Shown one piece after another: positions 1-64,000 of a DNA stretch of 64,000 nt. The position numbers were made by a program, and so were the translations under genes. The notes beneath the pieces are model-generated. The model ran no database searches, was not told where the DNA came from, and saw nothing but the letters and a program-made list of their open reading frames with translations. The stretch covers positions 1-64,000 of IMG/VR virus record IMGVR_UViG_3300028840_003082; one strand, 5' to 3'. The DNA comes from a virus. Each line of letters begins with the position of its first letter. Position 1 is the stretch's first letter.

Positions 1-540
1 CCTAAACCTATGCTCTTTCAAAGCACTATCTTTAATATGGTGACCACTAAACTTGTGCCCAGTGAGCTTTAACACAGCCATTTGAGCAAAGGTTTCAGGA
101 TGTTCTTCTTTGTAACGGTTGTACCAACTAACCCGCCCCTTATCCCCAGTCTTTTTAAACATTTGCAAGAGAGGATAAACCTCTCTCCCACCTGGAGAAG
201 CGTAGCGGTAATCGCCCGGACTGTCTTGTGAGCGTGCCAAGATAAGATCAGCAACTGTTTTACCCAACTTCTTTTTCATACGCTTTGCCTTGTCATCCAA
301 AGCAGCCTTCTTTAATTTCTTAATTTCTTTATCAGCGTCCGAAATTAGTTTGTAGAATCTGTCATTCAAGGCTCTACGGGTTTCCCACCGTGGATATCTA
401 CCATGAATTTTCTCAAACTTACGTCTAAGCTCATAAGTGTCGGTAGTATTTAGAATTTTACGAAGGTTGATCTGAAGTTGTTGTAATTCCTGAATCCTGC
501 GGTGAGCCTCACCCTTATCAAATTTCTTACGCCGACCCAT
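1..540 (-). CDS. Hypothetical protein, 3' end outside window
   Basis: An open frame starts with ATG at 540 and is still open at the left edge; its first 180 codons are visible. The product begins MGRRKKFDKGEAHRRIQELQ and is rich in Lys/Arg and predicted helix (residues 1-100), followed by a Gly/Pro-rich turn (SPGGREVYP) and a segment with several His residues near the visible end. Its ATG overlaps the TAA of the upstream gene (TAATG), so translation is probably coupled. I do not recognise the family. A basic helical protein next to other small phage proteins could bind nucleic acid, but that is only a guess. Confidence 0.8.
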   Translation of the reverse strand, partial: MGRRKKFDKGEAHRRIQELQQLQINLRKILNTTDTYELRRKFEKIHGRYPRWETRRALNDRFYKLISDADKEIKKLKKAALDDKAKRMKKKLGKTVADLILARSQDSPGDYRYASPGGREVYPLLQMFKKTGDKGRVSWYNRYKEEHPETFAQMAVLKLTGHKFSGHHIKDSALKEHRFR

Positions 541-869
541 TATTGCACCTTTCCAAAAGCATCATCGGGCAAGTCACCCAACAATTTAAGTAAATCCTCA
601 GCTTCTTTTTTGTCTTTGTCTGCTTTGGTGGGTTCCTGCTCTGGTTTCAAGCCTTTGAGCAATCCCTCTTGCACATCTTGAATGGCCTTAGCCACCCGCT
701 TACTTAACTCTTGTTTGCTGCATAATTGCGCTTCCTCTAGGATATCTCCAACCACCGCTTCAAGGGCTTGGACAGATAGCATAGCAAACGCAATCAGCTC
801 TAATTGAGCCAAAGGACTGTTGACAGCTTGCATGGCTTTGTTGATATCAATTTTCTTGTCTTTGGACAT
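540..869 (-). CDS. Hypothetical protein, 109 aa
   Basis: ATG start at 869; the stop overlaps the next gene's ATG. The sequence is mostly predicted helix: residues 10-50 hold a hydrophobic stretch (AQLELIAFAMLSVQALEAVV) and residues 70-100 are highly charged (KPEQEPTKADKDKKEAEDLL). The hydrophobic part is interrupted by acidic residues and looks more like a buried helix of a helical bundle than a membrane span. It overlaps the upstream gene by 23 nt. Family not recognised; it belongs to the leftward operon of small phage genes. Confidence 0.75.
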   Translation of the reverse strand: MSKDKKIDINKAMQAVNSPLAQLELIAFAMLSVQALEAVVGDILEEAQLCSKQELSKRVAKAIQDVQEGLLKGLKPEQEPTKADKDKKEAEDLLKLLGDLPDDAFGKVQ

Positions 870-1035
870 TTTCTTCCTCCCCCTCGTCAGGTAATTGATT
901 AAACACCTGATTTCTTGCTTTCTTCATATCGGAATAGAGCTTACGGCCCACTCGGATAATCAGCATAGGATCATTAATCTTCTCCAAAACCTTTTCAACT
1001 TCACTACTTGTAACTCTCTTGCCTCTAGCCATCAT
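847..1035 (-). CDS. Hypothetical protein, 62 aa
   Basis: Two adjacent ATG codons (1035 and 1032) could start this gene; an AAAGGAG Shine-Dalgarno lies just upstream, and its spacing allows either. The product (MMARGKRVTSSEVEKVLEKI...) is small, charged and probably helical, with an acidic C-terminus. The Thr-Ser-Ser-Glu-Val segment resembles the helix start of small DNA-binding proteins, but there is no recognisable helix-turn-helix. Function unknown. Confidence 0.7.
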   Translation of the reverse strand: MMARGKRVTSSEVEKVLEKINDPMLIIRVGRKLYSDMKKARNQVFNQLPDEGEEENVQRQEN

Positions 1036-1090
1036 TTACTCCTTTGATTCTTTGATCGTATCACAATCCTCTGTGGATTGCAAGTCTAAA

Positions 1091-1438
1091 TCACTTTCCA
1101 CTGTCCTCTTTAAATATAGCCCTGGCCCAGATAGACGGTTTGGAATCTGCTTTTTTACCTTTCATATATTCTGTAGTTGCATCACCAAATAAAGAGTTTA
1201 ACCATCTGTGTAGACTAGCCAAATCTGATATACTAATAAGAGTATAGTCAGCGTTGTATGCTTCCCCAAGGCTTACTTTGGTTACCGGCTCCCCGCTATC
1301 GGGAGATGAGATTTTAATATAAACATTTCCCCCTTTCCACGATAACTGTTTTTCAGCTTTATTTTTTTCTTTCTGAGCTTTCGCCAAGTCTTGATTCTTG
1401 GTTTTTAGCTCTTTCACTAGACTTTCTATGCGTTTCAT
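1091..1438 (-). CDS. Hypothetical protein with N-terminal coiled coil, 115 aa
   Basis: ATG at 1438, with an AGGAG sequence overlapping the end of the preceding 19-codon frame. Residues 1-32 are a Lys/Glu-rich coiled coil (LVKELKTKNQDLAKAQKEKN). The remainder is a small mixed domain with a central strand pair and a helix around SLHRWLNSLF. An internal EYMKGKK resembles the M-K tail family of the neighbouring genes but is not terminal. Family not recognised. The 55 nt between this gene and the next (1036-1090) hold only a very short possible frame. Confidence 0.75.
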   Translation of the reverse strand: MKRIESLVKELKTKNQDLAKAQKEKNKAEKQLSWKGGNVYIKISSPDSGEPVTKVSLGEAYNADYTLISISDLASLHRWLNSLFGDATTEYMKGKKADSKPSIWARAIFKEDSGK

Positions 1439-1447
1439 ACCAATCTC

Positions 1448-1507
1448 CTAATGTACCACGCAACGTAGTGTGATAAAAAGAATTAGTAGCAGCAAAATAA
1501 AACCCAT
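1448..1507 (-). CDS. Possible 19-aa single-span membrane peptide
   Basis: A 20-codon frame starts at ATG 1507, overlapping the TAA of the upstream gene (TAATG), and ends with TAG at 1450-1448. The predicted peptide begins MGFILLLLILFITLR, almost entirely a membrane-spanning stretch followed by a short Arg/Cys end. An AAGGAG Shine-Dalgarno lies 11 nt upstream, inside the codons for the tail of the preceding protein, and the gap holds the ribosome-binding site of the next gene. Such coupling is typical of this operon, but so short a frame needs translation data. It may be a genuine microprotein or only a translational bridge. Confidence 0.4.
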   Translation of the reverse strand: MGFILLLLILFITLRCVVH

Positions 1508-1869
1508 TACTTCTTATTCTCCTTCATGTAGTCAACAGCATTGAAGAATCGTATATTGATCCCGTTGTTGCGGCAGAGCTCTAAAAATTCATCCCACTCT
1601 ATATAACCATCGTCACCTTCTTTGGTAGTGTACCTAAATCGGATCAAGGTTTCGCTGTTACGTTTGACACAGGAATCGCACTCCCCTTTTCGCAAGGTAC
1701 GGGAAGCACACTTCTCACACTGTTTCGTAATGTCTAGAGAAAACCGATTACCCCTAAATCGTCCATACAATAAATAACCATCTATGGTCTTGGCGAATAA
1801 CTGAGTGGGACATATACCACCAAAGTGGAAATGGTCTTTACTATCTGATCTTATGGTGAGGTTGATCAA
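1507..1869 (-). CDS. Cys-rich protein with M-K tail, 120 aa
   Basis: The most likely start is TTG at 1869, preceded by GGAGA at 8 nt. Residues near 50-65 contain two CxxC pairs (CEKC and CDSC), probably one zinc ribbon, followed by a beta-strand segment. The C-terminus, FNAVDYMKENKK, matches the tail of the small-protein family repeated on both strands of this window. The codons of that tail contain an AAGGAG usable by the following frame. Function unknown; a nucleic-acid or protein-binding zinc ribbon is a reasonable inference. Confidence 0.75.
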   Translation of the reverse strand: MINLTIRSDSKDHFHFGGICPTQLFAKTIDGYLLYGRFRGNRFSLDITKQCEKCASRTLRKGECDSCVKRNSETLIRFRYTTKEGDDGYIEWDEFLELCRNNGINIRFFNAVDYMKENKK

Positions 1870-2051
1870 TTCTTTTTCTCCGAGACAGTGTAACGTCTAT
1901 GGTTATTTTGGTGACCGTTAGAGCAGCACCACATCATTTTCTTTTTTCCCTTGAGAGGCACAACTAAGGTAGACACAGCCTCAGCATTACACTCAGCACA
2001 TTGGTTATGAACAAACTGTTTAACTTTGGTTTGATGTTTTCTAGTCGCCAT
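1866..2051 (-). CDS. Small zinc-ribbon-like protein, 61 aa
   Basis: ATG at 2051; the last codons overlap the next gene by 4 nt. It has CAEC near residue 18 and CC followed by HQNNH near residue 43, a plausible Cys2-Cys/His zinc site, with a basic N-terminus (MATRKHQTKVKQF). The size and spacing suggest a single treble-clef or ribbon fold. It is one of a group of small Cys-rich proteins here (1507, 2041, 3084). Function unknown. Confidence 0.7.
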   Translation of the reverse strand: MATRKHQTKVKQFVHNQCAECNAEAVSTLVVPLKGKKKMMWCCSNGHQNNHRRYTVSEKKN

Positions 2052-2484
2052 CTCTTGACCTCCCTAGAATCATGGCCGCACCACATTGACGGCAGGTTTT
2101 AGGTACATCCCTCAATCTTACTTTGACTGGATCAAAACTCAAATGGTGCGAGCAGTCATTGCTAGCGCACCGAAAAGTCATTTGCTTACCAGTGATATAG
2201 TTCCTTTCAATAGCCTGTGCTTCCTCCGGGGAAGGGGAGGGGGGAGACTGAACGGAGGGACTTTCTTCTATGATTAAAGGAGGTTCATGGTCTATGTCCT
2301 CAGTCTCCCCTAAATCTACTAAAGTTTCATTGATCATATCTAGCAGACATTGAGAATTGTTTTTGAAAGTTTTGGGCTCTTTATCAATGATTACATAACC
2401 ACAGTGGCGGCAGCGGTGGTTGCCCGAACCGTCAACAGTAAAGTGAGTAGACCCACAACCCATGCAGCGATTAATAATTTTCAT
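2041..2484 (-). CDS. Protein with two zinc ribbons, 147 aa
   Basis: I place the start at ATG 2484 (MKIINRCMGCGS), which has AGGAAG at 7 nt; an upstream in-frame TTG at 2508 is less likely. The first zinc ribbon is CMGC...CRHC (residues 7-30), followed by an acidic, proline-rich linker, and the second is C...C...CRQC near the C-terminus. Two ribbons on a flexible linker are common in phage proteins that contact RNA polymerase or nucleic acid, but there is no specific match. The beginning overlaps the end of a 55-aa gene by 14 nt. Confidence 0.7.
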   Translation of the reverse strand: MKIINRCMGCGSTHFTVDGSGNHRCRHCGYVIIDKEPKTFKNNSQCLLDMINETLVDLGETEDIDHEPPLIIEESPSVQSPPSPSPEEAQAIERNYITGKQMTFRCASNDCSHHLSFDPVKVRLRDVPKTCRQCGAAMILGRSRDGD

Positions 2485-2638
2485 TGATTCGCTTCCTTTC
2501 CTCTTCAAGATTCATGGCGTGGAAGTATAGAATAGCCTGTTGATAATGATATCGAGCCACATGGATTGAGCCCTGCGCCTTGAACCTTTCAGCTAACTTT
2601 CTATGGGTTAGCCATTTATGTTTGTTGTTTGTCTCCAC
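2471..2638 (-). CDS. Hypothetical small protein, 55 aa
   Basis: A frame from GTG 2638 to TAA 2471 encodes a His/Lys/Arg-rich helical peptide (KHKWLTHRKLAERFKAQGSI followed by HVARYHYQQAILYFHAMNL). It fills what would otherwise be a gap in the operon, overlaps both neighbours by a few codons in the manner of the rest of the cluster, and its composition looks coding. The Shine-Dalgarno is weak (AAGAAAG next to the start), so the exact start is uncertain. Family not recognised. Confidence 0.55.
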   Translation of the reverse strand: METNNKHKWLTHRKLAERFKAQGSIHVARYHYQQAILYFHAMNLEEERKRINENY

Positions 2639-2786
2639 CTTTCTTAAACCTTTCGTACAGCTTGTCTGCTGCTAATTCCAAAAATCTTTTCTTCTTTGGC
2701 GAAGTATTACCAGGAAAACCATACACATCATCCATTGCTTTCCTAATGATCTCTTTAACTTCGCTTATGTCTGATTTCTTGATCAT
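2616..2786 (-). CDS. Hypothetical small protein, 56 aa
   Basis: ATG 2786 to TAA 2616. The product begins MIKKSDISEVKEIIRKAMDD and ends in a Lys-rich helix (LELAADKLYERFKKG), so it is probably a two-helix protein. It lies in line with the operon, 11 nt after the preceding gene. The ribosome-binding site is weak. Family not recognised. Confidence 0.6.
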   Translation of the reverse strand: MIKKSDISEVKEIIRKAMDDVYGFPGNTSPKKKRFLELAADKLYERFKKGGDKQQT

Positions 2787-2797
2787 ACTTCATTCTA

Positions 2798-3100
2798 TCA
2801 AATGTCAACAGGTTTGTCAAATTTATTTTTCCTAGTATTTTTCATATGCTGTATAGTAGAGGGTCTAAGAAGTTCCTCGGTAGTGGCCCCATTGATATCT
2901 AAATAGCGTTTGCAACTAGGAGGAAGTTGCTGGTTGTCTAAAAATTTTATGCGATACACATTATCATTCCCTTCCTGTTCCCAATTTCCCTGACTAACTA
3001 ATTTGGTTACAGTGGCGGGAATGTGAAATGATTCGCAGTACCAACACCACACCATCACCTCATCCCCTGGAAAGTATTTCTGTTCAATGGGTTGGCTCAT
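2798..3100 (-). CDS. M-K tail family protein, 100 aa
   Basis: ATG at 3100, lying inside the end of the upstream zinc protein gene. Near residue 11 it has the family strand FPGDEVMVWC and near residue 80 the tail STIQHMKNTRKNK, with nine residues beyond it. The middle is predicted beta (SH3- or KOW-like small barrel) with scattered Cys and aromatic residues. It is one of eight such genes on this strand. Function unknown; a small barrel with a basic tail suggests binding to nucleic acid or a host protein (inference). Confidence 0.75.
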   Translation of the reverse strand: MSQPIEQKYFPGDEVMVWCWYCESFHIPATVTKLVSQGNWEQEGNDNVYRIKFLDNQQLPPSCKRYLDINGATTEELLRPSTIQHMKNTRKNKFDKPVDI

Positions 3101-3296
3101 CCTCTTCCTCTTGCAGTTCTTTTAATCTAGCTTCCATTTCTTCGGTAGTCATGTTTTTGACTCTTTCGTTGATCTCCCGAATACCTTTTTCCATAAAATC
3201 ATAATGCTCATGGCACAAATAAACCAAATCATCTCCAACTCTTATAATCCGGTTGGCGTGTTTAGAACAATTTTTGATTTGACAGGTTTTGCTCAT
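3084..3296 (-). CDS. Small Cys/His zinc protein, 70 aa
   Basis: ATG at 3296 overlapping the upstream stop (TAATG). C5, C10, C29 and H32 (CQIKNC...CHEH) form a plausible zinc site in the first 35 residues. The rest is an acidic amphipathic helix (TTEEMEARLKELQEEEDE). It resembles the treble-clef arrangement of many small phage proteins. Function not recognised. Confidence 0.7.
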   Translation of the reverse strand: MSKTCQIKNCSKHANRIIRVGDDLVYLCHEHYDFMEKGIREINERVKNMTTEEMEARLKELQEEEDEPTH

Positions 3297-3454
3297 TAAA
3301 TACCCGCCAACTCGTAGGATTTCTTAAACATTTCGTAACAGAACTTCGCATGGCGCAAGGCTTTCTCACAATCATGGAGAATACCATAGTCACGAAACTT
3401 AATCCACATCTTTTTAAAGGTAAGTGCCTGATAGTATGCTTCTATTCCTGTCAT
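3296..3454 (-). CDS. Hypothetical small protein, 52 aa
   Basis: The start is ATG 3454, which has an excellent GGGAGG Shine-Dalgarno at 8 nt; further upstream in-frame codons are not needed. The product (MTGIEAYYQALTFKKMWIKF...) is helical, aromatic and basic with two Cys residues. The upstream stop overlaps the start as ATGA. Family not recognised. Confidence 0.7.
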   Translation of the reverse strand: MTGIEAYYQALTFKKMWIKFRDYGILHDCEKALRHAKFCYEMFKKSYELAGI

Positions 3455-3768
3455 TGTTTTTTCCTCCCTATTAATTGATCGTACCAAATTAATTCGCTCT
3501 TGTCAAATTCTTTTTTTACCTTATTTATCATACGGTTAAACTGCATTGTACGGATCGTATCTAGTCGATAATCGGTTAAGCACTCAACCTCTATTTGGTA
3601 TAACAAAGGAGGATTGTTCAGAAAAACTCTGGCTAAATGCTCACTTATATCATCCCCCACTGTCAATACATACATTTTATTTTCTTTTTCTGTCTCGGGT
3701 AGAGAGTAGAGAAATCGTACTTCCCACGATCTTTTCTCTGGCAAAATTCTGTAAACATTTACAATCAC
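3451..3768 (-). CDS. Hypothetical protein, 105 aa
   Basis: GTG start at 3768, forming a GTGA overlap with the stop of the upstream gene. It is a mixed alpha/beta protein (MIVNVYRILPEKRSWEVRFL...) ending in a Lys-rich helix and a basic C-terminus (IGRKKQ). No motif identifies it. Its place between a possible DNA-repair protein and small basic proteins gives no functional clue. Confidence 0.7.
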   Translation of the reverse strand: MIVNVYRILPEKRSWEVRFLYSLPETEKENKMYVLTVGDDISEHLARVFLNNPPLLYQIEVECLTDYRLDTIRTMQFNRMINKVKKEFDKSELIWYDQLIGRKKQ

Positions 3769-4238
3769 TTAGCCCACCCCGGTCTCTGTCTATTAGTCCA
3801 CTGTGGCTTTCTCTTATCATTTTCCCACTTGTCTTTTAGACATAATCTGTAAGCCTTGAATATATTGAGCTCTTTTTTGAATTTAGTACAGTTAGGAAAC
3901 ATAGTGATTTCATTAGACTCTGGCATGAACGCATAGCCGGCATAGAAAATCTCCAAATATTGCTTACACTTATGTGTTTTACCGTAACGAAAGTTATACT
4001 CATCGCACAAGGCTCTGAAATGGTTTAATAACCACAGGTAGTTAGCTGCGTTAGTCCTTGTCCAGATTGCACAAGGATGGTTGACATGAGTGGGGCGATA
4101 GGGAGCATTAGTAGCCCCCATAACGTGCATAGCGGTAGAGAGCAACTGAGCAGATTCTAGACACATTTTGATCACTCGCTTGTTGTCCAGTACTCTAGCT
4201 GACTTGTGAGCGTCTAAATATGTAACAAAGATGTTCAC
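3765..4238 (-). CDS. Pyrimidine-dimer-glycosylase-like protein (Pyr_excise type)
   Basis: GTG start at 4238, with GAGAGGT just upstream inside the tail codons of the preceding gene. The 157-aa product carries a recognisable phage family pattern: an N-terminal MNIFVTYLDAHKSARVLDNK, then KMCLESAQLL, then PYRPTHVNHPC, then NYLWLLNHF and CDEYNFRYGKTHKC. From memory this pattern is annotated with the pyrimidine dimer DNA glycosylase domain (PF03013), related in name to T4 endonuclease V, which cuts DNA at UV photoproducts. Whether this branch has glycosylase activity is not shown by the sequence; the conserved His/Cys/Tyr residues suggest an enzyme or metal-binding protein. Confidence 0.65.
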   Translation of the reverse strand: MNIFVTYLDAHKSARVLDNKRVIKMCLESAQLLSTAMHVMGATNAPYRPTHVNHPCAIWTRTNAANYLWLLNHFRALCDEYNFRYGKTHKCKQYLEIFYAGYAFMPESNEITMFPNCTKFKKELNIFKAYRLCLKDKWENDKRKPQWTNRQRPGWAK

Positions 4239-4450
4239 GCCTTACCTCTCTTCATATATTCTATAGGAGAAACCACTTGTAATTCCCTGATGTTATCGGT
4301 TTCTACGACCCTTCCGGGGATAAACAAATCTCTCAGCAATACTCTACTAAACACATAGTTGATATCATATCTATATTCTATACGGCAGCCTTCGAAAGAG
4401 AAAAGGCATCCCTGGTAACTAACAATTTTGTTTTTTAGATTAATTACCAC
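4235..4450 (-). CDS. M-K tail family protein, 71 aa
   Basis: GTG start at 4450, with GAGGG supplied by the tail codons of the upstream paralogue. The body is beta-rich and aromatic (CLFSFEGCRIEYRYDINYVF); the usual N-terminal GD strand is degenerate here. The C-terminus is SPIEYMKRGKA, and its codons carry GAGAGGT, the ribosome-binding site for the next gene. Function unknown. Confidence 0.75.
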   Translation of the reverse strand: MVINLKNKIVSYQGCLFSFEGCRIEYRYDINYVFSRVLLRDLFIPGRVVETDNIRELQVVSPIEYMKRGKA

Positions 4451-4709
4451 TCTTTCCCTCTTTCATCATAGTCACTGTGTCTAATCCCTGAATATCCGTA
4501 GCATTGATTCTACCCGTTAAATCACTCCATAAAAAACTCACATAAATAATTGAAAAGATTAGATTACCCTCAAGAGATACACCTTCTATTATATCAACTA
4601 TTTCTGCTTTCTCTGTCCCGTGAGTATTATGGAAATAGGTACCAAAATCCACCTGAGAGTGCGGCCTGACAAGGATTCTGTCGCCCTTTTTGTATTTCTT
4701 GTTAGGCAT
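4440..4709 (-). CDS. M-K tail family protein, 89 aa
   Basis: ATG at 4709. It has the full family architecture: a basic start and KKGDRILVRP near residue 7, beta-strands in the middle, and the tail LDTVTMMKEGKSGN. The tail codons contain GAGGGAAAG immediately before the next gene's GTG. The predicted fold is a small SH3/KOW-like barrel; the role is unknown. Confidence 0.8.
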   Translation of the reverse strand: MPNKKYKKGDRILVRPHSQVDFGTYFHNTHGTEKAEIVDIIEGVSLEGNLIFSIIYVSFLWSDLTGRINATDIQGLDTVTMMKEGKSGN

Positions 4710-4947
4710 ATCTTTTGTTTTTCATGTAGTAGAGGGTATTAAATCCTCTGATTTCATTTTCGTGCATTTCAATTTCTCCGTCAGCCCAGTCTGTAATCCA
4801 GTATTTTGGAGACCAATCTCTTCGATCAATACCACGCTTTATGATAGTGGCCTCCCATCTCTGATCATACCATTCTATATCTACCCTATCCCCACATTTG
4901 TATTTATATTTAGGTTTTGGTCTTTTCTTGCGCTTCTTTTTTCCCAC
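4702..4947 (-). CDS. M-K tail family protein with Lys-rich N-terminus, 81 aa
   Basis: GTG start at 4947, with AAAAGGAA about 8 nt upstream inside the preceding gene. Residues 1-15 are strongly basic (MGKKKRKKRPKPKYKYK), followed by CGDRVDIEW, a beta-rich core and the tail FNTLYYMKNKRYA. The basic N-terminal extension is not shared by all paralogues and would favour nucleic-acid binding (inference). Confidence 0.75.
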   Translation of the reverse strand: MGKKKRKKRPKPKYKYKCGDRVDIEWYDQRWEATIIKRGIDRRDWSPKYWITDWADGEIEMHENEIRGFNTLYYMKNKRYA

Positions 4948-5197
4948 GATTTCTATTCCTTTTAACTTTCATCTGGTTTATTATATCATATCTAAGAATG
5001 TGTCTATCTGTCAAGTATTGACCCCACCCCATAACTTTATATTTTCTGGAATAAAGGGGCACTGACCCCGTATAAGAGTAATGTTCATAACCCGTTATTT
5101 GCTCATAGACTGATTCTATTTTGGTTCGTACCTCTGTAAGGTATGGAGGTATCCTTACCCACACCCAATCTCCCGCTTGATAGTTAGGTTTATTCAT
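4910..5197 (-). CDS. M-K tail family protein with extended basic C-terminus, 95 aa
   Basis: ATG at 5197 inside the end of the upstream gene. The N-terminus NYQAGDWVWVRIP is the family strand, the middle is aromatic beta structure, and the tail YDIINQMKVKRNRNRG continues for another dozen charged residues. The extension overlaps the next gene by 38 nt and contains its Shine-Dalgarno (AAAAGGAA), so it may partly exist for coupling. Confidence 0.75.
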   Translation of the reverse strand: MNKPNYQAGDWVWVRIPPYLTEVRTKIESVYEQITGYEHYSYTGSVPLYSRKYKVMGWGQYLTDRHILRYDIINQMKVKRNRNRGKKEAQEKTKT

Positions 5198-5753
5198 CTT
5201 CTAGACTCTTTTCTAATTTCTCCATGTTCTCTTCCGTGGCGTATTTAAAAGGAAACTTAGCCCACAAACGTACTGGATGGTACTGCTCACCACTGCTAGA
5301 CTTCTTGCCAACCTTCATATTGGCGAATCTCTCACGCTTTGGGAGCTTTTTAGTGTTGAACCCTTTGTAGACCTCTAACACTTCCTTATCTAGGTCGATC
5401 ACGTAAGCGTATTCACAGAATAGAGAATCAGCAACAAAATCAATAGAGTTACATAAATCTCTAACATTACCACGACTTATCATTGATAGGATATCAGCAG
5501 CAGTATCTCTGCTAAATTCTGGGTACTTGGTGGGCCAAGCATCTCCTACTTTGTCAACTATTGCCTGTATATCCGCGTCCGATAGAAAGCTGCACTCCCT
5601 AACTGACCACCGGAAATCCTCTAGATCCATTTCATTTTGTATAAAATCACAAATAGTTGCGCCCTGTCCAGTAGGGTATCCATCCCATTGCCCGTACTGA
5701 GCAACTTTGATCTTACCATCACAAACTACAGCGGTAATGTTCCTAGTTCCCAT
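5190..5753 (-). CDS. Conserved phage protein of the MGTRN...QYGQWDGYP type, 187 aa
   Basis: ATG at 5753 with GTGGAGG upstream. The N-terminus MGTRNITAVVCDGKIKVAQY followed by GQWDGYPTGQG is a signature I have seen in uncharacterised proteins of many phages and some bacteria. It then has alternating helices and a C-terminal beta segment (PVRLWAKFPF). No function is established that I know of. It is larger than its neighbours and interrupts the run of M-K tail genes. Confidence 0.7.
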   Translation of the reverse strand: MGTRNITAVVCDGKIKVAQYGQWDGYPTGQGATICDFIQNEMDLEDFRWSVRECSFLSDADIQAIVDKVGDAWPTKYPEFSRDTAADILSMISRGNVRDLCNSIDFVADSLFCEYAYVIDLDKEVLEVYKGFNTKKLPKRERFANMKVGKKSSSGEQYHPVRLWAKFPFKYATEENMEKLEKSLEDE

Positions 5754-5964
5754 TGTTTTTCCTCCACCCTTTTGGAATTTTTCTAGAAGTTTTATCTCTG
5801 TTATTGTATAGAGAGATAGGGAATAAAATCAACGTCATAAAAAATCCAGCAATTATTTGGCGAGTATAATACCAATCTAACATCCTATTCCACTTAGGAA
5901 TGGACAGCCCCAACCAAGCCCCGAAACCTACCAACAACCAACTAATTAACAGTAACTTAACCAT
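5743..5964 (-). CDS. Small membrane protein with two spans, 73 aa
   Basis: ATG at 5964, with GGGGAGG as ribosome-binding site inside the tail codons (MKGRKNG) of the upstream gene. Span 1 is at residues 3-22 (LLLISWLLVGFGAWLGLSI); span 2 is at about 37-53 (IIAGFFMTLILFPISL). The C-terminus is basic (KTSRKIPKGWRKN), so it probably lies in the cytoplasm. It might disturb the host membrane or exclude other phages, but nothing in the sequence shows this. Confidence 0.75.
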   Translation of the reverse strand: MVKLLLISWLLVGFGAWLGLSIPKWNRMLDWYYTRQIIAGFFMTLILFPISLYNNRDKTSRKIPKGWRKNNGN

Positions 5965-6172
5965 TTTTCCTCCCCTTCATATAACTTATTGTTTCTAAAC
6001 GTAATTCATCCTCAAGGAAAAATAGTGAACAGTCCTCTAAGTAATACATATTAAAAGGTTTTCCAACTCTTTTGGATGATCTCTCTAACACAACCCCACG
6101 TACAACTATGCCCTTATATTTCTCTTTGGCAATAACCTTATCACCTATTTTAAATTTATACTTATTTTTCAC
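5957..6172 (-). CDS. M-K tail family protein, 71 aa
   Basis: GTG start at 6172, with AAAAAGGA in the tail codons of the upstream gene. YKFKIGDKVIAKEKYKG is the family N-terminal strand, and VVRGVVLERS resembles the second strand of a KOW/SH3 barrel. The tail is LETISYMKGRKNG, whose codons for GRK contain the GGGGAGG used by the next gene. Function unknown. Confidence 0.8.
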   Translation of the reverse strand: MKNKYKFKIGDKVIAKEKYKGIVVRGVVLERSSKRVGKPFNMYYLEDCSLFFLEDELRLETISYMKGRKNG

Positions 6173-6398
6173 GAATTGTATCCTTTTTATGTTTCAGAGT
6201 GGTAATAATATCTAATCCTGTTATTTCTCCCGGAAGCATTTTAATAGGGCTTGTCCAATGTTGCTTCTCTGGCAAAAACACACTGACCCTGTAAAATACT
6301 GTGTACTCACCGTGTTCTACCCCAGTAATATAGCCACTGAAGGTGTCACCGTACTTCACTATCACAAAATCCCCTTGTTTATATTCAGATTTAGTCAT
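6162..6398 (-). CDS. M-K tail family protein, 78 aa
   Basis: ATG at 6398; it is the first well-supported gene of the leftward operon. YKQGDFVIVKYGDTFSGYI is the barrel-like N-terminus and LDIITTLKHKKDTIREK is a variant tail with Leu in place of Met. The tail codons hold the Shine-Dalgarno of the following paralogue. A GAAAGG lies 11 nt before the start. Function unknown. Confidence 0.75.
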   Translation of the reverse strand: MTKSEYKQGDFVIVKYGDTFSGYITGVEHGEYTVFYRVSVFLPEKQHWTSPIKMLPGEITGLDIITTLKHKKDTIREK

Positions 6399-6492
6399 GG
6401 TTAGTTGTGCCTTTCATATCTTGTACCACCCTTTTTCCACGATTTAGGCCCTTTTTAGTCCTGTGTTTTTCATTGCTTTCTCCGCCGGCCAT
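6391..6492 (-). CDS. Possible remnant or short member of the M-K tail family, 33 aa
   Basis: A frame from ATG 6492 to TAA 6391 encodes a short basic peptide (MAGGESNEKHRTKKGLNRGK) ending RVVQDMKGTTNHD, which resembles only the tail of the neighbouring paralogues. It overlaps the next gene by 8 nt, and its tail codons include the GAAAGG before that gene. There is no clear Shine-Dalgarno of its own. It may be a short real gene, or the 3' remnant of a deleted paralogue kept because it provides coupling. Confidence 0.3.
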   Translation of the reverse strand: MAGGESNEKHRTKKGLNRGKRVVQDMKGTTNHD

Positions 6493-6553
6493 ATATGACC
6501 ATACGTGACCATATATGGTAGGTATGCCACTATATATGACATGACACTATACC

Positions 6554-6628
6554 TGCAAGCGCCATGCCAACCTAAGCCGGCTTGCATAAAGTGTGCCAAA
6601 GCTAGAGCTCTTGCAAGGTCCGTGCCAA
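6554..6628. repeat. Three copies of a 17-bp dyad repeat
   Basis: Imperfect copies lie at 6554-6570 (TGCAAGCGCCATGCCAA), 6583-6599 (TGCATAAAGTGTGCCAA) and 6612-6628 (TGCAAGGTCCGTGCCAA). Each has a TTGCA-like left arm and a TGCCAA right arm separated by about seven bases, so each unit is itself a partial palindrome. Four more copies occur at 10397-10888. The rest of the 6493-6714 intergenic stretch holds CCATATATGG palindromes but no convincing gene. Likely roles are operator or replication-initiator sites (inference). Confidence 0.6.
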
Positions 6629-6714
6629 GGTCAACCTAATGGCCTAACACTAAACCGCTAGGCCTAACCCTACCCTAACACGGTAACACGTACCCTTGCC
6701 ACTCCCTATAAATA

Positions 6715-6743
6715 ATTATATAGGGGAATTTTACCCCTTGCAA
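6715..6743 (-). promoter_or_regulatory. Leftward promoter of the minus-strand operon
   Basis: On the minus strand, TTGCAA (6743-6738) and TATAAT (6720-6715) are separated by exactly 17 bp, a near-consensus sigma-70 promoter. The spacer contains GGGGTAAAATTCCCC, a partial dyad that could be an operator. It is the only good promoter I see upstream of the leftward operon and would leave a leader of about 200-300 nt containing the 17-bp repeats. The -35 hexamer is shared with the rightward promoter. Confidence 0.6.
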
Positions 6744-6766
6744 TTGTCAATAAATAGTGTTATGAT
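6738..6766 (+). promoter_or_regulatory. Rightward promoter of the ArdC operon
   Basis: TTGCAA (6738-6743), a 17-bp spacer and TATGAT (6761-6766) lie 39 bp before the ATG of the ArdC-like gene, a typical short leader. Because TTGCAA is its own reverse complement, it also serves as the -35 of the leftward promoter. RNA polymerase should therefore be unable to occupy both promoters at once. Confidence 0.6.
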
Positions 6767-6805
6767 CAAAAGACACAAGCAAAAGACTAATGAAAGGGGT
6801 AAGTT

Positions 6806-7684
6806 ATGAGCCAGAAAGTTTTTGAAATCGTAACCAATAGGATAATTGACCAATTAGAACAAGGGGTTATACCATGGCGCAAGCCTTGGAAAAATTCCCG
6901 CCCACCGTGTAACCTGCTTTCTGGCAAGCCTTACAGGGGCATTAATGCCCTTGTATGCTTTCTAACTACCTTTAAAGAGGGGTTTAGTTCACCATTTTGG
7001 TTGACGTTTAAACAAGCCAAGCGGTTAGGCGGTAGTGTCAAGAAAGGCGAAAAGGGCACTCCTATTGTATTCTGGAAGTGGATCAACGGCACTGATAAGG
7101 ATACAGGCAGGGAAAAAACCTTTCCTTGTGTCCGATATTATACCGCTTTTAACCTGGATCAATGCGAAAACATACCAGAAAGCAAAATTCCACAAGACAA
7201 AGGCCTTGATTTCAAACCGATTGAACAGGCGGAAAAACTTGTTTCAGAATGGTTAGGCAAGCCTGAAATCAGGCATAGCGGCAATATGGCCTGTTATTCC
7301 CCCGCGCTAGATTTCATTAACCTACCGGACCCTAACCGCTTTAAATCGGTTGAGGGGTATTATTCCACCTTGTTTCACGAATTGACGCATAGCACTGGCC
7401 ACCCTAACCGCTTAGGTAGGTTTGAACAAAACGCGGTTAATGGTTTTGGCTCTGATAGCTATAGCAAAGAGGAGCTGATAGCAGAAATTGGCGCGGCTCT
7501 GTTATGTATGCAATGCGGAATTGATAGCGCGGACCTACACCAAAACCAAGCGGCTTACGTGCAAAACTGGTTAAGGGCTCTTAAAGATGATAGGCGCTTG
7601 CTAGTCAATGCGGGACAAGCGGCACAAAAAGCGGTTGACCTTATCAACGGCACCAAACATAAGAAAGGGCCTAGCAATGAATAA
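6806..7684 (+). CDS. ArdC-like antirestriction protein (ssDNA-binding domain plus zincin-like domain)
   Basis: ATG 6806 with AAAGGGG at 6 nt. The 292-aa product begins with the ArdC N-terminal domain (VTNRIIDQLEQGVIPWRKPW, then SGKPYRGIN), which in plasmid ArdC binds single-stranded DNA. Its C-terminal half has a zinc-metalloprotease-like HELTH at residues 191-195 followed by STGHPNRLGR and a downstream acidic EELIAEIGAALLC. Plasmid ArdC protects incoming DNA from restriction; the same role on phage entry is a fair inference. It is the first gene of the short rightward operon with the GP88 protein and fits early expression from the promoter at 6738. Confidence 0.85.
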   Translation: MSQKVFEIVTNRIIDQLEQGVIPWRKPWKNSRPPCNLLSGKPYRGINALVCFLTTFKEGFSSPFWLTFKQAKRLGGSVKKGEKGTPIVFWKWINGTDKDTGREKTFPCVRYYTAFNLDQCENIPESKIPQDKGLDFKPIEQAEKLVSEWLGKPEIRHSGNMACYSPALDFINLPDPNRFKSVEGYYSTLFHELTHSTGHPNRLGRFEQNAVNGFGSDSYSKEELIAEIGAALLCMQCGIDSADLHQNQAAYVQNWLRALKDDRRLLVNAGQAAQKAVDLINGTKHKKGPSNE

Positions 7685-7868
7685 AGATAGCTGGATCGAG
7701 GCAAGGGAAAATCTACTAATGGAAAGGGTTAACTCTTTAGAGGCAAAGCTAAACCGTTGTCTTGAACAATGGGAAATTGACGCTATAGAGGATAGCCTAA
7801 CCGAAAACGATATAGTTAACGAGTATAGCGCCATGGTTGATTATACTTTTGAACTATTGAGGGGGTAA
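7677..7868 (+). CDS. Hypothetical small protein, 63 aa
   Basis: I place the start at ATG 7677, overlapping the ArdC stop by 8 nt, with AAAGGG at 7 nt. The product (MNKDSWIEARENLLMERVNS...) is acidic and almost entirely helical, suggesting a short coiled coil or helical hairpin. It is co-transcribed with the ArdC-like and GP88 genes. Family not recognised. Confidence 0.7.
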   Translation: MNKDSWIEARENLLMERVNSLEAKLNRCLEQWEIDAIEDSLTENDIVNEYSAMVDYTFELLRG

Positions 7869-7870
7869 CA

Positions 7871-8602
7871 ATGATTAAACTAAGCCACAATAACAAAAAG
7901 GTTAGTAAGTTAGACGCGGTTAGTTTTGGTATTCAGGCCTTTGCTATCCCCTTTGATATCCTGAAAATGTTTATCAACCGCTTGCCTATTGATACCGAGG
8001 CAAAGCTAGGGGCCTTTGAAAACGTCCACCTTGAGACAAAGCAAAAGACCATTGACAATCAAACCCATTGCCTAACTTGCCCTAGTGCGGGCGCTTGCGG
8101 CTCTGTATGCTATGCCTTGCAAGGGTCCTATAGGTGGAATGTAGTTAAAGCGGCTAGGGCCTGGAATACCGCTTGCACTTTTCTTGATAACTTTGCTTTT
8201 CATATGACTAAGGCATTGACAAAGGTTAAAAGGCCTATTGTCCGGATACATGATAGCGGCGATTTTTATTCGCTCCGCTACTTCCAGCAATGGGTTAAGG
8301 TTGCAAAGGCCTTGCCGCAAAAGACGTTCTATGCCTATACCAAAAGCCTAATATTTGTCGATTTCAATGCTTTGCCTGATAACTTCAAACTGGTACAATC
8401 CCAAGGGGGAAAACATGACCACTTGTTAAACCCCCTAAAGCCTATAGCGCGTATATTTGAAAGCAGGGAGGCCCTAGAAAAAGCTGGTTTCACCTATGGC
8501 AATGAAAATGATCTACCAGCAATTCAGGGGGTAAAGCGTATAGGCCTAGTGTACCACGGCACCAAAAAACTAACAGACCAACAAAGGCAATATTTCAAAT
8601 AG
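7871..8602 (+). CDS. GP88 family protein with four-Cys cluster
   Basis: ATG 7871 with GAGGGGG upstream. The 243-aa product has the GP88-type signature C67-x2-C70-PSAGA-C76-x3-C80-YALQG, then a basic helix (WNVVKAARAW), then RIHDSGDFYSLRYFQQWVKV and a Tyr/Lys motif (YAYTKS). This family, named after a mycobacteriophage gene product, occurs in many phages and plasmids. The compact Cys cluster suggests a metal or iron-sulfur site, but no activity is established that I know of. It is encoded just downstream of the antirestriction gene, which hints at a role in early infection or DNA modification (inference). Confidence 0.75.
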   Translation: MIKLSHNNKKVSKLDAVSFGIQAFAIPFDILKMFINRLPIDTEAKLGAFENVHLETKQKTIDNQTHCLTCPSAGACGSVCYALQGSYRWNVVKAARAWNTACTFLDNFAFHMTKALTKVKRPIVRIHDSGDFYSLRYFQQWVKVAKALPQKTFYAYTKSLIFVDFNALPDNFKLVQSQGGKHDHLLNPLKPIARIFESREALEKAGFTYGNENDLPAIQGVKRIGLVYHGTKKLTDQQRQYFK

Positions 8603-8613
8603 GAGTTAACCCC

Positions 8614-8895
8614 ATGAAAAACAAAAAACGCGGACCATATATTGACAACAAAGCAGAGCGGCAAGCTTTCTACCGTGACGCGCAATGGAATAAAAACTAT
8701 AGAGAGCAAAACCGTTGCAAGGCTAGTGATAACCAACCTACCGCTTCACCTATGCAAAAACCGCCTATGCCATGTAGTCAATGCGGCGGTAAAGTAGTCA
8801 AGGGCCTGTTTAGGTACGCTTGCCCTACTTGCCACCCTTTCCACTTCCAAAAATGCGGTATATGCGGTGCAAAGCGCCTTTGGTGTTGCTGCTAG
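8614..8895 (+). CDS. Zinc-ribbon protein with CCC C-terminus, 93 aa
   Basis: ATG 8614 preceded by AGGAG. The N-terminal half is basic and aromatic. The C-terminal half holds CSQCGG, CPTC and CGIC, and the protein ends in three Cys residues after RLW. Two zinc ribbons are likely. It is the last gene before a strong terminator. Function unknown. Confidence 0.7.
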   Translation: MKNKKRGPYIDNKAERQAFYRDAQWNKNYREQNRCKASDNQPTASPMQKPPMPCSQCGGKVVKGLFRYACPTCHPFHFQKCGICGAKRLWCCC

Positions 8896-8925
8896 GCCTT
8901 TACCCCTTTAGCCTAGTTAGCAGCT

Positions 8926-8965
8926 AAGGCCCCTAGTTATTGCTTGGCTAGGGGCCTTTCTTTAT
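8926..8965 (+). terminator. Rho-independent terminator of the ArdC-GP88 operon
   Basis: Perfect 11-bp arms AAGGCCCCTAG (8926-8936) and CTAGGGGCCTT (8948-8958), an 11-nt loop and a T-rich tail (TCTTTAT) lie 31 nt after the last stop codon. I see no gene in the 140 nt that follow, up to the opposing terminator. Confidence 0.8.
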
Positions 8966-9057
8966 GATTTCAACCACTTAAATGTTGCTCAGATTGCTTT
9001 CTAAGGGCCTTAAATGGTCTTAGGTATGCTAGGGTACCAGGGGCCTTGAAAAAATCG

Positions 9058-9085
9058 CTTACAAGCCAAAATAGAGAGCCATAGG
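9058..9085. repeat. Copy 1 of a 28-bp imperfect direct repeat
   Basis: The segment starts CTTACAAGCCAAA and ends AGAGCC-ATAGG. A second copy with a few differences lies at 10270-10297 in the AT-rich region after the HNH gene. The two copies flank the HNH gene and the two tiny minus-strand genes, so they might mark the ends of an inserted segment or be regulatory sites. Confidence 0.5.
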
Positions 9086-9106
9086 ACTAGCGGCAAGGCA
9101 AAGGAA

Positions 9107-9135
9107 AGGGGGTTAAGCATTGCACCTAACCCCCT
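9107..9135 (-). terminator. Probable terminator of the small leftward operon
   Basis: Arms AGGGGGTTA (9107-9115) and TAACCCCCT (9127-9135) with an 11-nt loop; on the minus strand the hairpin is followed by TTTCCTTT. It lies 23 nt beyond the stop of the 33-aa gene and faces the terminator at 8926-8965, as expected between converging operons. Confidence 0.6.
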
Positions 9136-9158
9136 AGTGTAAAGCAAAGCGGCTAAGG

Positions 9159-9260
9159 CTAATAACCAGCCTTGACTATACGCTTTGCCCTAGTCAAATT
9201 GTTGCGGCGTAGCCTGATAACCACTAGCCAATGTTTCAACCTATCAATCAACCTTTGCAT
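9159..9260 (-). CDS. Small basic peptide, 33 aa
   Basis: ATG 9260 with AGGGGG at about 6 nt, ending TAG at 9159. The peptide begins MQRLIDRLKHWLVVIRLRRN and is strongly basic and amphipathic, with nine Arg/Lys in 33 residues. It could lie on a membrane or bind nucleic acid. It is second in a two-gene operon with its own promoter and terminator, which supports it despite the size. Confidence 0.6.
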   Translation of the reverse strand: MQRLIDRLKHWLVVIRLRRNNLTRAKRIVKAGY

Positions 9261-9269
9261 GGTTTCCCC

Positions 9270-9431
9270 CTAGTCCTGCCTTACGATAACCCTACGCTTG
9301 CCATTGATAGTCACGATATCAAGGCGCTTGCTAGGCTTGTTTGACTGGTTATCGCTTGCCTTGTCTTTGTCTTGTTTCCTGATAACCTTCGCTTTGTCGC
9401 TGGTTATGATTATTAGGCCTTGTTTGCTCAT
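9270..9431 (-). CDS. Small basic protein, 53 aa
   Basis: ATG 9431 with AAAGGGG at about 8 nt, stop TAG at 9270. The product begins MSKQGLIIITSDKAKVIRKQ, has a Lys/Asp/Asn/Ser-rich middle and ends in a beta-like segment (RLDIVTINGKRRVIVRQ). It has a near-consensus promoter immediately upstream, so expression is likely strong. Family not recognised. Confidence 0.65.
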   Translation of the reverse strand: MSKQGLIIITSDKAKVIRKQDKDKASDNQSNKPSKRLDIVTINGKRRVIVRQD

Positions 9432-9463
9432 TGTCTAACCCCTTTGTTTGTCGGTATACTTCG

Positions 9464-9491
9464 ATCATACCAGAAAAAGGGAAAATGTCAA
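9464..9491 (-). promoter_or_regulatory. Leftward promoter for the two tiny genes
   Basis: On the minus strand TTGACA (9491-9486), a 16-bp spacer and TATGAT (9469-9464) are present, with an extended -10 (TGG before TATGAT). It drives the genes at 9431 and 9260. It lies back to back with the rightward promoter at 9501, the two -35 boxes being 9 bp apart. Confidence 0.7.
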
Positions 9492-9500
9492 TAAAAACTA

Positions 9501-9530
9501 TTTAACTATGTATAAGTAGCCACCTATAAT
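9501..9530 (+). promoter_or_regulatory. Rightward promoter, copy 1 of an 18-bp conserved element
   Basis: TTTAACTATGTATAAGTA (9501-9518) is followed by TATAAT at 9525-9530; TTTAAC and TATAAT are 18 bp apart. The same 18-bp element, including its non-consensus spacer, recurs before the genes at 11166 and 14002. It lies 14 bp before the HNH gene start. The conserved spacer suggests binding by a specific regulator or a modified polymerase. Confidence 0.7.
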
Positions 9531-9544
9531 AGGGAGTAAAAAAC

Positions 9545-10033
9545 ATGAGTGAAAATAAACTAGAGAAAATCAGGCAACATATTGAAAACACAGTGGGCTT
9601 GCATAAATTTCTTGATAATTTCTTAGCCAATTTCAAGCGGGAATGTAAAAGAGAAGAAAGAGAGCGCAATAAGTGGCTGAAAAAACAAAGCAGCAAGCCG
9701 CAAAAGCCTTGGACTGGAAAGGCCTTTCAAGCTAGGTTTACCTATGCCAAAAAACAAGCTAGGGAGAGAAGCATTAAATGGACCTTAACAGATAAACAGT
9801 ATTATCAATTGGTTGAAAAGGCTTTATGTTCCTATTGCGGTTACCCCTTAGCAGGTAAAGGAGTGGAATTAGATCGAATAAATAGCAAAGGCATATATGA
9901 AACAAACAACGTAACCCCCTGTTGTGGTCTATGTAACATGACTAAGGCGCGGGATAAATTTAGTTATAGAGAGATGTTAGACCATATAGGTCCATCCATA
10001 TCGAAAGTCAAATACCTACGTGATAAAAAATAG
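9545..10033 (+). CDS. HNH-type endonuclease, 162 aa
   Basis: ATG 9545 with GGGAG upstream. A basic N-terminal half is followed by the nuclease core: C95-SY-C98, then ELDRI at residues 108-112, a NVTP turn, then C126-C127-GL-C130-NMTKARDKF. Four Cys form the structural zinc knuckle. The usual catalytic His of the first HNH motif is replaced in register by D110-R111, a variant common in phage HNH proteins, which probably remain nucleases. It may be a free-standing homing endonuclease or take part in packaging; its own promoter and the flanking repeats favour an independently acquired gene. Confidence 0.8.
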   Translation: MSENKLEKIRQHIENTVGLHKFLDNFLANFKRECKREERERNKWLKKQSSKPQKPWTGKAFQARFTYAKKQARERSIKWTLTDKQYYQLVEKALCSYCGYPLAGKGVELDRINSKGIYETNNVTPCCGLCNMTKARDKFSYREMLDHIGPSISKVKYLRDKK

Positions 10034-10269
10034 TCAAATGAACATTTTGCCCTATTTCCATTAATCTAATAATATCCACAACATACCTACAATACAAAAT
10101 ACCCGTGTAATCTACCTACTTAGTGAATATTAAAGGGAAATTTAGTTTTCCCTTTCGAGAGCTCGTCTATGGCATAAAATGCGTTAACTTTTGCCGGCAA
10201 CGGCCGGCCAATTAAGGGGCTTTATTCCAGGCGGGACAAGCAAAGGCCTAGCAGGTAGATCAAACCCCC

Positions 10270-10297
10270 CTTACAAGCCAAATAAGAGCCCTATAGG
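10270..10297. repeat. Copy 2 of the 28-bp imperfect direct repeat
   Basis: It begins CTTACAAGCCAAAT and ends AGAGCCCTATAGG, matching 9058-9085 apart from small indels and substitutions. It lies about 240 nt after the HNH gene. Confidence 0.5.
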
Positions 10298-10396
10298 TAT
10301 ACATATAGAGCCCTATACAGGCCTAGTTAGTTATTGGGTTACATACAGATAAGGTTAGGTGGTTAGTTATTGGGGTAGTAGGGTGGAAATACGGGT

Positions 10397-10888
10397 TGCA
10401 AGACCCATGCCAACTCTCTATATATCTCAGAATAATTATACCCCTTACCCTATATATACCCCTATATAGGTATATATTGACTACCCTATATGACACTATA
10501 TGGCTATCAGTGCTATTAGCCCGCCCCTGCAAGACCTATACCACCATATACGTAACTATAGTTACTAATATATACCCATATATTAATAAATCAGTGTATT
10601 TATAACTATTGATTATTATGTGATTAAATGCTGGTACTCCACCGATAGAGTAAGCAAGATATATACCAACATAATGGCATAGATATTGAATGGCTATGCA
10701 ACCTTTGTGCCAGAGCTCGCGGGCCTAGATAGAGAACTATAGTTACCCAATGCAATTAATATACCAATGTAGTTATATAGAATGGTACATATATTGCAAT
10801 AAATTAAAATGACCATATATGGATATACATGTATATAGGGGTATGGTAATGTAAAGGGGTACGGTGCTATATGCAAAGACCGTGCCAT
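10397..10888. repeat. Four dispersed copies of the 17-bp dyad repeat
   Basis: Copies are at 10397-10413 (TGCAAGACCCATGCCAA), 10528-10544 (TGCAAGACCTATACCAC), 10697-10713 (TGCAACCTTTGTGCCAG) and 10872-10888 (TGCAAAGACCGTGCCAT). With those at 6554-6628 they give a consensus close to TGCAAGNCCNRTGCCAA. All are in the same orientation and all lie in non-coding DNA. Confidence 0.6.
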
Positions 10889-11115
10889 GGCTCCATCCGG
10901 TAAATCACACACAAACCTAATTTAACCAACTGAACAAATATTCATACTCTATATGGGTCATAAAATAACCCAATTAAGGAATCTATTTGGGTCATTGAGA
11001 GAAGTACCAAAAACCGAGGGGAACAAATATTCAAACCCAGTAAAAATAATCATGAAGAAAAACCCAATGATTTCAAGACTAGGTTAAAACTAGAGTGCTT
11101 TTCGTATAATTATTA

Positions 11116-11145
11116 TTTAACTATGTATAAGTACGCTACTATAAG
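11116..11145 (+). promoter_or_regulatory. Rightward promoter, copy 2 of the 18-bp element
   Basis: TTTAACTATGTATAAGTA at 11116-11133 is followed by TATAAG at 11140-11145, with 18 bp between TTTAAC and TATAAG. It lies 20 bp before the first gene of the plus-strand M-K tail array and is the only promoter I see for that array. Confidence 0.7.
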
Positions 11146-11165
11146 TAGAGGGGGAAAATAAGAAC

Positions 11166-11453
11166 ATGAGAGACTTAATAGATAAAGCTGACCATATATT
11201 GAGAAATAGTCATAGATTTAACGTGGGAGATAAGGTTAAATTTAGAATATCAGATGAAGCTGGAGCTAGAATAGTAAGGGGCAAAGTGCGGCGTGTAGAG
11301 ATAAATTATTTGTGGTCTGGTGTCTATGAAATAGAATTAGATAACCCCTGGGATAAGATATACAAGGACGAGGCTCCTAGAAATACTATGATGATAAGAG
11401 AGGACGTACTCACATTGGATACTTTAGACTATATGAGAAAGAATAAGAAATGA
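11166..11453 (+). CDS. M-K tail family protein, 95 aa
   Basis: ATG 11166 after a purine-rich leader (GAGGGGGAAAATAAGAAC). After a short helical N-terminus it has FNVGDKVKFRISDEAG, a KOW-like VRGKVRRVEI strand and the tail LDTLDYMRKNKK. The stop overlaps the next ATG (ATGA). It is the first of six consecutive paralogues. Function unknown. Confidence 0.8.
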   Translation: MRDLIDKADHILRNSHRFNVGDKVKFRISDEAGARIVRGKVRRVEINYLWSGVYEIELDNPWDKIYKDEAPRNTMMIREDVLTLDTLDYMRKNKK

Positions 11454-11650
11454 GATTCGAGGTCGGGGATAAGATCAAATTCAAGTGGGGTAAAGGCCAT
11501 ATGGTTGGTACCCTATCTAAGTATATAGGTGAAGACTACTGGTGGGTGTTATTTACAGATGGGTGTTTTGACAGGTGTATAGAGATGAGAGGCTACATGT
11601 TCTCCCACGCCAACCCAGTGACTTATATGAGACGTAAGAGGGAAGGATGA
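11450..11650 (+). CDS. M-K tail family protein, 66 aa
   Basis: ATG 11450 overlapping the upstream TGA. It is a minimal member: FEVGDKIKFKWGKGHMVGTL at the N-terminus, an aromatic strand (DYWWVLFTDG) and the tail NPVTYMRRKREG. The tail codons AAGAGGGAAGG form a strong Shine-Dalgarno for the next gene. Confidence 0.8.
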   Translation: MRFEVGDKIKFKWGKGHMVGTLSKYIGEDYWWVLFTDGCFDRCIEMRGYMFSHANPVTYMRRKREG

Positions 11651-11931
11651 GTAAATTCGAGCCAGGCGATATAGCTATACATGAGTACCTAAGCATCAGG
11701 CAGAGAGGAGACTTGCCAGATACACTAGAGATACATTGTGAGTGGGTAGCGGATAGAGTAGAGATTATTAAAGAAGCTACGGGGGAGAATCCACACTTAA
11801 GTAACTATTATCGGGATGGCCTTTACTTTGTTTGTAATAAAGACGGAAAGGCTTATATGGTTCCTGTCCAAGAGTTGAGATTGGACGTCGTTAACACTAT
11901 GAGACGGAGAAAAGAATCTCGTGAGCAATAA
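11647..11931 (+). CDS. M-K tail family protein, 94 aa
   Basis: ATG 11647 in an ATGA overlap. FEPGDIAIHEYLS is the N-terminal strand, a longer insertion (LEIHCEWVADRVEIIKEATG) lies in the middle, and the tail is LDVVNTMRRRKESREQ. The GGAG used by the next gene lies in the tail codons. Function unknown. Confidence 0.75.
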   Translation: MSKFEPGDIAIHEYLSIRQRGDLPDTLEIHCEWVADRVEIIKEATGENPHLSNYYRDGLYFVCNKDGKAYMVPVQELRLDVVNTMRRRKESREQ

Positions 11932-12148
11932 TAAGTATAAGTTAGGTGATAGGGTTAGATTTAATAGTCAGGGGCTTAAAGGAGTAGGGGTAGTGGTGGC
12001 TATTTCTCAATTTGCTCCAGATTGTTATGTGGTTCAAGGCCCGCCCCGAGCGGGTGGTCGCGGCCTCCGGATAGACTTACACGAGAAAGAAATGGAATAC
12101 AGCGTAATTGGATACATGGTAAGGAAGAAGAATGGGCTGGAAACCTAA
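11921..12148 (+). CDS. M-K tail family protein, 75 aa
   Basis: GTG start at 11921, 11 nt inside the previous gene. YKLGDRVRFNSQGLKGVGVV is a typical KOW-like start. A Gly/Arg-rich loop (GPPRAGGRGLRI) and the tail YSVIGYMVRKKNGLET follow. The tail codons AAGGAAGAAGA provide the next ribosome-binding site. Confidence 0.78.
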   Translation: MSNNKYKLGDRVRFNSQGLKGVGVVVAISQFAPDCYVVQGPPRAGGRGLRIDLHEKEMEYSVIGYMVRKKNGLET

Positions 12149-12380
12149 GTTACACCTATTTCAATTAGGAGACAGGGTAAACTTTAGTTACCTAGGTAGA
12201 AAGGTAACGGGGAAGATTATAGGTATAAGGCCCACTAAATCTCCTTATTCTGGATTCCCCTTATTTCAAGAGTATACGGTAGAATTCTCGGATGGCCCCC
12301 GCATGAATATGTGCTACTGCAAAGAAAGTGACCTTATGCTGGCAGATACTATAGAGTATATGAAAAGGAAGAAACAGTGA
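12132..12380 (+). CDS. M-K tail family protein, 82 aa
   Basis: ATG 12132, 17 nt inside the previous gene. FQLGDRVNFSYLGRKVTGKI is followed by beta structure and the tail ADTIEYMKRKKQ. The AAAAGGAAG in the tail codons precedes the GTG of the next gene, which overlaps the stop (GTGA). Function unknown. Confidence 0.8.
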   Translation: MGWKPKLHLFQLGDRVNFSYLGRKVTGKIIGIRPTKSPYSGFPLFQEYTVEFSDGPRMNMCYCKESDLMLADTIEYMKRKKQ

Positions 12381-12607
12381 AATATAAGGTAGGAGACAAG
12401 ATTAAGCTGTCTACGGGGTACGAGTTTAACCCCCAGGTTTATATTGGAACGGTGGTCAAGGAGCCTACCAAGAAGAATAATCTATACCTAATAGAGTTCA
12501 AGGCAGACGAAAGAGGGACCCAGAGGATATACCTAACCGCCGAACAAATACAGCCCTTGAATGTGATGACCTATATGAAAAGGCTTAAGAAATCTCAGAC
12601 TGATTAA
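12377..12607 (+). CDS. M-K tail family protein, 76 aa
   Basis: GTG start at 12377. YKVGDKIKLSTGYEFNPQVY is followed by VVKEPTKKNNLYLIEFKADE and the tail LNVMTYMKRLKKSQTD. No gene overlaps its 3' end, yet the tail is kept, which argues that the peptide itself is selected. A hairpin follows 2 nt before the end of the gap region. Confidence 0.8.
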   Translation: MKYKVGDKIKLSTGYEFNPQVYIGTVVKEPTKKNNLYLIEFKADERGTQRIYLTAEQIQPLNVMTYMKRLKKSQTD

Positions 12608-12653
12608 AATAGTCGGCTCAGAACACTAGAGAGCCATATTTCGACCCTATTTT
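12606..12653 (+). terminator. Long imperfect hairpin after the sixth array gene
   Basis: Outer arms AAAATAG (12606-12612) and CTATTTT (12647-12653) enclose GGCTC (12615-12619) and GAGCC (12631-12635). The right arm ends in TTTT, so it may act as a weak terminator or an RNA-processing/attenuation site between the array and the zinc protein gene at 12693. Confidence 0.45.
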
Positions 12654-12692
12654 GGCTTAAAAAGACCTGAGTAATACCGGAGGATACCCCAA

Positions 12693-12929
12693 ATGATTAA
12701 GAAAATCACTAAAATCACAGAAGTCGAAGAAATTCGGACAGTTAGTATTACCTGTGACGTGTGTCAGAAAAAGATTACTCCGGACGATATTTGGGAGTGG
12801 CAAGAGATATATTTCGTGGTTTTCACGGGTGGCTACGGTTCTGTGTTTGGAGACGAGACTAAGGTGAGGTGTGAAATCTGTCAACACTGTCTCAAGAAGC
12901 TTATAGGACCATATTGCCGCTATGAATAA
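12693..12929 (+). CDS. Zinc-ribbon-like protein, 78 aa
   Basis: ATG 12693 with CGGAGGA upstream. It has CDVC near residue 26 and CEIC-x2-C near residue 60, a probable zinc ribbon, with an aromatic central segment (IWEWQEIYFVVF). It ends 8 nt inside the next M-K tail gene. Function unknown. Confidence 0.7.
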   Translation: MIKKITKITEVEEIRTVSITCDVCQKKITPDDIWEWQEIYFVVFTGGYGSVFGDETKVRCEICQHCLKKLIGPYCRYE

Positions 12930-13194
12930 ATATCAAAAGAAGGATAGGGTCAAGGTTAGGGTGCTGATGCCCCAGAAAGAACCAGGAGTAGCTCGGGGTG
13001 AAAGATGGGTGTCGGGGGAAGTACTGGCCGTAGAACACAATGATTTATTCAATGATTCCTACATCGTATATGTAAAACCCAAGGCTGAGGATAAGTTTCC
13101 CTTCCCGGTGAATATGGCAGCTCCCATACTACACGTAGGTCCAGAGAATTTAAAAAGAGACGTTATAGAGCATATGAGGAAGAATAAGAAATGA
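12922..13194 (+). CDS. M-K tail family protein, 90 aa
   Basis: ATG 12922 inside the previous gene. YQKKDRVKVRVLMPQ is a variant without Gly; the middle is beta-rich and the tail is RDVIEHMRKNKK. Its tail codons (GAGGAAGAATAAGAA) serve the next ATG in an ATGA overlap. It is the seventh and last member on this strand. Confidence 0.78.
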   Translation: MNKYQKKDRVKVRVLMPQKEPGVARGERWVSGEVLAVEHNDLFNDSYIVYVKPKAEDKFPFPVNMAAPILHVGPENLKRDVIEHMRKNKK

Positions 13195-13490
13195 GTAAAG
13201 ACGATATCTTAGAAGATCTCAAGGATGTGTGTGAGGACTCCAGACACCCCTATTTAAAGAAACCTAGATTCTATAGGGTTGTAAATAAAGGTAAAAAGCC
13301 GTGTCCTAGCAGTCGGAATGGCCTCCATTACCCCGATAAGTTGGAGTGGGGCGTAGACCTGAGAGACCATATGGTAGACCTGTGGTGTGGAGATTGCGGT
13401 AAGAAATTCAGAAAGATACCCTTTAGGGACCTACCTGAAGAGTGGAAAGACCAGATAAATAAGACGTTGGAGGAATCTATTGATGACTAA
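13191..13490 (+). CDS. Small Cys-containing protein, 99 aa
   Basis: ATG 13191 in an ATGA overlap. CPSSRNGLHYPDK (around residue 38) and CGDC (around residue 66) may bind zinc together. The N-terminus is acidic and the C-terminus is helical and acidic. Family not recognised. Confidence 0.7.
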   Translation: MSKDDILEDLKDVCEDSRHPYLKKPRFYRVVNKGKKPCPSSRNGLHYPDKLEWGVDLRDHMVDLWCGDCGKKFRKIPFRDLPEEWKDQINKTLEESIDD

Positions 13491-13809
13491 GGCAGAGAGA
13501 TTATTAAAGAAAAAGAAGAAGTTTGAAGATAGGGCTGAAAGAATCCAGGGACGAATCGAGTATCGGAAGTATCAATGGAAGGATACTCTACAGTTTTCAG
13601 GAAGTGAGTCTAAGAATGAGCCTCATGTCTATTTAGCCGCTGGTAGAGATTGGAAGGACGGGTCTCTTCGTTTGGACCTAAGAATCGATGATAAGACAAT
13701 AGTCTACGGAACTGATAAAATTCGGGAACTTAGGGACTGGTTAACCGAAATGCTGTCCGATTCCTTGACTTCGGAAATGCGTGAAATTAAAGGGAAAAAT
13801 AAGGGGTAA
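13483..13809 (+). CDS. Hypothetical protein, 108 aa
   Basis: I choose ATG 13483, with TTGGAGG at 8 nt; a TTG one codon upstream is also in frame. A basic coiled coil (AERLLKKKKKFEDRAERIQG) is followed by a beta segment (SLRLDLRIDDKTIVYG) and a C-terminal helix. It is the last gene of the array transcript. Family not recognised. Confidence 0.7.
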   Translation: MTKAERLLKKKKKFEDRAERIQGRIEYRKYQWKDTLQFSGSESKNEPHVYLAAGRDWKDGSLRLDLRIDDKTIVYGTDKIRELRDWLTEMLSDSLTSEMREIKGKNKG

Positions 13810-13841
13810 CATTTTTTACAGGAACAATTGTTACCATTCTG

Positions 13842-13872
13842 TTTAACTATGTATAAGTATTAGCCTTATTAT
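13842..13872 (+). promoter_or_regulatory. Rightward promoter, copy 3 of the 18-bp element
   Basis: TTTAACTATGTATAAGTA at 13842-13859, with TATTAT at 13867-13872 as probable -10 (19 bp from TTTAAC). A leader of about 125 nt follows before the gene at 14002. It contains a hairpin with arms GGTAGC (13931-13936) and GCTACC (13942-13947) inside CCTGT/ACAGG. This may be the promoter for the genes leading into the late region. Confidence 0.65.
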
Positions 13873-14001
13873 AGAGGCATTTTTAAGGACATGTGCCTGG
13901 GTGGTTAGCTTGTCCTCCTAGCCTGTTTCCGGTAGCTTTCTGCTACCTACAGGTAACACTTTATTAAATTCGTATCTATCCCCACCTGAAGACGGATTAT
14001 T

Positions 14002-14190
14002 ATGAAGCCGATAGTTGACTGCCCAGGCCTAAACCAATTAGCTGAGGCCATAGAACTTTGTGATGAAATACTCGCTAGCCACACCCAGGCCAAAATAATT
14101 TCCCTTAAAGAGCATAGATTCATAAAGGAAATGAGAGCGGAACTTATGGAAGAATTCCGCCGTCTTAGCCGCAAAATGCTATTTGGATAA
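14002..14190 (+). CDS. Hypothetical small protein, 62 aa
   Basis: ATG 14002, weak ribosome-binding site. A helical protein (NQLAEAIELCDEILASHTQA, then a Glu/Arg-rich helix) with two Cys in the first half. First gene after promoter copy 3. Family not recognised. Confidence 0.6.
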   Translation: MKPIVDCPGLNQLAEAIELCDEILASHTQAKIISLKEHRFIKEMRAELMEEFRRLSRKMLFG

Positions 14191-14199
14191 TGGGCAGAT

Positions 14200-14589
14200 A
14201 TGGGTTTCAGAAAATTCCTACGGAAACTCCTTCCTAATCCGGAAGATCAAGTCAAAATTCCCATTAAAGACGTAAAATCGCTAGAAATTTCCCCTATTTG
14301 CAAGACAGAGAAAGAATACAACGACAGGATGATTCTTAGTATAGGCGGTCTTCATCGCAAGATTGGTATACTTAAACGTCCTGATGTCTATGGTCCTGAA
14401 GATTTAATAGAGGAAAAGATAGCATTAGAGTCTGTGGGCGCTGAATTGATTATTCCTGCCATAATTATCCCACACGGAGTATCACAAGAAGGTTGGATAC
14501 CTTACATAGTATTTTTTACTCATGATAAGAAGTTATTTGTATGTCCAGCCGATTATGATGCTTTTTCTGATACAGGGTATGAGAGGTAG
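14200..14589 (+). CDS. Hypothetical protein, 129 aa
   Basis: ATG 14200, ten nt after the previous stop. A basic N-terminus (MGFRKFLRKLLPNPED) is followed by a mixed domain with hydrophobic beta strands (AELIIPAIIIPHG, WIPYIVFFTHDKKLFVCP). It looks soluble. Family not recognised. The gene ends inside the 5' arm of a predicted RNA structure. Confidence 0.65.
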   Translation: MGFRKFLRKLLPNPEDQVKIPIKDVKSLEISPICKTEKEYNDRMILSIGGLHRKIGILKRPDVYGPEDLIEEKIALESVGAELIIPAIIIPHGVSQEGWIPYIVFFTHDKKLFVCPADYDAFSDTGYER

Positions 14590-14697
14590 ACGAGGGTAAC
14601 TTTGGTTACTCTCATGTGATTCCTCCCATTACTTAGTAAGCCTAAGTAACTTCCTCCTCGTCTGTTGGGCGGAGGGGCTGGTTTATCTGGTCCCTCC
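14588..14697 (+). ncRNA. Structured intergenic RNA element (three-way junction candidate)
   Basis: Perfect 8-bp closing arms AGACGAGG (14588-14595) and CCTCGTCT (14656-14663) enclose GTAAC/GTTAC (14596-14600/14605-14609, loop TTTG) and TTACTTAG/CTAAGTAA (14629-14636/14642-14649). A further GGAGGG/CCCTCC pair (14671-14676/14692-14697) follows. There is no open frame on the plus strand here. It could be a leader, a processing site or a small phage RNA. Confidence 0.45.
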
Positions 14698-14720
14698 CCC
14701 GACAATTTGTGGAAATCATT

Positions 14721-14909
14721 ATGAAAATTACATTGACACCATCCAGGAAAGATGATTTACGCGAAATAAGGGGGGCTCTCAAGCTATTACAGGCCTTGGG
14801 AGGCGGAGTTCTAGAGCTTGCACCGGGCACATACACTGTTGACAACAAGCTTGAAGTACCAAATGGATGTACTATTGTTGGTGGTGGTAAGCAAACTAAA
14901 ATCAAGTAA
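14721..14909 (+). CDS. Short beta-helix cap-like protein, 62 aa
   Basis: ATG 14721; a GTG at 14709 is an alternative. The second half (LGGGVLELAPGTYTVDNKLE then GCTIVGGGKQTKIK) matches the start of pectate-lyase-like right-handed beta-helices, as also seen around residues 757-805 of the spike at 50129-53827. Here the protein stops after roughly the first turn. It may be a remnant of a spike gene or a stand-alone capping piece; its place far from the fibres, just before the packaging genes, is odd. Confidence 0.6.
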   Translation: MKITLTPSRKDDLREIRGALKLLQALGGGVLELAPGTYTVDNKLEVPNGCTIVGGGKQTKIK

Positions 14910-14926
14910 GGAGGTACAGAGTCCAG

Positions 14927-15121
14927 ATGGACCCTGCTAGTTTATCTATTATAGAAGAAGGCGTAACCGACCCTCCCAGAGGAAGTGAATTAGTGGAATG
15001 GTATGAATTTTTGGGCATTATGATTCTATGGGATCTAGCTCGCTCGGTATTTACAGCTTGGTTAACCAAATATTGGCTCAGTAAACGGCCAGTGAGCAAG
15101 AGGAAAGCAAAAGATGCCTAA
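14927..15121 (+). CDS. Small protein with one hydrophobic segment, 64 aa
   Basis: ATG 14927 with AAGGAGG 12 nt upstream (rather far). An acidic N-terminus, a hydrophobic segment with one Asp-Leu-Ala-Arg interruption (FLGIMILWDLARSVFTAWL, residues 29-47) and a very basic C-terminus (SKRPVSKRKAKDA) suggest a membrane-associated protein. Function unknown. Confidence 0.6.
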   Translation: MDPASLSIIEEGVTDPPRGSELVEWYEFLGIMILWDLARSVFTAWLTKYWLSKRPVSKRKAKDA

Positions 15122-15440
15122 AATTCGTCGCAGAGGACCCATCAGATACTCCGAAGCTACTGGAATTGATAAGCCTAAGAAGCTTATTGATACAGATAAG
15201 ATAGATGTTATACGGCAGAAGCCTAATCGCGTGAAATTAGGCATCGAAGAGGGTGAGACCCGCTTTCCACCCGAGGCTATAGCGCCAAATAAGCGAAAGT
15301 ACGACGAAAAAGGGCGTTATATTAAGCACAAAAATGATTTTACGAAGAAAAAAGAGGACTCCGATGAAAGAAAAGAGCCCTCTATGGTAGAAGCAATGAA
15401 GAATACGTCCCTATCTAACCCATATCGGAAGAAAAAGTAG
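15114..15440 (+). CDS. Basic hypothetical protein, 108 aa
   Basis: ATG 15114 overlapping the previous gene. It is highly charged and Lys/Arg-rich, low in hydrophobic residues (probably disordered), and ends NPYRKKK. It lies directly before the small terminase gene, and its stop overlaps that gene's GTG. It could be a DNA-binding packaging accessory protein (inference). Confidence 0.65.
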   Translation: MPKIRRRGPIRYSEATGIDKPKKLIDTDKIDVIRQKPNRVKLGIEEGETRFPPEAIAPNKRKYDEKGRYIKHKNDFTKKKEDSDERKEPSMVEAMKNTSLSNPYRKKK

Positions 15441-15991
15441 TGTCAAACAAGAAAAAAAGTGTAAAAGTTCTTGAAAATATTGCTGATGCTAAGGAAGAGG
15501 CAGCAAAAAGACGCTTAAAAGGGCTTTCGAAAGACGGTTGGAGTGTTATTCAGCTATTTTTACAAGAAATTCAGGCGAATGACCTAGTTTCAGAGGTAGT
15601 AGGTGGAACTAAAGTTACTCTTACTAACCAAATTGAGGCTCTAAAGGAACGTATTCAGTTCGAATTTGAAGACGACGAAGAGGTTAAAAAGTTAATTATG
15701 GCTAATTTCCCCACCTATAACACTATTCGTAGGTGGACCAAGGCTCAAGGTTGGCAGGATGCTGTCTATGGTAGCATTAAGTATGCCAATTTATTTGATA
15801 ATTACCATAAGGCTAAAGTTATTGACGGCGTGTATAGAAAAGCTACGGCTGATGGACGCCAGGATATGAAAGCTGCGGAGCTTTATTTCAAAATTGAGGC
15901 CGATGTATTTGGTAAAAATAAAGATAAGGGGTCTGAGAGCTTGCAGGATGAGCTCACTAATGTGGTCTTGGGGAAAAAGAAGTCTAAGTAA
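15440..15991 (+). CDS. Probable small terminase subunit, 183 aa
   Basis: GTG start at 15440, overlapping the previous TAG. It is a helical protein with a helix-turn-helix-like segment (FPTYNTIRRWTKAQGWQDAV, residues ~93-112) followed by helices and an acidic then basic C-terminus. The position immediately upstream of the large terminase gene and the size fit a small terminase that recognises the packaging site. Similarity alone would not settle it; context is the main support. Confidence 0.65.
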   Translation: MSNKKKSVKVLENIADAKEEAAKRRLKGLSKDGWSVIQLFLQEIQANDLVSEVVGGTKVTLTNQIEALKERIQFEFEDDEEVKKLIMANFPTYNTIRRWTKAQGWQDAVYGSIKYANLFDNYHKAKVIDGVYRKATADGRQDMKAAELYFKIEADVFGKNKDKGSESLQDELTNVVLGKKKSK

Positions 15992-16000
15992 GGATAGGGA

Positions 16001-17494
16001 ATGGAAGCCTACGTAGAGTATGGTGAACCTTTAAAATTACACGAACTTCACATAGAAGAGCTTGTAAAAACACTGGAAAAAAAGGGTGTTAAGTTAGTTA
16101 GTTCTAAAATAGGACCCCTAACTCCTAAGCAATCTCTTATATGTAAGGACGAAGCAAGATTTAAGGTAGTGGCCTGTGGACGTAGGTTTGGCAAGTCTAT
16201 GCTGTGTACACTTATCGCTCTGGCTGTGTTGTTACAGCCGGGACGAAAGGTGTGGGTAGTAGCTAAAGACTATGGACTCACAGATAGGGTGTTCAAGGAA
16301 CTCTATCATTTGGTGGTTAATGAACTAAAACTCGCTAAGAGTAAGTCCATGTATCACCGTTTCGTAACCTTGAAGAATGGAAGTGAGTTTAGAGGCAAAT
16401 CTTGCACCAACAGAACCTCCTTGGTTGGTGATGCCGTAGACCTTATAATTTGGGATGAGGCTGCTCTAGAAGAGCAAGCAGAAGATATATGGAACCAGGA
16501 GCTTCGGCCCTGTCTAACTGACCGTAAAGGGTCGGCTATCTTCATTTCTACCCCCAGAGGTCGTAATCACTTCTATGAATGGTATAGATTAGGTAAGAAA
16601 GGGGAATTACTACGTAAAGCCCTGGAAGGCTCTGATACGGAACTTACTGAAGAGGAAGTGGCCTTGTCAGACTGGTCTTCATATAAGTTTACCTCTTATG
16701 CCAATACCATTGAAGAAGGAGGATATTTAGATAGAGCTGAGATTGATGCGGCTAGGCTGACCCTACCGCCGCTGAAATTTAAGCAGGAATATCTGGCAGA
16801 TTTTACGGCTGTTTCAAATAGGTCCTTTCCAGAATTCGACTTTGACGTACAAATTGTCGATGAAGATTTTGGAGGGCATATTATTCAGCCGCATAATCCA
16901 GAAGTCTTCGCCAGTATGGATTTCAACTACTCTACCCCCTGTACCACTCTGTATGCTCAGATGGATGGGAGCCTAAATGTTTTTATCTTTGATGAGTTTG
17001 TGCCCAAAGAAGCACAGACTACTGTTCATGCCCAGGCTAAACAGCTTCTGGAAATAGATAAACAGTTAGGCGGAGTAATCCACACAGTAGTAGCTGATAT
17101 CGCTGGGAAACAAAAAGACTTGGCTGGAAGAAGTGCTTGGGATGATTTAGCTTCTTGGGGCATTCATCCTACGGGTAGAAAGCAGCGGATAGAAACAGGA
17201 TGTGATTTAATCCGTCTTTGGTGTAGATATCCTGTTGTAGATGATAATGGAAAGATACTATTTGAAGAAGACGGAATAACTCCAGTAACTTATCCAAAAT
17301 TATTTGTACATAGTAGGTGTGAAAACCTTATTTACGCTTTAGAAACTGCTACAGCACAAGAAACACAAAATGGAATTCTGAAGGAAGGGTATAAAAAGGA
17401 CGGAAAGACAGACGGACCTTTGGACGCTCTCAGGTACTTATTGGTGTATTTGCTCCATGATTCAGGATATGTTGGAGCCATTCCGGTAATTTAA
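16001..17494 (+). CDS. terL: Large terminase subunit (packaging ATPase and nuclease)
   Basis: ATG 16001 after AAGGATAGGGA. Walker A GRRFGKS is at residues 60-66, Walker B LIIWDEAA at about 148-155, and the coupling motif ISTPRG at about 182-187. The C-terminal RNase H-like nuclease has SMDFNYS (about residues 305-311), D366 in VVADIAG, and the final acidic DGPLDALRYL near 471-480. At 497 aa it is of normal length for the family. It cuts concatemeric phage DNA and drives it into the procapsid through the portal encoded at 19830. Confidence 0.95.
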   Translation: MEAYVEYGEPLKLHELHIEELVKTLEKKGVKLVSSKIGPLTPKQSLICKDEARFKVVACGRRFGKSMLCTLIALAVLLQPGRKVWVVAKDYGLTDRVFKELYHLVVNELKLAKSKSMYHRFVTLKNGSEFRGKSCTNRTSLVGDAVDLIIWDEAALEEQAEDIWNQELRPCLTDRKGSAIFISTPRGRNHFYEWYRLGKKGELLRKALEGSDTELTEEEVALSDWSSYKFTSYANTIEEGGYLDRAEIDAARLTLPPLKFKQEYLADFTAVSNRSFPEFDFDVQIVDEDFGGHIIQPHNPEVFASMDFNYSTPCTTLYAQMDGSLNVFIFDEFVPKEAQTTVHAQAKQLLEIDKQLGGVIHTVVADIAGKQKDLAGRSAWDDLASWGIHPTGRKQRIETGCDLIRLWCRYPVVDDNGKILFEEDGITPVTYPKLFVHSRCENLIYALETATAQETQNGILKEGYKKDGKTDGPLDALRYLLVYLLHDSGYVGAIPVI

Positions 17495-17514
17495 GCCAAG
17501 TAAAAGGAACTAAT

Positions 17515-17835
17515 ATGTCAGACAGTATTACTTACAGGAAAACAATTCGTCAGAGATTTGATGCTACCGCGTTTCATCAGACTGGTGTATTGGATGCTAC
17601 AACCTCAGTATCTAAGATTAAGTTGGATATTGTGGCAAAAAAAGTTACCATACAACCAGCCGTTGGAGTTACGGTAACTGTAGATGTTTCTCTGGACGGA
17701 GTAAGATGGACACAGATCGTTACTGGGTTAACTGCGATGTTAAGTTATGGCGATACTGTGGGAGATTATCTGGTTAAACATGTGCGTGTAACTCGTACTG
17801 CTGGATCAGGTAATGTGGTTATCGTTGGAGCCTAA
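17515..17835 (+). CDS. Beta-rich hypothetical protein, 106 aa
   Basis: ATG 17515 with AAAAGGAA upstream. Alternating Val/Thr/Ile strands (KVTIQPAVGVTVTVDVSLDG, then VRWTQIVTG) suggest a compact beta-sandwich like those of small virion decoration or head-fibre proteins. It lies between terminase and portal. No specific family recognised. Confidence 0.65.
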   Translation: MSDSITYRKTIRQRFDATAFHQTGVLDATTSVSKIKLDIVAKKVTIQPAVGVTVTVDVSLDGVRWTQIVTGLTAMLSYGDTVGDYLVKHVRVTRTAGSGNVVIVGA

Positions 17836-17837
17836 GT

Positions 17838-18068
17838 ATGCCAGATCCCATCCCCAAGCTAGTGATATATGTGAACGGAAGGTTTCGGCTGATTAAGCCT
17901 AACCTGCCGAGTTCAGTGCAGGGCGATGCGGAAATGCAACGTAAGTTGCTATTGCTTATGGCTCACAAATATCGCTTTTTTGACTGGGGAAATAAACTTC
18001 CAGAAGAAAAGTTTGAAGAAATCAACACTTATGTGTACAATCTAGTTAAAGACTTATACGAGGAATAA
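17838..18068 (+). CDS. Hypothetical protein, 76 aa
   Basis: ATG 17838, two nt after the previous stop. It begins with a short beta segment (KLVIYVNGRFRLIKPNLP) and continues with helices rich in Glu, Tyr and Lys. Family not recognised. Confidence 0.65.
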   Translation: MPDPIPKLVIYVNGRFRLIKPNLPSSVQGDAEMQRKLLLLMAHKYRFFDWGNKLPEEKFEEINTYVYNLVKDLYEE

Positions 18069-18071
18069 ACC

Positions 18072-18377
18072 ATGCCCAAACGCGCAGATAAAGCTACAGG
18101 AAAGAGCACGCTGAAACATAGAGGGCATAGCCGTAAACAACAAGGGAAACCGGGTACTCAGGCGTACAAGGCCGAGACTGAAAAAGTCAAGCCTAAACGT
18201 ATGAAGGACCGTGGACCTGGTTCGGCGTTTGCACACGCTCTCTATAGGAGCGAAGCTGCTCGTCTTAAAGAAGAGTCAAAGAAGCCAGGAAATCTGGGCT
18301 ACAAAGAGACTATTCCTGCTGGCCCTCAAGCAATGAACAAATCTTTGACTAAACATCTTAAAAAAGGCAAGAAATAA
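18072..18377 (+). CDS. Very basic low-complexity protein, 101 aa
   Basis: ATG 18072. Lys/Arg-, Gly- and His-rich throughout (STLKHRGHSRKQQGKPGTQA), ending KHLKKGKK. It looks disordered and nucleic-acid binding, perhaps packaged with the DNA. Similar Lys-rich small proteins occur at 18377, 19584, 34585 and 38125-38713. Confidence 0.65.
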   Translation: MPKRADKATGKSTLKHRGHSRKQQGKPGTQAYKAETEKVKPKRMKDRGPGSAFAHALYRSEAARLKEESKKPGNLGYKETIPAGPQAMNKSLTKHLKKGKK

Positions 18378-18634
18378 TGCCTGAAGATAAGAAGAATTCT
18401 CCTCAAGGTACAGCTCCAAATAATTCTGTACAGCAGACTCCGGTGGTGAGGCCTACCAGAACCTCTAACAAAAAGAGGATTATAGAGGCCCTAAAGAAAA
18501 AAGACCACCTATCAGGGAGTCTCTACGTTGATGCTCATAAAGATGTTGAAGTGTATCAGAAGCTGTTTGAGAAAAAGGGGCATAATATTATTGAGAATTC
18601 CAAAAATTTAAAGAAATCAAGGAGTAAAAAATAA
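18377..18634 (+). CDS. Basic hypothetical protein, 85 aa
   Basis: ATG 18377 overlapping the previous stop (TAATG). A Pro/Thr/Asn-rich N-terminus is followed by basic helices (KKRIIEALKKKDHLSG) and a Lys/Ser tail (KKSRSKK). Probably a virion-associated or DNA-binding protein. No family recognised. Confidence 0.65.
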   Translation: MPEDKKNSPQGTAPNNSVQQTPVVRPTRTSNKKRIIEALKKKDHLSGSLYVDAHKDVEVYQKLFEKKGHNIIENSKNLKKSRSKK

Positions 18635-19554
18635 TGGGTGTTGGACGTAGACTTATTCAACGGCGTCATAAACTTCGTGACGACGTTAGAGACGACGTTC
18701 CTAAGCGTGAAAAGGTGGATAAGCGAGATGACGTTCTGCAGGACTCCCCCGGCGCTTTTGGAGCAATGAGAGGACTGCGTCGAAGACAGGAAGAAGATTT
18801 TGGTCAAGATGTGTTCGAGGTCAAAATTGAGAAAGCCTGGGAGTCTGATGCTGACATCGAAAGAGTTGACTTCGGTGGCGGAGACTTCGGACTCAGAGTT
18901 ACCTTCGCACAGTCCATCCAAAGTTTAGACAGGGGTTTTATTGAGGGGGATGAACTCCAAATCATAGAAGAAGGTTCTGCCCTTGAATCGTACAGGTATG
19001 AGGGAATTGAAGAAGCGAATAGTGGTGACGTTGCAGCCGGTCGGGTCCGTGTTGTTTCTGATACAGTTCTTCGACTCCCAGATGCCTCCCCGACTGCAGC
19101 CGTTGCAGCATGGGGCTTCATAACCTTAGATGCTGCGTTTACGGGTGGAGACTTAATTGATGGAGAAACTATCGTTCTAGACGATGGAACCAACCCTGCA
19201 GTAACTTTTGAGTTTGATGATGGTCTTGGTGGTGGTGTGACCCCTGGAAACGTAGCCGTTGGATTCGTGCCAGGAGATACTGCCTCAGACATCAGAGATG
19301 CACTCGTTACAGCTATCAATGGCGTAGGGGCGGGATTAGCAATTACAGCCTCGCCTGGACCTGGATCAAATCCTAGTGTTGCATTGGTAAATGATACCCC
19401 CGGAGTCGCTGGTAACGTTGCTATAACGGAGACAGTTGCTGATACTGGATTAACGGTAGCAGGAATGTCGGGAGGTGCAGATGCCTCTCTTAGTTGGGCG
19501 GATGAATTAGGCGTAAGAGTGCGAGCAAAACTAGCTGCTGGTGCCCGCCTGTAA
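18634..19554 (+). CDS. Structural protein with Ig-like module, 306 aa
   Basis: ATG 18634. Residues 1-60 are an alternating Arg/Asp segment (HKLRDDVRDDVPKREKVDKR), residues ~65-165 a beta domain, and residues ~171-286 a module starting GETIVLDDGTNPAVTFEFDD and ending VAGMSGGAD. The same module is inserted in the baseplate J-like protein at 49612-49925. The gene lies just before the portal gene, so a head or portal-vertex role is plausible. Function not established. Confidence 0.7.
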   Translation: MGVGRRLIQRRHKLRDDVRDDVPKREKVDKRDDVLQDSPGAFGAMRGLRRRQEEDFGQDVFEVKIEKAWESDADIERVDFGGGDFGLRVTFAQSIQSLDRGFIEGDELQIIEEGSALESYRYEGIEEANSGDVAAGRVRVVSDTVLRLPDASPTAAVAAWGFITLDAAFTGGDLIDGETIVLDDGTNPAVTFEFDDGLGGGVTPGNVAVGFVPGDTASDIRDALVTAINGVGAGLAITASPGPGSNPSVALVNDTPGVAGNVAITETVADTGLTVAGMSGGADASLSWADELGVRVRAKLAAGARL

Positions 19555-19583
19555 AATGATCATTTTCAAAAGGAGATTGTATA

Positions 19584-19730
19584 ATGGCTAAAGAGAAACG
19601 TAAAGTTTCGGATAAGGCTTTTGCGTTAAAGCATCGTGGCAAAAAGCTCAACCAGGGTGACCAGGTTGGCATGCCTAAACCTTTGGCAAAAGAAGAAGTT
19701 GCTAAAAGCCTAAAAAAGAAAAAAAAGTAA
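19584..19730 (+). CDS. Small Lys-rich protein, 48 aa
   Basis: ATG 19584 with AAAAGGAGA at 8 nt and TAA at 19730. Product MAKEKRKVSDKAFALKHRGK and onward is strongly basic, with a Lys6 end. A 14-bp palindrome AAAATGATCATTTT (19553-19566) precedes it. It resembles other small basic proteins between the head genes. Confidence 0.7.
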   Translation: MAKEKRKVSDKAFALKHRGKKLNQGDQVGMPKPLAKEEVAKSLKKKKK

Positions 19731-19741
19731 CATTTGGAAAT

Positions 19742-19803
19742 GGGGAGCAAGATTACAGTTCGAGTGTCCTGGTACCGGGTAGAACAGAGTAATGCAGCTC
19801 CCC
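19742..19803 (+). other. Intergenic hairpin with 7-bp closing arms
   Basis: GGGGAGC (19742-19748) pairs with GCTCCCC (19797-19803), enclosing 48 nt that include the palindrome GGTACC; CTTCCTTTAATTT follows. It lies between a small gene and the portal gene, 26 nt before the portal ATG. It may be a weak terminator, a processing site or a translation-control leader. Confidence 0.45.
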
Positions 19804-19829
19804 TTCCTTTAATTTAGGAGAGAGGAAGT

Positions 19830-21719
19830 ATGTCCTTTAATCTCGGTGTTCAAAACTATCCTGGTGGTTATCTAGGAGGGTTTGGATTTGGTACAGTAGG
19901 TATCTATCTATATGAGGATATTTACTATCGCCAATGGATCACCGAAATTGCTTTAGCTTTTTATGAAGGCCGACAAGACGAGTTTGTTTGGCTTGATTTA
20001 CTAAAGCAGTTTAGGAATCCTGAAAAGCAACAAATCCTACCTTTAAATCTCACTAAAGAGATTATTGATGAAACTGCCATTTTGTACCGAGAGCCACCTA
20101 TTTACGTGGTCAAGAGTAGAAAAACTGGTAAACCTCTAAAGAATGACCAGAGACTCTGGGAACAAATTATGCAGGATTGCCGGTATCTTCAAACCATGGA
20201 TAGAGTGGACAGATGGTGCAGGCTACTGGGCACAGTTCTCCTGAAGGTTTCATTCATTGATGAATCCACAGGGAAAGTGGTCGAGAAGAACGAGGGAGGA
20301 AAAGTTCAACTCGACGTACTCCATGGTGGAGTTTACGATGTTAAGTACATAGACAGCCCTTATTATATTTCTGAGCTTCTTATTGGCTTTGGTCAAGGAT
20401 TCTTGGGATTTAATCGTGGTGCTGGTGGTATGGGACAAACTCGTAGAGGACCTTTGGGGCAGTTGACCGGAATTGGAGCCGGTGCAGTAGGTAAGATGGG
20501 GAACTCCCAACATGGGCAGATTAGTACTATTTACTGGTCACCCACTTCTCATAAAGTCACTGGAGAAGATGGTGAAGATATGCATGATGGGCAAAACCCG
20601 TATGGATGTATTCCCGCAGTTCCTTTCTTTAATGCTGACCCAGCTCACTACTATTTCTTACCTATTAATGAGCCTCTGGTTTATGCTAATCACGCCATTA
20701 ATATGCGTATAACAGACCTTAACCACATAGCGAAGTTTCAATCTTTTGGTGTACCGGTTCTGTCGGGTGTAGAAAGAGGAACTTCTATACGTAGAGGAAG
20801 ACCTGTCGATGATTTCAACTTTTTTAGGGCAGGTTCTGCCACTCGTAGCCACGTTGGAGCTGTCGCCCGTTTTGGCCAAGGGGCTCAATTTCGGACTTTT
20901 GATAACAGCTTCGGATTCTTCGCTGATGGTAATGCTGACGCTAACGCTGTAGGAGCTAGTATAGGTCCTGATACTGCAATAGCGGTTGGTGAGAAGGGTG
21001 ACTTCAAGTTCGCTAACCCCGATGCAGATATTACGGGGCTCGCTAAAACTATTCAACAATTACAAGACTGGGTAAGGGTTAGTCATGGACTAAATCCCAA
21101 AGGTGGGTCTTTTGACCAACCCCAAAAAGAATCTGGTTTTAGTAAGATGTTGGAGAAGATTGGCGTTATAGAAGAGAATGTTCGTCGCCAGAAGCTTTTT
21201 ATGGAGAGAGAACAACAGCTTTTTGACACTATCAAGAAGTTGTGGAATACTCACTATTCTTCTGGTAAGAACAGATTTGCAGAAGACGCCTACTTAGAAA
21301 TCAATTATGTAGAACCACACTTTCCTACCGATCCTCTGACCAAGATAAATCTCCTTGAGGGGGAGAGAAAGATCATTGAGTCGGGAGACCGTAGAGCTAT
21401 TCATACCCTGTTCAAACACCTATCTGAAGATGAAATTACTCAAATGATTAATGACTATCATAAGGATAGAATGGAACAGATGGATAGAGAGATGCAGTTA
21501 ATGAAAAAACAAGCCTCGGCTATGGAAGCTATGGGCTTACAATATAACGCTTCAGAGACTGCTACTCAATATAATGCTTCCGTTAAAGCTAAAGGAGCAG
21601 ATCCTTCTGTATCGAGTCAAGATAATCGAACCAAACATGCTGTAGATAGTTCTAAGCAGAAAGGTAAGAATATGGATACTCGTAAACAGAAGAAAGAGGA
21701 GAGAGCGAAAAAGAAGTAA
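19830..21719 (+). CDS. Portal protein, 629 aa
   Basis: ATG 19830 with GAGAGAGGAAGT upstream. The Gly/Tyr-rich N-terminus (YPGGYLGGFGFGTVG) leads into the portal core: LNLTKEIIDETAILYREPPI, a helical stem region around residues 285-310, and a long C-terminal coiled coil (YHKDRMEQMDREMQLMKKQA). The C-terminus is basic and probably disordered. The length and the position between terminase and scaffold/capsid genes fit. As a dodecameric ring it would form the DNA channel and dock the terminase and neck. Confidence 0.85.
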   Translation: MSFNLGVQNYPGGYLGGFGFGTVGIYLYEDIYYRQWITEIALAFYEGRQDEFVWLDLLKQFRNPEKQQILPLNLTKEIIDETAILYREPPIYVVKSRKTGKPLKNDQRLWEQIMQDCRYLQTMDRVDRWCRLLGTVLLKVSFIDESTGKVVEKNEGGKVQLDVLHGGVYDVKYIDSPYYISELLIGFGQGFLGFNRGAGGMGQTRRGPLGQLTGIGAGAVGKMGNSQHGQISTIYWSPTSHKVTGEDGEDMHDGQNPYGCIPAVPFFNADPAHYYFLPINEPLVYANHAINMRITDLNHIAKFQSFGVPVLSGVERGTSIRRGRPVDDFNFFRAGSATRSHVGAVARFGQGAQFRTFDNSFGFFADGNADANAVGASIGPDTAIAVGEKGDFKFANPDADITGLAKTIQQLQDWVRVSHGLNPKGGSFDQPQKESGFSKMLEKIGVIEENVRRQKLFMEREQQLFDTIKKLWNTHYSSGKNRFAEDAYLEINYVEPHFPTDPLTKINLLEGERKIIESGDRRAIHTLFKHLSEDEITQMINDYHKDRMEQMDREMQLMKKQASAMEAMGLQYNASETATQYNASVKAKGADPSVSSQDNRTKHAVDSSKQKGKNMDTRKQKKEERAKKK

Positions 21720-21737
21720 TCGCTAAGGGAGGATCAC

Positions 21738-22064
21738 ATGGCTGTTACACACCAGCTAGTATTGGATACCTTACCGGCTACTTTTGCCGTAGACGAAGGC
21801 ACTGAAGATCAGATGATCAAGCTCCACAAAAAGTGGAAACAGAAAGTCTTCTATGGTAAGAGCAAGACCATAAGTATCCCTAATCCGGAAGATTTGCCTG
21901 TTGATGTCCGTCCTGAATCCATTATTGGTATTAGGGTGGTCAGAATTCCGGAGGATGAACAATTAAGACGACGGGCAATGCAAGACCCTAGATCCAGAAT
22001 GTTCTTAGACAAAACTAATGAGTTTGAGGAGGGCATTGACTTACTGGATCAGGGTAGAAAATAA
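21738..22064 (+). CDS. Hypothetical head-region protein, 108 aa
   Basis: ATG 21738 with GGGAGGA upstream. It is an acidic protein with a conserved-looking core (PEDLPVDVRPESIIGIRVVR) and a C-terminal helix. It lies between portal and scaffold. A head accessory role is likely from context only. Confidence 0.65.
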   Translation: MAVTHQLVLDTLPATFAVDEGTEDQMIKLHKKWKQKVFYGKSKTISIPNPEDLPVDVRPESIIGIRVVRIPEDEQLRRRAMQDPRSRMFLDKTNEFEEGIDLLDQGRK

Positions 22065-22066
22065 AC

Positions 22067-22110
22067 CCGAGTAGACCTCGGTAAGGGTTAATTTTAACCA
22101 GGGTAGACCC
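22067..22110 (+). other. Three tandem small hairpins before the scaffold gene
   Basis: CCGAG/CTCGG (22067-22071/22077-22081), GGTTA/TAACC (22086-22090/22095-22099) and GGG/CCC (22101-22103/22108-22110) lie in a row; two of the loops contain TAGA. The 59-nt gap has no frame. The hairpins stop 3 nt before the AGGAGG of the scaffold gene, so they may control its translation or protect a processed 5' end. Confidence 0.4.
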
Positions 22111-22123
22111 CAAAGGAGGCGAT

Positions 22124-23008
22124 ATGCCAGATCTTCTTGACACTCTCGGAAAAGACGCTGAAGCTAAGGCTCAAGCATCTGATGATGCTGCTGCAGCAAA
22201 GGCTGATAATGATATGTTGGACGGAGACCCTAAAAAGGTCGATACAACTACGGTTGATCCTACTCCGCCCACAGACGAGGGTAAAAGCACAAAGAAAACC
22301 GATGAACCAGCAGAGGACGATCCCTATAAGGATTGGACCCCAAAAGATTTTGAAAAAGCTCTTAAAGATGCTCGTAAGGATGCGGGAAAGTACCGCACCA
22401 AGGCTAAAGACCTTGAGGATCAAATGGATTCCAAATTAGAATCCAAGCTTAGAGAAATCGATGATAAATATGCTCCTCTCAAAAAGAAAGCCGATGAGTT
22501 GGATAAACTTAAGGCTGAGCAAGAAGATAAAAAGAGGGACATGTCACAAAAGCTGGCTCACAGGGAATCTTTAATTCGTGAATTAGAAGAAAAACTGGAA
22601 GAAGCCAAAAACCTTTCTCACAAGGAGAAGGTAGCATTACAAGAAGAGCTTACAAAGACCAAGGGCGATCTGGAAGGTCATTTGGCCTACTACAGAGAGC
22701 AGCTTGACAAGGAGTTGGACGCAATTCCAGCTCAGTGGAAAGAAGTTGCAGACGCTATGGTGAAAGGCACAAGTGATACAAGAGAAGCTCTAGCTCTGAT
22801 TCGTGATGCTAAAAATAAGAATTTCTTCGGAGATAAAAAGGTAGATGTCTACCACGGGGCTCCTAAAAAAGCTAGCGAAGGCGCTAGAATGAGTTCCACT
22901 CCATCTGAAGACCAGAAGAAAGACATGAAGTCCAAAGATAAGATTAAAGCCGGTCTGAAAGGTCTAGTTTCCGAAGTAAAGACAACAAGAGGTAAGTTCG
23001 GTATCTAA
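22124..23008 (+). CDS. Capsid scaffold protein, 294 aa
   Basis: ATG 22124 with AAAGGAGG. It is highly charged (Lys, Asp, Glu), with a disordered Thr/Asp/Ala-rich N-terminus and a long coiled coil from about residue 85 to 205 (DLEDQMDSKLESKLREIDDK onward). The basic C-terminus (KIKAGLKGLVSEVKTTRGKF) probably binds the capsid protein. Composition, size and its place directly before the major capsid gene are typical of phage scaffolds. Confidence 0.85.
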   Translation: MPDLLDTLGKDAEAKAQASDDAAAAKADNDMLDGDPKKVDTTTVDPTPPTDEGKSTKKTDEPAEDDPYKDWTPKDFEKALKDARKDAGKYRTKAKDLEDQMDSKLESKLREIDDKYAPLKKKADELDKLKAEQEDKKRDMSQKLAHRESLIRELEEKLEEAKNLSHKEKVALQEELTKTKGDLEGHLAYYREQLDKELDAIPAQWKEVADAMVKGTSDTREALALIRDAKNKNFFGDKKVDVYHGAPKKASEGARMSSTPSEDQKKDMKSKDKIKAGLKGLVSEVKTTRGKFGI

Positions 23009-23030
23009 CCTAGACAGAGGTAATTAATCA

Positions 23031-24398
23031 ATGGCACAAGTTGTTACTCTTTCCGAAGCTGCAAAACTTTCGAACAACCTTCTGGTCGAGGGCATTATCG
23101 AGGATATCGTAACGGTTGATGACTGGTATCAGTACCTTCCGTTCGTGGTGTTTGAAGGCTTAGCCTACACTTTCACCCGTGAAGCGACCCTCGCTAAAGC
23201 CGATTTTGCGGCTCCTGGCACTTCCCTTGCTGCTACTAAGTTTCAAGGTGGTGCAACGTTCCAAAATGTGAACGTGAACCTAGCGGCCATCATTGGCGAC
23301 ATCATTCTCGATGGTCAAATCGAGGATCAACTCAGCGACCATAATGATCAGCTTCAGGTGCAAATTTCTTCCAAAGCGAAGCAGATTGCACGTATCTATA
23401 TGAACGCGATCATCAACGGTCGTAGAATTCCTGGTGGCGCTCTGACTCAGGCCAATAGTGGTCCTATCGGCATCGAAGCCAAATTCGACGGCATGAAGAG
23501 AATTCTTGAAGCCGAAGCTGGCAACGTCGATGACGTCAACCATCCTTTCTATAACGCCGGTGCGTCTACTCAGACCTTGGCTCTCGTTGAAGATGATGCT
23601 TCGTCTTCGCGTGTTGGTCGTCCAGGTCGTGTGTTCTCACTTGAAGATTTGGACAATCTGATTGACCGTGTTACGGTTGGTCGTCCTGACTTCTTGATGA
23701 TGAACGCTCGTGAGATTCGGACGCTGCGTGTCCTCTTAAGGAACACCGGTGGTGGTACGGATGCGTATCAAATCCAACAGCAGGGTCTTGGTAACATGAA
23801 GCCTATGCTTTATTATCAAGATATTCCTATTTTCCGGAATGACTTCATTTCGAAAGAAGACGGTGTCAACCTGGTTGATACTGGTGCTGTTGCGGCAGTT
23901 GGTGCTACGAGCATTACTACGGCTGAAGACTACAGTGTTGCCGTTCCCCAGGCTCTCCTGGATGGTATCGCTGCTGGTACGGCTGAAGTCCGTGTTCGTG
24001 ACGACGACGCTATCCTTCGTCGCTGGAAAGTTACGAATGCCACTGGAGCTAACCCTTCAGTGCTAACCGTGACGGCGACTGGGCAGTTCCTAGATGTCGA
24101 GAACAACCGCGTGGAAAGCGTGTTGGCTCCTGACGACGCAGCCTTGAGTCTCGTGGCTGAAACCTATGAGATTTTTGAGAGAGCTGACGGCTCTACCGTT
24201 TACGCTGGTAAATGGGGTGAGTACGAAGGCGTCGTGGGCTTTACATCCGCTCAAAACGCTGGTCTTAAGCTTGAGTATGTCGGTCCTCGTGAAGATGAGA
24301 ACGCCTATCAGTATCGCCTTAAATGGTACTGTGGTTTCGACCTTTACAACCGTCTCGCTCTTGCTAGGGCTAAAGACGTTCTGCCGCTGGGTGCTTAA
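23031..24398 (+). CDS. Major capsid protein, 455 aa
   Basis: ATG 23031. The N-terminal part (VVTLSEAAKLSNNLLVEGII) and the segment FTREATLAKADFAAPG followed by a helix-rich core (YMNAIINGRRIPGGA) and PDFLMMNAREIRTLRVLL match HK97-fold capsid proteins of myoviruses. A beta insertion lies at about residues 285-375. Arginine codons are mostly CGT/CGC, unlike the AGA-rich neighbours, as expected for the most abundant protein. A strong terminator follows the gene. Confidence 0.9.
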   Translation: MAQVVTLSEAAKLSNNLLVEGIIEDIVTVDDWYQYLPFVVFEGLAYTFTREATLAKADFAAPGTSLAATKFQGGATFQNVNVNLAAIIGDIILDGQIEDQLSDHNDQLQVQISSKAKQIARIYMNAIINGRRIPGGALTQANSGPIGIEAKFDGMKRILEAEAGNVDDVNHPFYNAGASTQTLALVEDDASSSRVGRPGRVFSLEDLDNLIDRVTVGRPDFLMMNAREIRTLRVLLRNTGGGTDAYQIQQQGLGNMKPMLYYQDIPIFRNDFISKEDGVNLVDTGAVAAVGATSITTAEDYSVAVPQALLDGIAAGTAEVRVRDDDAILRRWKVTNATGANPSVLTVTATGQFLDVENNRVESVLAPDDAALSLVAETYEIFERADGSTVYAGKWGEYEGVVGFTSAQNAGLKLEYVGPREDENAYQYRLKWYCGFDLYNRLALARAKDVLPLGA

Positions 24399-24416
24399 TC
24401 TAGCGTAGAAATTATA

Positions 24417-24455
24417 GTACGGGCGGGGCATTAAGCCCCGTCCCTACTTTTCCTT
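24417..24455 (+). terminator. Rho-independent terminator after the major capsid gene
   Basis: Arms GTACGGGCGGGGC (24417-24429) and GCCCCGTCCCTAC (24435-24447) pair with one bulge around loop ATTAA, followed by TTTTCCTT. It lies 18 nt after the capsid stop codon and would raise capsid mRNA relative to the downstream genes, or stabilise its 3' end. Confidence 0.85.
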
Positions 24456-24466
24456 GAGGAGGGAAA

Positions 24467-25102
24467 ATGTACTGGAATCGCAAGGTTACAGACAATGAAT
24501 ATATTGTCGTGAAGCATCCTTTGCGGGATTCTTCAAATACCTATTATCATGGAATCAAATTTACTAGAGGCTTTGCGGTCATAGTAAAAAATTCCAAAAG
24601 TCATCAGTTTATCAAAACTGCTCCGTTTCTAAGAAATCATAAAGTATTCGATTTAACCTACCTAAAAAACATCTTCAGACTTAAAGAAATCGAGATGATC
24701 TATGGTAAGGATGTTTACTGGCATTATTTAAAAGCCATAGGTCTCCATGCAAACGAATTACCCACTGAGAAAACGGAGGTCACACCACAAGACGAAGTAA
24801 TTACACAAGAAGAACAGCCAGTTACAGAGGCTCTCGTAGAGGAACCTGTATCTGAACTGTCAGGTTTGGGTGATGACGACGCTCCTCAATATATACTTGA
24901 GGAAAAAGAAGAGGAAGAGGAACCTCTTAATCTAGAAGAACTTACACCAGAACAAAGAGCTGAAGCTCATAAAACTCTGGGGCTTTGTTCATATATCCGT
25001 AAAAAAGACGGAAAAGTGTGTGACAACAAGGCGTTAAAAAGTAGCCCAGCAGGTTACTGTTTCGCCCATGTTAGGTTTGATCCTGAAAAGAGGAAGAAAT
25101 AG
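24467..25102 (+). CDS. Hypothetical protein with C-terminal Cys/His motif, 211 aa
   Basis: ATG 24467 with GAGGAGGG. Residues 1-90 form a mixed domain (MYWNRKVTDNEYIVVKHP...), residues ~95-160 are acidic and probably disordered, and the C-terminus has C-SYIRKKDGKV-C...GY-C-FAH, a likely zinc-binding site, before a basic end. It may be a head completion or decoration protein; no family recognised. Confidence 0.7.
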   Translation: MYWNRKVTDNEYIVVKHPLRDSSNTYYHGIKFTRGFAVIVKNSKSHQFIKTAPFLRNHKVFDLTYLKNIFRLKEIEMIYGKDVYWHYLKAIGLHANELPTEKTEVTPQDEVITQEEQPVTEALVEEPVSELSGLGDDDAPQYILEEKEEEEEPLNLEELTPEQRAEAHKTLGLCSYIRKKDGKVCDNKALKSSPAGYCFAHVRFDPEKRKK

Positions 25103-25111
25103 GGAGGAATT

Positions 25112-25447
25112 ATGGGTCTTTTAAGATTAGACAGACAACGTCTAGAAATTAATATGATTTTGGGTGTACTAGAAGAGTATAAACCCACAGCTCAGGTGAA
25201 ACGTCTCCAAAAACGTTTAGAAGGTCTTCGTAAGAAGTATTCAGATGCTATGGAAGTTTTCCGTAAGGTAACTCAAGACGAAATATCTCCAGAGCTGAAC
25301 TCTATTGAAGAAGAAGTTAACGAAATTAATAATACAGCTTATCCGGAATTAGCTCAATTACAACAAGGTGATGTTGTAGAACCCCTTAAAATCAAAAAAG
25401 ATAAGCCTAAATCCAAAAAGAAAGCTACCAAAAAAGCTAAGAAATAA
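25112..25447 (+). CDS. Coiled-coil protein, 111 aa
   Basis: ATG 25112 with GGGAGGA. Long helices (KRLQKRLEGLRKKYSDAMEV) with heptad spacing, then an acidic stretch and a Lys/Pro/Ala-rich C-terminus (KSKKKATKKAKK). Role unknown; it lies among probable head proteins. Confidence 0.7.
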   Translation: MGLLRLDRQRLEINMILGVLEEYKPTAQVKRLQKRLEGLRKKYSDAMEVFRKVTQDEISPELNSIEEEVNEINNTAYPELAQLQQGDVVEPLKIKKDKPKSKKKATKKAKK

Positions 25448-25455
25448 GGGACTCC

Positions 25456-26193
25456 ATGGGCGCTAAAGGCAGTACAGGAGCAGGAATTCAACACACGTCT
25501 AAAGGACCTACCCAAGGTGTCTCTATAGTTGGACCTAATGGGCGACCCGTAGATGTGCTTATAGACGGAGATGGTAAAGTACGTCTCCTGGTTGATGCTA
25601 ATGTAACTGTTGAGAATGCTACAATAAATGTAGATTTAGACTCTGAAGACGGCGATAACGTCGCTATAGGCAATCTATCTAATTCCGATAAACTTTTTGT
25701 GCATTCTGATGGCACTGTCAGCATTCGTTTACTAGATGAAGCTGGTGCTGCTTTTTCTGCTCTCAACCCCCTTCATACTGAAATAGTTATCCCCGCTGGG
25801 GGCTTAGAGGTAAAATTAGAAGCCTCTAGTGGAGATACTGTAGCTGTTTCAGGTCACCAAACACAAATATACGCTGAGAACGAAGTAACTATCAATGCAG
25901 GAGGGAGTTATACCAACGTTCTAACGTATGTAGTTCCATTTAATGATACATACATAGCCTTTGCAGAGATTACTGGTCCAGTAGACTCTGTGGTTCGTAT
26001 GAGACTAAATGGAGTAACTATTAGAAAGAAGCATCTTACGGCTGGGTCTCCAAATGTGGAATTTCCTTTCTTGGAGCCTAGACGGTTAGCTTCTGGGCAA
26101 ACCTTAACCATAGACGTAAAACCTGATAAGACTCCTCCGGCATTTCTGTCTGGAGTGGAATTTTTTGCATCTATTCAGGGGTTTAGGGATTAG
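25456..26193 (+). CDS. Beta-rich virion protein, possible decoration protein A, 245 aa
   Basis: ATG 25456. The N-terminal half has repeated short strands with DG turns (VLIDGDGKVRLLVDAN, LFVHSDGTVSIRLLDE); the C-terminal half is a beta-sandwich-like domain (ETINAGG-type start, ending FFASIQGFRD). The DG-x-x-x-V-R-L pattern recurs in the next two proteins. It lies in a row of five such genes between capsid and neck genes, so a capsid-surface protein or fibre is likely (inference). Confidence 0.65.
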   Translation: MGAKGSTGAGIQHTSKGPTQGVSIVGPNGRPVDVLIDGDGKVRLLVDANVTVENATINVDLDSEDGDNVAIGNLSNSDKLFVHSDGTVSIRLLDEAGAAFSALNPLHTEIVIPAGGLEVKLEASSGDTVAVSGHQTQIYAENEVTINAGGSYTNVLTYVVPFNDTYIAFAEITGPVDSVVRMRLNGVTIRKKHLTAGSPNVEFPFLEPRRLASGQTLTIDVKPDKTPPAFLSGVEFFASIQGFRD

Positions 26194-26252
26194 GCATCTG
26201 GGAGGATTGGAATCAAGCTCAATGACTATTCATACTGATTCAGGAGAAATAA

Positions 26253-27320
26253 ATGGCTGATTTCAATCAATTTGGAAATCTAGTAGGTGAACATCTCACC
26301 TCCTTGCCAACCCTATCTAACGGAGAAAAACGGTCTGTACAACTAGACTCATCTGGCCGGCTAATTGTAGCTGGTAATTTTGATGTTAATCTAGACCATA
26401 CGGCTGGGGACTCCGTTCAGGTAGGTGACGGTACAGATGTACTTGCCATCTTTGCTGATGGTTCTATAACAGTTCGTCTTAGCGACGGTACTAATACGGC
26501 GGTGGTGGACGGTTCTGGTAACCTCCAAGTCGTGGAAACCAATAGTGCTGATATTTTAACCTCTTTACAGCTCTTAGATGATGCTGTATTTTCTGTTAGT
26601 GACGTGGCTGGTGCCACGGATGCGGGTATACAGGCTTTAGCCGTTAGAGATGATGCTCTAGGTACCCTGACAGAAGTTGATGGAGACTATACCCGTCTTC
26701 GTACTAACGACCGTGGTGCTTTGTGGATAGTTCCAGACGGCGACGTTAATGTTACCGCCACAGACTTAGATATTAGGAGCTTAACTGACGCTTCCGATAG
26801 TGTGTCTATTGGAGATGGTACAGATACTCTAGGCATCGAAGCTGATGGGTCAATTCTAGTTCGCTTGTATGACAGTGGTGGTACTGGCTTAACTAGTACC
26901 TTAGTTGGTGCTGACCAAGCACTAGATGTTAACGTTGTCTCCACAGTTGATGGAACCTCTGGCACAGAGACAGATACAGTTTCTGATGGAGGAGATGATG
27001 GTCTCATAGCTATGACGGGAGGCGTAGATACTCTGATTAGCCTTGCTGTCGGAGCTGGTACTACCTACCACATCTCTGCTTTTCAGTGGGCAGCTAGTGA
27101 ACAAGCTGACTTTAGATTAGAGGTCAGAGATAGTGGGGCTCTAACAGAGACTATTAGAAGGAGTTTAAACTCTGGTGCTACTCCTAGTGGAGAATATACT
27201 TTCCCCACAGAAATAGAAGTAGCTGGAGCTGCTAACCGAACCTTAGAGGTTAGAGTAAGAAATGCAGGTGGGGACGCTTCAGGTCTCGCACATGCAGCTA
27301 TCAATGGATTTACTACTTAA
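26253..27320 (+). CDS. Beta-rich virion protein, possible decoration protein B, 355 aa
   Basis: ATG 26253 with AGGAGA. It has at least two repeats of the pattern DS-V-x-x-GDGTD-x-L-x-I-x-ADGSI-x-VRL (for example VGDGTDVLAIFADGSITVRL and its copy near residue 188). The C-terminal ~95 residues form a sandwich-like domain ending AAINGFTT. It is a paralogue in design of the genes at 25456 and 27334. A head fibre or decoration role is inferred from position. Confidence 0.65.
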   Translation: MADFNQFGNLVGEHLTSLPTLSNGEKRSVQLDSSGRLIVAGNFDVNLDHTAGDSVQVGDGTDVLAIFADGSITVRLSDGTNTAVVDGSGNLQVVETNSADILTSLQLLDDAVFSVSDVAGATDAGIQALAVRDDALGTLTEVDGDYTRLRTNDRGALWIVPDGDVNVTATDLDIRSLTDASDSVSIGDGTDTLGIEADGSILVRLYDSGGTGLTSTLVGADQALDVNVVSTVDGTSGTETDTVSDGGDDGLIAMTGGVDTLISLAVGAGTTYHISAFQWAASEQADFRLEVRDSGALTETIRRSLNSGATPSGEYTFPTEIEVAGAANRTLEVRVRNAGGDASGLAHAAINGFTT

Positions 27321-27333
27321 TATAGTGTAATTT

Positions 27334-28590
27334 ATGGCAGATTTCGGTCCTACTGAACAAGAAGTAAAAAATGTAATTAATTCTGAAGAGAATTATTCAG
27401 TCATTATTGACGGAACGACTCCTACCTATAAGGCTGTAGTAGATTCCACCGGGGCGTTGAAAGTGTTTGGCGCTGGTGGGGGAGAGCAGTATGTCGATGG
27501 CACGGCTGATACTGGAGCCGAAAAGGGTAATATAGCTTTAGGTAGTGATGGAAGTAACTTTTATTACCTCTTGACTAATAATCTTGGTAGGCTTCAGGTA
27601 GACGTAATTGGGGGCGGTGGAACTTCGGGACAGCTAGTTACTGACGCCCAAGCTGTTGCCCCAGGAGATGTAGGTCGTATTTTTGCTGGCTCAGACGGAT
27701 CTAATTATAGACATGTGTCGGTAGACAGTTCAGGACAGTTACAAATTGACGTGCTTACCTTACCCGCAGACGTGGATATTAGGGATTTAGATTCCGCCCA
27801 AGATTCAGTAGCTGCTGTGCAGAGTGGTACATGGACGGTTCAGCAGGGTACTCCTCCTTGGACAGTTTCTGCTACAGATCTAGACATAAGAGATCTGAGC
27901 CATACCCAAGATAGTATCAGAATTGGAGATGGGACCAATCTGGTAGACGTACTGAATGATGCTGGAACATACAGACTTCAAGTAGCAGCTAAAATAGAAG
28001 CTGGTGGGGCTTCTCAAGATGTACATCCAATAGATACAAATGGAGTTGACTTAGATGTAGCACTAGATACTGCAAGACCGGCTAATACTAGAGCATTTAT
28101 ATTTTCTGGTTTAGACGAATCAGATATTGTCAGGGTTCCCAGTATTACGGTTGATGCAGAAGACGGCAAACACCGTGTAGAAATTGTTGGCAAAGTATCT
28201 ACTAGTCCCCCAGAAGCACCCGCTGCAACTACACCAGTAACAATAGATGGAAGTAGTCCTCTATCTTTATCTGGTACAGATACGGAAGATTGGATTATCC
28301 CCAATGGAGAAACTTTTACCATGTCACAATTGACAGCGGGCTCAGAAGGAGATCCAACGGAGAAGGGTTCTAAAGTCGAGGTACTATATGTAGACGCAGC
28401 CTCTGTAGAGCATCTAATTAGTCGAGTCTATTTAACTGGTTTTACTACAGAAATTTATCCAAATACATCCCAAGCAAGAGATGGAACAGTGATGACAGGG
28501 AATGGTACAACCACATTAATTAGGATTTATCGTGAGCACTTCGGTGGTGGTACTAGAGAACTCGATGCTGTAGTGAGAGGATACTACTAA
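27334..28590 (+). CDS. Beta-rich virion protein, possible decoration protein C, 418 aa
   Basis: ATG 27334. Residues 15-230 are repeats of DGSN-Y-x-x-x-x-x-D-S-x-G-x-L-Q-x-D-V and of QSGTWTVQQGTPPWTVS, a pattern widespread in phage structural proteins. The C-terminal domain (LSGTDTEDWIIPNGETFTMS to LDAVVRGYY) is shared with the next two genes. It probably trimerises through the repeats and shows the C-terminal domain outward (inference). Confidence 0.65.
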   Translation: MADFGPTEQEVKNVINSEENYSVIIDGTTPTYKAVVDSTGALKVFGAGGGEQYVDGTADTGAEKGNIALGSDGSNFYYLLTNNLGRLQVDVIGGGGTSGQLVTDAQAVAPGDVGRIFAGSDGSNYRHVSVDSSGQLQIDVLTLPADVDIRDLDSAQDSVAAVQSGTWTVQQGTPPWTVSATDLDIRDLSHTQDSIRIGDGTNLVDVLNDAGTYRLQVAAKIEAGGASQDVHPIDTNGVDLDVALDTARPANTRAFIFSGLDESDIVRVPSITVDAEDGKHRVEIVGKVSTSPPEAPAATTPVTIDGSSPLSLSGTDTEDWIIPNGETFTMSQLTAGSEGDPTEKGSKVEVLYVDAASVEHLISRVYLTGFTTEIYPNTSQARDGTVMTGNGTTTLIRIYREHFGGGTRELDAVVRGYY

Positions 28591-29315
28591 TGTCATTCTT
28601 AGGTAAACTAGAAAAATCATGGGCAGACCTAAAGGCTTTAGTTTCCGCTAAAGAGATTGAATTCCAATACCACGAAACTACTGAGAAGTATTTTATATTT
28701 GCCTTTGAAAATTCTCTAGTATATTTTGTAGATATACATAAAGCCGGGTACGAGCCCGCAGGCATCAATATTTCACAAAATACTGCCGACAGAACAGATT
28801 TTGAAAATAATTATAAAGCCTCGGCTAATGGCAAAATAACTCTTAAAGTAATTACGGAACAGGCTAGTGGGTCTCATACAGAAATAGTTATTCGGGATAA
28901 GGATAATTCTAACTATAAGGCTTCTGTGAGCGCCGCTGGTAGATTGTTAGTATCTCAGGAACCTCCGGAAGCTCCTCCTGGAACTACAGAAATAAGTGTG
29001 ACAGAATATAATAATATGTCTGGCACAGATACAGATTACTATACCATACCTAATGGGGAAACTGTAGTTATCCAACGCTTATCTGGAAGTTCAGAGGAAG
29101 CCAACGGTGGTTGCGCCATTGAATTGTGGTATGATTCCAACGGTAACGGGAATGGTATGACCATTATAGATGTTATACATGTTAATGCTTCTAGTGATCA
29201 ACATGATTTGAGTTTTACCGTTGAAGGAAATGGGACCAGGAGAATTGCTTTGAGACGGAGGCGATTGGGAGGTGGTTCCGCAGAAATCTTTGGTCGCTGG
29301 GAGGGATACTATTAA
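28590..29315 (+). CDS. Beta-rich virion protein, possible decoration protein D, 241 aa
   Basis: ATG 28590, overlapping the previous stop. A distinct N-terminal half (~130 aa) precedes the C-terminal domain MSGTDTDYYTIPNGETVVIQ ... GGGSAEIFGRWEGYY, clearly related to that of the preceding protein. The two C-termini (RGYY, EGYY) suggest a common attachment or folding end. Confidence 0.65.
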   Translation: MSFLGKLEKSWADLKALVSAKEIEFQYHETTEKYFIFAFENSLVYFVDIHKAGYEPAGINISQNTADRTDFENNYKASANGKITLKVITEQASGSHTEIVIRDKDNSNYKASVSAAGRLLVSQEPPEAPPGTTEISVTEYNNMSGTDTDYYTIPNGETVVIQRLSGSSEEANGGCAIELWYDSNGNGNGMTIIDVIHVNASSDQHDLSFTVEGNGTRRIALRRRRLGGGSAEIFGRWEGYY

Positions 29316-29635
29316 TGGAAGTTTTACACAAGTACTACTACAAGGAAGTATCCTCTAATACTGAAGACTCTCAAGAGTTTGTGATTCCAGACGGAGAAAC
29401 GTGGGAAATTACTCGGTGGAATGGTTCTGCTAACGCTTATCGAGAAACGCACGTTTGTGTTATATGGGACTATGATGGAACACAGGAACTCATAGCCATT
29501 ACCTATAATTCAGAAAAACGAGATATATTGAGAACATTTACCGGTGATGGTACGAAAAAAATGGCCATTGTTTTGGTTAATGATTCCCCAAACGCAGAAC
29601 GTTTAGGGGCAGAATTTGATTATAAGGTACTATAA
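29315..29635 (+). CDS. Single-domain relative of the decoration C-terminal domain, 106 aa
   Basis: ATG 29315, overlapping the previous stop. The whole protein corresponds to the C-terminal domain of the two genes upstream (FVIPDGETWEITRWNGSANA ... LGAEFDYKVL). It has no N-terminal repeats, so it may form mixed trimers or occupy a different site. Function inferred only. Confidence 0.6.
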   Translation: MEVLHKYYYKEVSSNTEDSQEFVIPDGETWEITRWNGSANAYRETHVCVIWDYDGTQELIAITYNSEKRDILRTFTGDGTKKMAIVLVNDSPNAERLGAEFDYKVL

Positions 29636-29637
29636 TC

Positions 29638-30279
29638 ATGCCAACTAAAGCTAGACCTAGAAAGAATGACAGAGCAGCCGATGGACGTCAGCTTGTACGT
29701 TCAGATAGCCGTCCTATTGACTCTACGACTTATTTTACCACGCGGGGGGATAGTTCTACAGCTATAGGGGACGGGACCATTATTCAGTGGGATTTTTCCA
29801 CTTCCGATGACGTAGTTACCGATTCTATAACGACCTCGATTCCTAGTGGGTTTAAGAGAAAGAGGCTTAAGTTAAGTTTCGTAGATGATGTGCGAGTAAA
29901 AGAGGGTTGTTTATACTGGCTTAATGCGCCCTTCGGTACCTTTGTTGATTTTTGGGTTATATGTCCAACCAATGGATATTATAAAGACCCTAACGGTACA
30001 ATTCCAGCTTCTATGCTTGGGTTAGACGGAACTGATATGTACACCCAGGCAACGGCTGATACTCCTCTTGTTCATTATGTAAATCATCACATGATTATGG
30101 GTGATTGTCCCATGGGCGATGAAATGAATACGGAGGCTGCGAACGAGAATCCCATCCCCCCAAGCTATGAGTTGTGGGTGGAAATAACGGTAGATTCAAA
30201 TAATACAGACTGTGTAGGATGTGGGGAATTAGAACTCTATAGAAATCGTACTCATCTACTACCAGGAGAATCTGTATAA
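29638..30279 (+). CDS. Hypothetical virion protein, 213 aa
   Basis: ATG 29638. A basic N-terminus (MPTKARPRKNDRAADGRQLV) is followed by a beta-rich, aromatic domain with Cys residues (VKEGCLYWLNAPFGTFVDFW, and a CVGCGELELY pair near the C-terminus). It is predicted to be a jelly-roll-like virion protein. No family recognised. Confidence 0.65.
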   Translation: MPTKARPRKNDRAADGRQLVRSDSRPIDSTTYFTTRGDSSTAIGDGTIIQWDFSTSDDVVTDSITTSIPSGFKRKRLKLSFVDDVRVKEGCLYWLNAPFGTFVDFWVICPTNGYYKDPNGTIPASMLGLDGTDMYTQATADTPLVHYVNHHMIMGDCPMGDEMNTEAANENPIPPSYELWVEITVDSNNTDCVGCGELELYRNRTHLLPGESV

Positions 30280-30659
30280 TGTTACAACTTTGGGCACTTA
30301 TTAATACACCCATTATGCTTCCTATGATGGTTGCTCAATTGATTCTAGGAGCATTAATTTACGTAGCTGGCAAATTATTTCGCAGTAAAAAGTTAGAGAC
30401 TCACGGTAAGGATTTAGCCATAGCGGTAGACCAGTTTATGAATGTAGTGTGGTTAGGCAACCCTGACGAAACTATTAGTTCTAGGACAGGGAGAGCAATC
30501 AGGTCAGGTAGGCCTAAGTGGTATATCAAATACCTGTTACATCCTTTTGTGGATAAGGCTGCTCAGTTCTTTGGAGATGGCCCCAACCACTGTATAAACG
30601 CAATTGAAGAGGACGAGTACGAAGAAGGCCAATACGAAGTGTGGAAATGGCATAAATAA
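30279..30659 (+). CDS. Membrane-anchored phage protein with DETISSRTGR motif, 126 aa
   Basis: ATG 30279. A hydrophobic N-terminus (residues 1-31, PIMLPMMVAQLILGALIYVA) is followed by a basic helix and the motif VWLGNPDETISSRTGRA, which I recall from a widespread, uncharacterised family of phage and prophage proteins. The C-terminus is acidic then aromatic (YEVWKWHK). It may take part in lysis or in membrane contact during DNA entry; neither is shown here. Confidence 0.65.
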   Translation: MLQLWALINTPIMLPMMVAQLILGALIYVAGKLFRSKKLETHGKDLAIAVDQFMNVVWLGNPDETISSRTGRAIRSGRPKWYIKYLLHPFVDKAAQFFGDGPNHCINAIEEDEYEEGQYEVWKWHK

Positions 30660-30674
30660 CTTAGGGAGAAAGAC

Positions 30675-30848
30675 ATGAGGAGGATAGAGACTAGAAAGAA
30701 ACCTAAGTCTCTGGAAGCTAAGGGGAGAATCCGTATTCTTAAAAACACTCATCACACATGGATTAAATTTTCAGTCTTTCTACAACTAATACAGGTTGCT
30801 TTACTCATAGCAATAGCTGGAAAACTTTTTGGCTATTTTAGTTTTTAG
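30675..30848 (+). CDS. Small single-span membrane protein, 57 aa
   Basis: ATG 30675 with TTAGGGAGAA and TAG at 30848. A basic N-terminus (MRRIETRKKPKSLEAKGRIR) precedes one membrane span (FLQLIQVALLIAIAGKLF, residues ~36-53). Charge distribution places the N-terminus inside the cell. A holin-like role is possible but unproven. Confidence 0.7.
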   Translation: MRRIETRKKPKSLEAKGRIRILKNTHHTWIKFSVFLQLIQVALLIAIAGKLFGYFSF

Positions 30849-30855
30849 GTGCCTT

Positions 30856-31206
30856 ATGAAGACTGAGAAATTGATAAAAAAGATGAAAAGCTCCAGAGAT
30901 GTACAACCCAAACAGTTGGGTAACACCCCCCAGGGTACTATACAAACACAGGCTGATTCTTCTAAAGTAAAAGAAGAAGTGATGGCAGAAGTAGAAGAAA
31001 TGTTGGTTCAGAAAGAAGTAGCCGACGCAGAGTACTTTGAGGGAGAATTTAAAGCATTAAAAAATGAGATCAGGTCTCTAAAATCTAGCTACAGTACTTT
31101 GATGGCAGAAAATGCTAAATATAAAGAGAGATTAGATACTCTTTTAGAGACTATTGAAAAAGCTAAGGAACAAAAACCTAAAGTTTTTGAAAGGTTGTTT
31201 AAGTAA
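30856..31206 (+). CDS. Coiled-coil protein, 116 aa
   Basis: I start at ATG 30856, seven nt after the preceding stop; upstream in-frame codons lie inside the membrane protein gene. The product has a basic N-terminus, a Gln/Thr-rich linker and a long coiled coil (FKALKNEIRSLKSSYSTLMA...). Together with the two membrane proteins it forms a small group inside the structural genes. A spanin-like or adaptor role cannot be judged. Confidence 0.6.
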   Translation: MKTEKLIKKMKSSRDVQPKQLGNTPQGTIQTQADSSKVKEEVMAEVEEMLVQKEVADAEYFEGEFKALKNEIRSLKSSYSTLMAENAKYKERLDTLLETIEKAKEQKPKVFERLFK

Positions 31207-32498
31207 TGTCAGTCGTTATAGATTTTACATCTCCTGGTAATCCTCCCAATAATATTACCAGTTTTCAAATAGAGAGAAGTGTTAGGGCTGCTAGCGGCAC
31301 TATAGCCGCCGCTGGAGACGTAAATAACGTAACTAAAGTTGTCACAGTTACTTTTGATGGTACTCCTCCAGCCGATAACGCCCTGTTGGGAGACCAGATG
31401 GAGATTGGCGGATTACTATACAACATTATAGCCAATACTTCCACAACTATCACTTTTTCTCCTACTACCGACCTATCCACCATCACTACGTTTCCGACAA
31501 CGTTTGTCGTGCTCAATGATCTCGCAGAGTTCAGTACTTTTGAGACTGTTGGCACTGTAACTCCAGACGTTCCTTTCACAGATAACGTTGTCCACCAATA
31601 TACCGACTCTACAGGTACTATTTATGATTTTTATCAAATAAAAACAGTAGATTCTGGTGGAACGGTTAGTGCCGACCCTCTCACAGACCCCTTCAGACCT
31701 GGCCAGGTAGTCAATCTTGCTGTTGATGAAAAAAGACTCACTCCTAAAGACCAACTTGCTGGAATCATAGGAGGAAGTCTGTCTTTTGAGGTTACAGTGA
31801 TAATTGGAGGACGCCGGCAAGACCCAAAAGATAACCGGGTCGTGGCTGACGTCTTTACTCCTCCTCACATATCTCCAAATGGACGTATGACAGCGATTGC
31901 TGAGTTAGAGATGACTCGGGTGGGTCTAGGTCAGTACAGAACCACCTGGACGATTCCTACGGAAGCTCCACAGGCAGTTGGAGGGTTCACCTTATATCCT
32001 GATGATCAGTACATTGTAGCGTACAAGGGTAACTTCACAGGTCTTATAGGAGGTGCTCCAGATAACTTCAGAGAGTTTGACAGTGAGTTATTCTCTCTGA
32101 GATTCCTGGACGGACCTATTCACGGCAGATTTCCAGCAAACGCAACTCTTGAAGATTTAAGGCAAACTTTCTTTGAAATAGACGCCTATCTTCCAGAGGC
32201 ATTGTCAGAAAAGACTGACGTAGAAGCAAGAAATAAAGTTCTTCAATATCATCTTGAGAGAGCTTCAGATAAGCTTAATGAAGAGCTTAATATGCATCAA
32301 ATTAGAGGCAATTCCCAAGACCGCAGGGAGTATGTGACCTCTAGGGCTGTATATACTATCCTCATGGCTGCCAGGGGCCAGAATTCTTCGGCCATTTCGG
32401 ACAAAATGCTGGAGTTCTGGAGGGATAGAGCTGAGTACGTCCTAGCACAACTCAAACGCGAGGGGATTGCCCAAGGATTTCCTCTGGGTAGAGGTTAA
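31206..32498 (+). CDS. Probable neck/head-completion protein, 430 aa
   Basis: ATG 31206. The N-terminal ~140 residues are beta domains with a GDQMEIGGLLYNIIAN module, the middle (residues 170-310) is another beta region, and the last ~110 residues are helical (EIDAYLPEALSEKTDVEARN ...). Its place first in the neck-tail block, before a gp10-like protein, suggests a head-to-tail connector. No direct family match. Confidence 0.6.
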   Translation: MSVVIDFTSPGNPPNNITSFQIERSVRAASGTIAAAGDVNNVTKVVTVTFDGTPPADNALLGDQMEIGGLLYNIIANTSTTITFSPTTDLSTITTFPTTFVVLNDLAEFSTFETVGTVTPDVPFTDNVVHQYTDSTGTIYDFYQIKTVDSGGTVSADPLTDPFRPGQVVNLAVDEKRLTPKDQLAGIIGGSLSFEVTVIIGGRRQDPKDNRVVADVFTPPHISPNGRMTAIAELEMTRVGLGQYRTTWTIPTEAPQAVGGFTLYPDDQYIVAYKGNFTGLIGGAPDNFREFDSELFSLRFLDGPIHGRFPANATLEDLRQTFFEIDAYLPEALSEKTDVEARNKVLQYHLERASDKLNEELNMHQIRGNSQDRREYVTSRAVYTILMAARGQNSSAISDKMLEFWRDRAEYVLAQLKREGIAQGFPLGRG

Positions 32499-33127
32499 TG
32501 GCAAAAGACAATCTCAAAATAACGGTAGAAGGGCTAGAAAGTACCGAAGCCTTTTTCGACGCCTTAGAACCTGCTTTGAGGACCAGAATCCCAAGAGGAT
32601 TACGTACGTATATCAAACGAAATCTAGTACCTCGTATAAAGAAACGTTTGTCTCAGGCCACTCAATCTAAAAACTATACCCCCAATCCTAGTGGGGCTGG
32701 AGCAGCTTCCGGGGGTTATGGAACTCCCAAGAATGCTCCGGGATATAAAGAGTGGAAAGATACTAGAGTCAATTTACCCCAAGTTGGGGGGCTGTCTACT
32801 AGAGAGTTTGTAGCTACAGGACACTTTGTAGAGTCCATTGCTCTAACTAAGGTAGATAAGGTACTAGATAGAATTACCTTTGAAGTTGGACCTACTCCAG
32901 GTCCCAGACCATCAGCTAAAGCATTTTCTGATGATGGAACAGGTGGGGCTAATATTAGTAAAGTAGTTGAAAATACGGAACTTGCAGAGTGGTTAGAGGA
33001 TTCAGATTATAAATTCTGGGCAACAGAGTATGAGGACGTAGTTAGGGATATTCATCCAGTACTCACTAGAATTATTGTTCAAACTATCAGAAGTCTAGTC
33101 AAAGCCTTCTCTAGGATGAAGAAATAA
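32498..33127 (+). CDS. HK97 gp10-like tail completion/neck protein, 209 aa
   Basis: ATG 32498 in a TAATG overlap. The N-terminus (LKITVEGLESTEAFFDALEP, then IPRGLRTYIKRNLVPRIKKR) follows the pattern of HK97 gp10/tail-completion proteins, with a Tyr/Asn/Pro/Gly loop after the first long helix and a beta core. This family seals the end of the tail tube or sheath at the neck. Identification rests on pattern and position. Confidence 0.65.
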   Translation: MAKDNLKITVEGLESTEAFFDALEPALRTRIPRGLRTYIKRNLVPRIKKRLSQATQSKNYTPNPSGAGAASGGYGTPKNAPGYKEWKDTRVNLPQVGGLSTREFVATGHFVESIALTKVDKVLDRITFEVGPTPGPRPSAKAFSDDGTGGANISKVVENTELAEWLEDSDYKFWATEYEDVVRDIHPVLTRIIVQTIRSLVKAFSRMKK

Positions 33128-34572
33128 TGGCAATAGATTTTATTCGTGTTATTGAGGACATAGAAGAGGCTCTTTCCAGAGAGATACGCCGTATGGTGTT
33201 TTTCGAAAGGAGACAGAGAGGTAACCCCGGAGTCACTTTTAGGGAAATGTTCGACCCCTTTACCGGGGAGTTTGTTCGTAAGCCCATAGAGCCCAGATTC
33301 TTTGATGATACTGCGGATAGTCTTGTATCTACAAGTCCTCGATTTACTTTAGAACTATTGAAATTATATGAGGATTTAGAGACCAGTAGGGTTCTTCCCG
33401 CCATTGGTAATGAGTGCGTAGAGGTTCTGCCTGGTCCTGGAGCGTATGAAGCTCTTTTTGGAGGGGCTGACCTGTTGACAACCAACGGCGGTACCTCAAG
33501 TACTGTAACCCTCAATAACCGTAAAATTAGGTCACTTACAACCTCCCATGTGCTAAGAATTCAAAGTGGGGAAAATCAAGGGACTTACAGAATCGAATCT
33601 ATATCCCTAGTCGGCAACGGACCCCATACCCTAACCCTTAGTAATGATTTAGTGATAGACCTACCCACTTTTAAATATAATCCAGCCGCAGGTATTATAG
33701 CTTTTGATAGTTTCGTAGACCTCACCGCAGTCAAAGCTGGTGATGAAATTGAAGATATCGCTGCAAATACCATAACAATTACTGCCGTCAATGTGGGTGA
33801 TTCCACCTTAGCTGTGGCTCCAGGAAGTGTTGTTGTTTCTGGCCAAGGAGCTAAAATAGCTCGTGTGGGAGATGTTTTACAAGGTGATGATGCGGGAGAT
33901 GCTCAATATTATCTGGTACTTGACCCCTCTCAACCTATCGAAGGAAAAGGAACCAGTTATAGAAAAAGAAGCTTTCCTATACCTTATACTTTCATTTACT
34001 TTATAAAAATTACCAGTCGTGAGAGAGACGACCACATAGCCATAGCTGACAGGATGATGCAAGTCTTTAATCCTGCTAGAGGAACACTACCTATGATTGT
34101 TAGGTCAGACGAGTCATTTGAGTCAGAGGCTATTAAGGGAGTAACGGCTGGAGATACCACTATGTTTGTGGAAGATGCTACTCACTTCTATGTTAATGAA
34201 AAAGTACGTCTTTTAGATAACTTAGACATAGGAGAGGAGCTTACAATTCAGAGCGTTAATGTAGCTAGTAAGACTGTTACCTTTACTTCACCGGTTACGA
34301 AGACTTATGCTTATGACAATTGTCCTATATTAGTAAGTAACTACCGGTATTTATATTTTCAGAGAGATTTCAGGAACCATGTAACGGAAAACAGACAGGA
34401 TGAGCAATTTTGGATTCATCGTTTTACCTATAGAATCGAGGGGTGGATTGATTCTAGGATTCCTGACTACTCAACTGAACAGACTTTTGAAGACGTAGGG
34501 GATGTTAATTTCGTGGAGTATGTAATGGAAGATATGGAGGGTACTGAAAGAAGTGACCCCCTCATTCCATAA
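33127..34572 (+). CDS. Neck/tail terminator-region protein, 481 aa
   Basis: ATG 33127. A helical N-terminus (VIEDIEEALSREIRRMVFFE) is followed by beta modules: residues ~115-180 and ~180-250 resemble the DLS-V-x-V-GD-type module found in the sheath, and KGVTAGDTTMFVEDATHFYV (about residue 338) is another. The C-terminus is acidic (YVMEDMEGTERSDP). By position between the gp10-like protein and the sheath it is probably a tail terminator or neck protein. Confidence 0.6.
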   Translation: MAIDFIRVIEDIEEALSREIRRMVFFERRQRGNPGVTFREMFDPFTGEFVRKPIEPRFFDDTADSLVSTSPRFTLELLKLYEDLETSRVLPAIGNECVEVLPGPGAYEALFGGADLLTTNGGTSSTVTLNNRKIRSLTTSHVLRIQSGENQGTYRIESISLVGNGPHTLTLSNDLVIDLPTFKYNPAAGIIAFDSFVDLTAVKAGDEIEDIAANTITITAVNVGDSTLAVAPGSVVVSGQGAKIARVGDVLQGDDAGDAQYYLVLDPSQPIEGKGTSYRKRSFPIPYTFIYFIKITSRERDDHIAIADRMMQVFNPARGTLPMIVRSDESFESEAIKGVTAGDTTMFVEDATHFYVNEKVRLLDNLDIGEELTIQSVNVASKTVTFTSPVTKTYAYDNCPILVSNYRYLYFQRDFRNHVTENRQDEQFWIHRFTYRIEGWIDSRIPDYSTEQTFEDVGDVNFVEYVMEDMEGTERSDPLIP

Positions 34573-34584
34573 CATGGAGGAATC

Positions 34585-34863
34585 ATGAGATTTTATAGAA
34601 ATATTTCTGGGAGTATGCTTCCGCTAGACTGCCTCACCTATACTAAATATCTGATGCCTGGTGAGATAGCAGCTCTTCCCGATTCACGGGACGTAAGACA
34701 CAACGCCAGACAAGGAAAATTGGTACTTGTCAGAGGCATGGTGGAGTCTAAACCCAGGAAAAAGAAGAAAAAGTACAGACCTCGGAAGAAAAAAACCAAG
34801 GTTCTGGAAAAGAAGACTAAACCCAAAAAAGAAAAACAATCAGAAAAGACGGAGAATAAATAA
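34585..34863 (+). CDS. Small protein with Lys/Arg-rich tail, 92 aa
   Basis: ATG 34585 with ATGGAGGAATC. The first 50 residues form a small domain (MRFYRNISGSMLPLDCLTYT ...) and the rest is a highly basic tail (PRKKKKKYRPRKKKTK ...). The short domain directly before the sheath gene resembles small tail accessory proteins. Function unknown. Confidence 0.65.
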   Translation: MRFYRNISGSMLPLDCLTYTKYLMPGEIAALPDSRDVRHNARQGKLVLVRGMVESKPRKKKKKYRPRKKKTKVLEKKTKPKKEKQSEKTENK

Positions 34864-37445
34864 TGGCCATTAATACAAATACTGGTCCAGAGAGAGTAGA
34901 AGTCACTCCGGTAGCTACTGGTAGTATTCAGGTCCCTGGGGCACCTACTGCTATCACGGCTTTTGTTGTGCGTTCTACGTTGGCAGGTGCTCCGGCTGAC
35001 ACCCCCGTTGAGGCTTTGAGCCTTGAAGAGGTTGTGGAGCAGTTTGGTGATGTGGAATTGGGCGACGCCTTTTATGCTATTCGAGGCTTCTTCGCTAATG
35101 CTGGTACTGGCAACAAGGTCATTATCGTGAACGTTGCTCCGACTGCTTCTGGGTCTACCGTGGATGATCGCGGTGTTGCAGAAGCGGCTGGCGCTGGTTT
35201 TGTCGAAGATGAGGGAGAAATTGTCACAAGTTTGGCAGTTTCTGGCTACACAGACACTACTGGCGTGTTGGCGTTCAGTGGCTCTCCTGACCTCTCAGAA
35301 GTGAAGGTTGGAGACTACTTTAAAGACGATGATGGACGTTTGTTCCAAATTACCGCTGTGGACGATACTGCTGATACGGTCACTATCACTACTGGTCTTT
35401 TTACCGTTACTGGCGAAAAAGTTTTCTCTTCAGGCGGATTAAAGGTTGGTTCTACCGCAGGTAAGATTTTGCGGTTGTTTGAAGTGGATGAGCATAATGG
35501 CAAAGCACTGATTCAGGAAGGTACTTCCAAAGGTGCAGTTACGGTTGACAGCTCTGTTTCAACTACGGTTGGAGCATCTGCTGGTGGATTTCTGAATATC
35601 GGCACTAAAGTGGGTGATATCCTTGTGGATTCAGCCAGTGCAGTGTTTTATATCACGGCTGTTGTTGATGATGACCAAGTCACTGTTGACAGAGCTGGTT
35701 GTGCTGTTGGCGCAGCTACCGTGTATACGGGCGTGGTAGAGATTATTCAAGATACCCTCAGAGCGGCTGGTAGTAATGCTTCTGTGGCTCCTCAAAACAG
35801 TGTTGCTTTTGAGAGTTCAGGAGCTGGTTTTGGTATTCTGCCGACGAGTGCGGGTCCATGGCCTGCAGACGCTCTCGACGGGCATTTTGCCCTTATCGGA
35901 AGCGAAGAGAAGCAGATCCTAACCTCTACTGTGGTTGCTAGCGGTACTCTTAATGCTCAATTCGGTACTTCAGCAAATACTCTGGTTTACACTGCGGCAA
36001 CGGGTGTGATTCAGTTTGGTGGTGCTGAGGACCTTTCCACAACTAATCCTGGTGACGTGTGGCGTGATGCTGGTGGTACGGATTTCATTATCAATGCAGT
36101 TGATGATGGTACTGACCAGATTACTATTGCTCTCAATCAGACAGTTAATACAGCGGTTGGTTCGACTATCAGAGACGGTCAGGTAAGGGTCAATTTTGTT
36201 GACACAGCCTTTGATCCGGGTACTGCTGATGTTCCTACCTTCTTTGAGCCAGCGAGTAAGCTGGAGATTCCTACTGATGCTACTGGGTTAGCTGATGATT
36301 ATTTTGTCGCTGACGCTGTGGCTCAGGATTCTGACTATCTAGGCGACGCTGCGGATGGTAAGGGGCTACATGCTCTTGATGATGTTGACGATGTCAATCT
36401 CGTTACCGTTCCTGGAGTTACCTCTCGGGTGGTACAGAATGGTCTAGTAGATTACTGTGAGACTTTTAGGGACGACTGTTTCGCCCTGTTGACTGTTCCT
36501 CAAGCTGTTCGCTATGCGGCAGTAGATAGAACTTTGGTCAACGTGGTTATCAGTTCTATTGTGAATGGTGCTATTTATAGTACAGTCACTCTGTCTGGTA
36601 GTCCCAGTCTTGCTGGAGTCTCTGAAGGCGATCTATTAAGTTTTAACAGTACTAAGTACTTGATTGTTGACGTAGACGATACTGACAAGAAATTGACTGT
36701 GGAATCTACTTCAATTTCAGGTTCTGGGGCAGCTACTATAGTGGCTCCTAGTGCGATTTCTTACAAAGAGACTATTATTAATAATCCTAGTAAGAGAGCG
36801 GCTTGGTACTTCAACTATGTCAAGGTGTTGCGTTCATCTGATAGCGCCATCTTGACTGTTGATCCTATCGGCCATGTGGCTGGTGTTATGGCTCGTATCG
36901 ACGGTCAGATTTCTCTGGGTGGCGTGAGTCGTGCTCCTGCGGGCATCGGTCCGGCTGGATTGGCAGATACGGTTGGCTTGGATCTTAGTATTTCTGAGCG
37001 TACTGAGGCAGGTCCGTTGCGACTCAGCTTCATTAACCGGATTACTGAGTTTCCTGGCGCTGGTAGGGTAATCTTTGGTCCTTATACTGCGGATAGTGGC
37101 ACTTCCCCAGCTTTTACGGCGGAAGAGCAGCTCATCCAAGTACAAAGATCTATCCTGTTTATCAAAAAGTCTCTTGAGCCTGGTCTCAGATCGTTTATCT
37201 TTGAGAACTATTCTCCTCTGACTCGTGTTCAGGTAGAGAATGCTATCTTATCGTTCTTGAGGAATAATTCGTATCTGTTCCCTGCAGGTTTACCTGAGAG
37301 TGAGCAATTTAAAGTGGTTAGCGTTGAGCCTACCGCTGCTCAAGAAGCTGTTGGGTTGATGAAGTTTCGCATTCAAGTGAACTTCAACACTCCTGTAAGG
37401 TTCATTGACATTGACCTGGAATTCCCGATTCCAGAGGCTGCATAA
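34863..37445 (+). CDS. Contractile tail sheath protein, 860 aa
   Basis: ATG 34863. The C-terminal 220 residues are typical of sheath proteins: VAGVMARIDGQISLGGVSRA, then INRITEFPGAGRVIFGPYTA and RSILFIKKSLEPGLRSFIFE, ending in the beta strand FRIQVNFNTPVRFIDIDLEF. At 860 aa it is longer than T4 gp18 because of at least four inserted beta modules (residues ~115-430) and one near 555-610, all with the pattern PDLS-x-V-x-V-GD. The sheath contracts to drive the tube through the host envelope. CGT/GGT-rich codons fit abundant expression. Confidence 0.9.
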   Translation: MAINTNTGPERVEVTPVATGSIQVPGAPTAITAFVVRSTLAGAPADTPVEALSLEEVVEQFGDVELGDAFYAIRGFFANAGTGNKVIIVNVAPTASGSTVDDRGVAEAAGAGFVEDEGEIVTSLAVSGYTDTTGVLAFSGSPDLSEVKVGDYFKDDDGRLFQITAVDDTADTVTITTGLFTVTGEKVFSSGGLKVGSTAGKILRLFEVDEHNGKALIQEGTSKGAVTVDSSVSTTVGASAGGFLNIGTKVGDILVDSASAVFYITAVVDDDQVTVDRAGCAVGAATVYTGVVEIIQDTLRAAGSNASVAPQNSVAFESSGAGFGILPTSAGPWPADALDGHFALIGSEEKQILTSTVVASGTLNAQFGTSANTLVYTAATGVIQFGGAEDLSTTNPGDVWRDAGGTDFIINAVDDGTDQITIALNQTVNTAVGSTIRDGQVRVNFVDTAFDPGTADVPTFFEPASKLEIPTDATGLADDYFVADAVAQDSDYLGDAADGKGLHALDDVDDVNLVTVPGVTSRVVQNGLVDYCETFRDDCFALLTVPQAVRYAAVDRTLVNVVISSIVNGAIYSTVTLSGSPSLAGVSEGDLLSFNSTKYLIVDVDDTDKKLTVESTSISGSGAATIVAPSAISYKETIINNPSKRAAWYFNYVKVLRSSDSAILTVDPIGHVAGVMARIDGQISLGGVSRAPAGIGPAGLADTVGLDLSISERTEAGPLRLSFINRITEFPGAGRVIFGPYTADSGTSPAFTAEEQLIQVQRSILFIKKSLEPGLRSFIFENYSPLTRVQVENAILSFLRNNSYLFPAGLPESEQFKVVSVEPTAAQEAVGLMKFRIQVNFNTPVRFIDIDLEFPIPEAA

Positions 37446-37459
37446 GGAGATAGAAGACT

Positions 37460-38020
37460 ATGGCTAGAAGTTGCAAAGTAGACGCAATTGAAAAATTTCG
37501 CTTTACGGTGTCCTTTGATGGGCTCTCCAGAGCGGGATTTCATGAAGTCTCTGTTCCTAAGCAGACCACTACCAAAGGTGAGTACAGAGAAGGTAATGCT
37601 CCGGAAAACATGCAATTGTTTGCTGGCTTGCATCGGATGGAAGATGTTGTGATGTCGCGTGGCGTCACGACTAATAAGGATTTTTACGACTGGGTCAAAC
37701 TGGTCTTCGATCCTGAAAAAGTTCCTGAAGGTCAACCCAACGTGCAGGGACCGGACATTGTTCCTCTGGGTAATGAAGAACTTTATCGCAAAGACATTAC
37801 TATCACTCTTTGGCAGCGTAAGGGTGTTCCCGCCAAGCAATGGGTTCTCTATAATGCGTTTCCAGTAGCGTTTCAACCGGGTTCGGATATGAACGCTTCT
37901 GAGGACGGTGAGAAGTCCATGGAGCAATTGACTGTGGGTTACGAGTCCTTCGTGGAACTCAGTGGCTCGGAGATTACTGCTCCCGAGGCTGGTGAAGATC
38001 AGGATACGCCAGTTACGTAA
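37460..38020 (+). CDS. Tail tube protein 1 (probable major tube), 186 aa
   Basis: ATG 37460 with AAGGAGA. It shows the T4 gp19/tube pattern: VDAIEKFRFTVSFDGLSRAG, EVSVPKQTTTKGEYREGNAP, MSRGVTTNKDFYDWVKLVF and KQWVLYNAFPVAFQPGSDMN with the C-terminal VGYESFVEL. It lies right after the sheath gene and uses more CGN arginine codons than its two paralogues at 38721 and 39407, so I take it as the main tube subunit. Confidence 0.88.
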   Translation: MARSCKVDAIEKFRFTVSFDGLSRAGFHEVSVPKQTTTKGEYREGNAPENMQLFAGLHRMEDVVMSRGVTTNKDFYDWVKLVFDPEKVPEGQPNVQGPDIVPLGNEELYRKDITITLWQRKGVPAKQWVLYNAFPVAFQPGSDMNASEDGEKSMEQLTVGYESFVELSGSEITAPEAGEDQDTPVT

Positions 38021-38036
38021 TATTTTCTAGAATAGG

Positions 38037-38120
38037 GGAGGGCAGTAGAGTAGATGGCCTAGCTAACTCAGGTTAGTTAGTAGTGGTTTCATCCCATCGC
38101 TGTCCTCCTCTCTAGGAGAG
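38037..38120 (+). other. Nested intergenic hairpin plus hairpin over a ribosome-binding site
   Basis: GGAGGGCAG (38037-38045) pairs with CTGTCCTCC (38100-38108, one G-U); inside are GATGG/CCATC (38053-38057/38094-38098) and CTAAC/GTTAG (38063-38067/38072-38076). Immediately after, CTCTC/GAGAG (38108-38112/38116-38120) would cover the AGGAGAG Shine-Dalgarno of the next gene. The 104-nt gap between tube and DUF6496 genes contains no frame. Confidence 0.45.
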
Positions 38121-38124
38121 TGGT

Positions 38125-38295
38125 ATGGCTAAGAAATGTATGAAGGGACAGAAAAAAGTCCGTAAGGTCATGAAGGAATATAAGAGCGGAAAGCTTCGTT
38201 CTGGTTCCAAAAAAGGACCTAAAGTTAAAAGTCGTAAACAAGCAGTTGCTATTGCTATGTCCGAGGCTGGATTGTCCAAGAAGAGGAAAAAGTAA
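38125..38295 (+). CDS. DUF6496-type small basic protein, 56 aa
   Basis: ATG 38125 with TAGGAGAG; TAA at 38295 overlaps the next ATG. The pattern VRKVMKEYKSGKLRSGS followed by VKSRKQAVAIAMSEAGLS matches the small family I know as DUF6496, found in bacteria and phages, with no assigned function. The Lys-rich surface suggests DNA or RNA binding. Confidence 0.7.
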   Translation: MAKKCMKGQKKVRKVMKEYKSGKLRSGSKKGPKVKSRKQAVAIAMSEAGLSKKRKK

Positions 38296-38585
38296 TGGCA
38301 GCGAAGAAAAAGAGCAAATATGTTGGTTTTAGTAAACTAGTTAAAAAAATGGGTGCAAAAACCAAGAAAGCTCATAAGGATCGTCTTAAGGGTGGTTTAG
38401 CAGATAAAAGTAAACCATCAGATTTTTCTAAAAAACAGTTGGAAATGGGTATTAAAGTAGAGAGGGAACATACCAGCAATAAGAAGATTGCTAGAGAAAT
38501 TGCTATGGATCACCTGAAGGAAGACCCTAAATATTATACCAAATTGAAAAAGATTGAAAAGAAAAAACCAAGGAGAAAGAAGTAA
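38295..38585 (+). CDS. DUF5661-like small basic protein, 96 aa
   Basis: ATG 38295. The C-terminal half has SKKQLEMGIKVEREHTSNKK followed by IAREIAMDHLKEDPKYYTKL, the pattern of DUF5661 (EHT...A-x-DHL-x-E-x-P-x-YY). The N-terminal half is Lys-rich. Function unknown. It forms a trio with DUF6496 and a Lys-rich peptide between tail tube genes. Confidence 0.7.
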   Translation: MAAKKKSKYVGFSKLVKKMGAKTKKAHKDRLKGGLADKSKPSDFSKKQLEMGIKVEREHTSNKKIAREIAMDHLKEDPKYYTKLKKIEKKKPRRKK

Positions 38586-38713
38586 TGGCTTTCATTCGTA
38601 GGACTCCTGAAGAAATGGAAAAACTCCATAAGGAGATGTCTCCTAAAAAGAAGAAAAAAGAAAAGAAAAAAAAGAAAGAGAAGAAAGAAAAAGTAGAGGA
38701 AAAAGAGGAGTAG
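38585..38713 (+). CDS. Lys/Glu-rich peptide, 42 aa
   Basis: ATG 38585 overlapping the previous stop, TAG at 38713. It begins MAFIRRTPEEMEKLHKEMSP and continues as an almost pure Lys/Glu repeat. Probably disordered or a single long helix. Its coupling to the upstream gene supports it. Confidence 0.6.
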   Translation: MAFIRRTPEEMEKLHKEMSPKKKKKEKKKKKEKKEKVEEKEE

Positions 38714-38720
38714 AATGTAA

Positions 38721-39407
38721 ATGGCTCGGTCATCTAGTGTAGACGCCGTAGAGAGATTCAGATTCAATGTATACGTCTTTAACGTAGGATTTGACCTCTC
38801 TAATGTTGCTAAGAATTTTACTGGGTTTTTAAGAGCTGGTTTCTCTGAAGTTACTTTGCCTCGACAGAATACTCAGGCTATAGAGTACAGAGAAAATGTA
38901 GATCAGGCTCATCCGCAACTTATACCCGGCTTAACTAGATACGAGCCAATCGTATTGAGGAGAGGAGTTACCTCTAGCTCAGACTTTTTTAGATGGGCAA
39001 AAGATACCCACAATCCTTCCGAAATCGTTTCCACAGGTATTCAGAGGCTCAGCGGTGATGCTTCTGCTGCCCCTCCCGCACAAACTGCCGATTTTCGTAG
39101 AGACGTGTTGGTTGTCGTGTATGGGCGAGGTGGTGGAACACAAACGGAAGACCCCACAGGCATCAGTCAAAGAGTCGTGGGAGCTGCTGGAGCGGCTTCT
39201 GGACTATCGGCTCTAGGGGATGTAAAGAAAGCGTGGCTTCTCAGGAACGCCTGGGTATCTTCATATAAACCTGGGGACGACTTATCTGCAACCGAAGATA
39301 CAACGAAGCTGGTAGAGGAAATAGAGCTTCGTTACGAGTCTTTCGAGGAAATCTCACTTGAGGCACTTACAAGTCAGGCCCTATCTCTTGGTACAGGTAT
39401 TCTTTAA
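38721..39407 (+). CDS. Tail tube paralogue 2, 228 aa
   Basis: ATG 38721. It has the same landmarks as the tube protein at 37460: VDAVERFRFNVYVF, RAGFSEVTLPRQNTQAIEYR, LRRGVTSSSDFFRWAKD, AWLLRNAWVSSYKPGDDLSA and LRYESFEEIS. It has insertions near residues 25-30 and 110-160 that would sit on the outside or at one end. It probably forms a special ring such as a tube initiator, terminator or baseplate-proximal ring (inference). Confidence 0.8.
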   Translation: MARSSSVDAVERFRFNVYVFNVGFDLSNVAKNFTGFLRAGFSEVTLPRQNTQAIEYRENVDQAHPQLIPGLTRYEPIVLRRGVTSSSDFFRWAKDTHNPSEIVSTGIQRLSGDASAAPPAQTADFRRDVLVVVYGRGGGTQTEDPTGISQRVVGAAGAASGLSALGDVKKAWLLRNAWVSSYKPGDDLSATEDTTKLVEEIELRYESFEEISLEALTSQALSLGTGIL

Positions 39408-39949
39408 TGGCTAGAAGTAATAATGCAGATCCTTTAGATAGATTTAGATGGAAAGTATATATTGTAGCTCCTGCGGGAACACAGTTTTCTAGAGCTGGTT
39501 TTACTACCTGTTCATCCCCTGGAATTACTATAGATTATAATGCTTATCCCGAAGGTGGAAGTCATATGGTTCCTAGATTGATCCATAATGGAGCCACTTT
39601 TAAACCTATTACCCTTACTAGAGGAGTCATTTCTCAAAAAGGGGTAGATGATTTCTCTAAATGGATGGAAGATGTATTTAAGGCCTTAAATCCTGAACCA
39701 GGCTCCGCCCCTGTTAAAAACTATCGTAGAGATATAGTGATTGAGCATTTAGACAGGGATGGAGATGTAGTGAAAAGGTATACTATGAGAAATTGTGTGC
39801 CTACCGCCTACGAGCCTGCGTCCGATTTTAGTTCTATGGATGAGACAGCCCTCAGTATAGAAACCCTATCATTCAGCTATGAGGGGTTTGAGGAGCATAC
39901 CGAAGGAGACTTAACTTCAGTTTTAGATAACCTAAGAGGCTTGTTCTAA
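39407..39949 (+). CDS. Tail tube paralogue 3, 180 aa
   Basis: ATG 39407 in a TAATG overlap. NADPLDRFRWKVYIV, LTRGVISQKGVDDFSKWME and MRNCVPTAYEPASDFSSMDE followed by FSYEGFEEH place it in the same family as the genes at 37460 and 38721. Its codons are AGA-rich, suggesting lower expression than the main tube. It lies next to the tail chaperone and tape measure genes, so a tube-to-baseplate adaptor is possible, like T4 gp54/gp48. Confidence 0.8.
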   Translation: MARSNNADPLDRFRWKVYIVAPAGTQFSRAGFTTCSSPGITIDYNAYPEGGSHMVPRLIHNGATFKPITLTRGVISQKGVDDFSKWMEDVFKALNPEPGSAPVKNYRRDIVIEHLDRDGDVVKRYTMRNCVPTAYEPASDFSSMDETALSIETLSFSYEGFEEHTEGDLTSVLDNLRGLF

Positions 39950-39961
39950 TAAGGAGGAATT

Positions 39962-40702
39962 ATGCTTATTGAACTACCTTGCGGCATCGTAAAAGATGAC
40001 GTAGTGTACGATCACGTACGAATCAAAGAGCTTACAGGAAAGCAACAAAACTACTTAATGGACTTTGATTTGGCAGGAGACACTCTCGGACACATCCCGA
40101 AAATGGTAAAGGATCTCGCCGTAGAATACCAGACCAAGGATGGTCAGATGGCAGAAATAAAGCCTGAAGAGGCCCTTGACCTTCTGACTACAGATGATAT
40201 TGAAGTTATTCTGGTAAAAATTCGAGAGGCAACTTTTGGTAAGATGTTGGCCATGCAGGTCACTTGTCCTATGTGTGGTAAACAGCAGACAGTCAGTTTG
40301 GACTTGTCTAAGCTTAAAATCAAGAAGCTAAAAAACAAGAAAAAACGTACTGCTAAAATTACGCTAAAAAAATCTAAGAAACAAGTAGTAGTCAGAATGT
40401 TGGGATTACAGCAACTTTTTGACCTTAACAAAGCTATTAGGGAATCCAATAAAGAATTCTACACCACTACCGTAGCCTTGTCTATTCAAGAAATTGATGG
40501 AAAAGTGGATGTCGTGGCAGAAGATATTGAGGAAATCCCCCTGACTGATCTACAACAAGTGGATAAAGCCTTTGATAAGATTCGGGGTTCTATAGATAAT
40601 AAAGTTCAGCATGACTGCGAGGCGTGTAAGTTTGAGTTTGAGACTCCGCTGCCCGTAGTCGAGCCAGCTTTTTTCGCCCCATCGCAGACCCTTTCAATAT
40701 AA
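39962..40702 (+). CDS. Tail assembly chaperone / baseplate-chaperone protein, short form, 246 aa
   Basis: ATG 39962 with AAGGAGG. It has an N-terminal YDHVRIKELTGKQQNYLMDF, CPMCGK (residues ~102-107), a Lys-rich linker, and a C-terminal HDCEACKFEFETPLP. The two Cys pairs probably bind one zinc. This type of protein (T4 base-plate-like zinc proteins) lies between tube and tape measure genes of many myoviruses. Codons 236-238 (GCT TTT TTC) form a -1 slippery site leading to a longer product. It would coat the tape measure during assembly. Confidence 0.75.
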   Translation: MLIELPCGIVKDDVVYDHVRIKELTGKQQNYLMDFDLAGDTLGHIPKMVKDLAVEYQTKDGQMAEIKPEEALDLLTTDDIEVILVKIREATFGKMLAMQVTCPMCGKQQTVSLDLSKLKIKKLKNKKKRTAKITLKKSKKQVVVRMLGLQQLFDLNKAIRESNKEFYTTTVALSIQEIDGKVDVVAEDIEEIPLTDLQQVDKAFDKIRGSIDNKVQHDCEACKFEFETPLPVVEPAFFAPSQTLSI

Positions 40703-40881
40703 TACCTACAGATTACATAGATCATCGATCTGATCTGTTAATGGATTACGGGTATTTAGGCGAAGCCTACAAATGGGGTCCGGACCAGGTTGATGGCCTT
40801 CCGTGGAGTTTTCGGAAGGAATTAATAGAAATTGATAAGACAGCAAGACAGGAAATAGCAAAGGATGGCAGGCGCTCATAG
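39962..40881 (+). CDS. Frameshifted long form of the tail chaperone, about 306 aa
   Basis: If ribosomes slip back one base at T-TTT-TTC (40669-40675), translation continues in the -1 frame to TAG at 40879-40881, adding 68 residues: RPIADPFNIIPTDY..., then LLMDYGYLGEAYKWGPDQVD, then GLPWSFRKELIEIDKTARQE. That extension reads as real protein but has no ribosome-binding site at its only in-frame ATG (40741). The layout (chaperone with C-terminal frameshift, then tape measure with 17 nt overlap) is that of lambda G/GT and P2 E/E'. Confidence 0.75.
40669..40675 (+). promoter_or_regulatory. Programmed -1 frameshift slippery heptamer
   Basis: T TTT TTC in the zero frame has the form X XXY YYZ, the same class as P2's T TTT TTG. 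It is 25 nt before the zero-frame stop. A small hairpin AGATC-ATC-GATCT lies about 40 nt downstream, too far to be a typical stimulator. Confidence 0.75.
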
Positions 40882-43006
40882 TGTAAATATAGTCATTAGT
40901 GCTCACAACAGAGCTTCTAAACCTATAAAACAGGTTCGAAAGGACTTGAGTAGGTTCAGAACTGAGGTTGTACGCTTCAACCGAAATCTGTTTACGGCCA
41001 GTGCAATCATAGCCACTTTTGCCGCTGGATTCAGAAGGGCTTTTAACCTAGCGGGGGTGGGAGCCCAGTTTGAGTTTGTTCGGCAGCAATTCTTAAAGAC
41101 TTTTGGGCCTCAGGACTATCTCCCTACTCTAAAGAAGGCCGCAAGAGGCACCATGGATTCTCTAACCATGATGCAATTGGCTGTTAAAAACTATGCTCGT
41201 GGGCTAAGTAAGTATGAAACAGAAAAGATATTTACTTTGTCCGTGGGAGCTGCAAAGATTTTGGGCACCAGTACTGCCAATGCTGCAAAACAAATGTCTT
41301 CTGCCTTTACCAACTTGAGTGTAAAAGGACTTCAAACATTTCTAGTTGCCTTAAACACCAACAACCAATTCTCCAACATGAACGTCCTTATCCAGAAGCT
41401 GACTAAAGGACTTAACGCTGCAGGTCGGATGACCGAAAACTTTCGTAGGGTAGCTCTAGCCGAGCTATCTAAGGCTCTAATGCAGTTTGTGGATACAGGG
41501 GATAACGCTCTCCAAGTATTTATGGCTGCCAAATCTAGTTTTCAAGATTTGCGTCAGGTCATAGGATCATTCCTAGGAAGAGCTATGGCTCCCCTGGCCA
41601 AACAAGTAGCCATGTTGAACTTTGGTATCTTTGCCAAATTACTACCTATTTTAGATGGTGCAACCGACCACATGAAGAGTTTGCGAACAGGAGTTGTTGC
41701 TCTCGCACAGTCTATCGGCGGGTTGTTAACAATGGTTGGAGGTTTAGTAGGTGGTTGGTCTCTTTTACGTCTACTGTCTGCTACCTTGGGATTTAACTTA
41801 GCCCCATTAATCGGAATTATGGGCGTTCTAGGTGGAGCTTTTTGGGCTGCCAAAGATAAATCTAAAGGTTGGATGGAAACCCTGGCAGATATTGGGGCTG
41901 AAATGAAGTTTTATTTCCAAGCCTTTGCCAGCTATAAAGACGGAATTTCTACCTTCTCCAGAGACGTAGCCATGAGAATTGGTGGAATGAGTGATAAGAC
42001 CCAGGAAAGAATTTTAATGATTGCTAGAGCCTTAGTACACGTCAAACAAGCTCTAATGGGATTTTTTGATGGGGTAAAAGCGGTCTTTGGCCTTGTCGGG
42101 GCAATTGCGGCCAAGGTTGGAAGCGTTATAACAGGTATCGGTAAAGTCTTTGGCATGCATAAGCAGTTTTCCATAGAAACTGGGGCAGTAGTAAAGACAG
42201 GTGGTAAGCTTCTAGGGGTCGGAGCGGCTGCAGGTATTTTGGGAGGTATGGCTTTAGGCGGAGTAAACAAAGTCGCTAGATTGTTTGGCAGAGAAGGATT
42301 TGGAATAAAAGGAGGAAAGTTCTTTGACCGAATCTTTGGAAAGCGTGGAACAAGTGCTACCAAGCCTCTATATGTATTTGATGTTTCCGCAGCTCCGAAG
42401 GGCGTATTAGGTAAGTTTTTTGGAAAAGGTGCGGCAGCCGCAGGTGGAGCCGGGAGTCAGATGAGTTTATTCGGAGGAGCAGCGGCTGGCGGAATAATGG
42501 GCAAAATGGCTGCCTTCATGATGACTAGTGTGGGAGCTGCTTCTTGGACAGCTATTGCTGGAGTGGTTATTGCGGGTCTTTTGGCTGGTGGAATAATTGG
42601 AATTCTGATAGATCACGTAATGTCCAAAATCACTGGAGAAAAGTCCTACTGGATGACAGGAGATGTCGGTCCTACTGGCAGTAGAGTCTCTTTGGAGGGA
42701 ATGACTCCTGAGCAAAGAAAAAGAATGCATGCTGGTATAGGCCAGGGAGAGGTAAGTATTGCTGGTCGAAAGGTAGACACCTCTGAACTTACTGAACAAA
42801 CCAAGGAAAGATTTAGAAATCTAGTTTCTCAGGGAGGTATGGTTTCTACAGCTCAGTTGGAGCGGATATTGTCAGATATGAAGCTGACAAACGAGGAATT
42901 ACTAGAAGTCAATAAGATGATGGAGAGGGACTTGAGTAAAGAACCTTTTCAGTCTGTTAATGACAAACCCAATCAGTGGTCTAATTTTATGGGGCCTAAG
43001 ACTTAA
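40865..43006 (+). CDS. Tail tape measure protein, 713 aa
   Basis: ATG 40865 with AAAGG, starting inside the frameshifted chaperone. Features: a basic amphipathic N-terminus (VRKDLSRFRTEVVRFNRNLF), long helices with hydrophobic segments (IIATFAAGF, SIGGLLTMVGGLVGGWSLL, a Gly/Ala-rich membrane-like stretch near 560-590) and a helical C-terminus. It sets the tube length and is injected first. At 713 aa the tail would be of moderate length (about 1.5 angstroms per residue is the usual rule, giving roughly 100 nm). Confidence 0.85.
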   Translation: MAGAHSVNIVISAHNRASKPIKQVRKDLSRFRTEVVRFNRNLFTASAIIATFAAGFRRAFNLAGVGAQFEFVRQQFLKTFGPQDYLPTLKKAARGTMDSLTMMQLAVKNYARGLSKYETEKIFTLSVGAAKILGTSTANAAKQMSSAFTNLSVKGLQTFLVALNTNNQFSNMNVLIQKLTKGLNAAGRMTENFRRVALAELSKALMQFVDTGDNALQVFMAAKSSFQDLRQVIGSFLGRAMAPLAKQVAMLNFGIFAKLLPILDGATDHMKSLRTGVVALAQSIGGLLTMVGGLVGGWSLLRLLSATLGFNLAPLIGIMGVLGGAFWAAKDKSKGWMETLADIGAEMKFYFQAFASYKDGISTFSRDVAMRIGGMSDKTQERILMIARALVHVKQALMGFFDGVKAVFGLVGAIAAKVGSVITGIGKVFGMHKQFSIETGAVVKTGGKLLGVGAAAGILGGMALGGVNKVARLFGREGFGIKGGKFFDRIFGKRGTSATKPLYVFDVSAAPKGVLGKFFGKGAAAAGGAGSQMSLFGGAAAGGIMGKMAAFMMTSVGAASWTAIAGVVIAGLLAGGIIGILIDHVMSKITGEKSYWMTGDVGPTGSRVSLEGMTPEQRKRMHAGIGQGEVSIAGRKVDTSELTEQTKERFRNLVSQGGMVSTAQLERILSDMKLTNEELLEVNKMMERDLSKEPFQSVNDKPNQWSNFMGPKT

Positions 43007-43008
43007 TT

Positions 43009-43731
43009 ATGCGAAAATTTACCTCATACACTTCTAAGCCTTCCCTTCTAAAAGCCTTCCTAGTTCCAGTAGAGGCTAAGAATAATAGGATTCCTGTCAA
43101 TCGTCAGGACCAAAATATCCTCGAATTGGGACAGTTTTATCTTAATCCAACTACTTGGAATGACAGTAAAGAAACCAAGTGGGTAAAACATATGGTTCCA
43201 GGTATGAGTGACCCTCATCAACAGTGGGTTGCTGGTGGTCCCAGAACTATTACGTTTGAGGCTCTAGTGACTCGGGATGTATCATCTAGTGAATCCAAGA
43301 ACAAAAAAGATAAAACTTCAGTAATTAATACCAGTAGAAAAAACTCAGTAGTTGCGGGTATTGCTTCAGCAGTACAGCAGATAGAAGGACTTACATCCTC
43401 AGAGGCTATCTTACAGCAGGGCGAGCGAGAAGGTTCCTTTTTGAACCTCGATATTACTGAAAAACTTAATTATTATCGTAGTTTACTTTATCCTAATGTG
43501 GTTTCTTCTGCGAATAGAGTTTCTAGTCCACCCAATCTGGTAAGACTTATAGTGGGAAGTACTTTGGGACAGAGAACCCAAACAGCCCGATTTGTAGTAG
43601 ACAAAATAGAAATTAGAGTAACCAAACAGTTTCCGGACCTTAGACCCATGGAAGCTGTGGTTGTGTTTACTCTCACCGAGTTTGTTGATAGACCTTTATC
43701 TTCTAAAAATGATATTCTTACGGACGTATAA
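43009..43731 (+). CDS. Baseplate hub/tube-cap protein of the CIS-tube/LysM type, 240 aa
   Basis: ATG 43009. The pattern FYLNPTTWNDSKETKWV, WVAGGPRTITFEALVTRD and VDKIEIRVTKQFPDLRPMEA matches the N-terminal tube-like domain of baseplate proteins that extend the tail tube in contractile injection systems. The C-terminal LysM domain seen in many relatives is absent here but may be supplied by the next gene. Its place after the tape measure fits the hub. Confidence 0.65.
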   Translation: MRKFTSYTSKPSLLKAFLVPVEAKNNRIPVNRQDQNILELGQFYLNPTTWNDSKETKWVKHMVPGMSDPHQQWVAGGPRTITFEALVTRDVSSSESKNKKDKTSVINTSRKNSVVAGIASAVQQIEGLTSSEAILQQGEREGSFLNLDITEKLNYYRSLLYPNVVSSANRVSSPPNLVRLIVGSTLGQRTQTARFVVDKIEIRVTKQFPDLRPMEAVVVFTLTEFVDRPLSSKNDILTDV

Positions 43732-44048
43732 TGGCAAATTTTAGACCTGGCTCTAGATATACCAATGGAACCTTCACTCTGAATCCAGAAGATGAAGAAT
43801 TCTTAATACTTAGAGAAAACCTAGAAATCCCGGAATCTAGCGAAGACATATTCTTTGTCGTAGAAGGCGAGCACATTTACCGTCCTGAAACCATAGCGGT
43901 TGAGGTCTATGACCGTCCTGAACTGTGGTGGGTAATTGCAGACATCAATAATATTAGAGAGCCTTTATTTGACCTAGAGGTAGGACAGGAACTTAGAATT
44001 CCTCCTTTGGCCGTTGTATTAGAAGCCTTAGATATTATCAATAAGTAA
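43731..44048 (+). CDS. gp53/LysM-like baseplate wedge protein, 105 aa
   Basis: ATG 43731. The core YRPETIAVEVYDRPELWWVI followed by ADINNIREPLFDLEVGQELR and IPP is typical of gp53-like and LysM-like baseplate proteins that clamp wedge to hub. The N-terminal half is acidic. Position after the CIS-tube protein supports this. Confidence 0.75.
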   Translation: MANFRPGSRYTNGTFTLNPEDEEFLILRENLEIPESSEDIFFVVEGEHIYRPETIAVEVYDRPELWWVIADINNIREPLFDLEVGQELRIPPLAVVLEALDIINK

Positions 44049-44053
44049 GGATT

Positions 44054-45763
44054 ATGCTAGCTGATTTAAATGAAATGACAGCCCCTTATTTTGAGGTTAG
44101 AGTAGGTCCCCCCTACGCCACTAGCGACCAATTAGTGTTACTCCCTCCTTATCTTCACAAGCTCATTCATGTTTTTGAGTATAGGGAAGTAGTAGACGGA
44201 GGCAAGGAATCTGCTAGCCAAGTCCGTATTTTGGTATATGAAGATAAAAATCAATCTGGTTCAGTCTTAGATTTGACCTTTGATAATCAAGCTGGTGTTA
44301 AATCCCTGACCAAAGAAGAGGTTAGACAGGGTAGGGTACTAGCAGACAAAATTAGAGAAGAAGAAGAAATTCTTGCAAATATCTCTCTTGCTGACCAAAA
44401 AAAGAAAGAGGCTCAGGCTAAGAGAGTGGTAGAGCTTCGTAAAGAGCAGGCAGAACTAGCTTCCCAAGCCAGATTTGTTTTCCAAGAGAGAAATACTATA
44501 GAAGTTACCTGGGGTTACAGAAATACCGGTAAGCACGTTGACCTTAGCCCCAGAACTGCTAGAGGTGAAATACTTCAGATTAGGCAAAGATTCTCTAATG
44601 CTGATATCCCCGTTACTGAGGTACTGGCTGTAGACCAGGGCTTAGGAGAAATGTCAAAGATTTATCCCCAGGAAGCTGTAAATTTTACTGTAGGTAAGGT
44701 TAGACAGCTCTTAAAGGATAAGGTCATTCCTAATAGTGCTCAACCGGGGTCTAGTATAGATGAGGACAAAAGAAAAGACACCGCTCCAGCACGAGTAGAC
44801 CACCTTTTACAAGCTATCACCTATGGTGGATTCTTAAAAAATATAGACCTACGTTTATATTTGACTCCCGAGGAATTGAATCTGGACATCCAAGATGAGC
44901 GGAGTGGCAGAGTTTGGGGACTAGGTACTAACCTACACGGATTTATTAGTGAACTTGCTGAAAAGTTATTTGCCCACTATTACATTACAACTGAGGGCAA
45001 AAATAACACTACCGTCATAAACTTTGTTTCTAGACGTAAATTTGAATCAGAGGCAGCTTTCCACTTTATGTGGAAGGTGGGGCAAAGTGACCGAGGTATT
45101 GAGACCAAAGATAAACAGACTGTTTATAATACTGTCAAAAGTGTCGATTTGGCTCTTTATCCCAAGGGAGGTTCTGGAGCTAGTTCTTCCGGTATTTGTG
45201 GAATAACTAAGAAGCCTACAGGTCACATTGCTGGAGCTTCAGTGATTTTCTCGCCCAGGCACGGTGAATTAAAGGAACTTAGAGAGCAGTTAAAAAGAGA
45301 GAACAAGAAGATAAAAGCCCAGCAAATGCAGGCTTCTGACCCAAAGAATGCAGAAGTCAATAATTCTACAGGGCTATCTACTTATAAAGAAAACTGCGGG
45401 TCTAACGACCACGAAGCCTCTGTGGACAGACTAGCTGGTAGAATGGAGAGAAGCCTCAAACTGTCGTTTCAGACCATTGGAATACCACTTCTGACTCCAG
45501 GAACAATTAAAATGTCCAATATAGGTCTCAGGTATTCTGGAATCTATTATATGCTCTCTGTACACCACAAAATCACTCCCCAAGAAGGATATATCTGTAA
45601 CTGCGTGGGTGAATCTAACTCAGTCACCACCGGCGGCACTTCTGTTGAGGGTCCTCCGGTAAGAACAGATTTAGCGGGTAATGTTAAGCTTCAGCTTAGA
45701 TCTGACCCTGGTGAAGTGCGTAAAGGTCTGCAACCATTATTCAAGAAAGCCACTAAAAAGTAA
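44054..45763 (+). CDS. Baseplate hub protein (gp27/gpD-like), 569 aa
   Basis: ATG 44054 with AAGGATT. The N-terminal beta domain (PYFEVRVGPPYATSDQLVLL) is interrupted by a coiled coil (residues ~90-140, EEILANISLADQKKKEAQAK). Then come a tube-like domain (NTIEVTWGYRNTGKHVDLSP), a central region and a C-terminal FQTIGIPLLTPGTIKMSNIG, as in late-control gpD/VgrG-like hubs. It would form the trimeric hub that carries the spike encoded next. The coiled-coil insertion is unusual. Confidence 0.75.
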   Translation: MLADLNEMTAPYFEVRVGPPYATSDQLVLLPPYLHKLIHVFEYREVVDGGKESASQVRILVYEDKNQSGSVLDLTFDNQAGVKSLTKEEVRQGRVLADKIREEEEILANISLADQKKKEAQAKRVVELRKEQAELASQARFVFQERNTIEVTWGYRNTGKHVDLSPRTARGEILQIRQRFSNADIPVTEVLAVDQGLGEMSKIYPQEAVNFTVGKVRQLLKDKVIPNSAQPGSSIDEDKRKDTAPARVDHLLQAITYGGFLKNIDLRLYLTPEELNLDIQDERSGRVWGLGTNLHGFISELAEKLFAHYYITTEGKNNTTVINFVSRRKFESEAAFHFMWKVGQSDRGIETKDKQTVYNTVKSVDLALYPKGGSGASSSGICGITKKPTGHIAGASVIFSPRHGELKELREQLKRENKKIKAQQMQASDPKNAEVNNSTGLSTYKENCGSNDHEASVDRLAGRMERSLKLSFQTIGIPLLTPGTIKMSNIGLRYSGIYYMLSVHHKITPQEGYICNCVGESNSVTTGGTSVEGPPVRTDLAGNVKLQLRSDPGEVRKGLQPLFKKATKK

Positions 45764-46620
45764 TGGCCATAAAGTTATTTGATTGGACAGGAGAAACTAC
45801 TTATCTGGGCAAATCCAAAGGCCTAGTAGTAGATAATAGAGACCCAGACCACAAAGGTAGGATTAGGGTTCAGAGTCCAGTTTTTGGTATAACTGGTTGG
45901 ATTCCTTATCTTTCTCCGGACGATGGGTTTTACTCAGTTCCAGACATAGGTAACGTGGTATATTTGGAGCCGGCTGGCGGAGACCTTAGATTTCCTATAG
46001 CAACTGCTCTAATTCATGGTGGAGAAAAAGGCAGTAGAGATATTCCTCCTGACTTTCAGAGAGATATACCTACTAACAGAGGTTGGTTCTCTCCGGGAGA
46101 ATTGGGTAGTACTGGTAAACCCACTAGTTTGAATAGTGGCCATTCTCTGCAGTTTGATGATGGTTTAGCCGTACTGGACGATGGAAGTGTCACTCACAGT
46201 GCGGAATCTAGAGGGGTTCGTATGACCACTTCTGGAGGTCATGCTCTCCGTATGATGGAAGAGGCCTCAGATGGAAGTCAAGAAAATCGCGTAGATATTA
46301 AGACCTCCAAGGGATTGACTATAGAACTCATTGACGACACAGATGGCTCTGATCCCAATAGAATACGTATTAAAAATAGTGCTGGCACCATCTTTATCGA
46401 TATTGATATGGAGAATGATATCATAGAGATAGACGCCAATAATGTGAAAATAGGTACCAATGCTGCGGAGGCTATTGTAAGAGGAGACACTTTTAGAACT
46501 CTCTTTAATAGTCACCGACATATATCGGGTGCTCCCGGAGTTCCTACAGACGTTCCTACTCAACAGATGGACCCATCCAGTTCTAATACTCATTTAAGCT
46601 CTAAACACAAGGTAGAATAA
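45763..46620 (+). CDS. Baseplate central spike (gp5/gpV-like OB fold), 285 aa
   Basis: ATG 45763 overlapping the previous stop. The OB-fold is at residues ~15-95 (RDPDHKGRIRVQSPVFGITG, VPDIGNVVYLEPAGGD). Repeats of short strands follow (GVRMTTSGGHALRMMEE, NRVDIKTSKGLTIELIDD, NRIRIKNSAGTIFIDID), forming a triple-stranded needle, and the C-terminus has HRHISGAPGVPT. There is no lysozyme domain, unlike T4 gp5. The spike pierces the outer membrane when the sheath contracts. Confidence 0.85.
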   Translation: MAIKLFDWTGETTYLGKSKGLVVDNRDPDHKGRIRVQSPVFGITGWIPYLSPDDGFYSVPDIGNVVYLEPAGGDLRFPIATALIHGGEKGSRDIPPDFQRDIPTNRGWFSPGELGSTGKPTSLNSGHSLQFDDGLAVLDDGSVTHSAESRGVRMTTSGGHALRMMEEASDGSQENRVDIKTSKGLTIELIDDTDGSDPNRIRIKNSAGTIFIDIDMENDIIEIDANNVKIGTNAAEAIVRGDTFRTLFNSHRHISGAPGVPTDVPTQQMDPSSSNTHLSSKHKVE

Positions 46621-46622
46621 TT

Positions 46623-46844
46623 ATGGCTATGACCAAGAGTGATATGGCAGATTCCATTGAAGATGCTTTGACAGCAGCGGGTATACCTTTTAATATGAGT
46701 GCCACTACGGAAAGTGGTAAGAGTATGAGAGAAGTGTTGGAGGCTTTCTGTCAAGGACTTATTGATGGAATAGTAAATAAGGCTGAAATTACAACCACTT
46801 CTGGTGCTCCCGATAGTGAGCACACCGGGAATGTGACAGGATAA
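46623..46844 (+). CDS. Small baseplate-region protein, 73 aa
   Basis: ATG 46623. It is a helical protein (SDMADSIEDALTAAGIPFNM, then EVLEAFCQGLIDGIVNKAEI) with a Gly/Thr C-terminus. Small proteins of this kind lie between spike and gp25 genes in several phages. Its role is unknown. Confidence 0.65.
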   Translation: MAMTKSDMADSIEDALTAAGIPFNMSATTESGKSMREVLEAFCQGLIDGIVNKAEITTTSGAPDSEHTGNVTG

Positions 46845-47233
46845 TGGCTACTAAAAAGTATTTAGGAAAAGCTTTAAAATTTCCCATAGATACGAAATTC
46901 GTACCTGAGGACGGAGTAGACCTAGTTTTACAGGATGTACAACTTTTGTTGCTAACTCGTCCCGGAGAGAGGGTAATGAGACCGACTTTTGGATGCGGTA
47001 TAAATACCCGTCTTTTCGATAATTTAGATACAGTAGCTAGCGTAGGTGCGGTAGATATAGCAGAAGCCATACGGGAGTTCGAACCTAGAGTTAATCTCCT
47101 AGAGGTGGTTCCAGTTATAAATAGATCACAAGGTATTGTCTTGTTTAGAGTCAGAATGCTTATTAGAGACGCAAATGTAGAGACGAACCTAGTCTTTCCT
47201 TTTAAGCCTGCATCTGAACTAAGTAACAGATAA
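46844..47233 (+). CDS. Baseplate wedge protein gp25-like, 129 aa
   Basis: ATG 46844 in a TAATG overlap. The pattern FPIDTKFVPEDGVDLVLQDV, then LLTRPGERVMRPTFGCGINT and FEPRVNLLEVVP, is the gp25/gpW family. In T4 gp25 helps nucleate sheath assembly on the baseplate. Length and neighbourhood (next to the J-like protein) are standard. Confidence 0.88.
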   Translation: MATKKYLGKALKFPIDTKFVPEDGVDLVLQDVQLLLLTRPGERVMRPTFGCGINTRLFDNLDTVASVGAVDIAEAIREFEPRVNLLEVVPVINRSQGIVLFRVRMLIRDANVETNLVFPFKPASELSNR

Positions 47234-47243
47234 GGAATAAGAC

Positions 47244-50129
47244 ATGGCTAATTCTTCAATAGATTATATTGCCAAGGACTTTGATTCCATTGTTGACGCT
47301 CTGATCACTTTTGCTACAGTCAACTTTGGAGAGGACTCGGCAGGAAACCGACAGTGGACCAACTTCAATGAGGACGATTTTAGTCGTACCTGGTTGGAAA
47401 TAGTGGCCTACGTCGGAGACCTAATTTTCTATTATCTAGATGTTCAAGCTACTCAAAGTAACCTAGAAACGGCCACCATTCGTTCGGCAGTTCTAGATAT
47501 AGCTAAACAATTCGGATATATTGTTCCCACAGCTTCTTCGGCTTCTGGTTTAGCTACTTTTACTTTGAATACTAGCGATACCATTCCCGTGGGATTTAGA
47601 GTTTCTGCAGACAATGGGGCAGAGTTTTTCACTACTAGTAGCTCTCCGCAGGCTGGGTCTACTACGTTAAGTGTGATTCTCCCCGTTATCCAAGGTGAGC
47701 AGAGGTCTGAGACCTTTACAGCTAAGGGTGTTCAAAATGAGGAAGTAGTGCTTGGTTTCACTCCTCTCGTTATTGATACCACTAACTCGGTATCCACTCT
47801 CAGGTCTCCAAGGATCACTGTTAATGGCAACTCCTATGATCTAGTAAATACCTTTATTGACAGTTTACCCACAGATAGGCATTATAGAGTTGTTACTAAT
47901 GAGGACGGACAAACAGTAATTCGTTTTGGAGATGGTATTTTTGGAGAGGCTTTGGCTCCCAACGATACTATCGTAGTGAGCTACCGCACAGGTGGGGGCA
48001 CGGTAGGAAATATTCCAGCAAGTACTCTTAATACATTAGTAGACGAAGCCACCTTTATTGATTCTGTTATAAATACAGAGTCTTTCAGTGGTGGAGCGGA
48101 TGACCCAACTATTGATAGGTTAAGAGAACTGATTCCGGCTTCTCTTCAAACTTTAGAGAGAGCTGTGGCCGTAGACGATTATGGTGACATCATTGTTGCC
48201 AATTTTAGTAACGTTCTAAAGGCTGCTGCAGAAGAGAATATAACGGACAGCGGAGTAGACGTGGATATCTATGTGGTACCGTCTGGAACGACTATCACTC
48301 CGATTACCACGAATTTATCTCTTTTTAACAGTATAACTGATTACATAGATAAACGGAAGACAGTCACAACCACCTTTAGACTGTTGGATGCGAATGGTGT
48401 GGACGTTGACCTTAAGTTAACGGCCTTTCTCCTAGAGGGAGCTTCACGGACTGAGGTAGCTCAGGATATCACCACCGCGTTTACGACCTTCTTTGACCTC
48501 TCTGAAGGAGATACTGACGGAGCAGGTACGAAGTTTGGTCAACGAGTACTGCTTAATGACCTCTACGCTCTACTGGATGATATTGAGGGCATTGAGCGGT
48601 TTGAAATCACTAAGTTTAACTATATCCCAAGAATAGAACCCACTACAGCGTCTGGTACTAATTATTTGCAAAGTGAGGTTGAGGTTCTGACTCCCTCTGA
48701 ACCGTCTGAATGGTTGGTGGCCTCTGAATACAATGCTGCTTCCCCGGACTACAACCCCTTTACCGTATATAAGAGACTTACCGGAACTGTTTCTAACCTG
48801 AGTGCGGACAGTTTGGCTGATGATGATTTGAATTTGGCCGTGGTAGAAAGTACAACTTCTGCAGTAAATACAGAAGGTTCTAACAACGTAGTTTTTGATA
48901 ACAGTCGCACCTTCGTAGTAGATGAGTTTGTTGGAGGAGGTTTTCTCCTAGTAGACTCTTCCAACAATATTTGGAATATCACTGATAATGATGCTCATTC
49001 TATCATATTGGGAGCGAACGCTATTAACAATACTGTGGTTTCGGACGTATCTTCAGGCAGTTACAAAATCGTTCGAAGCATGATAGGCCAGAACCTAATC
49101 TTTCGTAACTTAGTGTTTTCTAATATAGATTTTAATACACACAATACCCTATATCGAATAGGCTCCAGTTTTGACCTTGTGGGAACCATCGGAGATGAGT
49201 TCAAAATCTCTATTCCCCAAACAAATATTGGAAACTTTGGGGCTCCTGTAACAATTACTGCTTTCACGTCAAGTACTCCCACAGCGGGGACAGGAAGAGT
49301 GACCTTAGCGGGTAACCCGGACTTGTCATCTGTAACTGTTGGACCCTCTAGCAACTATCTATTAATTGATAGTAATTCCAATGTATTTGAAGTAATTGCA
49401 GTCGATGATATCAATAAAACTGTTGATATTATTCATCAGGCTGGGGTTACTACGGCTCCTACAGTGTCTGGAGGAAAGCCTGCTTCTTTGGCTCCCAGGT
49501 ATTATAGTGATGATTCCGAAGTGACCTTTGTCATAGGACAGGGAAATAGAGAGACTGGTATAGGTTTTCAGGCACGGGGCAATATTCAGACAGTTGACCC
49601 GGCTAATATTAGTGACGCTGAAACATTTGTATTGAACGACGGCTCTAACCCTGCGGTTACCTTTGAGTTCGAAAAGACCGGTGGAGTCGGTGGAGGCAAC
49701 GTAGCGGTAGACATATCTTCGGCTACGGATGCAGAGGATGTAAGAGATATTATAGTTTCTGCCGTTAATGGAGCACCTCTATTAGCTATTACTGCTACTC
49801 CTGGTACAGCCACTAATATGGTGATTTTACAAAATGATGCTGTAGGAAGCCAAGGCAATCAGACCATAATTAACGGTGTTGCCGATGCAGGGTTTATTAC
49901 TACGGGCATGACTGGAGGTTTGGATTCGGGTAGTTTGCCTACTCCGGTAATTCCAGCTTCTGGGAAAACTTCTACAGACTTAGGTCTGGACACAGACGGC
50001 AATGTTATTGATATTTTCGTCTTTAGAGTGTCCGGATATGTTGACGATATTATAAATCTGAGAAAAAGCGAAATTCCTGAATTTTCAGAAGATAATTTAG
50101 AATTAGACCTTAGAGGGGGCGTAGCCTAA
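47244..50129 (+). CDS. Baseplate wedge protein J/gp6-like with inserted modules, 961 aa
   Basis: ATG 47244. The N-terminal 450 residues are the J/gp6 core (FSRTWLEIVAYVGDLIFYYL, AKQFGYIVPTASSASGLATF, VVTNEDGQTVIRFGDGIFGE, VAVDDYGDIIVANFSNVLKA, ALLDDIEGIERFEITKFN). The C-terminal half carries a module VTLAGNPDLSSVTVG (about residue 680) and an Ig-like module at ~790-895 (FVLNDGSNPAVTFEFEKTGG). Wedge proteins form the ring that switches the baseplate. The insertions are absent from typical J proteins and probably decorate the baseplate rim. Confidence 0.85.
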   Translation: MANSSIDYIAKDFDSIVDALITFATVNFGEDSAGNRQWTNFNEDDFSRTWLEIVAYVGDLIFYYLDVQATQSNLETATIRSAVLDIAKQFGYIVPTASSASGLATFTLNTSDTIPVGFRVSADNGAEFFTTSSSPQAGSTTLSVILPVIQGEQRSETFTAKGVQNEEVVLGFTPLVIDTTNSVSTLRSPRITVNGNSYDLVNTFIDSLPTDRHYRVVTNEDGQTVIRFGDGIFGEALAPNDTIVVSYRTGGGTVGNIPASTLNTLVDEATFIDSVINTESFSGGADDPTIDRLRELIPASLQTLERAVAVDDYGDIIVANFSNVLKAAAEENITDSGVDVDIYVVPSGTTITPITTNLSLFNSITDYIDKRKTVTTTFRLLDANGVDVDLKLTAFLLEGASRTEVAQDITTAFTTFFDLSEGDTDGAGTKFGQRVLLNDLYALLDDIEGIERFEITKFNYIPRIEPTTASGTNYLQSEVEVLTPSEPSEWLVASEYNAASPDYNPFTVYKRLTGTVSNLSADSLADDDLNLAVVESTTSAVNTEGSNNVVFDNSRTFVVDEFVGGGFLLVDSSNNIWNITDNDAHSIILGANAINNTVVSDVSSGSYKIVRSMIGQNLIFRNLVFSNIDFNTHNTLYRIGSSFDLVGTIGDEFKISIPQTNIGNFGAPVTITAFTSSTPTAGTGRVTLAGNPDLSSVTVGPSSNYLLIDSNSNVFEVIAVDDINKTVDIIHQAGVTTAPTVSGGKPASLAPRYYSDDSEVTFVIGQGNRETGIGFQARGNIQTVDPANISDAETFVLNDGSNPAVTFEFEKTGGVGGGNVAVDISSATDAEDVRDIIVSAVNGAPLLAITATPGTATNMVILQNDAVGSQGNQTIINGVADAGFITTGMTGGLDSGSLPTPVIPASGKTSTDLGLDTDGNVIDIFVFRVSGYVDDIINLRKSEIPEFSEDNLELDLRGGVA

Positions 50130-53100
50130 TGTCTACTTTGACCATCACTAGACCGCCACAATTTTTAGATCCCTGGTTTGCAGAAATTGAGCAAGTATGG
50201 GACGAACTTGAAGCGGCTACTAACGACCAAGAGACGAGGATTGGGAATCTAGAGATAGCTATAGTCTCAGATGTGGTCACCTCTCTGTCTGCTCAAGGGG
50301 AACCTGCTCTTACAGGTCCTGTTGTTCTAGATAAGGGAGATGATATTACTCTCACACAGGTGGGCAATACTATTACCATCGGTGGAGGTACTTTAGACCA
50401 CGGAAATCTGACTCCTGCTACTCTTTTAGATGATGACCATACCATCTATCTGCTTGCAGATGGTACGAGATCTCTTACTGGAAATATGAGTCATGGTTTA
50501 ACCCAGGCTCTAAACTTTAGAGTTGAAGGATTTGCAGTTCCTCCCGCAGCAGGTAACCAGGGACGTTTAATATTTAACCAAACGACTGGTAGATTAATGA
50601 TAGACGATGGGTCTGCTTTCATTGATTCTGGTGTTACGGTCCATGCTGACTTGACTGGATTAGGTGCAGACGACCACACCCAGTACGCAAGAACAGACGG
50701 TACCAGAGATATTACTGGAGACCAGACCTATTTACAAGACATTATAGTTACTGGCCAATACCAAGCTCCCGCCACAGAGACCTGGGAAGCCTATTCACAA
50801 GAAGATGATGGAGGTTCTGCTCTAGCATTTCTTATGGATACAGCTAACCTCATGGATACGGCTGGATCGCAGGTACTGGCAGTTAGAAATGCAGGAAATG
50901 AATTTTTTGCTATACTTAGAGATTCTGACCCGAGCCCCCTGGGGACCTTCTCTGATGAGCATGTAATTAAACTTACTGAAAAGACAGGTTCTGATGTAGG
51001 TTATTTAGCAATGACTACCGACCCAGCACTGGTTCTACTAGGTGTGGATGGGGTTGCTGTCAATGCTATCTCAGTAGATGCTTCTGGTGATTATCTGGGC
51101 GCAGTTCAGTTGGATGGTGATGGTCCCACCCACGCTGCTCTTTTGGCTCAAGATTTAGATGGTTCCGGTTCTCCCAAAGCTGAGGTATCGGCAGAAGATA
51201 CTATTGGTGGTGGAGAAAAAGCTGAGTTTACAGCTAGTTTAGCTGCTGGCGTTGACCCTCTCGGAAGGGTTAGAGCTACAAATGGTGCGGTAACTGCTTA
51301 TGCTGACCATGTATCTCAGCTCGATGGAATTAATCCAGAGGCTTGGGTAAAAAGTACTTCTGGATCAGAAACTGCTAAAACAGAAGCTAGTTTTGATGGC
51401 TCGACGGTCCCTTTTGTGGAGTTAGAAGTCGCAGCCACTGCCGGTACAGATAAGCTTCTGATAAAGAACGCTGAATTTGATTTTCAAGTAGATTCTAATT
51501 CTGAACTACAGATTAGAGCTGGAGAAGTAGAGGTTTTTGGTACCTTAATTGGTGGCTCTTCCCCATTCTTAATCGAGTCTAAGGAAACAGACGGAGCTTC
51601 GGCTATTGCATTCACCCTAGATACTCAAAACGCTATAGCCAATGACGACGCTAAATTGTTGAGTTTACAGACAAATAGCGTTGAGAAAGCATATATAGGT
51701 GAGGATGGTAAAGCATGGCTTCCCGGAATTGTCTTGGGACGTCAGACAGGAGATCCTATAAGCAATACCGAAGGTGAGGGACTTTATGTAGATAACAACG
51801 GTGATCTTCAGTATCATGGACCAAATGATAATCTGGTACAGATAACGGATGGGGATGACCTAGTTAGTAGCCTAACCTCGGATACCTCTCTTTCGGCTTT
51901 TATCGACAGAGATGACGACTCGACTACAGAAACTTTTACTATTTATCATAATACTTTGACTCCCAATCCTGGTGACGAATTGCTCCAGGTTAGAGAGAAT
52001 GGTGAAGTTGAAATATATGGAGGTCCTCTGATTGGTGGTTCGTCTACTTTTGAACTACGGTCGAAAGAAGCAGATGGAGCCTCAGCGGTTGGATTTACAC
52101 TAAATACTCAGAATAACTTAGCAAATGCTGCCGCAAAGATTCTTAGCCTCCAGAATAACTCTTCGGAGAAAGCATATTTCGGAGAAGATGGGAAAGCCTG
52201 GGTGCCAGCAGTTGTTTTAGACAGACAATCTAGTGATCCTATTGGCGCTGCAGAAGGGGAGGGTATATACTCTGATTCTTCTGGAGACCTTTACTATCAC
52301 GGGCCTAATGATAATACCGTCCAAATTACTGACGGAGATATCATGGCTGGCAGCTTTGTAACCATCGTTCAGCCTGGTTCTTCAGCCAGTTCTGAAATAC
52401 TAGCAGCCATAAACGCTGCAGGAACGGCTGGCGGAGGTATCGTACAACTCCTCGCTGGTACTTACGAAATTGATAGTGTCATGAATGTGGCAGTAGGAAC
52501 TAGCAACGTTACTCTACAAGGTGTGGGAGATGCCACAGTACTGGAACACGATGGAGTAATTACGGGCAACCTATTGCAGTTCACAAGTTTGACAATAGCT
52601 AACAATATTAGTATTAACAACGTCACCAAAGGTGACACTTCTATTTACGCTACCACACCAGCCCAAGCAGGATCAGTTCAAACAGGAGATATCATTTTCT
52701 TGAAGGGTACGGATTCTGGCACAGAGATAGACGCAGAAGCACATGAAGCAGCAGCTAATGGTAATGGTACTACGGGCGAGATTCAATTAAAACGGAATGT
52801 ACAAAGAACCATGACCTCAGTAACTACTCAGATTTATAGAGGCGGTGAGGGTATAAAGATTCGAGATCTCAAATTTACGACCTCTGGAGCAGTTGCAGGC
52901 ACGGCAGCTATTGAACTAGACCAAACCAAAGATGCTGTTATTGAGAATATAACCATTCAGGATTGGATGCTAGCACAAACCAGTGATATGATTACTATGG
53001 GTAGTCACGGCATCAACAATTCCTTGCAGGGATGTAAATTTATTGGATGTAATGATGATTGTATTTTAACGTCTGATCAGATTGATATGAAAGTCAAAGA

Positions 53101-53827
53101 TTGTCTGTTTCAGGACGTAGCCCAATCTAAATCTATCGGCATCGCGGCCCTGAATCTAAGCGGAATCTGTGTGGATACTGAGATTATTAGAAATGAATTC
53201 AAAACCGTTGGTGGAATTGGGGTGAAAATCTTCGCAGCCAATCAAAGAAGGACAGCTATCTCAGCTAATCAGTTCTATGATATCTGGGAAACCGGTATTT
53301 ATGCAGAGAAAGAAGCTGTGATTGCTAATAACTATATGGAGAGTCTTGGGGCCGCTTCTGGAACCCAGGGAGCCATAACAGTTAACGGCAACGGAAATGA
53401 TGTAGTCATTCAAGGCAACCATATTAAGGATTTTAATCTAGGAATTCTGGTTGGAGCTTTAGCCTCTAGTATAGTTGTAGATGGAAATGTCTTACGTACC
53501 GGTACCGACACCGGAATTTCCTGTGATGGTACTTTCTGTACTGTGACTGGAAATACTGTTCAGGGGGCTTACTTCGGAATGTTGGTGGCCAGAGTAGGAA
53601 ATGTTGTCTCTGGTAATATCTGTAGAAGTAGTGGCTTAGATGGTATTTTAGTTTCCGGAACAGCAGATACTTGTGTTATTTCAAATAACGTTTGTCAAAG
53701 CAACGGTGATAATGGTATTGAATTACAAGCGTCATCGGTTGATTGTATCGTTTCAGGCAATAACTGCAACGGAGATGGTATTACTAACAACGGTACAGGC
53801 AACAACTTAGCTAATAATATGGAGTAA
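50129..53827 (+). CDS. Large tail fibre/spike with right-handed beta-helix, 1232 aa
   Basis: ATG 50129. A baseplate-binding N-terminus (ITRPPQFLDPWFAEIEQVWD) is followed by fibre-like repeats (LDDDHTIYLLADGTRSLTGN, LGADDHTQYARTDGTRDITG). Two 104-residue tandem repeats (about 472-575 and 633-737) start LIGGSS and end VQITDGD. From about residue 748 there is a right-handed beta-helix (AAGTAGGGIVQLLAGTYEID, later VISNNVCQSNGDNGIELQ) like pectate lyases and capsule depolymerases. It probably binds or cleaves surface polysaccharide. Catalytic residues cannot be assigned from sequence alone. Confidence 0.8.
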   Translation: MSTLTITRPPQFLDPWFAEIEQVWDELEAATNDQETRIGNLEIAIVSDVVTSLSAQGEPALTGPVVLDKGDDITLTQVGNTITIGGGTLDHGNLTPATLLDDDHTIYLLADGTRSLTGNMSHGLTQALNFRVEGFAVPPAAGNQGRLIFNQTTGRLMIDDGSAFIDSGVTVHADLTGLGADDHTQYARTDGTRDITGDQTYLQDIIVTGQYQAPATETWEAYSQEDDGGSALAFLMDTANLMDTAGSQVLAVRNAGNEFFAILRDSDPSPLGTFSDEHVIKLTEKTGSDVGYLAMTTDPALVLLGVDGVAVNAISVDASGDYLGAVQLDGDGPTHAALLAQDLDGSGSPKAEVSAEDTIGGGEKAEFTASLAAGVDPLGRVRATNGAVTAYADHVSQLDGINPEAWVKSTSGSETAKTEASFDGSTVPFVELEVAATAGTDKLLIKNAEFDFQVDSNSELQIRAGEVEVFGTLIGGSSPFLIESKETDGASAIAFTLDTQNAIANDDAKLLSLQTNSVEKAYIGEDGKAWLPGIVLGRQTGDPISNTEGEGLYVDNNGDLQYHGPNDNLVQITDGDDLVSSLTSDTSLSAFIDRDDDSTTETFTIYHNTLTPNPGDELLQVRENGEVEIYGGPLIGGSSTFELRSKEADGASAVGFTLNTQNNLANAAAKILSLQNNSSEKAYFGEDGKAWVPAVVLDRQSSDPIGAAEGEGIYSDSSGDLYYHGPNDNTVQITDGDIMAGSFVTIVQPGSSASSEILAAINAAGTAGGGIVQLLAGTYEIDSVMNVAVGTSNVTLQGVGDATVLEHDGVITGNLLQFTSLTIANNISINNVTKGDTSIYATTPAQAGSVQTGDIIFLKGTDSGTEIDAEAHEAAANGNGTTGEIQLKRNVQRTMTSVTTQIYRGGEGIKIRDLKFTTSGAVAGTAAIELDQTKDAVIENITIQDWMLAQTSDMITMGSHGINNSLQGCKFIGCNDDCILTSDQIDMKVKDCLFQDVAQSKSIGIAALNLSGICVDTEIIRNEFKTVGGIGVKIFAANQRRTAISANQFYDIWETGIYAEKEAVIANNYMESLGAASGTQGAITVNGNGNDVVIQGNHIKDFNLGILVGALASSIVVDGNVLRTGTDTGISCDGTFCTVTGNTVQGAYFGMLVARVGNVVSGNICRSSGLDGILVSGTADTCVISNNVCQSNGDNGIELQASSVDCIVSGNNCNGDGITNNGTGNNLANNME

Positions 53828-53829
53828 AT

Positions 53830-55503
53830 ATGGCAGATCAACCTATTAAAAATATTAGCGGAGAAGTAGACGGGGCTAGTACAGAAGGTCACGTTTTCGA
53901 TACCGAAGAGACCTATACTACTCCAGGTGCTAAAGTTGCAGTATTTAAAACCGGGGGCAACACGGTCGCGTCTATCGCTAGAGATGGAACTATTAGTTCT
54001 GCAAATGAAGTCTTGGTTTCTCCTGACGAGGGATTTGCAGGCATCGATTCCGCCGTAACATCCCTAAACGCTTCAGGTGGAGGTAAGATTGTTCTTCTGG
54101 ATGGGGAATATAGTATGGGATCTTCTCTATATACCTGGACAGAAATAGAGAATATTGAAATAGTAGGAAAGGGTGACGCTACAAAAATAATGCTGGATAC
54201 CTCCCCAGGAGTTCCTTTGTTCATTACTGGAACAGTCAAGGGAACTACCAGTGTACCAGTCAATGATACGACCGCAGGAGATACCAGCATTACCTTCACT
54301 ACCCCGGCTAACGCAGGAACTTACTTAAAAGGATACTGGATTAGTCTCGCTCTAACAGATGATGAGACTGGGGATAGTCAGTGTGAGTTAGTTAAGGTAG
54401 CGGCTGATGGAAACCCCGGCACAGGGGTAGTTGACTTAGAGTGGCCAGTGGGTAGAGACGGAACCAGTGTTACTGCGTGGGGCTGCAAACCTGCAGAAAA
54501 TATTAAGATTAGTAATCTAAGATTCATTAGAGAGAATGCTCCTGGCGGTACTGAAAGATTTATGGATCTTCAATATCTATTCAATTTTACTCTAGATAGT
54601 GTATCCTTTGAGACAGACGATGCTACTGGAGCGAGTGATCATGCTTTTAGGTCTACGGGTTACAGCGGATTTTGGCATGTGCATAGAAATAGAATTGTTA
54701 ATACCACTCGAATGGGAATGCACATAACAGGTACCTCCTATTCAGAGTTTACTAACAATTATTTTATGAATTCCTGTCAATCAGATTTTTCCGACAGTTC
54801 TTGTATATGGATTTCGGGCAGAGTTCGACATACTCTTGTAAAAAATAATCAATTTGTATATTCCAAACAGTATGGGGTACGTTTTGATGCTACTTCAGGA
54901 TACTCTCCTTACTTCATGACTATCAAAGATAATGAATTTTTAGGTATCGAAAACACAGCTATAAACATAGGAGCTACCAAAGATACTATAATCGAGGGAA
55001 ATAAAGGAGATTGGGGAGGCTTTCAAAAATCTGGCAGCGGGGTAGGCGTCTCCATGGCCGGAGCAGAAAGATGTCGCATCACTAATAATACTTTTGTAGG
55101 ATGTGCGTTCGGTATCGGAGTGTCTACGGCCTCCAAATGTACCATAAACCACAATACTATATATGGTAGATATTATGGAGACGGTATCTCCTGTGGTGGA
55201 AATGGAAATAACATTTCAAATAACGTTATTACTAATGTGGGTTATGGAATTACTGTAGGAAGTGACGCTCAACGCAATGTCATTTCTAGTAATACAGTAG
55301 TAGATGTAGGGAGTACTCATGCAATCCGAGTTAATACGACAGCACATAATAACGTTTTTATAGGAAATGTTCTGATGGGTTGCAACAATGCAATTAATTT
55401 GGCCGCAACAACCTATGATAATATAATGATAGGTAACCAAGGTGGGGAAGAAGGTATTGTTGACGCCGGAACTAACAATCAACAAATAGGGAACTTTGTA
55501 TAA
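53830..55503 (+). CDS. Tail spike with right-handed beta-helix, 557 aa
   Basis: ATG 53830, two nt after the previous stop. The head domain (residues 1-60, DTEETYTTPGAKVAVFKTGG, VASIARDGTISSANEV) is related to that of the next gene. The rest is a beta-helix (LNASGGGKIVLLDGEYSMGS; repeated N-x-I/F-x-x-x-x-x-G-I patterns; VISSNTVVDVGSTHAIRVN). Probably a trimeric receptor-binding or depolymerising spike attached beside the other two. Confidence 0.78.
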   Translation: MADQPIKNISGEVDGASTEGHVFDTEETYTTPGAKVAVFKTGGNTVASIARDGTISSANEVLVSPDEGFAGIDSAVTSLNASGGGKIVLLDGEYSMGSSLYTWTEIENIEIVGKGDATKIMLDTSPGVPLFITGTVKGTTSVPVNDTTAGDTSITFTTPANAGTYLKGYWISLALTDDETGDSQCELVKVAADGNPGTGVVDLEWPVGRDGTSVTAWGCKPAENIKISNLRFIRENAPGGTERFMDLQYLFNFTLDSVSFETDDATGASDHAFRSTGYSGFWHVHRNRIVNTTRMGMHITGTSYSEFTNNYFMNSCQSDFSDSSCIWISGRVRHTLVKNNQFVYSKQYGVRFDATSGYSPYFMTIKDNEFLGIENTAINIGATKDTIIEGNKGDWGGFQKSGSGVGVSMAGAERCRITNNTFVGCAFGIGVSTASKCTINHNTIYGRYYGDGISCGGNGNNISNNVITNVGYGITVGSDAQRNVISSNTVVDVGSTHAIRVNTTAHNNVFIGNVLMGCNNAINLAATTYDNIMIGNQGGEEGIVDAGTNNQQIGNFV

Positions 55504-57455
55504 TGGCTAATAAACCAGTAGAAATTAAAGGGGGATTCCCGGATGGGGCGTTGGCCGAAGCTGTATCGGTGGATACCAACACTACCTATTCGGATGATGA
55601 CTCAAAAATATTAGTAATTAAAAATAATGGGAGCGAAGTAGCCCATTTTAAGAAAGATGGTTCCCTTTCAAATGCTGCCGTGGTGACTGTCCTTCCCGGA
55701 GAGGGCGGAGCAGGTATTCAGGCAGCCATCAATACCGTACATGCTACAGGGGGTGGAATTGTACAGTTATTAGAGGGAACCTATAACGTTACTTCCAATA
55801 TTATTCCTACTTTAGGGGCAAGCAATATTGATATACGTGGGATGGGTGATTCTACCGTTCTTAAAGTATTCGGGGCTAGCGTTAGTTGTTTTAATTTTCA
55901 ACCCCTAAATGGTGGAAACTGGCCATTAAATAACCCAACCGCTGCAGATACTAGCATATATACTACTACCGCTTCTCATGCAGGGTCTACTTTAGAGGGA
56001 GAGTGGGTTATTTTATTCGGCACTGATTCAAGTGGAAATCCAGTTCGTGAATGGAACTTTGCAGCAGCCGATGGTAATCCCGCCACAGGTGAGATTCAAT
56101 TAGTGAATCCAGTTGTTACGACCATGACTTCTGTTACTTTGTATAGTGGGACTGGGAATATAAATAACTCATTTAGTAATATGAAAATTTTAGCGGATAC
56201 TGCTACATATCCATCTGCTATTACCAACGTAAACCCTATTAGACACCGTTATGAAAACATAAACTTTGTTGGAAATTTTGAACACGGTCTTCGCTTGGTA
56301 AGTCCTGGTTTTAGTAATGTTATTTCTCGCTGTCTAATGAATGATGTTGACAAAAACCCTATTCAATTAGTTAGTCAATTTCAGGTTATTATTGAAAAGT
56401 GTTGGATTAGAGATTGTGCTGCTTTAAACCTCGAAAATAGTCACGATGTTGATGTTGAAAAGTGCTTTATTATTGATAGTAGAGGTTCTGGTATTGATGC
56501 TACTGGTCTTAATCGTCGCTCTAAAATACGTGGTTGCAGCATTGTAAATCCTGCGGGGATTTTGATAGAAGCTGGCGATTTAGAATGTACTATTGCAGAC
56601 TGTCACTTTGTAGATGGAACTAATATATCTTGTAGTGCTGGTAAGCATATCGATATTGTCGGTAATATGTTCCTTCGCTGTACAAGCATGGTGAGTGGTC
56701 AGACCGCAGAATATATAACTGCAGTAGGGAATACTGGAAAAGAGATTTCAGGATCTGCCTTTGTTGGAGGCACAAATTATTTTGTAGTCAAAGGAAATAA
56801 TGTTGATCTTGGTGGCGATGCGTATGAAGGCTCTTGCGATTATTTAATTTTCGAGGGAAATACCATTCAAGGTGGTTTTAGAGGTGTTCGCCTTTTGGGC
56901 GATTATGCAATGGTTCAGGGAAATACCTTTATTGGAAATACACAAGATGTTACGGTTGTATCTGGTGTAGGTCATTATATTGGTCCTAACCAATTTGGTA
57001 CCACTAGAAATTTTGTAAATCAAGGCCAGGTAGATGTTGCTCAAGTAACCACTAAACGAGTTACTAAGGCATTCGATGAAACAGATTTTGCAGCGGCTGC
57101 TCTAACTAATGATATTGAAATATTCTCTCTTCCAGCTAAAGCAAGTTTAGTGGATATTTATGCAGAAGTTACACAGAGATTCTTGGGTGGTTCCATATCT
57201 TCATACACTATTTCGGTAGGAATTTCTGGGTCATTGACTAAGTATATGTTAGCAAATGATTGCTATACTGCAACGACTATGCATGAAGATTCTACTAAAA
57301 AAGGTACAGCTCTCACAACTACTGGAAATTCTAATGTTGAAAGCTCATCTGCGGCCACGAGTATTAGAGCACAAGCCACTAGTGTTGGAGATAATTTAGA
57401 TCAAGCAACTGGTGGTACAATTAAATTTTATATAACCTATAGAGACATAGTGTAA
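55503..57455 (+). CDS. Tail spike with right-handed beta-helix and C-terminal domain, 650 aa
   Basis: ATG 55503 in a TAATG overlap. The head (KILVIKNNGSEVAHFKKDGS) and beta-helix start (HATGGGIVQLLEGTYNVTSN) match the two preceding genes. Residues ~520-650 form a separate C-terminal domain (FDETDFAAAALTNDIEIFSL ... TIKFYITYRDIV) that may form the trimer or bind the receptor. Three spikes in tandem suggest a choice of hosts or capsule types. Confidence 0.78.
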   Translation: MANKPVEIKGGFPDGALAEAVSVDTNTTYSDDDSKILVIKNNGSEVAHFKKDGSLSNAAVVTVLPGEGGAGIQAAINTVHATGGGIVQLLEGTYNVTSNIIPTLGASNIDIRGMGDSTVLKVFGASVSCFNFQPLNGGNWPLNNPTAADTSIYTTTASHAGSTLEGEWVILFGTDSSGNPVREWNFAAADGNPATGEIQLVNPVVTTMTSVTLYSGTGNINNSFSNMKILADTATYPSAITNVNPIRHRYENINFVGNFEHGLRLVSPGFSNVISRCLMNDVDKNPIQLVSQFQVIIEKCWIRDCAALNLENSHDVDVEKCFIIDSRGSGIDATGLNRRSKIRGCSIVNPAGILIEAGDLECTIADCHFVDGTNISCSAGKHIDIVGNMFLRCTSMVSGQTAEYITAVGNTGKEISGSAFVGGTNYFVVKGNNVDLGGDAYEGSCDYLIFEGNTIQGGFRGVRLLGDYAMVQGNTFIGNTQDVTVVSGVGHYIGPNQFGTTRNFVNQGQVDVAQVTTKRVTKAFDETDFAAAALTNDIEIFSLPAKASLVDIYAEVTQRFLGGSISSYTISVGISGSLTKYMLANDCYTATTMHEDSTKKGTALTTTGNSNVESSSAATSIRAQATSVGDNLDQATGGTIKFYITYRDIV

Positions 57456-57466
57456 GGAGACACACG

Positions 57467-57760
57467 ATGGCTTTAGAAAAAACCTTAACCACTCCTGAGG
57501 CACAACCTAGTCTGACTAAGGTTCGGATGTATATTAAGGAAGTTAATCCAGATAAGAAACTCCTTAAAGTGGAACTTCACAAAGGTTTTCTAGATGAAAG
57601 TATCTTCAAAACTGTTAAAATTATTCCTGTATTTATTGTAAAGGACGAATATGATTCTGTAATGGATACTGAAGGTGCTACTGGCACAGCCGTAAGAGAG
57701 ACCTTAGCAGAAGCTATTTGGACTTGGTTACAGACAAACGGTCATATTGACGTACAATAA
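57467..57760 (+). CDS. Hypothetical protein, 97 aa
   Basis: ATG 57467 with AAGGAGA. A small alpha/beta protein (KVRMYIKEVNPDKKLLKVEL, IIPVFIVKDEYDSVMDTEGA, LAEAIWTWLQTNGHIDVQ). It lies between the spikes and the gpI-like protein. It may be a chaperone or connector for fibres. Family not recognised. Confidence 0.6.
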   Translation: MALEKTLTTPEAQPSLTKVRMYIKEVNPDKKLLKVELHKGFLDESIFKTVKIIPVFIVKDEYDSVMDTEGATGTAVRETLAEAIWTWLQTNGHIDVQ

Positions 57761-57773
57761 TAAGGAGTAGTTT

Positions 57774-59798
57774 ATGTCCGGTTGGGGAACAGGACCATGG
57801 GGCGGTGGACCCTGGGGCGGAGGAGTTTCTGACCTCAGTCTCGTAAGAGAATTTACTGCCCGAAATTCTAATCCAAATGAAATATCCTTGACATGGAAAA
57901 AACCTCTAGGTTTTCCCAGCGATCAGGAGATAGTAGTTGTTCGACGTAAAGATTCATTTCCTATGGAACTTTACAACGACGACCCTCTCTTTTCTGCTAA
58001 GGTAAACGTCTCTGGCTTCACAGATGTAGTTCAGGTGGAGATATTCCGGGGGTCGTTAATTCGAGGTAGTAACGGAGTGGGTACCGAAGGCAAGCTCACG
58101 GATGCTCTGATGTCTTTTCCTACTTCCCCTTCCCTAAAAGGACGGATATTAAGAGATTCTTATAGTAAAAACTACCGAATAATCAGTAATACAGCCACAG
58201 AGATTTTTATCGATGGGAATGACATCCCAGCAGACGGACAATATGTAGTTTTGGTTGATTTTCCAAACTCCAATGAAGCTGCTATTAGTGGCACCTCCAC
58301 ATCTGTAGGCTCTGGATTTTTAAGAGATACTAGTCAAAGTTTCGAGTTAGAGTCTCTCAGAGATCGTATACTGGTTGATCAGGCAGGTAACAGATTTGTT
58401 ATTATTAATAATACCTTAGACTATATCTCTGTTTCAGGAACTCCCGCGTCGGGGGACTATACCATTTTACAAGAGTTTGCCGACTTTGTTAGTCCCTCGG
58501 AGACAGTTAAAGGTCAGTTCAGTTACGTGGATATTTATGTTAATAGTACAGAAGCAGCAGCTCGTACAGGAACTGGTCTAGAGGATAGTCAATTCTATTA
58601 TTATACTGCTTTTACTCATAAAACTGGTGAAAATGTTGCTCAGTCTGTGTTCTCTACGTTCGGCACTGCAGACGCTACTCAAAGTGCTGCTTTGTCTACA
58701 TTTGATAGAGAGTTCAAAGAGATTCTTCTAAGATATTGGCCTAATGTGTTTAAATTAGGTGACCAGACTGGAGATTTCGAAGACTTGATGGCAGTATTCG
58801 GCTTCGGATTCAACGAGATATATGGTTTTGTTCATACATTTAATTTGACAAATCCTGACCGGATGTACCATACGATTCTACCAAGTTTTACAGAACAATT
58901 AGGTATATCAGTAAGGCAGGTGGGGATAGATACTAATCGACGTATTATTTCAGACCTTCTTCCTACACTTAAACAGAAGGGCTCTAAAGAAGGTATTGTA
59001 GATTTTATAAGAATTATAACTACTTGGGATTGCACTAATGGTACTAAGGATGCCAGCTCTATTGTAGATGATGCCCCAAACCTTAATTCTTTAAGATTCT
59101 ATAGTGACACTTTGGGGTCTGATAATACGCGGTTATTTGGTTTTCAACAGGCTTTTTTAAATGACCCTTTTGTTTCCTACACCTATACTTCAGGAACAGG
59201 TGTAATTCAATGGTCTGCTACAGTGGATTTATCCAACGTAGTTGTGGGAGACTTTTTCATTGACGGAGCAGGGTCGTTTTTCGATATTCTAGGAGTAGAC
59301 AATAGTTCAAATAATATAACTATCGACGTAGGCCAAACAGTAGATACGTCTTCAGGTGGGGATATATATAAGAAGACGCCTCTCACAGATGTGGGCACAT
59401 TCTTCGATACTTTACCCGGCATCATTATTCCTGGGTTCTTTACCTTTAGGGAATTTGTGGTAGAAGTTGAGGACATAGCCTTATTTGTTGGTGAGAGCAC
59501 AAATATAGAGCTTTTTGAAGATATTAGCCGGTTGACAGATTCTACGGCTAACTTCGGCGGTATTAATAATCTCGTAGGTAACTTCTTGATTCCTAAACAG
59601 GGTCAAGTTAATGATATCTTTGAGATTATTTCTAACACCGCAACTACGATTACAGTATCAGGGGTAGCTAGAGACCCAGAACCCGTAGGAGACTATGTAG
59701 TTCTTTCACCCCTGAATACAGCACGATTTAGGGTTATTTTATCTTTGATGCGTTCATTCGCACCATCCAATTCAAGAATGGGAATACAATTTACGTAA
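57774..59798 (+). CDS. Baseplate protein with gpI-like domain and Trp/Gly-rich N-terminus, 674 aa
   Basis: ATG 57774 with AAGGAGT. The first 18 residues are a Gly/Trp repeat (MSGWGTGPWGGGPWGGG). Residues ~20-300 are beta domains, several of the type GRILRDSYSKNYRIISNTAT. The middle (about 310-420) is P2 gpI-like: EILLRYWPNVFKLGDQTGDF, LPSFTEQLGISVRQVG, LLPTLKQKGSKEGIVDFIRI. The module VDLSNVVVGDFFIDGAG follows, and the C-terminus (FRVILSLMRSFAPSNSRMGI) ends the gpI part. It would link fibres to the baseplate rim. Confidence 0.75.
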   Translation: MSGWGTGPWGGGPWGGGVSDLSLVREFTARNSNPNEISLTWKKPLGFPSDQEIVVVRRKDSFPMELYNDDPLFSAKVNVSGFTDVVQVEIFRGSLIRGSNGVGTEGKLTDALMSFPTSPSLKGRILRDSYSKNYRIISNTATEIFIDGNDIPADGQYVVLVDFPNSNEAAISGTSTSVGSGFLRDTSQSFELESLRDRILVDQAGNRFVIINNTLDYISVSGTPASGDYTILQEFADFVSPSETVKGQFSYVDIYVNSTEAAARTGTGLEDSQFYYYTAFTHKTGENVAQSVFSTFGTADATQSAALSTFDREFKEILLRYWPNVFKLGDQTGDFEDLMAVFGFGFNEIYGFVHTFNLTNPDRMYHTILPSFTEQLGISVRQVGIDTNRRIISDLLPTLKQKGSKEGIVDFIRIITTWDCTNGTKDASSIVDDAPNLNSLRFYSDTLGSDNTRLFGFQQAFLNDPFVSYTYTSGTGVIQWSATVDLSNVVVGDFFIDGAGSFFDILGVDNSSNNITIDVGQTVDTSSGGDIYKKTPLTDVGTFFDTLPGIIIPGFFTFREFVVEVEDIALFVGESTNIELFEDISRLTDSTANFGGINNLVGNFLIPKQGQVNDIFEIISNTATTITVSGVARDPEPVGDYVVLSPLNTARFRVILSLMRSFAPSNSRMGIQFT

Positions 59799-59813
59799 GT
59801 AGGAGATTAATCG

Positions 59814-62800
59814 ATGGCTCTGCCTACCAATACATTTAGACCACTGAGGTATTTTCGGAGCAAATTTCGGGAAGGTAAATACTTACTCGCTGCTGAAGCT
59901 ACCGATATACAATTAGAGACTTTTGAGGATCTTAGGCGGTTTATTCTAAATACCTACGGCGATGTTGCTGTTGGTCCCGCCTTTAGACCCGACCAGATAT
60001 CTACGACTGAAATTCGACTTCGCCCCGGTGAAGCGTGGGACGGAGGAGTTCCGTTTCAGCTTAAATCAGGTACCGACGCTAGAGTTGTAGCTGGAGTTTT
60101 ACCCACTGGGGTAACTTTAGTTGACACTTCGGCTGGAGCTTTGGACACTGGAGGTAAAAGTCTAGACCTGTCCGGAGGGCTCACAGACGGTTCTTATTCC
60201 GTTGTTATGGAAGCTTATGAAGAGATTGTTAAAGAAGCTGGTGCTGGAGCAGTAGACGGCTTTCTGGAAGGCGTAAACGTTGGGGAAGGTACTCAACATA
60301 AGTTTAGGTTAGTCTATAAGGTTAATGTGGTCGAAACCTCGGACTTAACTCAAACTCCTACCTACCCTCTATCTGGAGCAGGTATTGATTATCATTACGT
60401 AAATGAAATTAATCTTACTCCTTCGGCTTCTGAAAATTACCTGGTTTCATCCATCGATATTACACCAGACGTTAATGGAGCTGATAGGCGGATTGTTCTT
60501 AATAACTCCGCAAGCAATATCCCATTCTCAGTAGATGCCGAGGATTTCATCTTCGGTACGTTAGAAGACTCTGATGGAAATCTCTTTACAATTACAAGTA
60601 TTTCCACGAGTGATGGTGGTGCGACGGTCACTATGTTGTTGGACCGCGAGGTGGACATCAACACCAACGTACCTAAAGCTGGCCTCCCAGTAATAACCAA
60701 TGGCGTTGATTATAAGATTAAGAAGAGAGACTTCTTTGTAACAGACGCAACTGGAGTTCCGGAAGGCAAACGATTCTTTAGAGTGGCAGACTTTACCTTT
60801 GCTACTGGGGCTCTTACAGGCCTCACAGACCTTAGAACCGTAACTGAAATTAACAGTTTTGGGACTGACCCTAATGCTAGACTCTCCGGTGGTGGAGAGA
60901 TTTCTTGGAGCCTGGTTACTAACGCCTTGACTCATAGTCAGGATTTTGACATAAGTCTGCCTGGATTAGCCTATTTGGGCAGCGTTCCAACTCCTCCAGG
61001 AAGTATTACTCTAGCCAGTGATGGAGATGTGGCTTATATTCTACTGGATAGGGAAGCCACTGCCGATTACAGTGCTACAGCTACAGTGGTTCCTAAAGCA
61101 GATGTACCTAGTAGCGTAGATGTCTACGTTGTGGCTGAGCGTAGAGGAAGTCGAGTATACTTCCCTCACAATGGTTCTATTGGAGATGGAGAAACGGGTA
61201 TTTTGGGAGCGTTCGGAGCAGCCTTTAATAAAGACTTGTCTCTGGACCTATTAACTGACGCCATTACGGAAAACCAGGTAGACGAGGTCTTCGCAGAGAC
61301 CTTTGATACTCAGAACTACGTAGATTCTGGGGCTACTATCGGTATGAATTTTGAGCCGTTTCTCAAGAGGTACGTGTCTACGACCTCTGCTAGATTTGTA
61401 GATTATGATGCTGACGTGCTTCCAGCAGCCGACCCGCAAGACCCATGGACCAAGGTGGGGGCTCAGGTAGAAGCTGTTGCAGCAGGCATCCTAACACTTA
61501 CAGATAGCTCCATAGGCGACCAAATCGCTTATACTCGCACTGAGTCAAACCTAGTACCAGATTCTCAAAATGTGGGCAAAATGAGAGCCAGGATTACCGC
61601 TGAAGGTGGTACTGGTAACCCATTTACCTATGAGGTGAGAGATGGAACTAGTGGAAAACATTTTGGATTTGCCCTAAGTACTACCGCAGTTGACCTAATT
61701 GATGGCTCTGGAGCTTCCTTGGCTACTTACGCTTTGGACGGTACTCTATTCCATACCTATGAACTTCAAAAAATAGGTCAGTTAGCAGTTCAGTTATGGG
61801 TCGATGGTGAGCTCGTAGCAACTCAAGATTATTCAAGTATTTCCACAGGTTCTGGTGGAAGTAGTGATATTGCTTGGGGAACTACAGTTACAGCTACGGC
61901 TACAGTTGAGTTAGATTGGGTAATTTTCAATATCTATCAGTCCATTCTTCAGACTGTAGATATCTTTAAAACCGTAAGCGTGTTCTATCCTGGCGATACC
62001 GTTCCAGCTTCTGATCCAGACAATCCCTGGACAGTACAAGATGGTGGAGGAGGCATCTCCGAAGCGACATCGGGTGGTAGACTAACTATTACCGATAATA
62101 TAGGAACGAACCGAATCGCTTACGAGCGGTCAGAGGCTAAATTAGCCCGTCATGGTAATCTTGAAGTTGAAATGAGAGTAGAGATTGAGACCGGCGGATT
62201 ATCTAGTTTTGATACCTTTGGCCTGCGTTTTGCGGATGGAGCTAAAGACATCGCAGCCTACATTAGAGATGTTGCTGGACAGTTAAAGGTGGGTCTCTAT
62301 GATGGTTCTAGCGTAGTCCTGAGAAGCTCTGAAATCGACCTTAATAATGACGAAGAGTATGTTATTAAGATCGTTAAGACTAGAGATGAAGAATGCGCTT
62401 TATATGTGGACGGAGTTCTCCGAGACCAGGCTTCCTATGATTCCTTCAAGGACATAACCACAGATAAGAAGATTTATTTTGGTGGATTCACTGTTGCTTC
62501 CCAGTATGTGGCTAATATTGATTGGGTTCAATATGCTCTTCCTGGAGATGGTAGTCTAGCCAAAACCCCAGTGATTGAGTTGCTGGCTTCTATCAGTGGA
62601 GATGACCCTGCCTACTCAGTGTTTCTAAGTACTGATGGAGGTACAACCTGGTTTGAGGCTCCCGAACGAGAGTTCATAGAAATTGCGGATAAGACTAAAT
62701 CGGGCGCAAGTCTTATAGCTAGAATAGCTCTCTCAACCATTAGTTCTACCCTGACAGATTTTGGTGTCTACTATAATAGAACCGACTTAGCTCAGGTAGA

Positions 62801-63098
62801 AGCTCTAGATGTTGGGCAGATTATCTATCGAAAAGTAGTTAGTAATTCTAGCCCCATTCCAACTGGAGCCACATATATTGAAGTTTCTGGTTCAGGTACC
62901 AGAGCTTTAGATGATGGCGCTACTGCTGGACAAATGCTAATCCTTACGGGAGAAACTGGAGGTGGTACTGCTATCACTATCCAGGCAGCAGGAACTAATG
63001 TTCAAATGCCGTCTGATGTTACTTTAAATGAATATGATTCCATTGGGTTTATTTGGAATGGAACCTACTGGGTTGAACTTCATAGATCTAATAATTAA
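59814..63098 (+). CDS. Tail fibre with two tandem lectin-like domains, 1094 aa
   Basis: ATG 59814 with TAGGAGA. The N-terminal 340 residues attach to the baseplate (RYFRSKFREGKYLLAAEATD onward). Residues ~530-715 and ~720-915 are two related beta-sandwich units that each start D-P-x-x-PW-T and contain G-x-LT-x-x-D...IAY-x-RxE, like concanavalin/LamG-type sugar-binding domains. The C-terminal ~180 residues form another beta domain ending IGFIWNGTYWVELHRSNN. Probably a receptor-binding fibre. Confidence 0.75.
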   Translation: MALPTNTFRPLRYFRSKFREGKYLLAAEATDIQLETFEDLRRFILNTYGDVAVGPAFRPDQISTTEIRLRPGEAWDGGVPFQLKSGTDARVVAGVLPTGVTLVDTSAGALDTGGKSLDLSGGLTDGSYSVVMEAYEEIVKEAGAGAVDGFLEGVNVGEGTQHKFRLVYKVNVVETSDLTQTPTYPLSGAGIDYHYVNEINLTPSASENYLVSSIDITPDVNGADRRIVLNNSASNIPFSVDAEDFIFGTLEDSDGNLFTITSISTSDGGATVTMLLDREVDINTNVPKAGLPVITNGVDYKIKKRDFFVTDATGVPEGKRFFRVADFTFATGALTGLTDLRTVTEINSFGTDPNARLSGGGEISWSLVTNALTHSQDFDISLPGLAYLGSVPTPPGSITLASDGDVAYILLDREATADYSATATVVPKADVPSSVDVYVVAERRGSRVYFPHNGSIGDGETGILGAFGAAFNKDLSLDLLTDAITENQVDEVFAETFDTQNYVDSGATIGMNFEPFLKRYVSTTSARFVDYDADVLPAADPQDPWTKVGAQVEAVAAGILTLTDSSIGDQIAYTRTESNLVPDSQNVGKMRARITAEGGTGNPFTYEVRDGTSGKHFGFALSTTAVDLIDGSGASLATYALDGTLFHTYELQKIGQLAVQLWVDGELVATQDYSSISTGSGGSSDIAWGTTVTATATVELDWVIFNIYQSILQTVDIFKTVSVFYPGDTVPASDPDNPWTVQDGGGGISEATSGGRLTITDNIGTNRIAYERSEAKLARHGNLEVEMRVEIETGGLSSFDTFGLRFADGAKDIAAYIRDVAGQLKVGLYDGSSVVLRSSEIDLNNDEEYVIKIVKTRDEECALYVDGVLRDQASYDSFKDITTDKKIYFGGFTVASQYVANIDWVQYALPGDGSLAKTPVIELLASISGDDPAYSVFLSTDGGTTWFEAPEREFIEIADKTKSGASLIARIALSTISSTLTDFGVYYNRTDLAQVEALDVGQIIYRKVVSNSSPIPTGATYIEVSGSGTRALDDGATAGQMLILTGETGGGTAITIQAAGTNVQMPSDVTLNEYDSIGFIWNGTYWVELHRSNN

Positions 63099-63109
63099 GA
63101 GGGCTTAAT

Positions 63110-64000
63110 ATGGCAATTGTTAAAGGTTCGGGGCAAAATTTCAGTAAAAAGCCCACTAATATTGGCATTCCGGTTGTCACTCAGCCCAAGGAATTGATTA
63201 CTGCTTTGGCATTAACCGGCAACGGAGATATGGACGAAAATACTCCAGAAACTCTATACTTTCACGTATTTGGAGGAGTGCCTGGAGACATACGTCTATA
63301 TATCTATGGGGAAGAATTTAGTCCTTTCCACTATTCCGAGTTACCTCAGCATAATCATGGGCCGGGAAGTTACCAATCAAGTAACGTAAACTCGGGGTCA
63401 ACCACGCATGCTCATGGAAATACTTTTTCCATTAATAACACTAACCTGTCTCATGGTCATAGTTACTCTATGGGATCAGACAGTCACAGACATAGAGTTT
63501 GGTCTATTCCCAACACCCCCACTGCTTTAGGTGTTCTTTTAAGTAGTGGTAGTCAGGGATGGTATGATGCTGCTCCTGGTAATGGTCATCAGTTGTTAGA
63601 AAATGATAGTCACTCTCATAGTTTGACTATTTACAATAACTTAGGGAACCATAGTCATGGTATTAGCGGTGGGATAACCAACAATAGTATTAATAGTCAC
63701 CAACATGCTGTAAGTAGTGGTAGTTCTTCCAACACTGGTTTGGTTGGACCAGCAGCCTTAAACACAGTAGCCGTCAAAGACTATTTTGATGATTTGCAGA
63801 TTGAGGTGGATGGTGTAGACCGTACAGCTACTCTTAAAACTCAAGCAGGCGTAGCTAAATTTGGTGACGGTACGGCTGGACATTCTATAGTGACCACAGG
63901 TATCGAGTTACAACTAGGTTCATTTATTTCCACTCCGGGACAACATAAGATTGTATTTAGTCTTGGTGGTTCTCAGAATGGTGGTAAATTGAGGTATAAT
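63110..64000 (+). CDS. Tail fibre/needle protein with HxH repeats, 3' end outside window
   Basis: ATG 63110 with AGAGGG; 297 codons are visible and no stop is reached. Residues ~83-210 contain seven His-x-His motifs (HNH, HAH, HGH, HRH, HSH, HSH, HQH) spaced by Ser/Asn/Gly/Thr stretches. In T4 gp37 a trimeric needle binds a row of iron ions through HxH motifs, and gp12 binds zinc in a similar way, so a metal-stabilised fibre tip is likely. A beta domain follows (VDGVDRTATLKTQ, QHKIVFSLGG). Confidence 0.8.
   Translation, partial: MAIVKGSGQNFSKKPTNIGIPVVTQPKELITALALTGNGDMDENTPETLYFHVFGGVPGDIRLYIYGEEFSPFHYSELPQHNHGPGSYQSSNVNSGSTTHAHGNTFSINNTNLSHGHSYSMGSDSHRHRVWSIPNTPTALGVLLSSGSQGWYDAAPGNGHQLLENDSHSHSLTIYNNLGNHSHGISGGITNNSINSHQHAVSSGSSSNTGLVGPAALNTVAVKDYFDDLQIEVDGVDRTATLKTQAGVAKFGDGTAGHSIVTTGIELQLGSFISTPGQHKIVFSLGGSQNGGKLRYN

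Follow-up and report, generated by a model that had tools for sequence, protein, structure and literature searches.

Does the gene upstream of the presumed tape measure gene in an uncultured phage encode one protein or two? A 64,000-nucleotide stretch of viral DNA (positions 1 to 64,000 of IMG/VR record IMGVR_UViG_3300028840_003082; hereafter the window) raises this question, because a gene for a 246-aa protein carries a candidate slippery site close to its end and an open −1 frame that runs past its stop codon. A sequence-only reading had proposed a programmed −1 frameshift here, on the pattern of lambda G/GT and P2 E/E′. Comparison with homologues supports the frameshift and points to a different family as its closest model.

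A slippery heptamer upstream of a presumed tape measure gene

The parent gene occupies 39962–40702 (+ strand) and follows a ribosome-binding site and spacer, TAAGGAGGAATT (39950–39961, +), that contains AAGGAGG. Near its end the heptamer T_TTT_TTC lies at 40669–40675 (+) in zero-frame register, with codons GCT (40667), TTT (40670), TTC (40673) and GCC, and the TAA that ends the short form stands at 40700–40702 (+), 24 nt past the heptamer. An open −1 frame spans 40642–40881. Ribosomes slipping after codon 238 would read 68 further codons, from CGC at 40675 to the stop TAG at 40879–40881 (extension with its stop, 40675–40881, +), and parent codons 1–238 with these 68 residues would make a predicted long form of 306 aa. 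The extension overlaps the tape-measure-like gene (40865–43006, +) by 17 nt, reaching past its ATG at 40865. The post-slippage −1 frame holds a single ATG, at 40741–40743 (+), with no Shine–Dalgarno-like sequence upstream of it. The X XXY YYZ heptamer in the zero frame, the 68-codon −1 frame with its 17-nt overlap and the lack of a ribosome-binding site for that frame had all been claimed beforehand, and all three were confirmed.

Among the 52 genes of the window this is the only in-frame TTTTTTC, giving a chance estimate of one per 16,601 codons. The −1 open frame is by itself no proof, as a −1 ORF continues beyond the stop in 29 of the 52 genes, a frequency that reflects the overlap of neighbouring genes in a compact genome; the evidence thus rests on conservation. 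A second in-frame slippery heptamer, TTTTTTA, was observed at position 59153 of the window, within gene 57774–59798.

The parent gene and its neighbourhood

The 246-aa protein, which contains the Cys pairs CPMC and CEAC, matches PF12322, the T4 gp26 family, over residues 18–225 (E = 1.1e-14; score 55 bits, cut-off 24.5 bits) and phrog_150, a baseplate hub family (E = 2.9e-14). By sequence similarity it is a member of PF12322 (T4 gp26/gp51), and we annotate it as a gp26-like short tail assembly chaperone (TAC-N). Its size had been called much larger than that of the usual chaperone; that description was wrong, since 246 aa is normal for the PF12322 family (T4 gp26, 208 aa; KVP40, 282 aa; PA5oct, 284 aa). 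A model of the zero-frame protein was of low confidence (pLDDT 66), gave no significant match in the PDB and, in BFVD, resembled T4-like baseplate hub assembly proteins in structure. The extension is predicted to be helical (helices 12–32, 36–40 and 44–67).

Upstream of the chaperone gene are a sheath gene and three gp19-like tail tube genes, and downstream are baseplate-like genes. The tail tube genes (PF06841) cluster at window positions 37460–38020, 38721–39407 and 39407–39949, with short Lys-rich ORFs between the first two. The 713-aa protein encoded directly downstream matched no Pfam or PHROG family and is presumed to be the tape measure protein from its position and length. The 246-aa gene also occurs, 100% identical, on a contig of 107,565 bases (L001, IMGVR_UViG_3300017963_000208); because this contig is longer than the record that contains the window (67,200 bases), the phage probably has a genome of 107 kb or more.

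Conservation and selection within the clade

Four lineages of the clade were compared: the window itself, L002 (to which L003 is identical over 8,735 bases), L117 and L118, the last two located through the neighbouring tail tube gene. Their gp26-like proteins are 83% (L002), 48% (L117) and 43% (L118) identical to that of the window. T_TTT_TTC and the −1 frame are kept in all four lineages, the heptamer despite synonymous divergence that in most pairs is at or near saturation. Also preserved are the last eight zero-frame codons and the stop that follows them. Between window and L002 only 1 of the 33 nucleotides from the heptamer to the stop differs, as against 27% upstream.

Across 50 extension codons, pairs within the clade have pN of 0.06–0.27 and pS of 0.46–1.03, a pN/pS well below 1; for window and L002 the values are 0.06 and 0.46 (dN/dS 0.08). 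These ratios indicate that the −1 frame of the clade is under purifying selection. The conserved −1 protein sequence, FFRP..DP.NIIPT, begins upstream of 40741, and the ATG at that place is replaced by TGT, AAT or AAC in L002, L117 and L118. Neither of the two results that the sequence-only reading had named as refuting it turned up: the heptamer recurs in these homologues, initiation at 40741 finds no counterpart in them, and an intact −1 frame without a heptamer was encountered neither in them nor in the Bellamy/KVP40 loci described below.

The −1 arrangement in the wider family

A search with gp26 of cyanophage Bellamy gave at least 598 loci, of which the best 80 were analysed together with two KVP40-type loci; the 80 are interrelated, so that counts among them are not counts of independent events. 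An in-register TTTTTTC stands just before the stop, and the −1 frame continues into a short ORF annotated gp51, in 82 of 82 loci (the best 80 of at least 598, plus the two). Within the best 80 of the at least 598 cyanophage loci, the two terminal Phe residues are encoded by TTT (80/80) and TTC (80/80), they are preceded in every case by AGT, TCT or GGT, and TTC is invariant at none of the other conserved Phe columns.

KVP40, Atu_ph07, PA5oct, PX29, phage 65, D479, BUCT608 and LR756511 likewise combine an in-register T_TTT_TTC with a −1 extension. TTTTTTT takes its place in RAS14 and OC, and among the wider −1 relatives only Kuja is without a canonical site. In this Vibrio phage (L110, 2180–2932) the −1 extension is found at AAC CTT TTT CAA, a site that departs from the canonical heptamer.

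Proteins of the window clade are only about 16–22% identical to those of cyanophages and KVP40. Pairwise hhalign comparison of the window extension, as two and then four clade sequences, with other extensions yielded no significant similarity (E = 0.002 with a probability of 13% in the strongest case), and none of the window ORFs was hit by an HMM built from the other extensions together. The window extension is linked to the others by where it lies, by a slip site held in common and by the family to which the parent protein belongs. A motif common to this extension and that of a Streptomyces phage group (AYKW, then I/V, L and R) is a lead only.

Gene tables of 20 annotated relatives other than T4 contain no joined frameshift annotation (0/20), and the extension is often absent from them or cut short. 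Some annotated short ORFs have their start within the conserved extension (L107, 3361–3441; L112, 2960–3052; L015, 4821–4940; L022, 4830–4940) and look like truncated annotations of a frameshift product.

Relation to T4 gp26/gp51 and to other chaperones

T4 gp26 and residues 1–201 of T4 gp51 both match PF12322 (9e-64 and 4e-52), and the rest of gp51, its C-terminus, can be aligned to the extension of KVP40 and the cyanophages (hhalign, 94.9%). Together these matches indicate that T4 carries the short and long forms as two genes, where the window has one; the heptamer was looked for in T4 gp26 and is absent. The window shares with T4 the PF12322 family and the logic of short and long isoforms, and T_TTT_TTC occupies the same Phe–Phe codons, in the same register, in many relatives. 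A 2016 review described G–T frameshifting as conserved in long-tailed phages ‘except T4’ (PMC5009743). Later papers, in the passages that cite Vladimirov et al. 2022 (Virology 566:9), credit that work with identifying the T4-like tail assembly chaperones (PMC10885494, PMC12846349) and report that some T4-like phages have a short gene and a fused long gene (PMC10885494) and that T4-like TAC-N genes contain poly-T frameshift signals (PMC12846349). The link between gp26 and gp51 was accordingly dropped as a new discovery about T4, Vladimirov et al. 2022 preceding it as far as those passages report. Frameshifting of a T4-type chaperone is an already known kind of event, of which the window would be a very distant, uncultured example.

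The analogy to lambda G/GT and P2 E/E′ is better narrowed to the gp26/gp51 (PF12322) family. No Pfam or PHROG match to lambda gpG/gpT or P2 gpE was obtained for either frame. Lambda G/GT differs from the window gene in that no sequence similarity was found between them, the window protein is longer, and the lambda slip site is G-rich where that of the window is T_TTT_TTC. P2 resembles the window in being a contractile-tail phage with a −1 frameshift, and its heptamer is T-rich, but its protein family is unrelated to that of the window by any search run. The chaperones of Pakpunavirus Adele and the Vandenendeviridae resemble the window in their −1 shift on a T-rich motif ahead of a tape measure gene and in a downstream ORF that is usually annotated as a separate hypothetical gene; their motif is GTTTTT (PMC12846349), and the likeness assumes no kinship to PF12322.

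Extensions in the +1 frame, mostly at the same codons

The nearest named relatives of the window are the Streptomyces phages BRock, LuckySocke, GiJojo and pSt2308. They share the order of a PF12322 gene, a conserved out-of-frame extension and a tape measure gene, but differ in that the extension is in the +1 frame, at CTG TTT C, without the heptamer. This extension is conserved upstream of the annotated starts, with pN of 0.02–0.26 against pS of 0.43–0.83. A +1 extension is also present in SP-15, LIS04, GXN1, immuto, Mel-JY01 and LR756508. Most of these shifts fit the terminal Phe codons, as TTT followed by C or T (in immuto, CTT followed by T); the exact place in LR756508 is not pinned. The PF12322 loci noted with a +1 in place of a −1 extension, mostly at TTT-C or TTT-T, are L004, L009, L010, L011, L012, L013, L015, L016, L021 and L022.

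In a tree of the family neither the −1 nor the +1 group forms one clade, and long branches leave the number of switches unsure. We lean towards a picture in which the extended PF12322 form is reached by a −1 shift, by a +1 shift (the BRock group, SP-15, LIS04, GXN1, immuto and Mel-JY01) or, in T4, through two genes, mostly at the same Phe codons, so that the protein would fix the point of the shift while its direction changes in evolution. Among open-access papers we found no published description of +1 extensions in PF12322, and these variants may be the part of the present findings that is new.

Candidate stimulatory elements

In cyanophages a 5-bp hairpin with compensatory pairs follows the heptamer after a 10-nt spacer; it is paired in 86% of cases over 77 distinct sequences and in at most 53% when slid, a signal to which coding constraint may contribute. 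A small hairpin with compensatory pairs about 10 nt after TTTTTTC, overlapping the region of the annotated gp51 ATG, was observed in L018 and the cyanophage loci L025–L104. In the window clade candidate signals are weak and unconserved: we found neither a convincing stimulatory RNA structure 5–9 nt downstream of the heptamer nor a Shine–Dalgarno-like element upstream of it; the best stem of the window starts about 32 nt past the heptamer and is weaker in L002. With no comparable stimulator there, frameshift efficiency in this clade cannot be predicted.

Proposed mechanism and alternatives

The reading we prefer, to which we assign a probability of about 0.88, is that a single gene here gives rise, through −1 slippage, to a short and a long form of a T4-type tail assembly chaperone. 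Site, register, conservation, −1 selection, family membership and gene order are established directly; the occurrence of slippage, the ratio of its products and their assembly role are inferred. Most ribosomes would stay in the zero frame and make the 246-aa TAC-N. A fraction would move one base backwards at U_UUU_UUC, a sequence on which the two Phe tRNAs can re-pair with UUU, and would read on to produce the 306-aa form (TAC-NC), corresponding to T4 gp51. The chaperone role is suggested by the family and by lambda G/GT as reviewed in PMC5009743: by analogy, the short form in many copies and the long form in few would cover the tape measure protein encoded downstream, and the helical C-terminal extension of the long form would recruit tail tube subunits.

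The −1 ORF could instead be a small gene of its own, with translation beginning at ATG 40741 or with ribosomes reinitiating past the zero-frame stop. The window does have this ATG, and KVP40 and many cyanophages have one at or just after the stop; yet its loss in the other clade lineages, the missing ribosome-binding site and the selected −1 sequence upstream of it make a separate gene very unlikely, all the more as the −1 frame of PA5oct has no start codon at all and every start codon of that frame in phage 65 and D479 falls within the conserved domain. Slippage of RNA polymerase on the T6 run, which would yield frame-changed mRNAs, accords with the presence of that run at every canonical site. 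The run, however, stays exactly T6C in codon register and is never longer in 82 of 82 loci (the best 80 of at least 598, plus two), whereas efficient transcriptional slippage in bacteria usually occurs on runs of about nine or more; we regard polymerase slippage here as highly improbable. Errors are common in homopolymers, and a single additional T would join the two frames, so an assembly or sequencing error, or a fused gene in decay, might produce the same picture. To this we give almost no credence, as the same T6 recurs in independently diverged contigs (L002; L117/L118) and in isolate genomes of the family, and the eight zero-frame codons and stop behind it are also preserved.

A genuine frameshift product might also serve elsewhere, for instance as a component of the baseplate hub. 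Databases name the PF12322 family baseplate hub or hub assembly, and gp26 and gp51 are listed as hub assembly chaperones, with genetic reports placing gp26 in the hub (PMC3004832). Against this, T4 gp51 is needed for assembly yet is missing from the particle (PMC3004832), and both the location of the gene, with tail tube genes on one side and a tape-measure-like gene on the other, and the predicted pair of short and long products match the chaperone arrangement. We consider such another role unlikely, and retain the two-form chaperone as the preferred reading.

Implications for the family

The frameshift of T4-type chaperones would thus extend to a very distant, uncultured phage clade, and the comparative support is strong enough for the product to be annotated with confidence. 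Cyanophage and vibriophage gp51 proteins have been described as being without the first ~200 residues (PMC3037559); this apparent truncation would be explained if they represent the part of gp26 that is reached by frameshifting. With its +1 cases at the same Phe codons, a single protein family lets forward slippage be compared with backward slippage in a natural setting.
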